Source of the DNA: Capitulum mitella
Lineage: Eukaryota; Arthropoda; Thecostraca; Pollicipedomorpha; Pollicipedidae
Direction of reading: 5' to 3'
Assembly (NCBI GenBank): GCA_030062745.1
Contig: CP099841.1
Coordinates: 22,013,398-22,077,397 of the forward strand
Length of the DNA: 64,000 bases
Shown here piece after piece: positions 1 to 64,000 of this stretch. Under the pieces are notes generated by a model. The model did no database searches, was not told the origin of the DNA, and worked only from the letters and a program-made list of their open reading frames with translations. Within the stretch, counting starts at the first letter, position 1, and each line of letters begins with the position of its first letter. Position numbers and translations under genes: made by a program.

Positions 1-3000
1 CATGAGGGGATCACTTTGACCCTCCTCTTCATAAAATACAACCTAATGTTGTCTGGGGACTAAAAAGTGCACTTTCCTGTAGCCTGGTTCTTGTTCTTTC
101 TGAGAGCGCCCTATATAGCCTGCTTTGTGCGTTATATATTTGGCCAGGTCAGGTCACATGGTGGCATGCTATGGTCAGTGTTATGGCTTAGGTTACCGTC
201 ACTTTTTGTCGGTTCGGAGACTTGGATGTCTTAGAAACTCAAATACAGTTTATATATTACCTTCATAAATATGTAAACGATGTCAAGTAAAAAGCATGCA
301 AAAGATATCCGAGCTCATGTCAGGGCACGCCTCTTGCTGGGATTATGCGCCTTTTGACGAGCTGCGGGGCTGTGGCCGCGGGATTTTAAGCATTTTTTCT
401 GCCCACTTCTTATTAACAGGTGGCCAGGAGAGCTCCCGCCCCAAAGCAACACGACGCAAAGCACATGACGTCAGTTTCCAGGGCAATAAAAACTGTAAAC
501 CAAAAATAATAATACAAGTCGTGGCATTCCCTGTCAAGAAAGGATGAAAAAAAAACAGAATAAAAAACCTATATACAACATATCGCACATATTAGTATGT
601 GTTAATTAATACGAGGGAAAGTAGTTTCAGCCAACAAGCTGATGGCTGTCCACTAAACCATTCCCATAAACTGAAGTTCAGTGTTACTCTAAACCAATAT
701 TAGTAACTCACGTCCTGAAGTAGGCAGGAACACTCGTGGCCCTATTCATTGCAGGCCGATCACTGGGGCAACCCTCCGGAACTAAGCAAGGCTCGTTGTT
801 CGGAGGGCCACCCTAGCGTCGGTAGGTGTAGCGGTGGCCTAAATAAGAAGCCGCACAGTGCCCATGCACGCAACTCATACATGATAAAAGCCAAGCCACA
901 GACTCTCTCACATCCACAGACAAACGATTTCAACCTTGTATCTGTTAAGTCAAGGTTCGATTAAAAAACAGCTGCAGAATTGCTGACCATTTTTGGAAAG
1001 GTGCTGTAAGTCTCACAAACGTAAGTCAGATCATTCCAAAGATATACAAGAAATATCAGTTGGAGGGTCAAGCTAATCCCAGATAACGAGGTGCATTGAT
1101 TCTTATATGTCTTACAGGTCTTACATTAGTTTCGTGTACTTCTTCATTTCCAGCCCCTTTTCTCTGAACTATGTAAGAGGACCTACAACAATTGAACTAG
1201 AAGGCAGACACTTTTCAAGAAAATGTTATGTAGCCACCTATCCACATCAGTGACGTCAAAACCGTCAGCTGCTGCGCTGCCAGTTTACGTCCGTAGATAC
1301 TCCTGGTCTGCGGCCTTCAGCTAACAATGACACAGACTCCTGTACGAATCGGCTCCATGGACGCCTAGTCGGCCCCCTGTACACTGGAGTCTGCTCCCTA
1401 TATGTTGCAGTCAGCTCCCTGTACGCTGCAATCGGATCCCTGTACATCGGAGTAGGCTCCCTGAATCTGAGAAGAGCTCGGATCTCCGCTACGCAATGCA
1501 GCCGATGATGATCTTGTTCACGTTACATTGCCATAGTCCATTTGTTTGTGGGCTCAGCAGTGGACAGCGCTGCCCGAGACGTTCATGGAGTGACGCTTCT
1601 TGCCTCTGTCCTAGGCAGTTATCAGAAATAGTCACTGAAATGTGACGTTGGAAGGGATGTTGGGATGGCTTCATTGGTAAGAAAGCCGTACAATGTCCGT
1701 TGCAGTGGAGAAAGGGGTGAAAACCACACAGTTTTTTTGTAATCTTACCAAAGTAATAGGTTGTTATCTTCTGAAAGCAAAAAGGCAGGAATGCTTTTGC
1801 CATATGCATTCGATAAATCATAACAAAAGACAATAGAATGCGATTTTCTTAAACAAATGGTATATTGAATAAAACCTGTAAAATCAATGCACGGTTTTCC
1901 AGAAATATAACATGCCTGGGAATACTCAGAATTGGCAACTGAAGCGGTATTCGCGGCTACGATTTGCGTAAGACTCCCGATGACTTAAAGCACCACTACC
2001 ATTCTTGAAACATGCAGTCATCATTCATTTCTTTTGACAAGGCAAAGTTTCCACCAGCCACCCAATACCGCTCAGAGAACGTTTCCATTACGTGATACGA
2101 ATAGTATAAGGCCCTCTCCCCGCCACGTAAAACGAAGGGAACACTCCCAGCGTTCAAATTATCGAATATTCGGCGAACGCGGTGAACTCGCGGCACGTTC
2201 GACTCCGACTTCCCGTCCAAAAGGTCGCCGCAGAGATCGCACGGATGGCCATTACATATGCTTTCAGGCCCACGTGTGCCGGCGCGATTGGATTCGATCG
2301 GGTACGGGACGCAGCCGCCTGACTTTGTCCGACCGCGTTTGACAGTCAGTAAGGCCGGAGCGGACCTCGGACGGGGCGACGGCGCACGTGCCTGCTCCTG
2401 CGCTGCTAGGGGGGCTTTATTGACCCGCGTCACGTGATATCGATGCTTTCTGTTCCCAAGCGGCGGCCAGGGCATGGCTGCGACGCCACGCGGTGTTTGC
2501 TATCAAGGCTCGGCGCGAGGAAACCGGAACGTCATAGACAGTTGTTTGACTGAGCATGCTGGACGAGAAGCGCATCGAGTGCGAGTTGGCGTCAACTTGT
2601 GGCAGGCCTCCAAGACACAGCAGTCTACACACTAAGTACTCTGGCACTGTGCGACTGACAGTCTAGAAAACAAGCATGACGAAAATAGGCATAACGTCCA
2701 TTACCAGACCGTGGGTGCTGAATGACCAGTCGACACGTACCTCAGCAAATAGCTCGCCCACGACTCCCATCCATAACATGAGGTTATCTTTGCAATGCGT
2801 TACAGAGTGGCTCACATCCCTTTGCGCAGCGGCCCAGCTGACTCTCCATATTGCAGCTAATGTTTGGAAGCTGGAAGGATTGCAAGAAACAGGCCCGAAG
2901 CCTGTAACGTAAAGCGTCGCTATCGTGGTTCGCTGCTTGGAATTCATTTTTCGCTGTCCCGGGCCAGTGCCGGCAACTGTCAGCTCAATCTCTTTGTGAC

Positions 3001-3059
3001 CACGCACCGTCACGGCGGTCGCGTCTGCCCAGCACACCTGGCCGACATGGTCGTCAGGA

Positions 3060-3480
3060 AACGTGGCCCGCGGAGTTCCGGTCCACAGAGCTCTTAGCCC
3101 CCCCCCCCCCACGAGGCAGCGGCGTGTCCGACGCAGTCAGCCGCCCGCCAGCCGGGCCTCGGCAGACCTCGGCTCTCGCTACGCGGAGGCGGCGGCGATT
3201 CTGGCGCGGTCACCGCCGGCCGGCCGGGCTCTGACAGAACCGCTGCTCCTGCTCCTGTGAGGCGGCGATTCTGGCGCGGTCAGCCGCCGGGCGCCGCGAG
3301 CTCGTCACGCGCCGGCCCGATCAATCGAAACGGGCGGCAAAAAAGCCGCGGCCGTCGCGCCCGGCGCGCGACGCCCTGTCTTTGTCTGCACTGGGAGCCC
3401 CAACGACAGCCCTCCGCCGCCGCCGCCGACAGACGATTGTTTATCCTCCGGCAAGGCGGAGGTGCCACGTTTCCCTGATA
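3060..3480. promoter_or_regulatory. GC-rich islet with a short direct repeat
   Basis: This 420-bp block is very GC- and CpG-rich against an AT-leaning background. It contains an exact direct repeat of about 22 bp (GGCGGCGATTCTGGCGCGGT plus CA) at 3190 and 3261, a poly-C run at 3099-3111, and AT-containing homeodomain-like words such as ATCAATCG set in GC-rich DNA. No reading frame resembles a known protein. A conserved enhancer or alternative promoter is possible but unproven. Confidence 0.35.
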
Positions 3481-4299
3481 TTATTGGCTCGTATACTGCA
3501 CTTCGCCGGCTGAAATGGCTTTGCTTCGGGTCCCGAGAGTGGTGGGAATCGATAACATCAAAGCCATCGATGGGCTGAAGATATGACGAACTGGGGTCTT
3601 AAGGGTTCGTTAAAGATCCCGTCGTAATTAAGATAGCGAATTAAATGTTTGTGGAGCGACGTGGCGGCCATCTAGGTGGCATTATACTGGCCAACGTTAA
3701 TTTCAGAAGGTCTCCATCAGGTTACCGGAAGTGAAAAGTATTAGACCTATTAATACTGTGTACTGGGACGCAATTAAAACAAACCATATAACAGGAAGGA
3801 ACAAAACAGGCCAACGTCGTAAGTGCGCAGACATTGTTGAGTCCAGTTACACTATTACTTCAAACCAAGCCAGGCGATAAGCAGTTCGAAAACATGAGAG
3901 TTCTTCTGTGTAACTTACAATATACCTGTTTACAACAGGCCTGTAATGTTTTTGTTACGACGGTGAGAAAACGATCTACATCACAAAATGGCCTGCACGA
4001 TGTGCGCTGTGATATTTTTACACATTTTTTAGAACCACGTAAACATTTTTGAGCCGGGTGTTGAGCTGGATGTTGCAAATAGCGCTAAACAGAGCTTGCT
4101 TTGTTGTCATAAAGACATCAAGCATCGCTTACGACGTAGTCCCTGGTTCCATTGCCCAGATAGACGTAAATATACATATTTTTTGCATTTGTTCCGTCCT
4201 TTTCACTACTGCTGAATTTGTGCAAGGACGGAGGTTATTAAGCCCTACCAGCGCGTACATGACTGCAATCCGTCATCATTACCCGCACTCGCACTGGAG

Positions 4300-4770
4300 G
4301 AAATGATTTCACAAGGGGACACTTCTCGGAAGAATAACGCTCGCTCCGGTGATCGCCGACAGAATCTTGAAGTGCGGACCTCCAATTGCAGCTGGAGCCG
4401 TTTGGCACGCTGATTACCGGGCGATTAGATTCCGCCAATACCCGGCCATCGGGCCGAGTCTGTGAGAGGCCGGCCCGGCTGGCCTTATCGTAGCTTCTCT
4501 TTCAGTATGGGCCACGCAAGCCGGCGGTCAGCGACGCCGGCGGGTTTCGCTGACAGCGGTGCAGCTGTCGGCCGCGGTCCGGCGCTGACCGATGGCCGCC
4601 GCCCCCCGCCGGCCCGCCCCGGACCGGCAGCCGTTAGTCACGACTACGTCACGCCGTCTTCGCGGTGGCGGCGGCGGCGGCGGCGGCGGCTCGCAGCGGC
4701 CGCTGACGAGGTTAAATACGGACCGCAGTATCCGGCCGGCGACCCGGCGAGGTGAGCGGACACGACGTGC
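4300..4770. promoter_or_regulatory. GC-rich islet with homeodomain and E-box words
   Basis: This segment turns abruptly GC-rich and ends in a (GGC)n-like run near 4664-4690. It holds TGATTACCGGGCGATTAG (two GATTA cores), CCAATTGCAGCTGGAG (an E-box CAGCTG) and CTTATCG. Such a packed mixture in an intron is typical of a developmental enhancer. This is inference only; the open frames through it are composition artefacts. Confidence 0.35.
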
Positions 4771-5220
4771 TTGGAACGCCCCACTGAGCCAGCGTGAGCC
4801 CTGGATTAGCCACCACCGGGGAGTCAGCGGGAACGGCTCGACAGTGAGTGCGTTACCAAAAGAGAATGTAATTCTATTCGAACTCTGATCCGGCCCATGA
4901 GTTTCCAAAGCAGCAACAGGATGTATTCTGATAGTAAAAACTGTTTGAAATGGGAACCCAAACCGTAAGCAAAGACGCCAAAACGCAGCTCATTATATGC
5001 TTCACCTCAACCGCTGAATTCAAACTGGAAACCCTAGGCAGACATGCGTTTGCTTTGGGTAAACATTTTATTTCCGAAGAAATGAAAACATTTTCCACTT
5101 GAACTCCACTACGCGGAGCGATTGCAAAGCAAAACAGGTCCGGGCATTCAGGAACAAATACGGCCACGGGGAGAAAACAAAGTAACCGGATTCCGCTCGT
5201 TCGTGGACGTTTTCACTTAC

Positions 5221-5392
5221 CGTTGAGCACGCGGACCATGACCTTGGCCTGGGCCAGTCCGTCCGGGTCGCAGAAGTACTCGCCGGAGTCGGACGGCAGC
5301 GCCCGCTCTATGCTGAAGTAGCTGACTGTGCGGTGGAGTTCGTAGGACGTCCGAACTTTGACTCCCTTGCGTGTTTTGTCAAACTGCACCAG
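5221..5392 (-). CDS. Dpr-like gene, exon 5: second half of Ig2
   Basis: Minus-strand exon starting after acceptor GATTCTCTGCAG in phase 0: LVQFDKTRKGVKVRTSYEL, then VSYFSIERALPSDSGEYFC and MVRVLNG. The R-x-G-V-x-V-x-T, SYFSIERA and PSDSGEYFC blocks and the terminal V-L-N-G are the standard C-terminal half of Dpr Ig2, including the second cysteine. The open frame continues upstream of this acceptor (to 5482), but the codons before CTG do not align with the family. It ends AAC-G followed by GTAAGT, splitting the usual N-G junction in phase 1. No stop codon or membrane anchor is present, so at least one more exon must exist at lower coordinates. The five exons together give about 240 residues. 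Confidence 0.94.
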
Positions 5393-5869
5393 CTGCAGAG
5401 AATCGGTCATGATGATTGGTGTCCCGGGTTCTGCTGTTATGTGCCTATCGCACTCGCGAATTTTAGGCATTAAAATTTGCAAGTTTACGTTATCAAATTT
5501 GTGTCACACAACCCATCTGCAACCAAGAAGCCCTAACTCGACAAAACTTTTGTTCATATTGCTGTCTGAAATACGAGAATTGAAGTATTTATTAAAATCT
5601 ACTCTTAACTCTTTCCAATAAACAACTATTAACAATTGCGCTACCACGCACATCAAGCATTTGTATTATTAAGCAGACCAGACGGCGAAAGAAAACATTA
5701 CTCAAATTAATCAAATTTGTAAATATACACCACAACGGACCATTAATACATTTATGGATCTCAATCCGCCAACGTCAAATCTATGGTATATGATGCGCCG
5801 CCTGTTCCGTAAAGAAACTATATAAGCAACTGATGACAGATCAGACACCAAATGCTGAGCCCAATGACT

Positions 5870-6500
5870 GGGGGGAGGAGGAGGAGGTTGACTCCCCTGA
5901 GGTTTTTCCAAGATTTCGAGAGAACAAACAAGTGCAGCGCCACGAAATTTCGAATTAGTTCGAAATTTGTTTCATTACTTTTACATCTGATGTCAAAGTT
6001 TGCATCTCAGGTCAAATCAGGTATCTGACCTAGGTCAGGTCAAGAGCACCTATGCTCAGAAGAGTTTATCGCTCTGTAACCCTTTTTTGTAAAACATGGT
6101 ATTGCAATGAAACATTCAGGAAGTAACGATCTTGATGGATGCAACAAATCTGCTATCTCGAATTATTCGAAAACTTCAAGGTCATTGACCTAAGGTCAAG
6201 CCCATTTTCTAGACACGTAATCGTTTCGTCGGAAACTGGTCGAATTTTTATAACACTTTGAGTGTGAGGTGATGCAAACATCACTGACCGTCATTGGGCG
6301 AAGTATCAATGGCTTTCAGCCATTGATCTGAGGTCGGGTCGCGACTAACTGTCATGAAACAAAAAGCATCGCCGTCAACATCGGCAATGAATGGCTTGGA
6401 ACCGACAGAAAATGACACAATTGGCTCTTGCAGTTGTGAATGACACCAAGAACTTCATTGTTTCAAAAAATGCATATTTTGGAAGTAAACAGGCTTTTGC
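5870..6500. repeat. AGGTCA-rich dispersed repeat, ends not resolved
   Basis: This stretch carries many AGGTCA/TGACCT half-sites (for example TGACCTAGGTCAGGTCAAG near 6027). A core around 6130-6195 (GATGGATGCAAC ... CTCGAATTATTCGAAAA) matches 44512-44560 (GATGGAGCAATT ... CTTGAATTGTTCGAAAA). The left edge, GGGGGGAGGAGGAGG followed by CTCCCC, resembles the left end of the element at 38939. I read it as a decayed member of the same TTAA-type family; clean termini were not found. Confidence 0.45.
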
Positions 6501-6614
6501 AAATATGATCCCGCAAATTGTTCATTGTTCCAAAATTTAAGCACGGAAACCTGTCACAAGAACCACTAGCATCAAAACGCACATCTTGCAAGTTTTATGT
6601 CGCCAAACTATCGT

Positions 6615-6638
6615 TATATATATATATATATATATATA
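6615..6638. repeat. TA microsatellite
   Basis: (TA)12 directly abutting the left end of the mariner-derived palindrome. Mariner elements insert at TA, so the array may have been the target. Confidence 0.95.
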
Positions 6639-7226
6639 CGAGGTGTGTCAGAAAAGTCCCAGGACTGATGTCACAAAAGATTTATTTCAAACTCAAACTT
6701 CACAGTAAGAGTTTTCCCCTTCGAAGTAATCCATACGGAGTCTAATGCACTTTCCAATCCTTCTCTGCCACGCTTGCATGCAAGCCTGGAAGGATTCTTC
6801 CGGGGTCCTCCGCAGTTCCGTCGTCACGGCCTTTTTGATGTCGTTCATGTCTTCAAAACGGGTCCCCTTGATGACCCCCTTGAGCTTGGGGAAGAGGAAA
6901 AAATCACATGGAGCCAGGTCGGGGGAGTAGGGAGGTCATCACACCGACCGGGCTCCGTGTGGTTTTTTCCTCTTCCCCAAGCTCAAGGGGGTCATCAAGG
7001 GGACCCGTTTTGAAGACATGGACGACATCAAAAAGGTCGTGACGACGGAACTGCGGAGGATCCCGGAAGAATCCTTCCAGGCGTGCATGCAAGCGTGGCA
7101 AAGAAGGATTGGAAAGTGCATTAGACTCCAGGTGGATTACTTCGAAGGGGAAACTCTTAGTGTGAAGTTTGAGTTTGAAATAAATCCTTTGTGACAACAG
7201 TCCTGGAACTTTTCTGACACACCTCG
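6639..7226. mobile_element. Palindromic mariner (Tc1/mariner) remnant
   Basis: The 588-bp element begins CGAGGTGTGTCAGAAAAG and ends with its reverse complement, between TA repeats on both sides. Left arm 6639-6922 and right arm 6944-7226 are inverted copies with a 21-nt loop, differing at scattered sites. Both arms carry the 3' end of a mariner transposase gene. The left arm on the minus strand has YSPDLAPCDFFLFPKLK, which includes the third catalytic aspartate of the DD34D triad. The right arm on the plus strand has 77 open codons from 6961 to a TGA at 7192-7194, ending near DYFEGE, but its motif reads PDRAPCGFF. Neither arm has the other catalytic residues, so it is non-autonomous. Confidence 0.88.

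Positions 7227-7280
<54 letters not shown>
7227..7280. repeat. TA/TG microsatellite
   Basis: An alternating TA array with two TG interruptions, flanking the right end of the mariner palindrome. Confidence 0.95.
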
Positions 7281-8294
7281 ACAAGGCTTATACCGCCGAG
7301 CAAAAAATCGCCAATTGAACGCTGAAATTAGTTCTATCCGTTTAATTCCATTCGTTTATAAGTTGATTCCATCCGGCGTTCGGCACCAGCAATCGCTGCG
7401 CAGTAGCCGGAATACCGCTGAATCTTTAACTGGGCGTTTCCGCGTATATATTAAGCAAAACAGAGAAATTAGACACGTATCGGTATCTACGGACATTTCC
7501 CTATTCGTTGGTATCTTTACCTAGACTTTATTAATCACCCCCCTTGCGAGCCAGGCCGTTTCTCCTTTTCATGTAGTGGCCAACAAAAAACATATATAAG
7601 GCTTAAATGACTTATATATTTTTTTTCAAAAACAAACATGAGGCCAGTTTCAGACTTAACTTGCCAAGATCTTTCCAAAGGTGTGCTCATTTTTATCGGG
7701 CGATTAACCGTCCGCAAGTTAGAGGGGACTGTCAATCCCACCCACCCCCATGATCGGGAGTGCATGGCGTCGACTGCCAATCGGGCTCGGGATGTGCTGA
7801 GCCCAATGACTGGCCTCATCAAATCCTACTCGTTTCACACGCATGTATTGAATTGCAACGGGCCTTAAACAGGTATAACAGTGGCTCTGTAGCGTCGTCA
7901 AGGCATAAATGCTGGCACAGTTTTAGCCAGGATCTTCATCGCCTGCCGGCGGGTGGTGCCAACATATCAGAAGCCGTGTAAAGATGAGATGCAGGGAGTG
8001 CAAAGTGAGGACAACATTCGTGAAGACTGCTAAGGTCTAAGGTCTCAGGCGGCGGTGAGCCCATCTGGCCGCCTTGCCGGCTTGTCAGATCCGCCATCTT
8101 TCAACGCCACACTGCTGAAGGAACGCCCGGCGTCTCGGCTATCGGAATCCGCTGCCTTCGCCTGAAGAACAATGCTTACGGAAGGAGGAGACGTGACACA
8201 TAAAGAACGTGCCGCATAGTTCAGAACGAAATCGACGTTTTTCGAGACAAATCGTGTGCTGTGTCCCTGCGGTGTTAATGACAGGTGTCGTAAA

Positions 8295-10669
8295 CCCTGT
8301 TCCCGTATCCATCGCGCTAGGGGCATTCCCGTATGGGGAAGCGGACTTACTAGCCCCCCCCCCCCCCCCACCCCGGGATCTCGAGAACTACCTGTCTGAT
8401 TTCATCGCAACGAACGACAATCGATCTGTCATGGCACAAACTACATCTTTATAGAACGAAGCTTTAAGGATCTTAAAAGGGATGCATTCAGAGAGGAAAA
8501 AACTAGAAAGGAAGGTATTTCTTCACTCGTTTATAACTCCATTGTGTATTGACTGGTTTATATACAATTAGCATGAATCGAGAGGTAATCGACTGAACTT
8601 TTCCTTGGTCCATACAGTTGGATTTTTGAAGAAATTCATAGGCGTTCACAGCCTTTTGGGAACGGGAAGAATGAAGAACCTTTTGAAAAACTGAATGCAA
8701 ATAAAAATTTAAAACATATCTTAGCTCTCAAAAGTCTTGTTATATTTAAGAAGTGCGAATCGCATTATATTGCTTGTATAATGTTGGCAATGGCGATGCC
8801 AGGGACATGAAAATGGGGCAACTGTCATAGTCACATGTTCATCAGGCCAACTTACGACCCTGACCTTGAATGACATCAAATGGCTTCAGGCTTGCATAGA
8901 ATGACCTTGATTTCATCTCGTAGTATTTGAAAAATTGCAAATCATTTGAACCAACTATATTTCAAAAGACCCTGTTTATGGCCGCCGTGATATACGGTAC
9001 GCTTGCCGTCATTTTAGGTCAAAACTCTGTGTCCTGACCTGATATCAATCCGAAACTTTTGCATTTTGAAAATCAGCGTCAACAATATTGACGTAAAACC
9101 AAATTTTGAATTTTGACCTTGACCTGACCTTCTGAAGTAACTTCAGATTAACCCTATTCCCGGAGGGCTAGACGGTATGGCCGATTCCCGGCAGGGGGGG
9201 GGGGCGGATTCGGCCCCCCCCCCTGAGATCTCGAGAACTTCTTATCCGATTTCATCGCAACAAACGGCAATCGATTTGCCGTGACGTGAACTACATTTTT
9301 ATAAAAAGAAATTTTCAAAATTTTGAAATTTGTGGATACAGGGGGGCACAAATGTCAAAATGGGGGGTACTTTTTGACTTCTTATAACTCCATTGTTTAT
9401 GGACCGATTTCGATGAAACTGGCATCAATCGAGAAATTATGAATAGGGCTTTTACCATGGGTATGCAAATTTGAAATTTTGAGAAAATTCATGGGCGTTC
9501 ACAGGGTTTCAAAAATAGGGGGATTAGTTTTCTAATAACGGAATGAACAAAAGAGGCCAAAACACTTTTTTAGCTTCTGCTAGTCATGTTATGCTAAAGA
9601 AGTACAAATCGCATTACAATGTTTGTATAATGTTAGCATAGGCGGTGCCAGGGACATAAAAAAGGGGGAACTGTCATGGTCACACGTTCTTCAGATCAAC
9701 TTGTGACCTTTGACCTTAAATGACCTCCAGTGACCTTGGGGTCGCCTGGAATGATGTCGTGTGCATTCAATATTATCTGTAAACGTTTTTAATCGATGAA
9801 ATTCACTCTATTCCAAAAAATTCATTTTTTGGCTTTTGCGATATAGGGTACGTGCACTGACATTTTAGGTCATAGCTCCGTGACCCGACCTGATATCAAG
9901 CTGAAACTTGGTACACAAGTAGAGGGCATCGTTCTACGTCATATATATTCCGGGTTTGGCATTTGAAAAAACGGCACCGAAATTATTGCGAAAAAAACAA
10001 ATTTTGACTTTTGACCTTGACCTGACCTTGTAAAGTGACCTCAGATAAACAAAATTACATCTGCACATTGCCCAACTCTTTAGCTATATATTCATATAAA
10101 GTTTTAAGTTCTATCTTAAAAACTCTGTTTTTGGCAGACATTTTCCTTTTACCCTCAACATGGCCAAAAATGACCTGAGGTGCCTCCCAAAAACGTTGCC
10201 TGGCTCCGCCCCTGAGCAAAATAGAATTTCGAAATTTTGTCACGGCGCGTAGAAGGAATAGCTAGGAAAAGTCACCAAGTTTCGTGAAGTTGCGTTAAAA
10301 AGCCTGGAATTGGCAAGCAAAAAACCCGAGGGGGGCGGATTCCGCCCCCCCCTGCCGGGAATAGGGTTAAGAAAAGTATTTTTGCATGTTTGCCCATTTA
10401 TCTCTGCACACATATCAAGTTTTAAGTTCTATCTAAAGTTTATCTTTGGCAGCCACTTTTTTGCCTTCAGCAGTGCCAAAAATGTCCGGAAGTGCTTCCA
10501 AAAACGTCAACTGGCTCCGCCTATGAGCAAAGTAATGTGAAAATTTGGTATTTTACAAAGAAAGAATAGGCACAAAGCGTCATCGAGTTTCGTGGGGCTG
10601 CTCTAAAAGCCCTGGAAATGGCGACGAAAAATTCGGGGGCTTCCGAAGCTCCCCCACGCGGGAATAGGG
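8295..10669. mobile_element. Older TTAA-type DNA transposon, split by a younger copy
   Basis: The left part (8295-9147) starts CCCTGTTCCCG after a degenerate TTAA (TAAA). The right part (10371-10669) ends CGGGAATAGGG before TTAA at 10670-10673. Taken together the two parts align along the whole length of the intact copies at 9152-10366 and 61303-62512. Shared blocks include ATCTCGAGAAC, TTTCATCGCAACGAAC, TTATAACTCCATTG, GGCGTTCACAG and GATGCCAGGGACATG. Divergence is much higher than between the two intact copies, so this is the older insertion. It encodes no transposase. Confidence 0.85.
9152..10366. mobile_element. Non-autonomous TTAA-type (piggyBac-like) transposon, copy A
   Basis: This 1215-bp element has terminal inverted repeats CCCTATTCCCGG / CCGGGAATAGGG and perfect TTAA duplications at 9148-9151 and 10367-10370. 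TTAA targets and termini starting CC are the signature of piggyBac-type elements. There is no transposase frame, so it would need help in trans. Next to each terminus is a GGGGGGG/CCCCCCC hairpin block. The interior is rich in AGGTCA half-sites, including DR1 (TGACCTTTGACCT at 9704-9716) and overlapping TGACCTTGACCTGACCTT near 10011. It sits inside an older copy of the same family. Confidence 0.9.
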
Positions 10670-13600
10670 TTAATATTTATCAGTTAACTGTTACCCGTGG
10701 TGAGAAATTGCTTCTTCAACCAAAGAAACCTAGATTTGGAGAGATTACGTTGCCATTATGTAAGCCTACCATATTGTATACACCAAGAACAAACAGTTGC
10801 GGCACATTTAAGGTTTTCATGTTTCTAGATATTTCTCTGAAGACTGAAGCGCTGTCTTCACAGTCTTTGCATTCTTCATCAAGGAAGAAGAGTGGTGTGG
10901 GCGTCCAGTGGACGCCAACAAAATGGGACTCATTTGTGTGGAACTGCATGGTTTGGCGCCTCTTCATTTGCATTCAGACTTCGCCATTGGTATGTTAATT
11001 CTTTAGTCCAACGTCTTGAGGCCTCTGATGGGAGCTAAACGTCTTGTCGCAGTGGTCGCAGTGCATTCAGTGGTCGCTGCATTCAAATAGCCTGATTTAG
11101 TTGTAAGATGTCTATTTGCATGTTTCCCTCCCTCCCACGAAAATAATGTAAGATTCACTTTATTTTTCTTGATTGGCAAGAAAAGACGACAGGCGGATGG
11201 AGAACAGGTTTGAAGACCACAAAAGAAAACAGCAATGATTAAAAAGAATCAGCGCTCATAAAACAAACAGCTGGGCGGATCAGAAGATGCCTATTTCTAA
11301 CCGTCCCTAGGACGACATTAATGGGCGAGTTTCATATACGCCGATTCCGAAAGAAAGATAAACCCTATGAGGTTCGATATTTTTCTCAGATCATACATCA
11401 TTTAAGAAGAGAAACCATGCACAATCTGTGCTAAGTCGACATCAAAGGAGTTCTTCAGTAGCAAAGCATTGAACTAGTTCACACTGGCTTCCTTCAAATG
11501 GAAATGAATAGATGGGCTTTGTGTATGGTGTATTATCTTTACCTTCGCCGGCCGTAAGGGAACGCCTAAGCGCCCGACGAGCGGGGATTGCCATCCCCCC
11601 GCCCATTTCGCTCTTTAGTAGGATGGGGCGACGAAACAAAATCAAAGCGTGAGCTAATCGCCTTTTGATTCCAGTGACATTTGGTTTGACCCATTTAAGT
11701 CACCCTGCGTCAAGTCACCTCTCAAGTCATTGCGAAATATTGTGCCGTTTTCTCTCTGCCTTCGTTGTTGTAATTTTTTAGCAGAAGTGTCTGAGAGCCA
11801 TGCTTTTGTAGTGACTTAAATTTGAAATTCATCAACCCTTGTATTCAGTGGGTGTTTTTGTTTATCTGGGTCATGGTTGGGTCAATGAAAGGTAAGATAT
11901 CATTATCATCTCTTGTGACGCTACTGGCGCCAAAACCTATGTTCCGTTGTAACAGAACAAGATTTTGATCACTAAGAGGGGCAAATATAGTGGGAACTGC
12001 TAAAATCGGCGCCAAAACAATACCCAAATAACATAAAACAAAATCTAAGGCCGGTTCAAATGCATGCTTGCTTTTAACATGGGTCGTTCGCCAGCAGTCT
12101 GCTAAAAACCTCATGGTGGCGACAGTCTTCTCGTCAGGCAAGGGCTATAATTTTGGCGGTTACACAAATAACGTTATAAATACTTCGCTTTTTTGCCTAG
12201 TGCCACGATTGTCACAGGAGCACCGTTCCTTTCGGATAATATTATGCGCTCTTAAACATAAGTTGTTCGTTATGATTAGTTCGACGGGGAATGACGATGC
12301 AATATTCCAGGGATTATTATTGCAACCTTTCTGTTCTATTTCTATTTTATTTTAATGGGGTTGAAATCAAAAGCGTACATTAGAGGAAGGATTTGTGCCG
12401 GGCAACACAGAAGCTGTGCGGTACAGTATCGACAACAGTTTGGTAGACTGCGCCGCTGCACACGACGAATTGCGGTGCAGTTTACCCACGTTTCACAAGG
12501 TTCAAATGCCTCCATACGACAGACAAGTACGGCTCTTACGGGTGAACCAGAACACAAACGGAGGTGCATTAAAAAAAACGCATTTTTGGTCACAAAGCAG
12601 CAGAAAATTGCTTATGGCGTTTTGACCTTTACAAACAAGATTACTCCCCATCCGTGAATATGTGGCCGCGAATGCCTTCAACCTGATCCACCGCGAGATA
12701 CTGAAACTTCACTCTTTAAACAGCTGAGTTAACACTTTTCTGAGGTATTATGACTTGCAGCTCTCGGCACTGGTTTCTTTGTACAAGATAACAAAGTAGG
12801 TGGCAAGAAACTGTCAGGAAGTACCCATGGTGAAGTTCGATAAACTATAAGAAAACCCAGTCTCAGCCACGAAGCCTCAGACTGACCAACATGCAAACAC
12901 CGTGTACGCTACAATAAAGGTAAAGGCCTGCGTACCAGGTGAGGTATTCAAATAATTACCGTGTTAGTATCTTAGTTGAGAGAACGCTTGTATCTATGTC
13001 CAGTCGTATGACAAGACGGGTTTTGGCCACTCCGATGCTCGATATTTGGTCCTGGAGTCAGCTGGCACTTGGCCCATGGATGGTCATTCCGACTATACTT
13101 CGCTACAAACTAAACCGCGCACTATAACTGCACAGCCGGATATGGGGTTCAGATTCTGTGCAACAGGATCTGTTGAATACTGACCCTAATCACAAATATC
13201 ACCGAGGAAAATCGCTCTGATCGCTCCACGAATCAGCACCCTGGAAAATCTGAGGCTGTCGTCAGGTTAGGTTACCACCTTTATGTAAAATGTTAAGCCG
13301 GTTTTTGTCTAAAAGTCTCAGAAAACAAACTCACCAGGTTTATGACTGGTTGATGTGAACTTTTTTGTATCCATGTGGACTTATGTTAACGTTGGTGGGG
13401 AGTCAGTTAAAACGTTCGTTTCGTCCCACCTAGAACGTGAAATTTATTCCTTACTTTGCTAATGCCTTTTTGATGGCAAATTTTGAATAAAAAAAACCTG
13501 TTGGTATGGTCGAAAACGCTTCATTAATAAACGTTTTAGACTGAAAGACGTGCTGTTAGAAACGGGAATAGCCTTCGTAGCCCTAGCCCTGTTCAAGACT

Positions 13601-13984
13601 CACAAAGCTACCTAAGTAGCCAGCTGGTCGTTTTTTTCTAGGTCCTACTGAATTTTCCGAAATATATCTGTATAATGTGAAGTAAACATGATTGTAATAA
13701 AAGGCATCCCAAAAGGCAAATTCTAGAAAAAATGTGTTGAAAAAGTCACATCAGTCGAATCTTGCAAAATTTTTGCCTCCAACATTGTAAATACAAGGGG
13801 TTTCTAAAAAAAAACGGTACCCGAGTTTTTGTTAATAACTATAGTTGTAATTTTCTAAACGCACCAAAGCTTCACAGTAGTATTCCCTTTTTGTGCATGA
13901 TACGTTTGGCAAGTTTCAACAGCGTAGGTGAAACGGTTCTCAAATGGCAGTTAATTATTAAAAGGAGTTTTCCATTTGTCTGCA

Positions 13985-14575
13985 TGATTCATAAGTCTGA
14001 CGTGCATTAAAAGCTCCAAAGACCAAGATTTTGCCTTTGGTAACCATTCTGTTCTTTTTTGCAACCGTTTCTGTAGCTGTTGCTGTGGAAGCAGCCAACC
14101 CTTTTTAAAGCTGAATGGCACCCTTCTCACTGCGCTGTATTGGATTCTAAGCATGCCATGGTCGATCCGCGAGAAGACATTTTACGGAGAGCTTTACGTG
14201 AAAACTGGATTTAGACACACCAGAAAACAATTCCAAATCAACTGGACCGTAGAAAAACTTCAGTGAAGACCAGCACATCGGCAAGGACAAACAAATTCAG
14301 AAATCACGGCTGTTTGCGAAACCTCAACGCAACATTTCCGAATTTTGCATCTTTTGGTGTGTTTGAAGGATCCGTTTTCCACGTAAAACTGTACACGAAA
14401 TGACTTCTCGCGGATTGACAATGGTATCCAACACAGGGAAATGAGAAGGGCGCCATTCAGCTCTGCAGAGGGTTGGCTGCCTTCACAGCAATAACTACAG
14501 AAAGGTCTGAAAAAACGAAATTGTGACCAAAAGCGAACCCTTGGTATTGGGCAACTTCACTGCGCTTCAGACAGG
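13985..14575. repeat. Diverged inverted repeat (fold-back element)
   Basis: About 14000-14220 and 14370-14575 are inverted copies with a central spacer of about 150 bp. Matching blocks include CAGCCAACCCT ... GCTGAATGGC on the plus strand at 14094-14120, with its complement at 14453-14477, and ATCCGCGAGAAG (14165) with CTTCTCGCGGAT (14404). Identity is moderate with small indels. No coding capacity or clear target duplication was seen; probably an old fold-back MITE. Confidence 0.7.
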
Positions 14576-15239
14576 CGAATAACTGAGACAAGTGCAAAAA
14601 AATATTTTTTTTAATAACCAGCTATCATTTTAGGACCATTTTATCCATGCCTTGTGCATTGTGAAGGGCTAATGTGGCCGCTTATTGACAAAGGGCCTTT
14701 GCTGCAGCTTTGACACGCCCAGAATGGATCAATCAGTTATCAAAATGCTGATACAGAAAGCCTGAATAGATTTCCGCTGAACTGTCCTCGCTCATCAGTT
14801 TGTGACGGTCCAGCTGCAATGGGCACAGGCTGAGATTGAAGAGCTGTGCTGAGCGCGGATTTTTGTCTCTGCCGTAGGAAATATCGTGGCTTTTCTCGGA
14901 AACTTTGCCGTTCAGTTTTGAAACGTGACATGGAATGGGTGATACGGATCGCTTCTACTGGATTCAGTAAGATGTTGATTGGTTGCAAACATCCGTTGAA
15001 GTCAGTTCAACACTTCCATACGAGTTGAGTTGAAATATTCGTGTTTTCGTAACAAGGCACTATTTTTCTTGTTTTTCTTACCATTATGATTTACTTCACA
15101 GTACCAAAATGTTATAAGCCAACACAGAGCATGAAAAAGGGAAAAATATTTGATTGGTAGAACAGCGTCTTTCAATGTAATAGGGCCAAATTTCGCCTCA
15201 GTGTCGTCACAGAGAGCTTACTGTTCTTTGATGCCTTTA

Positions 15240-15290
15240 CTTTTATTTATTTATTCATTTATTTATTTGCTTATTTACTTATTTATTTAC
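15240..15290. repeat. TTTA microsatellite
   Basis: Imperfect (TTTA)n with C and G interruptions. Confidence 0.9.
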
Positions 15291-15746
15291 GAGACAGTTT
15301 ACCTAGAACAGGTCCAAATTTTTGTTGCGTTATTTTTTGGAATATGACTCCAATAATACAGTCTTCGCATACAAAATATGTCACCCAGCCACGGGCCATA
15401 ATCCATCTTGCAAAGCCGTTCAGAGGAACTGTAGGATTTATTACCGTAACTCTAGTGAAATAAGGCAGCTTCCACGTAGTCCAATGCATAGAAGCTCTTA
15501 CGATCTTGCAAAAAGACTTCAGTCCACCATCAGTCGTTATAATTTGGATAGCAACTTTCGTTTCGGGTCGCGCAGAGTATAGCGTTCTTCGGTTCATGGT
15601 GAAAATGGAAAAGATGACTGGTTCATTTTCGAAGATCCTGACCAATTGTTTCGCAAAGAATATGAGTATGATGCGCCTGGAATAAAATTATCTTTGTAAA
15701 GGACTGCTAATATGACCCATCGCAGTCCACACGTAATTCGACTCAC

Positions 15747-15874
15747 CTTATTATCATATGTCCATCGAACGTTTTCAGGAGCTTTATGGGCATTTCTTAT
15801 AATGCAAGTTAGGTTGACCGTACTTCCTTTATTGATGAAAAGCTTCGGAGCACCCTCGATCTCCACTTTCGGAT
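15747..15874 (-). CDS. Dpr-like gene, exon 4: first half of Ig2
   Basis: Minus-strand exon after a strong acceptor (TTTTGTTGTTTCAG) and before donor AAG-GTGAGT. With the base left from exon 3 it encodes DPKVEIEGAPKLFINKGS, then TVNLTCIIRN and VRWTYDNK. The string L-F-I-N-K-G-S-T-V-N-L-T-C is diagnostic for the start of Dpr Ig2; the C and W are the canonical first cysteine and core tryptophan, and NLT is a potential glycosylation site. It ends in phase 0. Unlike exons 1-3 its codons are AT-rich at third positions (AAT, AAA, ATA, TAT, GAT), a marked contrast inside one gene. Confidence 0.95.
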
Positions 15875-17039
15875 CTGAAACAACAAAACGTGCATCATGG
15901 CGCGATAAGACAGGACAAAAAATCAAACCGTGGCAAGGCAAAACAGCAATAAACACGCTTTGGTCAACGATCAAAACAACCATTCAGTGGAAGTTATCCA
16001 ATAGCAGTAAATGAGCAGGGCATTGTCAAAACCAAATACTACATGAAAGCTGAATGGCCATAACTGATTACACACATGTGGCAGAACTGATACAAGTCAA
16101 TGATAGATATTGTGTTGTACCTACTATGTAACTACACAATGAGCTTTTTATACCACACTATATTAGCCGTCGCCAATTCAGGGCATCGGCGCAGCCCTCC
16201 CCTCCCCTCGCCCTCCAGGTTTTCCTTCGTGCTAGTTTCCCTCCAACCACAGATACGATGGTCGCGAGACTTTGCGTAGCGGAAATTAAAACGTCTTTGC
16301 TGTTTTCTACAAAAGAAATCAAACCATAACCTGAATGGTTCCTGACTTTTGACGACTTTTTCATGGCACGTCGTAGAGAATTGTGCCATGGCAACAGTCG
16401 TATCGTCATCAATCTACAGTCATCAACGCCATCGCCTAACAAAAGCAAGTATCTTGCAACACTCGGTCTTGGTTTTGGCCACTTCAGAAGCAGGTTCAAT
16501 AGACCTTTAATGAAGAAATAAGCCAGCATCCTCTTGCAGCAGCTTCAAATGAAATAACTGCATGCAACGCGCAGACGGGTGCTTCCCTTTCTGGCACTGC
16601 ACCTTTGTGTGCATTTTGCTTGCATCCGTCACGTAATGTCTCCCGATAGATCTCTTGCATGGCGTTCCGAGCCTCTCACAGAACAAGTGTCGAAGGACAG
16701 TTATCAAGCTGATCCACAAATTTATTTGGACCACCGGTTGGAGTGTCAGGTTCCTTTGACAGCAAACCGATGTGATTTGCCTGAGTTACTCTGTGCTGCG
16801 TTATGTGGTTTTCTCAGACAAGTGATTACTGTGATGCACTCGCAGACTGTGAAGCAGACCATAACGGTGGAAAGCTCCAAGCGAGTAAAATTCCGCGTGT
16901 CTGAATACCAGGAAGAGCTACGGCTGTTGGACATAGGGCCAGTTCCTCCATCAATAAACCAGGGCTTTTAAACCGAAAGTTGGCTTCCCTCCCGCGGCTT
17001 CAATTCAATTCCTGAGACGGTGCCGCCGGCTCGCTGATG

Positions 17040-17420
17040 GAAATTCGCCTCATGACTACGTACTACCTTCAGTTAATCTCACTCCTCGAGCACGTAAAGC
17101 TTTCACTAAATCTCCTTAAGTCGTCGGCCGGGGCGGAATTCGCGATAAAGGCGGAGTTGAAGCGGCCGCCGGCACGGGCAGTCGGTCAATCGGCGATGGC
17201 GGCTCCCATCGCCGGCCCTATGCATCATCTCCTCTGTCATCCAGTGCAGGCGCAGCTCCACCGGAAACGACGCCGAATAGGCCTTAATATCACAGCCGGA
17301 ATGCAATTTCGTCCGCCGTTCTTTTTCAGTCGACTTTCCGCTGTCGGAGGCCGACTTCATTGTGCGGGCCACACATACAAATTGCACTTTACGGCGACGA
17401 GCTTATCTCGCGCACGTCAT
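17040..17420. promoter_or_regulatory. GC-rich islet in intron 3
   Basis: An isolated GC/CpG-rich patch containing GCGATAAAGGCGG, GGTCAATCGGCGATGG and CCTATGCATCATC, words resembling GATA-like and homeodomain sites. The 146-codon plus-strand open frame across it shows no family features. Candidate cis-regulatory module. Confidence 0.3.
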
Positions 17421-18088
17421 TTGGCTGTTGTCGCTGCGACGTTGAAGTTATCGCTGATTGGTTTCCATATACAATGAGCAGCTTGCGCTTAAAATGTGTC
17501 CTAATAATCTGCAGGCATCAGATTATCAACATGTCATCTGATTTACGACAAAGTCTTCCTCTATCTGTCAGTTTTCTAAAAGTTCATGTTGTATTAATAT
17601 GCTCGTAAAAAATGCTTATGTTGTTATTAGCATGACCGTGGTAAGTGTGTTGTTCACGGCCGGCTTGCGACACTACTACTGTCTTTGTTCAGAGCCACGT
17701 TTACAGGGCGCATCTGTGACTATCGCAGTACTTAAGTCGCAGGGCTTATCACGACTACATTTCTCGTCTCAAAAACGCCATCTTGATAAACGCGGAATTA
17801 GCTGACAAGCAACGTACTGCACCTAGGACGACGCATTGCAGAAATTACCATGCGACCATGCGACCTGACCATGCGAAATACATGTAGCAGGTGTTACGGC
17901 TGCAGCCTTAATGACTTTGAGCGAGCTACCCGGACGGCGTACTCTTGCAAATCGACCGAGGCAAAGTTTGTGGTGCTATTCACCCGAAAAACAACACCTG
18001 AGCTGAACCGAGTTACTCTGGGAGCGTTAATACTTGGTTTTGAAGACTTACCAGAGCCCCTCGTGAACTAAGTAGTTGACAGTCTTGT

Positions 18089-18189
18089 ACATTAATTATA
18101 CATTAATCATTATACATTACATTACATTACATTACATTATACATAATTATACATTAATTATACATTAATTATTGTACATTAATCATACT
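18089..18189. repeat. AT-rich short tandem repeat
   Basis: Units of TACATTAATTA and CATTA repeated over about 100 bp. Confidence 0.9.
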
Positions 18190-19129
18190 GAATTGCTCTA
18201 TCATAGATAATGAGGTCGTTCTGATGCCACAAAATACATCAAGTAACTGTGACACAGACGACAAAACGTTGCCACGCAAGCAAACAACAAATGGATTACA
18301 TCAGCCAGACAACCATCACCAAACATTATTTTACAGAACGACATGGAACTCGTGAAAACACATCCTGTAGTTACAACTTGCATTCACCACTAAGAAAGTT
18401 TGAAAAATCCCATAGTCGCTCTGGCAGCGGCATCCAAGAGTCACCATTCTACAGAGCGTATCGCGCTCAAAAAAACCCAGACGGACGTCAACTGAAACAT
18501 GCACAAATGTGGTGGTTCAACTCGTTTAATTTGTCGTTATTGTGGTCTATCGCTACCATATAAGTAATCATGACTGCATTTTTCATGAGATGCAGACAAT
18601 TTTGTGACGTCGACATAATTACAGTTGTTTCATTGGCACGAAGGTGTGTATTTCTCATAAAACTTTTAACCACTTTCCATTTCAACTCCGCGGGCTGAGA
18701 TCCAACGATATTGACGGCGAATATTTATCAGGTACTCGGGGAAGTAAACGGAAAGTGCAGACGAAAGTTGTCCCCGCTGGTCCCCGACAACTAACTACAG
18801 GTACCAATGGCTTCAACGACCTCGTTCCATCAACCAGCTACCTGAAACGGTATAAGTTGGACAGTCGAGCGATTTGCTCTGCAGGCAGACTTAATTACTA
18901 GACATAATTATTCATCTTAATAGTTTCGGCGGGCTCCGAGAGGATGGTGGTGCAAAGGATCAGTTGTTTTAGGAGCACCAAACACAAGAACCAATATCTT
19001 ATGCTTGCATGTATATAGTGTAGTTCAGACGGCGATCAGCTCACGGAAAGGCGACATAAATCACGTTGTGCCGTTTTACTGCCTCCTGGTCCCCCTTGCC
19101 CCGATATCCCGTGTTGTCTGACATGGGCC

Positions 19130-20210
19130 GGCTCCTTCCGTCAGGCCGAATCGTTAGCGACTAAATGGCGGCCCCCTCACCCCTGTCCTGAGGCGCTGGC
19201 GGATGGTGCGGGTTAGCTCCTCCCAAAATTTCGGCCCCCAGCGACTGGCGCGTACCACCGTTAACCACAGCCGTTGCCGACCCCGCGGCTCAGTTCCCCT
19301 GCGGTCCGAGCCACCATAGAGCGACACAGGTCAGCCACCGTCCTCACTACCGGTCTGACAAGGTGCGGCCCCTCTCTACAGCGGGACGTCCAGCGACGGA
19401 CGCCGCCGCTGCCGGCCGCCGCTGTGGTGTGCCGCACTCGAGGCAGCCGCCGGCCCCCGGCGAACGCGCGCGCCGCCCGACCCGTCCATCTCCGGACAGA
19501 TGGCAGCACTTTACGGCGCCGCTCCGGGCAGCTCTCGCCACTAGGCGCTCTGGCGGCCACACGCCTCACGACTGAATCGACTCCACAGAAAGACGCACAC
19601 CAGTGAGCGCTAAAGCTGGAGTAGGCTGTGTGGATACCAGGAAGTTCAATGGACGTGACCGTCTTATCCTTCGCGCAGTAGCCGTGCCATCATTATCGTT
19701 TCTTGTTCGAGGTGCTCGTTTGTCGGAATCCGCTCCTCGGTCCCCTGGTGAACAGAGCGCGGCGGGCGACTGCAGCCCCAGCACCCTCTCTGCCGCTATT
19801 TCAATGCACTGTCCTGAGCGTCTCCTGCCGCATCTCGCGCCAGCTATGTTTTCGCCGAAACGCGGCAATGGCGGCGCGGCCGGAACAGCAGCTCCATCTG
19901 GCTTATCTGGGCGGAGATAGGTGCGCCGGGCGGGGCGGGGCGGGGCGGTCGAGCGGAGAGGACGGTCCGACCCCGCTCCCCTGGGACGGTGAAGGTGACT
20001 CGGTCTGAGCGGCCGCCAGCTGCCGCCGAGCAGGCCCGCAGCGCCGGCCGGGCCGCACTGCCAGAGAATCGCGCCGCTCGGCCGCTGTCGGGCGCGGAAC
20101 CGGAGCTGCCCGGCCGGGGCTGCAGGCGAGCTCAGAGTTTCGGTCCTGGTGTCACGGGTCAAGCTAGCAGGGATGTGGCGCGTTGTTTTGAGATCCACCA
20201 CGACATTTAA
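19130..20210. other. Large GC-rich islet in intron 3
   Basis: About 1 kb of strongly CpG-rich sequence, including a GGCGG-type run at 19930-19955. It holds several long overlapping open frames on both strands, the longest 260 codons at 19566-20348 minus. These frames are rich in R, P, A and G and lack domain or splice evidence, so I do not call a gene. It could be an alternative promoter or regulatory island of the Dpr gene. Confidence 0.4.
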
Positions 20211-20534
20211 GGTTAGAGGTAAATGAGCCAGTGACCAGTGCGGATGATCCAATAGGTGTACAACGCTGATGTGAAGTACAGGAGGAAAACGCTTACTTGA
20301 TTCGAAATGAGGAAAAAATGTTTGCACTTTCAGGCAATTAAGCTCCATATCATGAGCGCTTTCAACTTGAACTGTCGTTCATTCCTGTATGCATGAAATA
20401 AAAACAATCACTGACTGTTATACAGTCACGACTGTTTTACAGTAAAAGCAGTCATGATCTGTGGATATGTCACAGATTATGCGTGGAACCATGTATCGCT
20501 GTAATTACGCATATATTTCCTTGAAAACGAGAAA

Positions 20535-20770
20535 AAAACAGACAGTATTGGAAATAGATTAGAAAAGACTAACCAAATACTGGCCGGATTATTTCATCAC
20601 ATTTCAGTTACTGGATGATCACCCTCCATACCTGTCTGATTATCAGCAGGAAATAACAGACAACAGCGGAAACGGATTGGAAAAATGTTAACCGAGTCCA
20701 TACCGGGTTATTCCACCACCTTCCAGTTACTGGGAGATCCCCCAGTGCCTTCTTTCTGATTATCAGTAGA
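20535..20770. repeat. Two-unit tandem duplication, about 118 bp per unit
   Basis: Unit 1 (about 20535-20652) and unit 2 (about 20653-20770) share ACAGACA ... GGATTGGAAAA / AGATTAGAAAA, CCGG(A/G)TTATT(T/C)CA, TTCAGTTACTGG / TTCCAGTTACTGG and CTGATTATCAG in the same order. They are clearly diverged, so the duplication is old. Confidence 0.75.
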
Positions 20771-22148
20771 TAAAATAAAAATCGGTAGCCTGTAATGAGG
20801 CGTCGGATATGGCCTGTTTGTTGGCCAGGAGATTACCGATGAAGTGACACGTCTGATCCAGCCCCCAAAATTGACGGCACGCTGTCGACCGCTGCAGAGA
20901 AACATGAAAAAGGCAAAACAACTCGGAACTGGAAAAATCAGATGAAATGTTCTGTCACAAAAGTGTGCTTTAACAAAAAGCGACCTCATCTCTAGCTTGG
21001 TCACGAAATTAGACGAGACCATGAACTAGTCGTTGACCGGTTGTGTAACTCATGACCTGGTGAAAAGTTAAAAAGATGTTCTTTGTATCTGTTATTACCA
21101 TTTCATGTTATAACTATTTTAGTCACTACAACAGATTTCTAACACGGAAAAGATAAAGCCATATTGTATGGGGCTAACCAATGAGCCTTGTTGACCAGCG
21201 ACCACCTGTTGGCATTTTTCACATCACACAGTTCACGTCACAGTCCCCGGTCACGCTTAAATTGCAAGGCCATGTAAATGGCCTTTACACCATCCATGAT
21301 CAGCCTCTTTTAATCCACCTAGCAAGAAAAACGCAAATAATACATAACAGCGCCCGGAACATTAAAAACAAAACACGTAACAATGAACAATACACGAAAA
21401 CAGAGCTTGACAACCGTCCTCTCTTTTGTATATGACATCGTTTGACATGGCATACGATGACTCGGCCAACGATTGACTTTAAAAGGTTAGTTGTATTGCA
21501 CATATTTCATTAAAAAATGAGGCCACTGGCTTTTGTTGTTTGACAGTTCTGCTGAAACAATACAACCAGTTGGGTGGAGGCAAATGCCAATTTCAGAAAT
21601 GTCGCAATAGCTTGCGACTTAAATACAAGAAATCTTGAAAACGTAGTACTTGATGCTGCTACAGAACTTAATCTAAACAAAATCTAATAAGTTTAATAAG
21701 TCTAATAAATAACTCTAAACTTAAGTCTAAAATGTGGATGGAAACATGCATTAGCGACCAACCATAGCCAACAATGTAGGCATTTCTCTATAGCCTCTAC
21801 ACAGAAACAAGACTGTGTTATTAAATTGTGCTTTTCCATACATTTTATAAGTCTCAGGAACTTGAGCATGATTTATTGGCAGTTTCGAGCTTCCCGAATG
21901 GGCCATAAGGAAACCACTTGCTGTGGAATGATTGGTGGTTTCAGCGGCTGGTATTACTGCAAACCTTTATGTGTTTCTGAAGGTCATGTACATCCATCCG
22001 TCGCAGTCTTTTTTGGGGACCAAAGATACTGCAGATTTCAACATTCATTGGAAATGCTGAACCAGTCGTAAACTAACTCACATGCAGAACTACTGCGTCC
22101 AGCGCGAAGCCCCCAGACTCCTGCGCTGGTTACCCAACGACGACACGG

Positions 22149-22375
22149 AACACTCACCGACCTCAGAACACTCATCACACCGCGGAGCACTCGCCGGTCA
22201 CGGAACATTCACCACGCCCAGAACACTCACCACGCCCCAGAGCACTTGCCGACCACAGAACACTCTCACCCCAGAGCACTCGCCAAACACAGGACACTCA
22301 CCACGCCGCGTGGCTCCCGCCTACCAGGGAACACTCACCACCCCCGAACAATGGCCACGTCCAGGAGCACTCACC
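22149..22375 (-). repeat. Minisatellite of splice-donor-like units next to exon 3
   Basis: On the minus strand the motif GGTGAGTGYTC, identical to the real exon 3 donor, recurs eleven times at 17-40 bp spacing. Plus-strand positions are 22365-22375 (the true donor), 22329, 22292, 22275, 22258, 22240, 22221, 22203, 22185, 22166 and 22149. Five copies keep exact GGTGAGT; others read GGCGAGT, GGCAAGT, GATGAGT or GGTGAATG. Between them are variable GTGG- and CGTGG-type spacers. The copy at 22329-22339 lies 36 nt beyond the true donor and would keep the reading frame with no stop. Confidence 0.9.
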
Positions 22376-22579
22376 GACGACGCTCAGGTAGACGCGGTGC
22401 GACACGGGCGGGGTGGCGCTGACTTGGCAGAAGTACCAGCCGGCGTCTGCCGGCCGCACGGAACGCACCCGCAGGCCCCACTCGTCGCTGCCGGCCTGGT
22501 GCAGCGGCTGGAACCGGCCGTCGATGGCGAATATCACGTCGCCGCTGGTGAGCACCTCGTACTGGCGCCCCCACGACAC
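22375..22579 (-). CDS. Dpr-like gene, exon 3: second half of Ig1
   Basis: Minus-strand exon after acceptor GGCAG at 22584-22580. It starts VSWGRQYEVLTSG (core tryptophan of the Ig fold) and continues with the Dpr hallmark GSDEWGLRVRSVRPADAGWY, then FCQVS with the second disulfide cysteine and a D-A-G tyrosine-corner motif. It ends YLSVV plus one base before donor GTGAGT, and that base completes an Asp codon with exon 4. Compared with usual Dpr proteins the W-x-R-x segment after the core tryptophan seems one residue short, and GDVIFAIDGRF replaces the usual stretch ending DQRF. This region lies on the face used for binding DIP partners in known Dpr complexes, so partner choice may differ. The donor is followed at once by a minisatellite of donor-like sequences (see 22149-22375). 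Confidence 0.93.
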
Positions 22580-24584
22580 CTGCCGGACACGGTGCGGTCA
22601 GCTCCGGCGCGGAGCGTGCGGAGTGCAGGACGCAAGGGAGCCGTCCCGGCCAGCCGGGCGTCTGGTGCGGCTATTTGTGGGCGCTCACAACGATATTACG
22701 ACAGTCTGGCATTGAATATCGTGACTCGAGGACGGCTGCAGGCAACTGCGCAATCGAAGTCGAAACTCGAATTGTGTATCACCGCCTCCCGGAACACCAG
22801 ATTGCGTTGGCCGGTTTTAGAAACGATTTGACATTACAAATTAGTCCCGCTTTAGTAGCCATTAGGAAACCATGAGTAGGCATGGCGTCCTTTATGTGCA
22901 TGAAATGAGGTTTTGCGGGAGCAAATATTTCCGGATGTACATTAGCAGCTTGATAGCGGCAATGAACATGCATAGTTGGGACTGGAAGGTTACGCCGCTT
23001 GTTCCAAAGGATGGTAATTATACAAACCAGCTTGCTGATTCTTTAAAAACATTTCGTTTCTGAGACAATCCCTTTTGAACGGCCTGTGATCGAGTATTAG
23101 GAATTTAAGATTTTCATTTGCACAGCAAATCGGGAAATGTTCCCAAATAATCTGTGTTTTGTCTGAACAGGTGTTTTTAGTTCCATTTCCGTTCTCGTGT
23201 CATCCTGCAGAAATACTACTGAATGTTCTTTGTGCTGATTAAAATTGGGGATATGAAAAGTAGCTGACAACAGAGTCATATTTCATATGGATATCCATAT
23301 ATCCGCATTTCAGTCCATTTGCAAATCTGACGTTCGACGTAATGCTTAAAAAACGCTGCGCAATTTGAGCTTTAAGTGCTGTGGTAAAAGCACGCTTATT
23401 CGAGCGAGACGGACAGAAAATGACAGTCATGCGGACTGATGCCCAACCTCATTGCTATGGTGTGTGGTAGGTCTCTCGATCCGAGCCTTGTGTTTAATGA
23501 TGCAGCCTGGTAAGTGTCACGTCTACTGGTCAGCGGCATGCTTTTCACTCGAGAAAGGCATCATTCCTCCCCTTCCACCCCCCCGCCGTGTTTTTCTGCG
23601 CGTTGCCCTTATCTTGCTTCAGAAAAGGGCCACTTTGATGCACCATCGGTCAAGTTTTATTGCAGCATTCATGCCTTAACACATTTCATTTCTAGTTCAA
23701 TCGGCGTCCAGATTGGACCTGAACGATACACGCTCACATCGTCTGCCATTAATGCGAAACTGTATCCATCACTTTGGCTGATTTCATATGCAAAACGTTT
23801 TAACCCACACACTCCGCGATCACCGCCGATTGACAATTTGCACTAATGTGTCTGAAACACTCAGCGCTTTGGATGTTCTCCGTTGAGACCGAATACATTA
23901 ATACAATGGACAGCCCGAGTGACATGTTAATTTAAACGTCAGCAAGCAGCCCACTTTTTTTAGTATTTCCCATATTAACAGGTCTATTTACATGAGACGC
24001 AAAGACAGCGACAGTCTAATGCATGAGAAAAGCAATGGTGTATCTAGACAAAATTGTATGAACAGCGTGCCAACGGCTGTTTTGCCTTGAGAATCTCTGC
24101 TAACGCAGTGTCTCGATCATGAGTCAATAAAACATTGCTTACACATTTATCTGTATCTATATGTGGCTTGGCGCCATTAACAAAAGGGGTTAAAAAGTGT
24201 CCCTCACCCCGATCTATCTTGAACTGCTTCTCGGATATGAATCATTCAGCTGCCAGTTCAGTATCTTGCAATTTGAGGATGCTAAGCAAATTCGTCTTGG
24301 TGTGATGATTAGGTCATAGTTCCAGCTTAAGTCCAAACTTGCCATGCTCTTTATCGATCCTGATGAAATCTGAAAAGGTGCCTCTTCACGACTGAATATG
24401 TAGAAAAACTGCGCAAATGAAGCAGAACCAGCGTTAAAAAACGGCGCACTCTTCCAATCGCGATCCACCACCGCTGTTGCATCCCCTCTCCCACTGCGTC
24501 CTCTCCGGCACCACTCCGTGCGACGCATCAGGAGGCGGGGGTCTGGGAGGGGGCGCCTCGGCCGAACTCCGCGGGGACACTCAC
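22580..24584 (-). other. Dpr intron 2 (2.0 kb)
   Basis: The shortest intron of the gene, splitting Ig1 next to the core tryptophan. Its ends are GC-rich and its middle is plain AT-leaning sequence with no repeat or RNA gene that I recognise. Confidence 0.8.
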
Positions 24585-24727
24585 CACCTGCCGGGGGCTG
24601 ACGTTGCGGATCCGACAGCTGAGTATGGCCGTGCCGTTCACTCGCGCCGTGACGTTCGGCGAACTGGCCTCGTCAAACTGCAGGCCGCCGGCAGCTTGGG
24701 CGGCGCCGGTCGCCGGCGATGTGTCCC
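24585..24727 (-). CDS. Dpr-like gene, exon 2: first half of Ig1
   Basis: Minus-strand exon after acceptor CCCCAG at 24733-24728, with a branch-point-like CTCTAAT upstream. After a short Gly/Ala-rich linker it reads LQFDEASSPNVTARVNGTAI then LSCRIRNVSPRQV. This matches the Ig1 N-terminal half of Dpr proteins (F-D-x(4)-P-x-N-V-T-A-x-V ... A-I-L-x-C-R-V), including the first disulfide cysteine. It has potential N-glycosylation sites NVT, NGT and NVS. Third codon positions are almost all G or C. The donor is duplicated (GTGGTGAGT). Ending at 24585 gives the stronger GTGAGT donor and protein QV-VSW; ending at 24588 gives QV-SW, which fits the family's spacing better. Both keep phase 0, so which is used is undecided. 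Confidence 0.85.
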
Positions 24728-26059
24728 CTGGGGCGCGTCGGGGGCGTCACATTAGAGCTACGGTGACCCGGAGCCTCCGTTCAGCCAGCCTGCGCTTGTC
24801 GGTGTCATGGCTGGTAGGCATGGTGACGTGTACACAAGACGCTGTTAGTCAAAGGCGAACGATGAATTGGGGCATAGCACGAGTGAATATAATTCCTGAT
24901 CATTCATGTGTTTATCACAATCGTTTTTACATAAATAGGTTGGACTGATCAAAATCTTTTTCCTTATTCTCCCAGGGTTTATTTTCCTAAAAAAAAAACG
25001 CAAGGAAAATGAAAATCCACGCTAAAGGTTCTCTCCTTCATGCGCCGTATAAAATGCCAGTATAACCAGCTTTCTGATACAAGCGTGCGCTCCGAGGACA
25101 ATGTCATTAGTGCTACATTTTGAGAAGAGCCCTAAAGCCAAGCATTTACGATCAGATCACAGTTAGGCACTTGTTTGCAGGTGTTCCTATAGTAAACAGC
25201 TAAAAAATACTAGCTAGTGAAAATCGCGAGAATCCAATTTAACAAACCAGTTTTCGTAACGCAAAAAAGTTTTGCGTTATGAAGACTTCGTTGGACTGCG
25301 TTATCAGCCTTCGTATCATTAAAATTTATATTTAAACCTGATTTTCTTCGTGATTTAAGATGTCTGTTTCAGGTCCAAAGCGCCCGTTAAAAGTGGACAT
25401 TGTCTTCCCAATCTATAAACAGTACCGGTGTCCGCGGAAACTGTAAGTTCAGTGTTCCAGAACGTTGTGTTCCGAAGTAATGACCATTTTTATTAATGGT
25501 GTTCGGGTATGCTCATTCCTTTGGCATTTTCAATTTTTTTCGTCATTACACATGCATAAATATACCCTTGTTGCAAGCTGCCCGAATCCATTATGAGTTA
25601 TGGCGTAATAGAAATTGCAAGATAACTGGCAAGTGGACCATCATTCCTTTTTCCATTCCTATTCTATGCATGCAGCGGCCGGAATTGTGGTAAAGCCAAA
25701 ACTCCAAGCAATTTTGGCATGTCGGGACGCGGGAATTGCGCTTGTGAGGATTTCAGCACTCGAGTTATGACCCAGGCACGAAAAGGCCTTTCTGGACGCA
25801 GCGACGTGTGGCATGATCACAATCCAGGGGAATATGGCTGGATGAATGCTTTAATTAATTTCAGCTGTTTCATGGAGAAATTTTCACGGTATTAGATTCG
25901 TAGACCAATGAAACATAACCATGTTCGTATTAGGAAAACGCATCTTTAGTAACCAGACAAAATCAGTCTACGTCGTTTTTATCTTTCGATTCATCTTCTT
26001 GCCACGTCCAAGCTTTCATGTAAGGAAACAAAGAGCATGCTCCAGCAGCATCGCCATGG

Positions 26060-27280
26060 CATTTCACGGTTGACAGTCGCCTTCAACCAATCATTGGCGC
26101 CGATTGCTAGCGGGATTTCACGCGCCATCTACGCCCGGCGGGCGGTTTTCCGCCGGCTGAAAGCGCTCGCCCGGCTGCTGCCAGTGGCCGGACATTCGCC
26201 GATGGGATGGCCCCGCTGGGACTGGAAGACGGACGGAAACTTAGCCGGAGACCACACTGCAGCCACCACATCTCGACAACCCACTGGGCGCGACACCCCC
26301 CACCCCCCACCTCCACATATCGCGCCACAAGATCCGGTCAATGACGGCTTCGACCGGTAGGGTCGGAGTCTACAGCCGCCGCAAAGCCTCCAAAAAATTG
26401 CAACAGCTTTTTCGGCCGGCAGGAAATAACGCTGCGTAGGCAATCCAGTTTTCAGCGTTAAATGCTTACAGCGTCACTAGCGACTGCTACGTGGATGTGA
26501 CGATCACGGAGACGATAAGGCAGCAAATCTGCTTCGATTCGCTAGCATCAGATCAGCGGGAGGCGAGTTGTTCGAGGTGGCGACTGCGACTGAAGGTCAC
26601 GCCCAGGTCACGTGCCAGGCTGGCATCATTTCTCCTGTGACTTCCCCGACCGAGGTTAGTTGTCGAGGCGACAGCGGCGGAGTCGCTGGGTCCGCCCTAC
26701 GGCCGTGCTCGGCGGCGCCGCCCCCCGAAACAGGCGGCAGCCGCGGCATGTTCAGTCATGGTCAGGCAGTGTCGCCCTGACCGGGACACGCCATTGGTTC
26801 GCAATATCCGGGGCAGTGGCCGATTACACGGCACAGGGCGGCGGCAACTCCTAGGCAGGGGTTAGCTGGCGGCGGCCGCTCCTGTGCTGGGGTTGGTCGG
26901 TGGACGTTGGCGGCCGTTCCTGTAATGGATCGGTCAATGGCTGCACGCAACCGGTGCGACCGGACCACACAAAAACGGCCGACAGCCGGACAGCAAGCGG
27001 ACAGTGATCGAACTAAGACCGGACAGTGACGAACGGAAAAACAGGACACCAGGCGGACGGCTGATTTGGGGTGCCCAGACAGCATTCGGCCAGCTAGCTT
27101 CGGCAGGACGGCACAAGTGATGAACGGTGGCAGTTAAAAATTCGCCGGACGGAAAAAAAACTTCGAGCGAGCGGGCGGCGGCGAGTTCGCATGTGACATG
27201 GTCGTCCAAGGTGTGGTTGATACTGGCGGTGTGCCAGAGAGAAGAAATGCGAGAAGAGGCATAATGTGCCAAGGGCGCTG
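26060..27280. other. GC-rich islets with degenerate CGGACAG/CGGC repeats
   Basis: Two CpG-rich patches (about 26090-26330 and 26640-27280). Around 26940-27070 short words such as CCGGACAGCAAGCGGACAG and CCGGACAGTGACG recur irregularly, a loose tandem repeat. No protein similarity is seen in the overlapping frames. Confidence 0.4.
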
Positions 27281-30200
27281 TCGGTCCTGCCCTTTAGCGC
27301 ACTGTCAGTAATGGTGTTTTCGGCGACACTGAATCCACGGATGCGGAGCTACCTTTCCCAAATTTTCCGTCTAAAGTAAACGTCCATCTGAGTCCGTTCT
27401 GCCAGAAATGTAAGTTGTGGAATCCTCGCTTCGTTCCTACATGTTTAATAACGCTCCGTGCATGGCCCAAAGACACGAGACGGACAGCCCTCTAAAACCG
27501 TTGGCCAACGCGGCGTGGTCGTCCCAGCTTCATCACTGGACACGAACTGACGGCGGTGGCAGGGACTGTCAGACATGCAGCCCCCGTCGGCCACCCTCAG
27601 TGCAATCAGCCCGATCGTTTCGGCTGACCACCCACTGAAGGGGTCGGGACGTACCGGCCATGCGTTGCTCTCGACACACAGAGGGGACGAGCGCCAAACA
27701 GAGCGGGGAATGGAACAAGTACTGTCGCGAGCAGTTGGGGAGAGGGAGTATGGACGGCTCGGAAAGGGGGGGATGGGGTGGATGAATTAATTAATGCAAG
27801 GAAGGCAAAATGCAGGGAAATCAGGAACGAATACTGAACAGCGCGCTGTTAGAGCTCAGTCAAAATCAATTTGGATATGCATGCATTTCCATTATTTTAC
27901 GTATGAATGGAGAAAACTGTTCTTTTTTAATGCGTTAGTACCCAAGGGCGCAGCCAAGATTTTCTTAAAGAAGGGGGCCCCGAGGTCAATGTGAACTGGA
28001 ATCATACGAAAACCGCCTTCCGGGAAGACGATGTGCAATGGTCTTCACAAAAAAATGAGGGCCTAAGGACGGGGGGAGGGGGCCGAGACTGCGCCTGTCC
28101 TAGTGCCTAACCCAAATGTTGATTCAGCTTCACTAAATTTAGTAAGGTTTGTGCCACTGAAATAAATCAAGCTAATTAGGCATCCCATAGTTATGTCTTC
28201 ATGTACATTCAGGAACGGTGGAACTTCTGAAGATGGAGGGGCAAACTTGATCTTTACCCCGTTTCTTTCCATGCGACGCCATGTGGTTATATTAAATGTT
28301 TCCCTAATTTGGCGGAGGACAGCTGCCCCCTGCACCCCTCCCCCATTTCCAGTGCGTCTGTGTGCATCAATGGTATGGATACCCAAGTTATTCCATTATT
28401 GCATTATTCGAGGTGTTTGTTTTCCACCTTGCTTCCTTGGTGCTTTGTAATTAATCCACATTGGCTTCACTCCTGACGTTTGTTTGTAGATATTGTAACG
28501 CTCTGTGAGAGATTTTCGCCTGTTTGCCTTTCCCATATTCATTTGAGTGCTGCGTTTTGCTGCTCTAGTGATCCGCCGTGCTTTCAGACCGAGCTGAAGA
28601 CGATGCCCCGCTGCAACTATACAACAGGAAACTTGCGTGGAAAAAGGACTCACAACACCTCTGGAAACCCCTGCAAATTTATTCTGCTTCCTCAGTGAAA
28701 ATAGCCAGCGAACTGGCTGTATCTCACCAAAGTGGACCGAGGCGAAAAGCAGCCGATCTCGAGGCTTGCTGTCGACTACCAGAACATGCAGACCGGCCGC
28801 TCTCGCACGCGCTGCTGAAAATTGCAGCAGCGCAGCGCGGCGAGAACAGCTATCAAAACAAACTCCGCACCGTTCACCACGTCTGATCACGTGACGTACG
28901 TACCCGTGAACCGCCGCCGAGGCCGAACTTAACAAAATTGTGTTCAGACCTGCTAAACGAACAAGTGATTAACAGCGCATGGTCTTCTTCGCCGAAACTG
29001 AATGTTGATAGTTCCGCTGCCGCCTGCTCTCTCCCCTCGACTGCTAAATTGAGATGCAATGAATACTTGATGGAGTGAGACATCATGCATGCCAGAGACG
29101 CAGTACTTTCGTGGCGGGGGCGAAGTTAAAAAGGAAACAGCAAGTCGGCAAGGAGACGCCATGCTGCGTATGCAGTGTATGCCTAACACAATGTATGCCA
29201 TTTCAGCTGATTGCAACATACATAATATGGTAATTATGAAAACTCGGTGGAAGTTCGCCTGATGTACTTAACATGCTTTTGAAACACGATTCCTTGCCAA
29301 TTTTCGCAATTTAGAACATTTGCAACTTGGTTATCGTTTTCAGGTGTCTTAGGCCTGTGGCCCCAACGAATCGTAAGGTCTGTTCCGGTGCTGAGAACTG
29401 AAGACTGCGCGACGCTCATGCCTTGCTGGACCTGATTCCCTGCTGGATCTGGAAGCGGGCTCTGGCCGGCTCCCGGTGATCACCACCCAGGGCTTCAGAC
29501 AGCCGACACGACCGAGGTCGGATCTCCTGCGAGTCGGGTCCCTTCGGAATCTCGCGCGCTGGAGCCGCCCTAGCCATCGACTGGCACTGGTGGCCGGGGT
29601 TCCCGCGCGTTTTTGGATAGCGTAGCTCTGGTCTCAGAACTGGGCCATTCCGTATTCAGTTCCGGAGGTCATGAAACGATAGAAACTTCAGACTGTAGGA
29701 ACTCCTTCGAGGAAGGGCCGTCGCTGGCCATCGTGACCCGGTGGATGAGAAGTCGGACAACAGAGTCCAATCTCTGGCAGGCACTGGGTTCGAAAACTAG
29801 AATGGACATCTACATTTGGACGGAGACCGAAAGGATCAGCCGGTCACGGGGCAGCCGTGTCGTGGAGTTGTACGGTACGACAAAGACCCTCCAGCGTCAT
29901 CTGGCTCGGTGTGTGATCAAGATTACTTCGTATCTGGGAACATTTGGGGTCATGGTCCGGCAACAAGCTTGGTTTAGCATGGACTCTGATTGCAGCGCTG
30001 CCTTCTCCACCACTTTCTGGGCTGAATTTATTTAAAAAATGGTGCTGTGATTGCATGTGACAAATATGATGGTGGTCTATTAGTTCTTGTTTACATTTTT
30101 CTATTCTCTTTATTTTCTTGGCCTTCTTGTAGTGCTTTCCCTACTCGCTAGAAAATCGGAGGCTCAGTGAGTTTCCAACGCAGTCCTGGCAGCCATGCTC

Positions 30201-30619
30201 GCCCCCACCCCTCCCTCCACCTCCCAACCTCTTAACTCCACCGTTGACCTCCGGCACGCCCACAGTCGGGAGAGACAGTAACATCTCGTCAGACCAAAGC
30301 GGCGCAAAATCCAACGCACTCCTCCGTGAAGCAGACCACGTGGATATCTAGCAGCTTGTCCGGGGCCTGGTTTAACGATTGTTCAATAAAGAAGACTAGG
30401 ATCTCGACTTCCCGGAAAATCGCACAGAAAGTCATTAACTTTGGCTGTCACTGTCGCAAATCCTGGCACATCTGACGTCGATCTTTCCAAATCAGCGCTG
30501 CGGATGCTGCCATCTTGACGCTTCGTGGTCGATGCAAACCGAATGCCCTGGAAACATTTGTTCGACATTTCTAGCAAATTGTTCGACAAGCCAGGCTGCG
30601 AGATAGCATCCGTCGCCCG

Positions 30620-31340
30620 TTTCGTAAATGCTATGTGATGTTTCATTTACAGGAGAACGGATGACCACATGTATGCCCATGAATTAGTTATCTTTGTTTT
30701 TGTATTTTAACGAAAACAGATATTAAGAAAGACAGATATGAAAGACAAATATGAATGATGCGTAACAAAACAATCCTTTGTGGTGCTTGGTGGTATAATC
30801 CAACAGGTTCTAAAAAGCACGTCCATGGTCCTAAAAGAAATACATAGGATGCATACATCAAGGTAACACTTTGCTCACTTTCATAAGAGTACTCCTTTGG
30901 CGGGATCTTTAACAAACGAAATGTAGCACTATCAAAAAAGCATGGGCATTTGAAAATACCAGGGAAACGCAACATTCGCCTCCCACTTCGTAAATGCTCT
31001 TTAACGTTATCCACACGAAAGCGGGATGATCACATGTCAAGAGTCATGGATGTACGTCAGTGAATTATGTGTTTGTAACAAAAAGAGCACGAAAGACAAG
31101 CAATATCCATATATGACGAGAAAAGATACTCCTATATGGTGCCGAACAACAGAACTTAACAGGTGGTAGCAAAACACGTCTGCGGTCCTAAAACATGTAT
31201 GGAATGCACATACCAGGACGAAATTTTGCTCGCTTTTATAAAGTTATCCCTATGATGGAATATTCAGCCATCTAAATGCAACACTACCGAAAGGGCATGG
31301 GCAGACAAAAAAAAAACGCCAGGAAAACGCCACCTACGGG
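30620..31340. repeat. Two-unit tandem duplication, period about 366 bp
   Basis: Unit 1 (30620-30985) and unit 2 (30986-31340) share, in the same order, TTCGTAAATGCT, GGATGA(C/T)CACATGT, GAAAGACAA, GGTCCTAAAA, TTTTGCTCGCTTT / TTTGCTCACTTTC, AAAGGGCATGGGCA / AAAAGCATGGGCA and CCAGG(G/A)AAACGC. Divergence is substantial. No coding frame is shared. Confidence 0.8.
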
Positions 31341-31479
31341 CGGCAGACACCAGACGGATTTGTTAGCCACGTGTGCAAAGCGCGCATCGGTCTCTGTCAT
31401 CTGGATGATAACTCGCCGTTAGCGAGGTCTTATTGAAAGTGATGAACCATTTCATAAGCCTCCCTGGCAATGCAGCCGT

Positions 31480-32180
31480 CCCACTGGTGTTTTAATCAGG
31501 CCGGCCCCGGGGCAACGGAAATCTACCACGTGCCATCGTTGGCGGCGCGTATCAGCGTCCACTGGCGACAGTAAGGCTGCACGATACAGGACAACGACTA
31601 CTGCGGTCGGCAGCCGCCAGCACGGAATCTACCGGCGACTGAGAGGCGTCATAGCGACGCCCAGGGATGGACGGCAACAGTGCTAACAAGAAAATGGTCG
31701 GCGACCGCCGAACCACCATGTGAGACACTCAGTTAGGCACAAGTCACAAGTGGAGTCAGGCGCCGAGTCATACCCTGGAGCAGACGTTAGATCTGACATG
31801 AGATTAGACGTGACGTCAGGTGCGGTGTCTCCCGAGGGTCAGGCGCCAAGTGAGACATTAGATCGGTTATCCCGTGCGTGGTACATGCGTGATCAAACGC
31901 AAGACCGCACGTGAGATCAGACGCGTGCTCGGTTGAGGGGGAGGTGGCGGGTCGGGCCGCTGGGCAGAGGGATGCTGCGTTATGAGCAGACGTCTGCCGT
32001 CATCTCCTCTCGCGTGCCGTCGCAGCCCGCTGCCGCGTGGCCACGTCGTTATCCACCGTCCGTCCCGTAACACGACACCTGGCCGCCAATCTCAGGCAGT
32101 CATGCGGCCTCCCGACTCCATGAGGGGCCCGTCCTGACCTCAGAGAGCGCAGAAATACGTCGGTCTGGCCCAGACACAAC
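31480..32180. other. GC-rich islet with degenerate GA(C/G)GT-type repeats
   Basis: A CpG-rich block. From about 31720 to 31920 the words GTCAGGCGCC(A/G)AGT and GA(G)ACATTAGATC / GACGTTAGATC repeat loosely, an eroded minisatellite. No gene recognised. Confidence 0.4.
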
Positions 32181-32887
32181 GCAGGACAGGGGCGGTGCCA
32201 CAGTGGTGCCGGGGAAGCGGCGCTTTGATTTTTTCATGTTTGCGCAACATCCATAGTTCGTGGCAAGAGACTGAATGGGTCGTTTCTTCCCAACGCACTC
32301 TCTTTTTTGACTACCTTGACTTCCACGGATGGCTCTGCATCGGTGTAGGTGAAGGCGGGCTCAACAATTCGGACGTCTGGTCAACATCTCCTCATCTGTT
32401 TAATTTCTCCGGCAGCGGTCATCACTCCGAGGCGGGGTCAGCGCCCCTCACATTTTATCGGTCCCGGTGGTGGCAGGGGGTCGGCGTCTGTCGAGGGGGT
32501 CAATGATCCGGGATACATGCCACGGATTATGGCACAACGACTGCGGTCGTAATCATGGAAAGTAGTGCTTGGTCGACCCCGGCAGAGCGCCGTTTCAAAG
32601 CTCGTTTCAAGCGGTGATTTCCACTTTCGGCATCGCCGAACTATCATGGTTCTGCATGACCTGTTTCCACTTCTGGTAACGACCTGGGTTGGTTACGGTG
32701 GGCGGATTTTCCTGGCACGGAGCGAGTACGAGGCATCCGCCTCGTGAGACGGACTACATGAACGGGACGTTTCGTTTCGATTACCAATAATTTACACGAA
32801 AAACTATCCAGTCGTTGGTCTCTAATGATACATTAAACGATTTATTGGTCTGATGACTGTATTAAAATAAATTTCACATGTTAACGT

Positions 32888-33051
32888 GAAGGCTTGCAAC
32901 AGACCGGGATGTAGCCGAAAGGTCCCCGGTTCGAGTTCGGGTAACAGCGATATTTCGCTGTCCCTCGCGACAACCAGCGACTTGATGCTTGATGATGGTT
33001 GCGAGGCGAAATGGCCCTGGCAGCCGAGAGCGTCGTTAAATAACACAATAA
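32888..33051 (+). mobile_element. tRNA-derived SINE fragment
   Basis: GGTTCGAGTTC at 32928-32938 is a pol III B-box preceded by TCCCC, as in a tRNA T-arm. The tRNA-unrelated tail contains TTTCGCTGTCCCTCGCGACA, later its partial complement TGCGAGGCGAAAT, and ends GTCGTTAAATAACACAAT. This resembles the 3' ends of arthropod SINEs with a conserved GGCAGCC ... CGTTAAA tail. The A-box end appears truncated. Confidence 0.6.
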
Positions 33052-33681
33052 CCAATGGATCGGGATGTGTTGTGCGTAGGAATTTAAAATAGTCCCCTCA
33101 AATCATACTTTTTCAACATTGCAACAGATAGTAAAACCGTTATTACTCTTCTTTAAAATAAGTACATTTTACATACGTTTAATACATAACTGCAAAAACG
33201 AAAGCATAAAAGATAAGTTTGGCTGTCAAGTGTTACCACTGATGTAAAAAGTGGTATGAGCAGTCTGTTTAAGGATACGTACACCTAACATTTGTATTTT
33301 AAGGCGCCTTCGTTTTAGACGCGTGGTTAAAAGCACATTCGTCTAAAACGTACCTGGAACGTGCTTGAATGCTTTTTTAGTGCTTTAGTTACAAGCTTTA
33401 GAATGCTGAGGATGAAGCCAATTCCCTTTCGTGGTCTCTGGGTCTGGTTTGATCAAAGTGTGGAACTAATATCTTGTCCATTTACGCTTCATTTGCAGTA
33501 GGAATTCTGACGCCGACGGGGAGATTACCCGAAACCTCCCATCATTCGAAGGACTTGTAAGACTTCAGTCATCCGACCTAAAGGGTTTATGACGCGTAAA
33601 TTACATTTTGCATGATTACCGAACCGTATTTGCGCTGGAGACCACGAAAACCACCTGCCAGCAAAAATGTGTCTTTATATA

Positions 33682-33685
<4 letters not shown>

Positions 33686-33735
<50 letters not shown>
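33686..33735. repeat. TA microsatellite
   Basis: About 25 uninterrupted TA units, followed by TGTATATG. Confidence 0.97.
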
Positions 33736-33740
<5 letters not shown>

Positions 33741-35089
33741 GTTTCGGACGACTTCTATCGGGAAACAACTTACACAAGTCATTTAAAGCTCATTTCCTTG
33801 CGCCTGATCAACAGCATGCAACGTCCGATGACGCCTTCATGCGGTATCTCAGAGCACGACTAGACGTTGCCGTGCAAAGTGAGATGAATACTCCCTTAAC
33901 GTTAACCTTAACCTCGTCATTTCAGCCGTCCCGGCCATGCCGTACAGGCCTTAGATGTAGTCCTGTACACCCGCCTCAGAACGGCCAGACCCAGGCGGGG
34001 ATGAGGCGGCTCGGGTCTCGAGAAAAGCCCCGGACGTTGTTACCAGGCTGGTTAGGTCTGGGACCAATGTAGGCGGGCGGGACAGCACCGGAGAAAGAAC
34101 GAAGTCGCCTAATCAGCTGGCACAGGTTCAACGCTGCACCCCGAGGGCTTCTCGAGTTTGACATGCGTTGCGTAACTCGCCGGTTACGGCTCTTCACCGC
34201 CGTCTGGTGCTTGGCCAAGAGCCAGGGCCCGTTTCTAGCTATTCAGTGCAGGGATGACGAAGAACGGTCTATGTGTAAAATGAGCTGTTGGCTATTCATT
34301 TGTCTCGATATGAGATTAAATCAAATGAATGAGTCAGTCTGCCTATGAGCACCATTTGTCTCAGGGAAAGAAAACTACGGACTTCTTGCTCATTCGCTAA
34401 ATGCATTCTGCGACGAACTAAATGTAAGGACAGCAAGCTGAAGTAAACCTCCAGCTAAGTAGTAGTTGTTCGCAATGTAGATTAATTTAAACTATAATGA
34501 AAAGAAAATCAAGGTGGTATAAAATCACATGTTATGTATGGGTGTGATTAAAAATGGTACCTTCTGGTAAGGAAAAATATACATTTCGATAAGCAACAAG
34601 AACAGTAAACTTTGTTTTCAAAATGCACCGGAAAGAAAAAAACATGCGAAACTTCATCAAATCTAATATGCATCAGGAAAGAAGCAACATTCATGGCAGC
34701 ACTATAAGAAGTACTTCGGCAGCATCGAGTGCACTGTGTACGTGCAGCAGTCCAACGTATGATGATATGAAATGATCAAAAATGCACCTGTGATCGATAT
34801 TTAGTATTTTGCTCTTCATGACACCTGGCATGAGGTCATTTCAAATTCGTCAACCTACAGCGATAACTTCGTCACGAAAAACCGCTCGACTAAAACGTCA
34901 CTGGCCCAGACACGCAATATGATGGACCGGCCGGCCCCTCAGTTGGACCGGGTTCCAAACGCACTACCTCCAGGCACGAGGCGAAAGCCTTCGCTGACGC
35001 ATGACGAAGTCATGCGTCAGCAGAACACGTGGAATTCCAAGGTAGTTGCTTACCCAGCCACCCCGCTTCTTGGACCGACATTATAGCTG

Positions 35090-35375
35090 TCAGGGTGGTG
35101 CGCAGCTGACATTGACACCCTGATCCTAGGCACGGCGGCGTCAGTGACACATTAATTCACATTAATTCTAATTAACACATAGTAATACAATCCCTGACAC
35201 CGCGCTTCCAGGCGTGGCACAATACTGACACTCCGATTCCAAGCGTAGAACAAAGACACAGGTCTCCATCGCAGCAGAACTATGAGGATTCGTCAGACCA
35301 GGGACGACATCAGCCCTGACACGCTGCATGCAGGCGCAACGCGGACGCCGACATCCTAGTACGTCCGACACTGAC
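35090..35375. repeat. Degenerate GC-rich tandem repeat beside exon 1
   Basis: Loose units of about 35-45 bp built on CTGACAC(C)G(C)G(C)TTCCAGGCGT: copies near 35107, 35194, 35225, 35313 and 35366. On the minus strand they give GTCAG/GTGTCAG words like the exon 1 donor (GGTCAGTGTC). It is a much more eroded version of the arrangement seen beside exon 3. Confidence 0.5.
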
Positions 35376-35960
35376 CTGACCCAGGCTCGGCCAGCAGCGG
35401 GCCGGCCAGCAGGAGGAGGCCGAGCAGCGGCGGCGCCCGCGGCGTCGCCATCTCCCGGCGGCGGCGCTCAGCCGGCCAGGCCGACCATGCTAAATGTTTG
35501 CTGCGACACGCCGCGCCCGCCCGCCTGCCGGCGACGTCTGGAATGGAGGCGGGGCATTAGGCCGGACGGCGCGATGGAGCGAACGCGGCCGGATTGAGCC
35601 GCGCCGTTTTCAATCAGCCGGCGCGGCCTCTTTGAAGCGGCGCGCGGCGGCCGGCCGGCGCCGGGCGCCGCTGGCGGCTGCTTTGTCCCGCAAATGGCGG
35701 GAAGAGCCGCTTTGTCTCCCGGCGGCTTTGTGCGGACGCGTCGTCCCGCTGACTGATCAGGCGAGTATCGGCAGGCGGCGGCCGGGAGTCGACGGCCCGG
35801 CCCGGCCGGCCGCCGCGGCCCAGTCTAATCAGCGGCGTAGGAGAGGCGAGAGTGGCGCCAGATGGGCGTCGCCCGCCGCTCCACGGCGATAACTCACCAC
35901 ACACGGAAAGGTCGGAACGCGAATTTCGTCGGCGCCGAGACAGCCGCGGCGGTGCGGCGT
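35330..35960 (-). promoter_or_regulatory. CpG-rich promoter-proximal island of the Dpr-like gene
   Basis: About 630 bp of dense CpG enclosing the signal-peptide exon and extending 500 bp upstream of its ATG on the minus strand. A TCAGTC initiator-like word occurs on the minus strand at about 35757-35750. I found no TATA box at a matching distance, which would fit a CpG-type promoter. The long open frames across the block are composition artefacts. Confidence 0.5.
35376..35451 (-). CDS. Dpr-like gene, exon 1: start codon and signal peptide
   Basis: Read on the minus strand, the ATG sits at 35451-35449 with a purine at -3 (GGGAG before the ATG). It opens a typical secretion signal: MATPRAP, then a leucine-rich core (LLGLLLLAGPLLA), then EPGS. 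Cleavage after LLA is the likely site. The exon ends TCAG followed by GTCAGT, a usable splice donor, leaving one base. Exon 2 begins with two bases before its first whole codon, so the join gives an intact Gly codon in frame. The exon lies inside the GC-rich block at 35330-35960, as expected for a first exon near a promoter. A second GTCAG five bases upstream could act as a competing donor but would break the frame. That this exon belongs to the downstream Ig exons is inferred from strand, phase and the need for a signal peptide; the intron would be 10.6 kb. Confidence 0.68.
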
Positions 35961-36680
35961 TCTTGGTAGGCTTTCCGTCGGGACGGAGGATGGGGAAACT
36001 CATCTGACAAAAATGTTTACATGGGAAATACGGCTCGTATTCTTCTTGGGCGTTTGCCGAGATGATGTGCAAGAGGCAAACATTAGACGTCCCCATCTAC
36101 TTTTCTTGACTTTACAAAGTGCTTCGTCATGGCATTGCAGTGGTGTGATATCATGGAGAAAATTGGCAATACCATTCACGGAATAAGGCCTTGGAATCTC
36201 GGTCTCGGTCTCTGGAATCTCGGCACGATAGTTTCAGGAGCTTTGTTGACGTGTGGAGATGTTAGCATTGCATGTTAACAGTCCCTAAAATGCGATTGGG
36301 TTTTTATGCCCAATACCCCTGCGCTGAGATGATACCGCTAGCGGGGGCCGGCACGTGCCGCATCCTGGGCATGGGAACACGAAAACGGCCGGTTTGCAGG
36401 ATTTACGAAATTTGTTACATATAAATTCAACCGTTAATTCTGACGCCTCGGCGGTACAGGAGGAGGTAGTTTCGTAGCCTAGTACATATGAAATTAATCA
36501 TTTCGCAGTGAGCGTTTGGTAGTCGTTAATGCGTGCCTTTTCCCGGAAATACGTCACTGCATGACGTGACATGCGCTTGTTCAATGATAAATGAAAATTG
36601 ATTTCACAGTAAAAGCATTTAGGTGGTATTGCAATAAATGCCTCTTTAAGAAGCTGGAATTAGTTCATCCTTCCTCTTAA

Positions 36681-37933
36681 CCCGGCACCGCCTAGCGTGT
36701 TTCTGTACCCGCGGCAGCCTGGGGGTGTCAAAAAGGGCACCCCTTCTTACCTCAGCATTTAACCGTCAGATCTGAACCGGCCTACCACCTATCGATAGCT
36801 CTGAATCTCATGATTTAAAAATGCTATGTTGGCCCTGGTCATGTGACTGATGACGCCACGGGTCAAATAAAACGCATAGCATCACGTAGGAAAAACTGAT
36901 CCCGGCTCGTACATCATATCATAGGCAATACTGGTCTTGGAGCCTTCGTTTGGGCATCAAACGAAAGGGCACGATCTTCTCTATAAGACGCATGCTAAAA
37001 CGTTAAAAAATGTCAGGTCAAGGTCAGCATAGGTCAAGTAAAACACTAGTCTTATTTTACAAACCAAAGATCGATACTTACTTGCAATCGTTTTGGTCCA
37101 CGTCACGAAAATTACAAAAGTGAAGCTTTCTGATGATCAGTTTTGCATGATATGCATTTAAGCCAGTCAAGGTCAGTCTATGTCAGGTCAGACAAGGTTG
37201 AAATACTCTTCCTGACAAAGAGCAATAACAACCCGCTGGGATTCTTAACTGCGTCAAGTTCAGAACTGAAATGGCATTTCATAATGATTAAATTTGCTCT
37301 GTCTGCTTTTTGTCGGGTCAAGGTCAGGCACGGTCAGGACAGATAGCCATTTTTCTTTTTTTGACTCGGAGCAACCTCTCTGCTGCTACTGAACGATCTT
37401 CCACGGAAAATTTAGTATTTCATCTCGTTTTGATATCTACCTATGACGTGACCTGTCAAGACCTCACGTTACATTTGGTGAAACTTGCTAAGAGTCGCAT
37501 GAAGATTTACTTGTCTGGCTTGAACGAGGGGAAGTTTAGCGATAACCACTTCTATCACCCACAATGCAAATCATCCAGTTGTAATCATGCATGTGACCCA
37601 GCATGATTTCTAATGTTGACGTGTGACAGTTTTATATCTTTTTGGGGACAGTTTCTTCCTGTGGGAATCCAAATAATTCACGCACTGGATTCGCGGATAT
37701 TATAAAAAATATGTTTGCGCCACCGTCCGAAGAGGCAAAAACATGCATGCAGGGGTTCACTTATGTCATCATATCTCCATGGCCTGAACCAGCACGGAGA
37801 CGGTGCTGATGTCGAGATATGTAAAATTGGTTGGCGAGCAGGTACTGTAAATTTGGTCGGGCGTGCTCTGACAGTTTAGGAGGTATTCACGGAAAACCGA
37901 GGGGTGTCCTTGACACCTCCAGACGGTGCCGTA
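36681..37933. mobile_element. TTAA-type non-autonomous transposon, second family
   Basis: Bounded by TTAA at 36677-36680 and 37934-37937. Inverted termini are CCCGGCACCGCCT (left) and the complement TACGGCACCGTCT (right), followed inward by GGGGGTGTCAAAAAGGGCAC / GGAGGTGTCAAGGACACCCC. The 1253-bp interior has clustered AGGTCA half-sites (for example near 37014-37040, 37168-37196 and 37313-37340) and no transposase. Near the right end GTTTAGGAGGTATT matches GTTTAGGAGGTATC of the element at 38939, so the two families are related. Confidence 0.8.
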
Positions 37934-38938
37934 TTAATTGGCCATAGCCTCATCTGTACATAAGTTCATATGGAACTGAGGGCATAACGAAATGAAATAT
38001 TGCCTTTCATGAGCGTCATGTTAAGGGCGTTCGAAATGATTAAATCTGCCTTCATTGGATAATGCGATTAATTTTGAAAAGCTTCTTGGTATTCCGCAGG
38101 GAATGATTTCTTGTCAAGGACCTTTCTAGTTTCTAGTGTTTGCTAAAAATATTTATGTTTTCAGTAATTTTCCTGATATGAAATCAGGCCACTTGTACAT
38201 AAACTACACTAAGTACCAATACACGTATCATTGAGAATATTGCAAAATGAGGGCCTCAGCCACAACCCTAATAAATGTTGAAGTTTCTAAACACGATAGG
38301 CTGTCTGTTTACTGCTGTTCAACTCGTGCAAAGAAAATAAATAGATGAATAACGAACATACATTTCGGGCAACTTATTCCCATTCCACCGACTATTACAC
38401 AGACCGGATTTCGCGTAGATGTCATTAAAGTATATTCATTCTTACGAAACAAATACACGCAAACTGATATATGCGGTAAATTGTAGAGTAAACATAATTC
38501 CACAAAAAAATGCGAAGCACTTTTCACTTATTCGGTGTTTCCAGCAAATGCAAGATGTGCTTCCTTCTTGCTTTTTTCCCCAAATAGCGTCAACTGTTAG
38601 GTAACTGGGCATCGAATCTGTAGAGTCAGTGGTATTCAGTGAAGACAGGTTTCGCTAATGCCGAGCGGTCATTTCGCGAATCAGCACACCAGTGCCGACA
38701 GAGTTTGAGCACACCTACAATATGAGCTCGCTCATGCCCAAAGACATCGAAATACTTGAATATCTTTTACGGTTGCTTGCGGGAAGCTCCAAACAAGAAA
38801 CAAAGACGGCCGACTTTAGAATATAAATGCAGAACCCACACTATTGAATCTGTTACGCTGGTAGGATTCGAGATGATATTCACTGGAATGATGGAAAATC
38901 GATTCGACTGGTATCTAACCCTGCAATGAATGGGATAT

Positions 38939-40142
38939 CTCGCCACTATCCGTTGAATGGGGGAGGACGTTTAACTCCCTTTGTCTGTCTCGAGAACCAA
39001 TTGGGCTAATTCAAGCACCAATCGGTAGCGCCGAATCTTGCAGTCCTGTAACATATATATTTTTTGCTTTTGGATCGCTGGTGACGTCACAGGTCAACTC
39101 AAACACGAAATGGTGACCATTTTCCCCAGGTTCGACCAGTTACAATGGAGAGCAGACCGCGACTGAAGCTTGCCTGGTAATATGTTCCTAGAATTTTAAT
39201 CTCATATTTTCATTGCAAGGCCCAAGATCATACAACGTTAATGTCACAGGTTGGGTCAAATTTGACTTCCTTAATAAGGTGTCATGGGATACATTTTTCC
39301 GGCCCATTTCACACGGAAATTAAAAAAAAAACGGTCTTAGAGAGCCATGAACAAACATAAAGAACTTAACTTGGCCCTACTTATTGCTCACATGCAACAC
39401 TGCAACATTTCGCAGTTTTAGATTCGGAGCATCACGAACACGCTAGTGACTTTCATCTGACATCCCTGGATGACCCGACAAGTCAGTTTGTCCCACATTG
39501 TACATTTCCATGGAACGTTCCAATATATGTTACCCATAATCTCCACATCGACCATTCAGAACGTCAAACAGACACCACCAGTGTACTCACTAGTCTGAAA
39601 TCTGCATAAACCACCAAGGGCCAAACTACGAAGAAATATCGCAATGTTGCAAGAAACTGCTGCGTAAGCTGTACGTGCCTTTTCTTGCAAGGAAATTAGG
39701 TAATCTATCTGGCGTGTCCAAAAACAATTTGTGTAGTTTATTTTCTACATTTCTCAGTGAAACCAAAAAATGAAAACACATATTTGATCTAAGATGACCT
39801 AACGTGAGGCCAGAGGAACTCCATATTGAACTATGGTCATGGTCTATTGAACTAAGGTCATGCCGATATGCAATGCAAGCCACAGTCACCATACATGGTA
39901 AAAGCACCGACAATGCAGCGTTAAAGTAAAACTGAACGTCAAATCGCAAAATAGGGTCGTTGTTATGACTTCATTAAGACGTGACCTAAAGTGACCTCGT
40001 TTCCAAACTTTGTCAATATGTGTACAAGTGATGTACAGAAAGGAACTGCAGGTTTCAGGGCACTGCGTTCACTTGTTTAGGAGGTATCTATGAAACGCGC
40101 ATGGGTGGGGCGTGTTTAACGCCCCCCTCCGTCAATAGCGAG
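38939..40142. mobile_element. TTAA-type non-autonomous transposon, decayed third family
   Basis: The right end is clear: CGTCAATAGCGAG before TTAA at 40143-40146. The left end, near 38939, reads CTCGCCACTATCCGTTGA, an imperfect inverted match; its TTAA is mutated. Inward are GGGGGAGGACGTTTAAC (left) and GTTTAACGCCCCCCTCC (right). Internal AGGTCA half-sites include ATCACTTGT... and GACCTAAAGTGACCTCG near 39980. No coding capacity. The left boundary is approximate. Confidence 0.65.
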
Positions 40143-40731
40143 TTAACTGCGCAATTCCACTGCACACTGAGAATTCCTTGATATGGTCTGCACTCGGAAA
40201 TTCGAACCTTGGACCGCGTGATCACAAAAAGGGCTCACCGACAGGCTCTGTAATATTTTACTCGACATGCCGTGTATGTTGCTAAGCTAAACACGGGCTA
40301 AATACTAGTGCGCGGTTCCGTGGAAAACAAATCAGGACTAGACAGCCAGTCACACCAACGGAAACTGAATGCAATGGGACAGTAGTTTTCCAGTTTTCCG
40401 AGTTGATGGTGGAGCGATGAGTTATTCCTCGTACTCGAAAATTGCCGACTGGGCCTGCATTGATCTGTGTGGAAAACGCTCTGTCAATGACGGCGCCAAA
40501 ATGTTCTAAGCATTTTGTGAGTGGATGACTCGCGTCAAGCAGACTACGTCAACAAAAGCCTACATCGCTGGAATGGACGTTCATCACGCAGCGTGTTCGA
40601 CAGAAGGCAAAATATGTGCACGATTGCTCAAACCGAAATGCAGGCGTGGATGCAAGATGTAAACTGTTGAGAATTCTCAGCAGAATAATTATCAGTTGCG
40701 TCGCCTGGATTTTTTTCGGGGGCAGGGGGTG

Positions 40732-41043
40732 CTAGAGAATGAGGGTAGCCACCAACACTAAGAGAGCCACTTGAACATTGCGGGGTCCAATGGATAGAAC
40801 ATTAGGGGGTACTTGGTAAGCACTTGGTTTCTTTTCCATAAAACCAAGCTTTCTATAAAAATGCTGGTCTGAATTGTCGATATTTGCTGCTGTGGCCACT
40901 GGAGCCCCATTAACGGAAGAGCTCCCACTTTTTCTGTATCCGAATGCCCAACCAGCCTGCAAAGCGCCAATTACCAATCCTGGATGGTAATGGAAATGTG
41001 GCATCGAGGTCACGTTAAAAAAATCGTTATCTTCAAAATACAT
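40732..41043 (-). CDS. Unrecognised small open frame with GNAT-like motif
   Basis: A 103-codon minus-strand frame from ATG at 41043 to TAG. It contains HPGLVIGALQAGWAFGYRK, then VNGAPVATAANIDNSDQHFY and RKLGF. FYRKLGF is the kind of motif found near the C-terminus of GNAT acetyltransferases, and the frame ends in a hydrophobic run (VALLVLVATLIL). No acetyl-CoA binding loop is visible, so it would be only the C-terminal part of such a protein: a last exon, a pseudogene fragment, or coincidence. No adjoining exon was found. Treat as a candidate only. Confidence 0.25.
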   Translation of the reverse strand: MYFEDNDFFNVTSMPHFHYHPGLVIGALQAGWAFGYRKSGSSSVNGAPVATAANIDNSDQHFYRKLGFMEKKPSAYQVPPNVLSIGPRNVQVALLVLVATLIL

Positions 41044-41499
41044 AACAGCCTATAAAACAAGTTTTTCCAAGACCGGAGAATAAATGAATTTAAATAAAAA
41101 AAATCCGCGTGTCAAACAGACACGAATTAATTTAAATATTCATATGAGGAATCGTATCGGGACAGACTTCCCGAGAACATATTTCCGAATTTCCTGAATG
41201 TGAAGACGGCAGATATGCCAGATTTTGCTCTATCCGTTTCGGTGTGAGGAGAAAAATTAAGGCACATCACAAAGCGACACTGTTCATGGCCTCGTCATTC
41301 GCTAGAACGAGTCCCACTTTCCTTCCATTTCTCATTTGACCATGCCCTCTTTCCGTCGGAGAGCGGACGGCAGCCCGCAAGTTTACTATGAAATACATGT
41401 GTCGGCTCTCTGTTTTCACAGAAAAAACTGGGTAAAGGAGTGGATCTGGATTGAACATAACAGACTTTTATTCAACTCGGCCGTGCTTCTACCCTCTGG

Positions 41500-41840
41500 T
41501 ATGCGTCCGTCTACGCACGAGTCCTGCCCCATGTCCGCCCCCCGCTGCGCGCCACCGTCCGGTCTTTTTGGCCGGCCGAACGACCCGGTCCATCGGTCAT
41601 GACCCCTCCCCGTCCAGCGCGACAAACACCGCCTGGGGCCGGCGCGCGCTAGCACAAATACCGCCCGGATAATTAAGAGCTGGCGGGCCGGGCAGCGGCG
41701 GCCGGCGACTGGGTAAGCACGGGCGGTCCCTGGAGGCTGGGAGCTGGACGGCGGCGACCGATACAGCCGAACAGAGGCGCGACCCTCGGCGGCGAAGCTG
41801 GCCACGCATCCTGAGACTACGCCGGGGAGGTGCAAGTGCA
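41500..41840. other. GC-rich islet
   Basis: CpG-rich block with GGATAATTAAGAGC embedded in GC-rich sequence, giving long but unconvincing frames on both strands. Candidate regulatory islet. Confidence 0.3.
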
Positions 41841-41899
41841 AAGAAATCGCAAGCCGGGGACACATCCGGAATTCTCCTCTTCCAAACGTGCGAACTGGC

Positions 41900-43530
41900 A
41901 CCGCCGCGTTTGGTCTGCAGAAGAGGGTGGGCTAAAACATTTTCCGAGGATATTGATCCATGCCGTAAGGCTTTCGCACCCACTGACCTACCAGCTTCTT
42001 ACCAGTGATATTGCGAGGAAAGAGGATGCATGCATGAAACTGCAAAAGTTTTAGCCAACTTCTTTTTACGTCTCAACAAGTTGGAGCACCATTAACATCA
42101 TATGAACAGTGTAAAGCATGGCAAATGAGCCTGCCGTGGCCGTATGACTGTCTAGCAACATATTGCACGCGAGAGGCTGGACGAACGTAGAAAACATAGA
42201 ATGAGGACTGAGGAAAATTTGACTACTAGTTACCTTCAAGATAATATATGCTAGATCTATATATGTACATGTATGTATATATACAATAAATCACAGCAGT
42301 CAGGATGAGATTAGTCGTAGACCGCGTACGTCTTATTTCGACAAGCATAACAAATCAAAACGGGCGTAACGGCCAGCCGCCACTTTCCCAAGCAGGCTTC
42401 TAAATTAACACCTGTTTGGCGTTAAATCATTCCGTTTCAGCTGTATCGAAGGATAATTACATCTCTAAGGTTCCTTTGTCTTCCAGTTGCGTCATCTGGT
42501 ACGTATTCTTTTTTGTGCACGCAATTATTCTGGGTGGTGTTATCGCCCATTTGACGACTTTTACAATGTTTTTAATCGTTCAGTAATGACAACGAACATT
42601 ATCGTGGGAGCGCATTGGGTTTTATCTGGCAATTGCTGCGGTACAAAATACTGACATGGATCGTTAAACTTCGGTTCTATGACAACGCGGAATATGGCAA
42701 AAGGGCTAAAAACGGCTTAAAAGCATGCTCCCAAGTTTCAATACAAACACAGCAAGCATTGTTCGTCATACGATCCGCACGGTGTCCTGCTGTGTTGGTG
42801 TTTTTTGTCAAGGTGGTATGTCCGACGCGCACAAGAAATGTAAGATTAAAGGACGATGATGATAAGACGATACATTTGATTTGCCTTCCACAGCCACCAA
42901 GGAATACTCCTGTTCATTCTATAAAGATTGTGTTTTTCTACCTTGAATGGTCATGCCCCTATTTACGACTGTCACCATGACTCAGGCACCCAATAATAAA
43001 TAAGGCAATGCCGCTTGCTTTACTTATTAACAGTAGCGAATGCGTACATGAAAGCATACTTGCTGTAGCCATCAGCAAATGCCTGATCATCGTCAACTGG
43101 GCAATGCACCACGCAACAAAGATCCCTTCAGGCATTTTCATTAATAGATCCAGTTGGGTTTTGTTTCTTACTGGTGTGTCTCTGTGCGCATGTATCTGTG
43201 TGCTAGTCTCACTTTTTACTTGACGTGAGGGAAAAAGGGAAGGGCATGGAGCGTGGTGCCCATACCAATTGCGGATAACTTTAACATGAACTCTGGCATG
43301 GTATGGAACATAATTATCCAGAAATGTTCCTTATCCAACCCACTTAAAAACAAAATGTTCCTACTCTGAGAGGTCTTGGTGCTATGATTCTTCAACCAAA
43401 AACATAATTCAAACGTAATCCCTCACCTGTAAATGCCACGACTGCCCCACTATCTCTCAATTGCTTTTTACGGAACAGGTAAATAAGCTACTTGACCTGT
43501 AGTGAAGTTTAGATGAGTTCAGAGGAACTG
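41900..43530. other. Plain intergenic sequence
   Basis: AT-leaning sequence with a short TA-rich patch at 42250-42290. I see no gene, repeat or RNA here. Confidence 0.5.
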
Positions 43531-43539
43531 ATTTTTGAC

Positions 43540-43900
43540 CGGCCGTTTCTGGGAGATCGCAGGAAAGCGGGCGACAGATCCAACCAGCCAAACGTCCAGG
43601 ACTCGCATCGCTGCCGCGTGGATAAATCTAAAACCTGACGTCCTGGTGTGGCAGACAATTTCCGTCTCCGCGGTGGTCGCTGGTCCCGCCTCTCCCTCTC
43701 CCCCCCCCCCTTCTCACGTCCACGTGCGATCGATGGGCATTACTCAGTTATGCCCTTTGAGGGCGGACTGAGTAGCTGGCAGATAAATGGGTCCACCCGA
43801 CAGCGGCTACTTTAGTTCTGACGCCGACGGGCTGGCGGCGGCGGCGACGGTCAGCCGGGTCGCAGTACGGACCCACCTCTGACGTTCGGCGATCGGTCGC
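43540..43900. other. GC-rich islet
   Basis: CpG-rich patch with a poly-C run (about 43700-43710) and GGCGGCGGCGGCGACGG near 43832. No coding evidence. Confidence 0.3.
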
Positions 43901-44242
43901 ACTCGGCGCAGCACGTTAAATAACGGTGCCTTCGAATCCGAACCGCAATGCATTATTCACGAAGCCATAAATGTTGAAAAGTCCGAATTGCCTGTTAAGT
44001 GTTTCTCCACGCCGCCCGCTTAAGCTCGTTTGTCATCTATAGTAAATGACATGCGTAGCAATGTATCTGAGATTCACAACAGGAGTTAAATCTGGGTCTG
44101 CAATTCAAATTCGAAACGCATTTGCATTGCGCGCAACAAAAACGTCAAATATAAAAATAAGGATGATCTTTATAGCGATGAGTGTGAATGATATGACTTA
44201 TATTTAAACACGACTATATAATCTGTTTTGCTGAAATCTTAA

Positions 44243-45733
44243 CCCTCGCCAAGCTCGAGGGATTTATAAGAACCCTCTCCGCTTTTTTTAGGATGGCCAG
44301 AAAACGAACAGATGCCGAGGCATAAAACTTTTTTTTGCCTTTTTGTACATTCTTTTAACATATTTTGGAAATTTCTTAACCTGAAGTCACTTTAGGTCAC
44401 TGACCCATGACAAGTCAACTAAGGCCATGTTCCAAAAAACTTAAGTATCACAGCGTTGTGTGAACTTTATTGATTAATTCGAAAACTTGCTACATTGACA
44501 GGTCATGCTAGATGGAGCAATTCTGCCATCTTGAATTGTTCGAAAATGCCAATGTCAGTCCTTTTGGACTGTCCGTGACCTTACGTCAGCTAATTCTTCG
44601 GCGTTTTTTACGCGATCAGTTGATAATTTAGATCAAGGTCCGTGCGTATGAACTTGGGATATGCGCTTTGGTGCTTCTCAGATCTTCTGTACATGTCAAT
44701 TTATTTTTTGTCGTGTGACCTGGGGTAGGATCACATATTATACTGCATGTCCAGGCCCAAGGCCAAATAAACGCATCGGTTCACAGTTCTTGATTGTTTA
44801 TCCGTAGTCATGCGTGCTTTAGAAGCACTGATATATAGTGGAAACTTGCTTTCCTAGGATTCACCTAGGCTCATTTGGCCTAGGTTGACCTGATGTGGCA
44901 TTAAAAAAGCTGATTGTTTTCAATGCGTACACACTTTGCATGACCATCAATGATGAGAACCACACACGTGATAACTTTCTTTCAAGTTTTTTCTATCCAA
45001 GTCCTCATATTTTTTGTTGCCAAACAAAAAACTCTGGTCGTTGTTAAAAAAACAAATAAATAATAATAAATTATAAATAATTAAAATAATCCAATCAAAT
45101 ATTGACAGTTATACGCAAAAAAATTAGATCATGGGTTCCATGATTTAAAATGGATATTGTATGAACTTTTGTAAAATTTTATGCTGCATCGTGTCTGATC
45201 AATGACAGTGCGGCAGATGATACGACAGACATCAGAAACTCTCGACTTTAAACCTTCCAAAATTTTGACCTAGGCTGACCTTGTGTAACCTTAATAAAAT
45301 GGTTGCAGACTTGATATGCATCCTAAACACATCTGCCGCATGAACTAGCCCAAACACAGCTTGACTTGTGAGAAAAACGCGGCTCCTCGACAAAAAGACA
45401 AAATTTTATCTTCACTTTCAGTTTCCCGTGAAATGGCCAAATATGATCTTGGGTGCTCATGCGTAAATCAGGCATTCTTGTTACGTCTAACCTCTTTGGA
45501 GCAACGCAAACGACTCGACTGTCGTGGTTTCCTGTCAAAAACGCCCACAGGTGATTTGGCCTAGGATGACCTCTGATCACCTGCAAGACCTGATTGGACT
45601 GTTTCTGTGTGTTTTCTTGTAATTTTGTGAAGGCTTTTCCAACAGCGTTTTTTCTGTGTAACTTATAAAGGGGTTCTCATGACCCCCCTCTCCAGCCCAA
45701 CGAAGGTGGATCCAGAGGCCGACCCGGTGAGGG
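44243..45733. mobile_element. TTAA-type non-autonomous transposon, fourth variant
   Basis: Left end CCCTCGCCAAGCTCGAGG follows TTAA at 44239-44242; right end CCGGTGAGGG precedes TTAT (decayed TTAA) at 45734-45737. Inverted termini CCCTCGCC / CCCTCACC are followed by TTTATAAGAACCCTCTCC and the complementary arrangement AACTTATAAAGGGGTTCTC. The interior is dense in AGGTCA half-sites (44390-44410, 44490-44505, 44880-44895, 45270-45285, 45555-45575). A core at 44512-44560 matches the repeat at 6130-6195. No transposase frame. Confidence 0.7.
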
Positions 45734-45904
45734 TTATCGGAACAATTTGCTGGCAACACGCAATAGCATAATGTGACAATAAACATCTCCGAGTCATCAT
45801 TGCTATCAAGCAAACATTGTTGCATGTCTACTGATGAAATACAAATGGACATTATAAAGTCATGGATTTTGGACATGGTGACATCTGCCTGCTATTAATC
45901 TTCG

Positions 45905-46100
45905 TTACTGCAAAATGTTTTTTTTGTAAAAATTGGCAGATGAAACTACAAAAACTCAACGTTTCGTCGCTGAGCCGTCTTCAGAAACGGTTTGTCTAAG
46001 TAACGTACCAATGACTTTAAAATCGCGTTCTGGTAAAATAAAGTGAGTCAAATAACATACCACAGTATGAATATCTGTGCGCACGGCCACCGTCCGCCAT
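45905..46100 (-). mobile_element. Possible Penelope-like element terminal fragment
   Basis: On the minus strand, CTGAAGACGGCTCAGCGACG followed by GAAACGTTGAG resembles the CTGANGA ... GAAAC hammerhead-type motif found at ends of Penelope-like retroelements; it is followed by TTTTTGTAGTTTCATCTGCC. The stem between the two conserved blocks pairs poorly and no reverse transcriptase remnant is visible. A TA microsatellite lies just beyond it. Confidence 0.35.
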
Positions 46101-46109
46101 TGTTTATTG

Positions 46110-46153
<44 letters not shown>
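46110..46153. repeat. TA microsatellite
   Basis: About 22 uninterrupted TA units. Confidence 0.97.
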
Positions 46154-46156
<3 letters not shown>

Positions 46157-46569
46157 TAAGATCAGTTGGAACCGCCGAGATGTCGGCTGGCCTGTGCACA
46201 AAGGGGGTTCCGTTATCGCGCAACGGTAGCATGGAATCATCTCCCCGTCACCATCACTATGCGTCCGTCATTGTCATTTTTTAAGAGTGTTGTTAGTAAC
46301 CTAGCGGCTCGAAACGAGCAGTAGCATCGCCATCGCTTATGCATTCCGTTTTTAACTTCATCTTTTATCGTCGGTTGCCGCCTAGGTAGCTTGCAGTGTT
46401 TTTTCGGTGTTTTATCAGTGTTTTATTTGATTTATCTTGTTTGTATCGATGTCTTGTAGCTTGCAGTGTATTATCGGTGATTTGTATGTTAACGACGCAA
46501 ATCCGTAATAGCCATTCAGTGGATAGATTTTACATCCAGCACATGCATGCATACATACAAATAGCACTT

Positions 46570-46682
46570 GACCACCGTCCATCGCCGCTCGAGCTGATAC
46601 CACACCACCATCCATTGCTGCGCCAGCTGATACCAGACCGCCGTCCGCCGCTGCTTCAGATGACACCAGACCACTATGGTGG
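46570..46682. repeat. 33-bp minisatellite, left block
   Basis: Three and a part units of ACCACCGTCC(A/G)CCGCTGCT followed by CCAGCTGACACCAG, read on the plus strand. The same repeat in the same direction occurs at 49300-49437 and 49750-49800. It borders the left arm of the large inverted repeat. Confidence 0.85.
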
Positions 46683-47493
46683 CGCATTTTTGAATTTTCT
46701 TTGGAATGTCGTAGCTGGACAAAACTTTTCCCATGATTTGGCTCATTGGAAAATAGCGATTTTAAGCAAAACTGGACGATATTTAGGGGTCGCGCATGAA
46801 CCTTGAAAATGCTAGTGCTTGGTCAAATTGGGCCAATTAGGAACTTCTTACTGAACTGAGATAATTAATCATGAAGCCACATGTTATGAATCCTCTCAGT
46901 GAAAAAGTTGTCTCATGTACTTATCAAGTTCTTAGGATACGTGGTTTAGAAGTTATGTCTACCAACCTGTATTTGACTGATGCACAACCTGTATCTGGCC
47001 TAGTGCCCGAAAAACAAGCATATCAGCTCTAGAAGCGACCAGCAGGTGGCATGCTGTTGCCATTGCAACAAGAGCGCTGAGTATCTATTTATAGGAATTA
47101 TTTGTGAGGCGTGCCGGTATCGTACCCCTGAGCTGCACGCGCCTCTGTGCGTCACGAGCGACTTGTGTTACAGGTGCCGGCGGCGGCGGAGGCGTTGATC
47201 GGCCGGAAAGTTTGCGTGAGGCTCGGGAAGACCGGTGGAGACTGTTAGACTTCAGAGTAATAATGGGTAGGAGGGGGTAGCGCGAGGTGTGCCCCCCCCC
47301 CCTCCCATTCCCCCGGAGCTGACTGCTTGTCCGGCGGCAACGGCCCGCGTCATCAGTTTTTTACTCGCATCAGTCGGGTTTTGCGATCTGTTCGTGTGCA
47401 ATGGGGTCTGTATGAGTCTATGGAACTGGTAAGGCGATTGTTCATTGCCTGATAAGCGTAGCGTTTGCAAGGGATAAACCGACAACAATAAGA

Positions 47494-47835
47494 ATGGGAA
47501 GACTAAAGACTACCGATTCGGCAAAAGAGCAACGCGTGAAAGCACCAACACCACCTTCTCTAAGGTCAGCCACGGACATATTCTTAATTTGTCATCCGTC
47601 TTCCTCGATCGGTGACCCAGATTGCCAACCAGGCGCCAAGTTCTCCAGGACTTCATCCATGCTAATAAAGGATCTTTCGATAAGAGGGCCGCGTTCAGTG
47701 CCACGGTGGAAAATGTTCTGACGTTTTGGAATATGACGCGTATAAAGATGGTCAAGAGAGAGAGAAATGCGATAGAAAGCTGTTATTACTGTGGGAAGAG
47801 TGGCGCTCGCTGCAAAAAGCAAGAAGCGAGTTCAG
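47494..47835 (+). pseudogene. Broken left-arm copy of the transposon-like gene
   Basis: Reads in the same order as the minus-strand copy at 47916-48443, but in two frames. KTTDSAKEQRVKAP and LRSATDIFLICHPSSSIGDP lie in one frame; RRQVLQDFIHANKGSFDKRA, VENVLTFWNMTRIK and the following part lie in another. At least one frameshift falls near 47620. After the position of LEDW/LWEDWRSLQK the similarity stops, so the 3' part is missing. Confidence 0.75.
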
Positions 47836-47915
47836 AATTGTCGTTTTCTCCTGGCAAGAAACATTATAACGTTCCCACTCATCGTTGTCTGGCGTGGGCC
47901 CCGTTGCTCCTTTTA

Positions 47916-48443
47916 AAACGATATTTCTTCTTTCTTGGCATCGTCTGAGAGCAGTCGGTTTCTTTTAATCTCTTCAGTAGCATCAGGAGCTCCGATGTCC
48001 CATAGCTTGTCCAGACTTTCTGAGAATTTCTTCCTGCCTTCACCTGCGTCATTGGCTCTCTTATTACTTTTCTGTAGCGAGCGCCAGTCTTCCCAAAGTA
48101 ATTCCAACTTCATATTGCATTTCTGTCTCTCGACCGTCTTTATACGCGTTATATTCGCCATGTTCCAAAACGTCAAAACCTTTCCCACCGAGGCATTGAA
48201 CGTAGCCTTCTTCTCAAAAACTCCCTGATTGGCATGGATGAGGTACTGGAGAACTTGGCGCCTGGATGGCAGTCTGGGGTCACCGATCGAGGAAGACGGC
48301 TGGCAAATTAAGAATACGTCCGTGGCTAACTCTAGAAAAGGTGGTGCTGCTGCTGGTGCTTTCGCACGTTGCTCTTTCGCCGAATCGGTAGCCTTTACGT
48401 TCCTCCCACTCCTGGCCGTTGTCAGTTTATCTGGTGTAAACAC
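47916..48443 (-). CDS. Transposon-like protein of unknown function, intact right-arm copy
   Basis: A 176-residue minus-strand frame from ATG at 48443. After a low-complexity start it has RRQVLQYLIHANQGVFEKKA, then VLTFWNMANI, KTVERQKCNMKLELLWEDWR, SLQKSNKRAND, a charged region and KFSESLDKLWDIGAPDATEE, ending SDDAKKEEISF. The order R-x-V-L-x(3)-H, V-x(3)-F-W-x-x-A-x-I, K-L-x-x-L-x-x-x-W-x-x-L-Q-K and F-x-x-x-L-D-x-L-x-D-I-x-x-x-D-A resembles small helical N-terminal regions I know from uncharacterised, mobile-element-associated arthropod proteins; I cannot check this. No catalytic domain is present. The start is the first ATG of the frame and could be later, as similarity to the left arm also covers untranslated sequence. 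Confidence 0.55.
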
Positions 48444-49299
48444 TGCATTTACCAGGCAAGGACCAATTGCCTGAGTTATTACACAGACCCATAAAGACCC
48501 TACCCCATACGAACAGGTTGCAAAACTCGACTGACGCGAGCAGAAAGCTGATGCCGCGGGCCGCCGCCGCCCAACACGCGCTCAGCTCTAGGGGAATACG
48601 AGGAGGCACACCTCGCACCATCCCCTTGCACCTAATATTACTGTAAGGTCCTGCCTTCCTACTTACCTCATTACTCCTACCAAATACTACGAGGTCCACC
48701 GGTCTCCACCGATCTTCCCGAGCCCCACTCAGACTTCCCGGCCGATCAACGCCGCCGCTGCCGCCGCCGGCACCTGTAACATATGCCGCTCGCGGCGCGC
48801 AGAGGCGCGTGCAACCCCAGGTGTGCGAGGGAGGCACTCCTCGAAAATAATTGCATTAAATAGATCCTCAATGCTCCGGTTGAAACAGCAACACCATGCC
48901 ACCTCCTTGTCGTTTCTAGAAATGATATTTTTGTTTTTCGACACTAGGACAGGTACATGTTGTGTATGAGTCAAATACAGGTCAGGTCCTTGGTGGGTGT
49001 AACTTCTAAACCACGTGCCCTAAGAACTTGGTGAGTACATGAGGCAAGTTCTTACATTAAACGAATTTACGAAATACGGCTACATGATCAATTATCTCAG
49101 TTTAGTAAGAAGTTCTTAATTGGCCCAATTTGACCAAGCACTAACATTTTCAAGGTCGATGCATGACGCCTAAATGTCTTTCAGTTTTGTTAAAAATCGC
49201 CGTGTGCTTCCAATGAACCAAGTCATGGTAAAACTTTCAACAGCTACAATTTTCAAAAAAAGAACAAAAAATGCGCTATCCTAAACATCATGGTTCATT

Positions 49300-49437
49300 G
49301 TTGCTCCCGCTACCACCAAACCACCGTCCACCGCTGTCCTAGAAGACACCAGACCACCGTCCACCGTTGCTCCAGCTGACACCACGCCACCGTCCAACGC
49401 TGTCCCAGAAGACACCAGACCACCGTCCACCGCAGTG
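49300..49437. repeat. 33-bp minisatellite, right block
   Basis: Four units of ACCACCGTCCACCGCTGTCC plus AGAAGACACCAG, in the same plus-strand direction as the left block at 46570. A further short block lies at 49750-49800. Confidence 0.9.
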
Positions 49438-49749
49438 GCCACATTCATTTTCCACTGGGTGCCAAGGAAAAAATCAAAAGGCGTAAATATTTCAGTACTC
49501 ATTGCAAAAATGAAGGTTGCCAACGCTTGCAGTGTTCACAAATTTGTTTTCTGGTTAGCTGCACATATATAAAACGACCAAAGGATGCCAGAATCCTGGG
49601 AAAAGATGCAGGATGACTGCATCCAGCACTGTAAAAATGCGCATGCAGTTTGCTGCCAAAGTGATGTCCAGATATCACTATTTCCACAGTTGGGATGCAT
49701 TTATTTTCGCGGTTAGGCGTCATTTCCACTCAAAATTCCAGTTCTGGCC

Positions 49750-50480
49750 ACACCGGTCCACCGCTGCTCCGGCTGGCACCAGACCACCGTCCACGGCTGC
49801 CGGAGGACGGCGCCGCTCCCCTCGCGCCCGCCGCCGTGTCTCCGGCGCGACACCCTATCCCCGGACGGGTGTTATTTCACGGTCCGTGGTCGGCGCGATG
49901 AAGACGGATCAGCGGACGCCTGCAATCAAGCCTCGGGCCCCCTGACCAGCCTCCATTCGGCCGTCCTCGGGCGTCGCCATAGGGTGGGGCGGGCACGGAG
50001 TGTCACGTGGCCAGGTAATGGGTCTCGGACAGGCGAGCCAACTCAACTCAGCACGTTTAAATGACAACTTGGACGTTATATGTGGAAGGCCTGGCCAGGT
50101 CTACGAGTGAATTTAACGCATGTGTCAAGTCTGGTCACGAACAGGTCCTTCTCACGTCAGTGAGTGGCGTTTGTCGGCGGGCGGTCGGCCGGCCCCTGGC
50201 CCGCGGCTCACAGCGCGCTGTGACCGCAGACCGCGATCAATGCCAGCCTCTTGCTGAGCGCCCGTGTCATGGACGCCTCCCGCGGGCCCGCTTAGCACCG
50301 GAGCCGGGCCCGTCTCCCGACCGGCGACTTCACGGCGAGCGGCTCTCCGAGCTCGAGCTGTGCGCCGATGACCGGCCGGGCAGGACGGGCTTAGGGGGCC
50401 GGCGGAGGGTGGCGACTGCAGTAGTCAGCGTGTCGCCGGCGGACGGGACCGAGGAGCGCCAACAGGACCGCCGAGGACCA
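49750..50480. other. GC-rich islet starting in the 33-bp minisatellite
   Basis: CpG-rich block beginning with a unit and a half of the 33-bp repeat, then unrelated GC-rich sequence. The 140-codon frame at 50061-50483 has no recognisable domain. Confidence 0.4.
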
Positions 50481-50930
50481 TGAACAAGAGGACTGAAGAC
50501 CATCCGCCGGAACGCTGACGACCATTAAATGGGTGGAATGAAGACCATTCATGAGGCGACTGACGACCATTTGGGCGAAAATTGAATTTCATTAAGAGGC
50601 GGACTGAGAACCATTAGTAGGTGGACTGGGGACTATTAAGCAGGAGTGCTGAAGGCCATTGACTGGTGACCAGAGGGTTGTTCATGAGGACTGAGGGTTA
50701 TTCACGAGGACTGATGGTTATTTAGGTGAGGGCTAAGGACTATTTACAGAAGCGCCGAGGACCATTGGCATGCAGACTGAGGGCTACTAACATGCCGACT
50801 GAAGGTCATTAACAGGCGAAAAGGAGATCATTAACAAGGCGACTGAGGGCCACTTACAGGTAAGATGAGGACATGAAGAGGCGTGCTGAGGCCACTTACG
50901 GGCAAACTGCTAGCCATAAACACCTGACTT
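50480..50930. repeat. Degenerate minisatellite, units near 30-40 bp
   Basis: Repeated GACTGA(G/A)GACCATTAA and GGCGACTGAGGGCCA-type units, about fourteen copies with strong divergence, becoming less recognisable with distance from the GC islet on its left. Confidence 0.8.
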
Positions 50931-51376
50931 GAAGAGGCACTAACGATACACTGGGGCAATATAAAAGCAAATACCTCTAAAAACGAACCCCAATATTTTA
51001 ACTGGTCCAGAAAGTGTCTCCAAACTCTACAGAAAGAACAAAATTTCCCAACAATATGACACAGATAAGAAGTATACAAAAAGATATCCCAATGAGTAAC
51101 AGTGGCCCGTTGTCATCAGTTTCAACATCGGCAGTAAATGGGTCATTTCCGCAGTGGTTTATTTCTCATTACGTATACCTATATCTTTCGGTTCTGTGTT
51201 CTCGATCATACAGATGTGTTAAAAATGCATCACGTTTCATCCACGATTACAGTTATTTCAACAGAAAAGTATGGAATTGAGGATCTTTCGCAAACACACA
51301 TTAATGCAGTTAGAGCGGTGGCTCTTTGGCCTAATGGGTGCCCCAACATATGGTACGTATTTGCAAGATAAATATG

Positions 51377-51409
<33 letters not shown>

Positions 51410-51416
51410 CATATAC

Positions 51417-51448
<32 letters not shown>
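51377..51448. repeat. TA microsatellite, interrupted
   Basis: TA array broken by TGTATATATACATATACG in the middle, making a near-palindrome. Confidence 0.95.
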
Positions 51449-51451
<3 letters not shown>

Positions 51452-53005
51452 TACATTCGGATTCCTGTCGGTGTCAAGTTGTTGTAAAGAGAAATGGAAG
51501 TTTACTTTGCACTTTGTTTTTATCCAGTGTTTACGTGTTCGTGTATTGCTGTTTTTTCCTGCCACACCACGTTATACATGACATGATTAGTATACAAGAT
51601 CCGTGCTTTCGTTTTCTAACAGGACGCTTCAAATGAGGCGAGGACAGAACGACATCCATAATGCATACCAGTGGTTCGCCATCGCATTAATTTTGACGTA
51701 GTGGAGGAAATGGGGCACTCCCCAGAAGAGGGAGCGAGCATATGCTTAAGATCGAAAACAATCTTGTATTCTGTGTCGTTTTATTTGCATCTCATTATGC
51801 AAAGGAGTATCATGTCCTCAACAAGGACGGAAAGATTGTTTTGTGATATTTTTATGACCCTATAATTGTTTCCCTCTTTGGAAAAAGTCTTTGTTTCGCC
51901 AACAGTGCTAAAAGCTTTTTAATTGCACTCTGTAATTTTTCAAAGTAACAAAACACCTGTCGAAAGATGTTGGCTAGTTTTAGGGCTTACTGCGTGGTAT
52001 CTAAAATCTGGTGATGGGTGACAGCGTGTTATCGTGCCTTGATGCTCTAATGGTCGCATACCTGTACAGGTCTGTCAGGATGGAATTGTGCGTTCTGCAG
52101 CGTTTAAATGTTACAGCGCATTCCTCTGAAGACCGAAGGAACGCTCCTAATTAAAAGGAAATTATATCCGAACTAGATTTGTCTACCTATCGGACTCGTA
52201 GAGTGCGATTGTCAAAATTACTGGCGGTATGAATGGATAAGGAAGATAAGAAATGGAATTAACGGACAGAAGAGATTGCTTATGCTCGCTTTTCTCTCTT
52301 CATCCAAAATTCATGTTAAAATTGGCGTAGAAAATTGCATGCTACGTGCTCCCACATTTCTTGAAAAGTGATGTGCAACGTGCCTAAAGATGTTTCTGTT
52401 GCAGAGATGTCAGGTGCATTGCGGCCTCATAACCAAATGTGAAAGACTTTCTGTGGTCTGCAGACAATATCTGGGAAACGGCGTCAATGCTCTGTGGCCA
52501 GCCCTCGCACGTGTTGGCTATTTTTGGATTCCCCCCGACGTCACAGACGATGTCAGTCACAGACTCAGACTCAGAGCAGGATACTACCACCAACCGAACG
52601 AGGTAGCGAAGCTACGTCGAAACAGCTGACAGAAGATAGGCATTGGAGAGGGCTTGATCACGTAACACATCAATGTCACGATGCCCAGCATATCGGAAGT
52701 AATCCAATCAAGTAACCTCATCAGAACGGAAACAGGTCATAAAAGCACCAGTACGTGTCGCAAGCAAGCGGAAATCGAAGTCTAATGCTGCGTTTTGCTC
52801 TTCGCGCAGACATCCACGACTCTTCCTTGTATGCTTTGTAATGTTTCCCCACTGCTCCGCAACGTGTCATAAACGCATGCTTAATGCGGAATAAAGATAG
52901 CTGATCGCTGTGGTGATGATGCCTCTCTTTACAGCTATGGAGGTCGGAATTACTCAAATTGGCTTCCAGCCGAAATAGCTGTTTATTTATTGGTTTGTTC
53001 ATTTT

Positions 53006-53605
53006 TTGAGTTTACGATGGCACATTCACGGGCAAGTAGGATGCATTGAAAGAAAGCCTTTGCTTGTCGTAATGCACAACCGAAAAGTTGATCATGAGGT
53101 AAAACTCTTAAAGCTGCTTAACATCGACAACAAATGGCGCTTAAGTGCCGCTGTTACATCATACGGTGAACTACAGCCTGAATTTCACTCAATATTCTCC
53201 AGGTCGGCAGATTGGTTCGCGTCATCTGCCAAGGTTTCTGAGGCGAGAGACACTTATCTCGGCATATTTTTTATGTTTCAGCATGATGCGACACACCATG
53301 CCAGTTTTCTAGCAACTGCAAACTGCATGGTTTTCAATGTCTTTGAAGGCATTCTGGCCACGAAGGCGTATCTAAGCGGATGTAGATACATCATGAGGAC
53401 GGAAGAAAGCTACCAAGCGATAAAAAGAAGGAACGACAATAGTGAGGGGACAGAACAACGCACAGAAAACGCAGAGAAAGTCCGTCACTGGTTTTTACCT
53501 CCTGATAATGTTTACAGGGTGATATTCGCCTCGAGGTACGCAGTGACTGCAATGTTGCCGATACTTTCCCTAGGGTTAACGAGTCAAAACGTCAGAACAA
53601 AATGA
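53006..53605 (+). CDS. Unrecognised 199-codon open frame
   Basis: The longest frame in a stretch of ordinary base composition, from ATG at 53006 to TGA. The product begins MSLRWHIHGQVGCIERKPLL, holds a segment MFQHDATHHASFLATANCMV and ends near LPILSLGLTSQNVRTK. I recognise no domain, signal peptide or membrane pattern, and codon choice shows no clear bias. A chance frame of this size in 64 kb searched in six frames is plausible. Confidence 0.18.
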   Translation: MSLRWHIHGQVGCIERKPLLVVMHNRKVDHEVKLLKLLNIDNKWRLSAAVTSYGELQPEFHSIFSRSADWFASSAKVSEARDTYLGIFFMFQHDATHHASFLATANCMVFNVFEGILATKAYLSGCRYIMRTEESYQAIKRRNDNSEGTEQRTENAEKVRHWFLPPDNVYRVIFASRYAVTAMLPILSLGLTSQNVRTK

Positions 53606-53858
53606 ATATTAGCCTGGCGAGAATCAAAAAACGATTTTTAAGCAAATCCGCCGCATTGTTATCGCAACAAATTGTGAACCACGAGATAAGCCGGCGAGGC
53701 CTGTTGAGAACGTTCCGTCGGGTTTGGTCCGACTGGCCCAGTGACCTCCTCCCACCAGAGAACACTAGATCTGGTTTTGGGTGCCGTCTGACCTTGGCCG
53801 TATATTGTGCGACCCGTAGAAATGACCCAGAGATATGAAATGAAGTGTTGCAAGCAAA

Positions 53859-53860
<2 letters not shown>

Positions 53861-53948
<88 letters not shown>

Positions 53949-53980
53949 CAGAGAAGGGGGGAGGGAGGGAGGAAGGAAGA
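53861..53980. repeat. GA microsatellite followed by GGGA repeats
   Basis: About 40 nearly perfect GA units, then GAGGGAGGGAGGAAGGAAG. Open frames through it are repeats of R-E or S-L and are not genes. Confidence 0.97.
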
Positions 53981-54099
53981 GATTACATAACTGGCATGTC
54001 TTGGATCGGTCTGTGTTCTTTTTCATTGCTTCGTCAACCTTCCCCTCCTACTATCCCAGCTTACACTCCTCTCATTTACTGATAAGCACGCAGACTTGG

Positions 54100-55030
54100 A
54101 CAAAAATTTTTCTTCGCTGTTAAACATTGCCTCTTTTTACCACCTCCTGATCAACCATGCGTGTATTAATGATGCCTGTTTGTATGTAGGATCGCAAAAT
54201 TACCAATTTCGCAAAAACTGACCATCTACTGGATGCGGGACGTTCACTTTAACCCAGTTAGGCCGGCTCTATCCAAGGATCCATGCAGTCAAATTAGCAG
54301 CTATATTGGTTAACGACAAGAAAGGTATGCGGGCTATGAGCAGATTCCCAAAACACTTAGATGCATAATTTTGTATGTCATGAAGGGCACTGATAACATA
54401 TCGTTTAGGACGGTTCTGTTGATTTTTCCGCGCATTTTGTTAAATGCCAGACGCACGTGAGTAGTCGTTCGACATGTATATGACCGAATTCTGGGACGGA
54501 CCTTTGTTTACACTGGCTCTGTGGCGCCGTTTTGGAAGAATCGGTTCAAGATGAAATATTACTTTTACCCTTGCACCCTTCCCCTCCTTCAAGGCGATGA
54601 ACCAACGAAACGATTGATTTGCTACGGAGAGAGCATACCAATTCTAAGGTGAAAAGAGCCGTTTAAAAAACTTACCGGAAATGTTGCACGTTTATGATAT
54701 TTGATATGTTACTAAAACAGGTCGTTGAATTCAAGTATTCGTCTGTGCCAGTTTCGTGCGAGACATCTGTGCGTTGCGCAGCCCGTTCACCTTGGGATGA
54801 AGGATATCGTGTCTGCCCCTGGAACTGAGAATGGTGCGTTGACCTCTGTAAAAGTGTTCTAACCGCGAGTGGAACGTTCCGACTACCCATCGATGACGAT
54901 GCATGATAGCTATGGACCAGAAACAGTTCACTTGCCGAGTGGCATGTGCTGCAACGCAATTTGCGCGTCTCGCCAATTCTTAGGGAGTATCGTTATATGA
55001 ATGTCCATGTAGAAGTGGCCAGTAGAGACG
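54100..55030. other. Plain intergenic sequence
   Basis: No recognised gene, RNA or repeat. Confidence 0.5.
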
Positions 55031-55039
55031 TCTCAGGGG

Positions 55040-55760
55040 AAATCGGCTATGAGAGACGCTGTCCATGCGTTCGTATCGATTCAAGTCCTCGCGTGGCTCC
55101 AGGTGACTCAGGTACTGCGCACCCGGACTGCGGCGGCTCCTGGCTTCTTCTCCGCAGCAGCTGCAGGCGGGCCGCGCCCAGTACCCTCGACAGTCCCCTC
55201 CGCTTCCGTCCCTGACCCCCTCTCTCAAAAGGTCCTGTATGACCGGCACCGGGAGGTCCTGCCACGTCCGTTTAAGCAGCCCCTGACCTATTGCTCCAGT
55301 CTCGGCCGGCGATCACGCCACCGGACGCGGCAGACGGCCCCGCCCACCATCCGTCCGCGGTCGCGAAATAATCATCGGCCGTAATTTAGCTCGGCCATCC
55401 CGGTAATCGACCTCATTCCGCCGACGCGACACTGATCGTCGCGACACGCCCCCCCCCCCCCCCCCCCGCGCGATCTCCACCGCCCGGACCGGACAGAGCC
55501 GCCGTCGCTAAGACGTCGCATTGCATGCAGGACGGGTCCGGCCGGCAGCATGGGCCGTAGCCAATTGACCTGGAGGAGACTGCAGTCGGCATTGATCGTC
55601 ACCGGGCCGCCACGGCGGTGGACGGCCTGCCCGGCAGCATTGGTTTCTCCGCGTTATCGCCGCCTGAATAAGCGTTTCCGTCGGCAGCCCCGAGGGTGGG
55701 TTCCTCGCTGAACGGGTCGCCGTTCGAACGAGGTAGTGCCCCTCAGTCGCCTGCGGAATG
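55040..55760. other. GC-rich islet with embedded AT-rich words and poly-C
   Basis: CpG-rich block with a poly-C run at about 55448-55467. In 55360-55440 the words AAATAATCATCGG, GTAATTTAGC and GTAATCGACC are set in GC-rich DNA, and TTATCGCCGCCTGAATAAGC occurs at about 55655. This fits a homeodomain-bound enhancer; no protein-coding evidence. Confidence 0.35.
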
Positions 55761-55827
55761 GCCTGCGAAGGCGGCTCCATTACGGGAATCTATTGGCCAG
55801 CGGCCGGCACTGTCAATCTGATCAGCG

Positions 55828-55849
55828 AGATAGAGAGAGAGAGAGAGAG

Positions 55850-55913
<64 letters not shown>

Positions 55914-55924
55914 AAGAGAGAGTG
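55828..55924. repeat. GA microsatellite
   Basis: GA array with AAAG and GGGG interruptions, ending in a G run. Confidence 0.97.
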
Positions 55925-56789
55925 GGGGGGGGGACTGGTCGCGAATTCGTTTGGTTTGTTAGTGTAGGTGATATTGTTATGCAACAAAAACCAAACATCA
56001 GAGCAATATTTTGGTTTTGTCAAAACAACTTCGATTAATTTTAAAACTCGTTAAAAAAAATGCCACTGTGAATGTAGTGCTGAAACATGTGTAAAGCGAC
56101 GTTTGCAGTAAGTCCTCTTGAAAACCAATTCAGTTCAGGATGCTGTTACAGAACTAATTCTGAGAAATATTGAACCAAGGAAATAAAAACTTTTGCAGGA
56201 CAAAGTTCTGAATCATTTCGTTCGTGCTGCCTACGTAAACCGGAACGACAAGCTGGCAACTCAGTGGAACGGCTTATGTTCGGCACGTTTATGTTTGCAT
56301 ACTGGGGCTCTCCACTCAACCAGTGGCACGGCTGGAATACACCATTTGGGCCAGAGCCTGGGAAATCTAGACGTGTAGTCTCACTTTATCACCGTTTCCG
56401 GAGTTTATGTGCTGTACTGAAAAGCGTTATAAGGATGTGCTCATTTTGGAGGGGCCAAACATTACTGGCGGTTTCACTGACTACGTGAGAATAAAATGTT
56501 GTTGGCCTACAAGCTCGTGCAAAAAAACTTCAAGAAGATATGCGCCGGTAATCATGTGCAAAAACAATCAAATGCCAGTGCAACAAATCACATGGGGTTT
56601 CTGTGATGACATTTTATAAATCATACTGTAAAGAAGGAGGAGTATTTGCCAAAACTAGCATCAGTAATGCGTATTCAAAACTCCCCAGCATGCAACCATA
56701 ATCATATTACACGTTTGCTCCGCATAACCAGGTCTGCGAACAACCATCAATTGCGCCACATGGCAACCGATCTCCTCAAACTCACCTAT

Positions 56790-57235
56790 TGTGGCGAGGT
56801 TCTCCCTCAAAACGCCAGTGCCGACCGCGGCTCGTACCGCGCAAACCGTCCCGACGTCCCGCGGCGTCCCGTCAGCGACGTACGGCACCGCACGCCGCCG
56901 CTCGTCCGGCCCAGCACACGCCGTCAGACTTCGCCGCTGACGACGGCCAGCTCGCGCCGGCCCGGCCCCGTCGGACTCACCGCGCCACTGTGTCCACCGC
57001 CCGCCGCCGGCCCGCGCCGGACCTGCCCGCGCTCTGCCGCCGCCGGCGGTAACGACGCGGTCCGTCGCAGCCGACGGTAACGACGCGGCCGGCCGTCGCA
57101 GCCGACGGCCGCCCGCTGCCGCCAGCAAACTGCTTATGCATGCCGGCCCGCCTGGTGGGCGTCCGGCCGGCGTCGGCGGTACTCGACCGCCCGCGCTGGC
57201 CGCTCATCTGAGTCGCCGCCGCTGCAGAGCTCGCA
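56790..57235. other. GC-rich islet with a 27-bp tandem duplication
   Basis: Very CpG-rich. The word CGGTAACGACGCGG followed by CCGTCGCAGCCGACGG occurs twice in tandem at about 57045-57108. Frames on both strands are R/P/A-rich and not credible genes. Confidence 0.4.
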
Positions 57236-57660
57236 GCCGCTGTCTGGGACAGGTCAGGAGGAGCAGGTCCGTCTGAGGCCCCTCAGGAGGACGGAGGTCA
57301 GTCTGGGACCGCTCAGGAGGACGGAGGTCTGTCTGGGGCCGCTCAGGAGGACGAAGGTCCGCCTGGGGCCGCTCAGGAGGACGAAGGTCGTTTAGGGCCG
57401 CTCAGGAGGACGAAGGCCCGTCTGAGACCGCTCAGGAGGACGGAGGTCTGTCTGGGGCCGCACAGGACGACAAAGATCGTTTAGGGCCGCTCAGGAGGAC
57501 GAAGGTCCGTCTTGGGCCGCTCAGGAGGACGAAGGTCCGTCTGGGGCCGCTCAGGAGGACGGAGACCCGTCTGGGACCGCTCAGGAGGACGAAGGTTTGT
57601 TTTTGGTGGTTCAGGATTGGTGTCTTAGGTTTCTCAGGAGGAGAGGTTTGTCTTGGGTGT
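57235..57660. repeat. 30-bp minisatellite, about 13 units
   Basis: Unit GGTC(C/T)GTCTGGGGCCGCTCA then GGAGGACGAA, most regular at 57290-57600 and fading to TTCAGGATTGGTGTCTTAGG-like remnants to about 57800. It starts at the edge of the GC islet on its left and points toward the next islet at 58000. Confidence 0.95.
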
Positions 57661-57999
57661 CTTAGGATAGTGGTCTTCTTGGGCGCCTCAAAATTAGGAA
57701 AGTTCGTTGGGGTGACATAGGATTGGGATCTTGGGTCTAAGGCTGCTTAGAAATTAGATTCTCTGTATAGCACGGCACAGAAGTTGGCTCTTCTGTTGCG
57801 GCTCAGGCGTGGGAAGTTCCGTCTGGGGTCCTTTGAAGTGGGAGTTCATCGTCTCGACGGCTTTGAAGCGGAAGCACCACCGTATGGACGGTTCGTTTGA
57901 GGTGTGTGTGACAGGGCCGCTGTCTGGAAAGTTGAAAAGTGAAGGGCCGCTGACTCAGAAAGACTCGATGTGGCAACATTACTGCCTGGGAGCGCGCTC

Positions 58000-58560
58000 T
58001 GCGCTGACAGAAGCAGATTCGGTCCTGTCTGACGCGAGAGGGTCCGCTGGGTCGGAAACCGCACGCGCCGCAGGTATCCGGCAGACCGCCGCTCCCTGGG
58101 CACTGCCAGACTCCTGACAGCGTCAGGGGAGCGGGCTCCGTCTGGCCGGTAATCCAACACGACGCAGTGGCGGCCGACCTCGCGAGGAATCCTGAAGGTC
58201 AGAGCGGGCCGTGCGCTGCGTGTCCGGAGCGGAAGCCGTTCCAGGAGCCGACGACCGACGGACCGCCCGACGGAGGACGGCGAACTGCACGGTGTCCGGC
58301 GCGCGGCCGAGGCCCGGCCGGACCGGTCAGCGTCCCGTCAGTCATCGCCGGCCGACATCGATCTGCGGTCGGGCAGGGCAACGTCATGCGCCGATCGGCG
58401 CCGGCTCGACACGACACGCGGCCCGGGTCGGCGTCGGTGTCGCGCCAATCTGCCGCTCTGTCACGCCAGCGCGGCCGACGGACGCCGGCGCGTCGCGGCG
58501 CCACCACAGCACCGCGACGTCAGGGAGGGGTGACTGCTGACTACGGTGCTGCAGGTCCTC
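58000..58560. other. GC-rich islet
   Basis: CpG-rich block on the far side of the 30-bp minisatellite. Overlapping frames up to 154 codons on both strands show no domain. Candidate regulatory islet. Confidence 0.3.
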
Positions 58561-58599
58561 CTCCGCAAACGAAGTCCTTGTTTCCGGTCTTAGGAAAAC

Positions 58600-61298
58600 C
58601 TAAGGCTATTGACCCAGGAGCGATGGACTAGAGGTCACGGAAACTTTATCAGCTCGACTATGGGTATATTTTATCAGACTTTTCCTCCTGACATGGCAGG
58701 TTTACTGGCAATTAACGCTCCATTAACAGATTACAAGCTATCTAAGCCCTGATTACCGCGTACCATTAATTTCATTCCTTTATTCATTTATATTAAGTGT
58801 TCAAACACTACCTCTAGAGAAAACTAGGCTATTACATGCGTAACGTCACTAAGAATACTAACACCTGAAAGCATCCATGGATTTTTCCGTATTCGCACAA
58901 ATAAAAATGCCTCGGAGCATTATGAAGGCCTCCAGCTAAGTCACACGTTCTTGGACGATTATGTACGTTCGGAAGCACTTTCAAATGAACAGAATTTTTC
59001 CGCTTGGAAGCACTCCTTACGCGCTGCTTGGGGCACAGATATAACTTTGTGCAATATGATTTTAAAAGGAATACGTTTGTTTGCATCTGACCCCACGCGA
59101 ATGAGAGACGTTCTGCCCAGTTTGACGGCATCTCATGCCCGAATTTTCAGCAAACTGTGAGGCGAATGTTTGTGACTCTCCTGGGGGTCATACATTGCGC
59201 CTTGCGCAAGGGTCTGAAGGAATGCAGTCGGTGTGACTGGTTCGCAAACGGCTAGCAGAAACGTCTAGTATGGGGTCAAATTTTCGGCGTCACCGAAGCC
59301 GCCATCTTTTCAGCAGAAGGGGCGTCTGCTTGTTGCCGCGCGTTGTCAGATATTTCTCAAAAACACAAAACACTGTTATCCTGGAACACATCGTTATAAC
59401 AAGTACACTGTCCGCCGTTAGAACCAGATCAAGGCATCAACACAAAGAGGCAGAATAGGGCTTGGAATGTAGTGAAGCAGATGAGTTAGTCCAACGAGAA
59501 TACCTGTGCACTGTTATCTATCGTCTCTATCTGCATTGCTATAGGCGACCTTCTACGATCTTTGATGACCTTAACTGGTTGTTCGTGCCGTCAATTTGCT
59601 ATGTTTTACGAGGATAGTAGTTCGCGTACAATGTTGCCAGCCTTACATTTTCGGCATAACCTAAAGTTACCTTCCGGTGGCCTTTGGCCTGGCTTGACAT
59701 TACCTCCTTAAAACCACTTCTGGATAATAACAGACCATATCTGAATCGTTTCAGACTGTTTGGGGCTGAAGTGTTTCATGAAATCTTCCGATTTTCTTCC
59801 ATCGCTTAACGATCTGGAGATCAAAGCGTTACTTTGTGTAATTTCCTGTCCGTTAGAAGTGCAAATTAGCCGACTGAAAGTACATCCATCCGTTTCCAAA
59901 TTGAACAGTTAAAGATGCTTGGATTTGTGCTACTTTTGTCTGTCAAGACAGTATTCCGAGATCAAGGGAGAGTTCTCGAGGATCACTCCCGGAACAGCGA
60001 AAGTTAAATCAAAGGAGAATTTTACGTGAGTTAATCAGGATCACAGTTTGTTTGTTTGCTAAAAAATAGAAAAAAAACTCTGGCTACAGTGATGGCAAGG
60101 AGCGCCATATCTATGCATGTTTTTTCATATGAGACATTATTTTATTGAAGGGTTGGGTGTGGACTGACTTAAATGGCGGAACATGGCTTCACGATATGGG
60201 ATGGAATGTGATAACGTATGTGCCGATGACGACATGGCCAACAATTTATTCCGGTCGGGCTAAGACTTTTCGCGCCACCTTCTTGCCATGTCGTCACCTT
60301 CCAGTCCCTAGATGCATATTTATCCCATCCCTACCTTGCGTATCTCGAGGACCTGGGATACAATGTCGATCATTCAGATAGCAATGGATGGTTCACAGTC
60401 TGGGTCCCCGGATATTTCCGTTTGCTGTCCTTCACTGCACCAATGACGGCACAGGTCAGGCCAAAGCATTAAATTTGTCGATTATTTGTTGATTGTTTCA
60501 GAAGCAAATTAAGAAGGGAAGAATGGTATGACCTGATTGCATTAGGCAGGAAATGAACGTATTTTGCAAGACAAACATTTTTATAGCAAAAAGTGAACGG
60601 GGGCATTTCATCTGAAGAACTACGACAGGCAAGTACATGACTAACATTACCTTTTCCGGCAGTCACGGCGGCAGCTGCAAGCGACTGTGAAAGCATTTTT
60701 AGCTGGCTTATAAATGTGCCGCTCTGTGCGCCGTTGCGCAGTTGAGGACTGAAACAATGCGTCAAAAATGGGCAAAAACGTTTACGGCCTGTTACGCTTT
60801 CACGGGTGATCGACCTTCATGCACCGTCAAGCTAGTAACCTTGTTTTCAAAATCTTGAAAAACGTGGTTCATTTAACGTAGATGCTACGATGGCTTGATA
60901 AAGTATGCGTGGCGCTAACCTGTGGTTCTCTCCAAAATAATATTTTTTTGTTTTGTTTTGTTTTGCTGGGAACACAATACCAAATAATAAATGATGATAA
61001 TAATAGCAATAAGTAATACACACATATAATAGTGAGAGAAATATATGAATGAATTTTGTTATTGGACAGACCTTTCTTTGGGCATTTGCGTGAAACAGTT
61101 TTGAAGATATGGAACCCGCAGTGAAACTTCACGGCACTAAACTTCTTCCGAATTGCGTGCAGTTGGTTTATTACCGGTTTATTTAGCGAAAGCGCAATAT
61201 GGATAACAGAATGTCACTACATCAAACGTTTGCAATTAAATTTCATGTCGTTTAACAACGGTAATTGAATACAAAAAATGTAATTTAGTAAAGTGCCC
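58600..61298. other. Plain intergenic sequence
   Basis: AT-leaning, with a short TTTTG repeat at 60944-60965. No gene, RNA or transposon that I can identify. Confidence 0.5.
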
Positions 61299-61302
61299 TT
61301 AA

Positions 61303-62512
61303 CCCCATTCCCGGAGGGCTAGACGGTACGGTCAATTCCCGGCAGGGGGGATTCGTCCCCCCCCCCGAGATGTGGAGAACTAAACATCCGATTTCATTGC
61401 AACAAACGGCAATGGATTTGCAATGGCGTAACTACATTTCTATAAAAAGAAATTTTAAAGCTTTGAAAGGGGTGGCTACAGAGGGGCAAGAATGTCAAAA
61501 TCAGGGGTGTTTTGGACTTCTTATAACTCCGTTGTTTATGGACCGATTTCGATGAAACTGGCATGAATCGAGAGATTATGGATGGGACTTTTAACCATAG
61601 GTACGCGCAGCTGAAATTTTGAAGAAACTTCATGGGCGTTCACAGGGTTTCAAAAATAGTAGGATTAGTTTTTCAACAACCGATTGAACAAAAAAGGTAA
61701 AAAACACTTTTTTGGCTTTTGCTAATCATGTCATACTAAAAAACTACAAATCGCATTACAATGTTTGTATAATGTTGGCATAGGCGGTGCCAGGGACATG
61801 AAAAAGGGGAACTGTCATGGTCACACGTTCTTCAGATCAACTTGTGACCTTTGACCTTAAACGACTTCCAGTCACCTTGGGGTCACTTGGAATGATCTCG
61901 TGTGCATTTAACATTGTCTGTAAACGTTTTCAATCATTTGAATTCACTCCATTTCAAAAATTTCATTTTATAGCTATTGCGATGTAAGGTACGCGCACTC
62001 ATATTTTAGGTCATAGCTCCGTGACCCGACCTGATATCAAGCTGAAACTTGATACGCAAGCAGAGGGCACTTTTCTACGTCAGCTATCTTTCGGGTTAAG
62101 CATTTGAAAAAACAGAGCCGAAATTGTTGTTATAAAACCAAATTTTGAATTTTGACCTTGACCCGACCTTGTAAAGTGACCTCACATGAACAAAATTGTA
62201 TCTGCATGTTGCCCAACTATTTTGCTATACGCCTATACAAGGTTTTAAGTTCTATCTTAGAAGCGCTATTTTTGGCAGACATTTTCTTTTTACCTTCAAA
62301 AAGGCCAAAAATGGTTTGAGGTGCCTCCCAAAAATCGTCGCCTGGCTCCGCCCCTTGTGCAAAACACAGTTTTAAAATTTTGTCACGGCGCGTAAAAAAA
62401 AGAAAACACCTAGGAAAAGCCACCAAGTTTCGTAAAGCTGCGCCAAAAAGCCTGGAATTGGCAAGCAAAAAACCCGAGGGGGCGGATTTAGCCCCCCCTG
62501 CCGGGAATAGGG
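61303..62512. mobile_element. Non-autonomous TTAA-type (piggyBac-like) transposon, copy B
   Basis: This 1210-bp element has TTAA at 61299-61302 and 62513-62516, left terminus CCCCATTCCCGG and right terminus CCGGGAATAGGG. It is in the same orientation as copy A (9152-10366) and aligns with it end to end with few small indels. It keeps the DR1 site (TGACCTTTGACCT at 61845-61857) and the TGACCTTGACC cluster near 62152. It has no transposase frame. The close match to copy A suggests relatively recent spread. Confidence 0.92.
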
Positions 62513-62519
62513 TTAAATA

Positions 62520-63190
62520 GGTCCTAGGCATGTCATGCGCTGCCAGAATGACCATGAGGTATGAGAAGAGGACAAAGAAAATATACTGCTTGCGTTGTAA
62601 TGCAGAAGTCTCTATCTGCTAATTAACGGGCAACGGTACGTATTTCGCACTACAGAAATGATTTATTGAGGTGTTTATAGAAACCCGTAAATCCAACGCC
62701 TATAGAATACACCTACACTTACACTCCCAAATACATGTGCAGAATCCAACACCTTAAGAATGTGCGAGGGAAGTAAAATGTTAAACAAAAAGCCGCATGT
62801 TGTACCTGCAGGTTCCTTCACTAAAAGTCTTGCTTTCCCACAGCAAAGGTTTTTGTTGGATTCTAGCGATAAAAAAAACATCTTCTGGACTGGGTGAGTT
62901 CATCGACACTAAGCGGTTTGTTGTGACTGAAGCGCTGGTGTGGCATGAGCCCCTGATAATGGAGCAATATTTCTACATCGCAAGAAAAAGCCGTCGTAGT
63001 CAAAGCTAGCCGTCAGGTGGAGAGCAAACATACCAGGGAATAAATCAAGGTGAGTTCAGAAAACCCCAAAATTTGCTTCATAAGAAAGGCTCGGGCTAGA
63101 AAACATCAGCCTTTCACCGGCTGACTGCCACACAGACAATGTCCATGAGGTTCAATGTAATGCTCGCCATTTCCGATTAACTATTACTTG
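62520..63190. other. Plain intergenic sequence
   Basis: No recognised gene or repeat between the transposon and the minisatellite. Confidence 0.5.
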
Positions 63191-63199
63191 CCTTCCTCT

Positions 63200-63600
63200 C
63201 CGTCGCAGACATCATGGTATTATCTCTGATGGAGACACCCTGCCTGAAACCGGCCTTTGACACAAACACCCTAGCCTGACACCACCTCTGACACAAGCAC
63301 ACCGGCCGGACACCGTCTCTGATGCAGATTCTCCAGCCTGACATCATTTCTGTCACTGACACCCCGCCGTGACACCGCCTCTGATGCAGTCACCCGGACC
63401 TGACAATCGCCTCTGACACAGACACCCCGGCCTGGCACCGTCTTAGACGCCGACACCCCGGCCTGACACTGCCTCTAATGCAGACACCTCTAATGCAGAA
63501 TTTCTGGTACCGCCTCTGATGCAGCCGCCCCGGCGTGACACCGCCTCTGACGCAGACACCGCGGCCTGACACTGTCTCCGGCCCGGCAACCCGGCCGCTG
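63200..63600. repeat. Degenerate minisatellite, units near 30 bp
   Basis: Units of CCTCTGA(T/C)GCAGACACC with CCGGCCTGACACCG, about ten copies. They are AT-richer and less regular at the left end and merge with the GC-rich islet at the right. Confidence 0.9.
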
Positions 63601-64000
63601 CCGACAGAGCGAGCTCGGCCGCGTCCCAGAGAGCCCGGCCGCCAGTATTGGCAGTCCCGGCGGCCCGGAATAACAAGTAGCCGAGATTGCGGCGACACGT
63701 GCCCCGCGTCTGCGGCCCGGTGGACCCGGCGGGACGATAATGGCAGCGGCGCACCGCCGACGGCGGCAGCTGCTGACACACCGCCGCCGCCGGCTGCCCG
63801 GGCTGAGGCCGCCGAGACCGTCAGAGACATTCGGCACGGCTCAGTAGCGGCTGGTGGGAGCTGTCGACATACTGCTGGTAGTGGCTGATGACGCACTGCT
63901 GACAACGGCTGCTGGAACTCGGGCTGCTGAGTTTACTGAGAATCACCGGGACGGCGTTTGGCGGACGCGGACTGCGCGGTACGCCGCGGTAAACCGGCAG
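63570..64000. other. GC-rich islet running off the window
   Basis: Very CpG-rich to the window edge. Long frames on both strands (up to 171 codons) are composition-driven. It may be the start of another gene's promoter, but nothing here proves it. Confidence 0.35.

Follow-up and report, generated by a model that had tools for sequence, protein, structure and literature searches.

Dpr-like gene on the minus strand

The window analyzed in this study is a 64,000-nucleotide stretch of contig CP099841.1 of Capitulum mitella. Its minus strand carries a gene that, modeled from homology and splice signals only, is Dpr-like, and it looks like a nerve-cell adhesion gene (Table 1). In phmmer searches against the PDB with a query 2–4 bases short at the exon start, the best solved relatives of the Ig1 exon ending at 22375 were Drosophila Dpr4 (E 8.5e-16) and Dpr6 (E 2e-09), in agreement with the original prediction of a Dpr-like gene; the same shortened exon, searched alone, gave no Pfam family. 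This exon (22579–22375) is predicted to splice to 15874–15747 and then to 5392–5221, so that the intron discussed below would extend from 22374 to 15875 (6.5 kb). The predicted junction at 22375/22374 is in phase 1 and reads ...YLSVV-DPKVEIEG.... The joined product of the three exons (...HRVYLSVV-DPKVEIEGAPKLFINKGSTVNLTC...) is stop-free, with Pfam Ig_3 (4.5e-13) matched over residues 70–152, its Ig2 part; the predicted gene has the Dpr-family order of a Dpr-type Ig1 followed by Ig2.

The upstream Ig1 exon would end at 24588 (CAG/GTGGTG) or at 24585 (GTG/GTGAGT). These two candidate donors, 3 nt apart, lie in CAGGTGGTGAGTGTCC at 24575–24590 (minus strand); the first would give ..RQVSW and the second, which is nearer consensus, ..RQVVSW. 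By eye, the 13-mer GTGGTGAGTGTCC of this exon end recurs at the array unit 22302. A 19-nt inverted match (84%) was also seen between 22424–22442, which covers the GWYFC motif codons of the Ig1 exon, and 21945–21963 in the intron, possibly by chance.

Six long open frames from the window were searched against Pfam, each with no family matched; Rfam, across the window at gathering scores, also returned no match, and among 27 pattern stretches in viral contigs none was confirmed as a relative of the Ig1 exon.

Table 1. Minus-strand features of the Dpr-like gene and of the repeat array, with the evidence for each.
Feature	Position	Strand	Basis
Upstream Ig1 exon, part (FDEASSPNVTARVNGTAILSCRIRNVSPRQ)	24588..24677	-	tblastn with Dpr fragments, E 5.9e-06; sequence; translation
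Exon, C-terminal half of Ig1, Dpr-like; 205 nt, ends in phase 1	22375..22579	-	phmmer against PDB; boundaries from sequence
Minisatellite, 13 units of 16–19 bp (typical unit GGTGAGTGTTCTGTGGTC, by eye), 55-bp period	22141..22375	-	TRF, copy search
True donor GTGAGT (TCG/GTGAGT), within array unit 1	22369..22374	-	sequence, donor scoring
Alternative donor GTGAGT, +36, in frame, adds GECSWTWPLFGG	22333..22338	-	donor scoring, translation
Alternative donor GTGAGT, +73, premature stop	22296..22301	-	donor scoring, translation
Alternative donor GTGAGT, +144, premature stop	22225..22230	-	donor scoring, translation
Alternative donor GTGAAT, weaker, +162, premature stop	22207..22212	-	donor scoring, translation
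Alternative donor GTGAGT, +217, premature stop	22152..22157	-	donor scoring, translation
Next exon, first half of Ig2 (DPKVEIEGAPKLFINKGSTVNLTC...)	15747..15874	-	tblastn with a Dpr fragment, E 6.7e-09; TTTCAG acceptor, AAG/GTGAGT donor
Exon, second half of Ig2, ends AACG/GTAAGT	5221..5392	-	sequence similarity; Dpr4 by phmmer, E 5.1e-05

Tandem copies of the donor and their origin

Eleven minus-strand copies of GGTGAGTGYTC with at most two mismatches were identified within 22375–22148, as originally predicted. They start at 22375 (the true donor), 22339, 22302, 22284, 22268, 22250, 22231, 22213, 22195, 22176, and 22158. Five of them (22375, 22339, 22302, 22231, and 22158) keep the exact GGTGAGT, also as predicted, and only for these five of the 11 does the further claim that the copies are identical in core to the true donor hold; the other six differ from it. 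Nine copies have no more than one mismatch to GGTGAGTGYTC, and four match it at all 11 positions. Dinucleotide shuffling of the region (1000 replicates) produced 0.70 copies of GGTGAGTGYTC on average and never more than 4 (GGTGAGT: average 0.28, maximum 3), and in the rest of the window, on both strands, any 228-base stretch contains at most one copy. Chance is thus excluded as the origin of this clustering.

Two badly decayed units (22356 and 22321), placed by eye, fill gaps of 36 and 37 bases between copies and bring the count from the 11 copies with at most two mismatches to 13 units. TRF reported a period of 18 (score 88) and one of 55 (score 168), together with 34 and 16 for parts of the array, and in a self-comparison over lags 10–119 only lag 55 exceeded 50% identity (52%). 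As the 55-bp period is the stronger one, part of this growth was probably by blocks of three units. The 18 bases beyond the array, from 22140, have no likeness to the unit.

As had been claimed, the array opens with the true donor, which is in register with the units that follow and agrees with the core at all 11 positions. The last 18 nt of the exon agree with the stretch before each of 10 copies at only 1–6 of 18 positions, which indicates that the repeat begins at the splice junction. This register and the complete core match tend to favor a possible seeding of the array on the donor over an array that came to include it. Beyond the core, the next seven bases of the true donor's unit match the other units at only 1–4 of seven positions, and this weakens the case for amplification from this very segment. 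A G-rich minisatellite may instead have grown within the intron until its edge became the donor. The absence of exon sequence from the unit, the resemblance of the true donor's unit to the rest mainly in the 11-base core, and the presence of the two most decayed units among those nearest the exon are consistent with such an origin, but the register and full core match of the true donor argue against it, as does a comparison with a set of 16 arrays found elsewhere in the window, to which ten further TRF arrays (short or dinucleotide) do not belong. On neither strand does any of the 16 have a GT donor that reaches 7.78, the top-1% score; their best is 7.5. We therefore regard an origin away from the donor as unlikely; it concerns origin and is compatible with neutrality of the array, so that the probabilities of the two overlap. 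The donor-like score of 7.5 belongs to the plus strand of a minisatellite at 57240–57600, for which TRF gave periods of 30, 89, and 119.

Strength, products, and variation of the spare donors

Donors were scored with a rough matrix and by U1 duplex energies. The four spare GTGAGT donors (22338, 22301, 22230, and 22157) reach matrix scores of 8.6–9.2 against 8.6 for the true donor, and among the 3841 GTs of the minus strand they rank 14, 15, 16, and 26, with the true donor at 25. Their U1 pairing energies (−8.7 to −8.9 kcal/mol, against −8.9 for the true donor) are weak evidence, because they were computed without a fixed donor register and the non-GT unit 22268 also gave −8.1. The equal scores suggest that U1 could bind the spare sites. 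Equally strong competing donors can favor the one nearer the acceptor, and substantial use of spare donors would therefore be possible.

Nine sites were translated, comprising the true donor, five alternative GT donors, and three GC donors, the last from units other than the two badly decayed ones. With seven of the eight alternative donors, the partial product is cut short by a stop following residue 92 or 93. Open products come only from the true donor and from 22338, so that 22338 is the only site that could substitute for the true donor in frame. This agrees with the prediction that the nearest extra GT donor, 36 nt downstream, would add GECSWTWPLFGG with phase kept and no stop. The +36 site could accordingly be a genuine alternative that lengthens the Ig1–Ig2 linker by 12 residues in some transcripts, and it scores 9.2 (GTG/GTGAGT) against 8.6 for the true donor with the rough matrix. 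Such an isoform appears quite unlikely, however, since in our judgement the insert would place a single Cys and two Trp in an extracellular linker, and the unit between the true and the +36 donors is badly decayed.

The donor dinucleotide itself varies. In the 12 units downstream of the true donor, it is GT in five, GC in five, and neither in two (over the 11 copies: six GT, three GC, one GA, and one AT). Across all 13 units, variation among the 11 core positions is greatest at the second base of the donor dinucleotide (7 T, 5 C, 1 A) and at the Y (8 T, 5 C), and the G at core position 8, which lies outside the nine-base donor consensus, is present in 13 of 13. Selection for spare donors predicts the reverse, and the pattern points away from selection and toward a donor dinucleotide that is not preferentially kept; the units descend from one another, however, and if those with GC go back to a common ancestor, they would stand for fewer than five losses.

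The original prediction proposed that the array might buffer splice-site mutation, create isoforms, or compete for U1. These roles are not supported, given the retention of GT in only five of 12 downstream units and the stops that follow seven of eight alternative donors, although four spare donors score as high as the true one. A function for the array is weakly supported. RNA structure in the array was considered and rejected, since its predicted fold is no better than those of shuffled sequences (z 0.74, with equal or greater stability in 158 of 200). Two unit subfamilies, distinguished by linkage of T/C at position 3 with position 9, are not claimed (Fisher p 0.07, from a table of 12 units filled by hand post hoc, with 22268 left out).

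Comparison with known repeats and interpretation

The original prediction knew of no tandem expansion on a splice donor in this family. No report of a donor-including repeat in the Dpr family was found in the literature among the listed titles to which the search was limited, whereas the arrangement itself has been published for human ABCA7 and CBS. In ABCA7, a VNTR in intron 18 begins with the exon's own donor; its unit is 25 bp long, the reference genome has 23.7 of these, alleles of 315 to 9711 bp are mentioned, and the repeat is linked to Alzheimer's disease (PMC5954066). The donor one unit downstream is used, with about 2% one-unit retention that causes a frameshift, is subject to decay, and is higher when decay is blocked (PMC5954066). 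Use of this next-unit donor did not change with repeat length, and skipping of exon 19 rose with it (PMC5954066).

These ABCA7 observations bear on whether the barnacle array tunes expression or splicing, by extra U1 recruitment, by leakage into nonsense-mediated decay, or by G-runs that strengthen the first donor. Four strong extra donors, five runs of at least three G, and a total of 100 G among 227 bases would fit such tuning, as would the length-dependent exon skipping in ABCA7. On the other hand, seven of the 12 downstream units have no GT, and next-unit donor use in ABCA7 was unchanged by repeat length; tuning by the array seems improbable. Both repeats directly follow an exon and have that exon's donor as their first GT, and the barnacle array likewise starts at the exon's own donor (core 11/11) and extends from the junction into the intron. 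They differ in unit length (16–19 bp here, 25 bp in ABCA7) and in frame, as one-unit retention shifts the frame in ABCA7 and the first spare GT donor here, at 36 nt, keeps it.

The spare donors of the human CBS VNTR are reported to be used. Its name, c.1444_1467+7(16_21), denotes 16–21 copies of a 31-bp unit in which 24 bases from the end of the exon are followed by the 7 that open the intron (PMC2630376). Going by that name, each CBS unit spans an exon–intron junction, and both repeats include a splice donor; unlike the CBS unit, which is mostly exon sequence, the unit here starts at the junction, and no clear exon match was found upstream of the copies. A 7-bp repeat in LHX3 was set aside as a parallel, as it leaves the donor unaltered (PMC3223203). 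Intron gain by tandem duplication is the subject of a further listed title (PMC4974935). Given the ABCA7 and CBS precedents, the array adds another gene family to an arrangement already known. Donor-including minisatellites thus also occur in a Dpr-like adhesion gene, where the array provides a natural test of which donor a spliceosome selects when several near-identical ones lie within 220 bases; its spare donors, if used, would offer a simple route to new isoforms.

The array is likely a minisatellite in decay that has a splice donor among its units, was amplified from the exon-junction segment, and is probably neutral, with minor leaky splicing at most. The array itself, its register with the true donor, the phase, the approximate donor strengths, and the pattern of decay are direct results, whereas we infer the mutational mechanism, neutrality, and splicing outcome, the neutrality from one array in one genome. 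Slippage or unequal exchange would have amplified a short stretch with the exon's own donor in tandem, from the exon–intron junction into the intron and partly as 55-bp three-unit blocks, and the array would now be decaying without visible constraint on the donor dinucleotide. The main mRNA is expected from the first donor. Low-level leakage at the +36 donor may yield the 12-residue insert, and transcripts from later donors would mostly be removed by nonsense-mediated decay. It is very unlikely that the array is kept because it works, either by producing an isoform of a neuronal recognition protein with 12 more linker residues or by setting expression through leaky splicing into decay, with length as a tunable trait.

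Elsewhere in the window, two arrays 2.6 kb apart (46570–46674 and 49300–49433) apparently have a related 33-bp unit with GACCACCGTCCA, as judged by eye.
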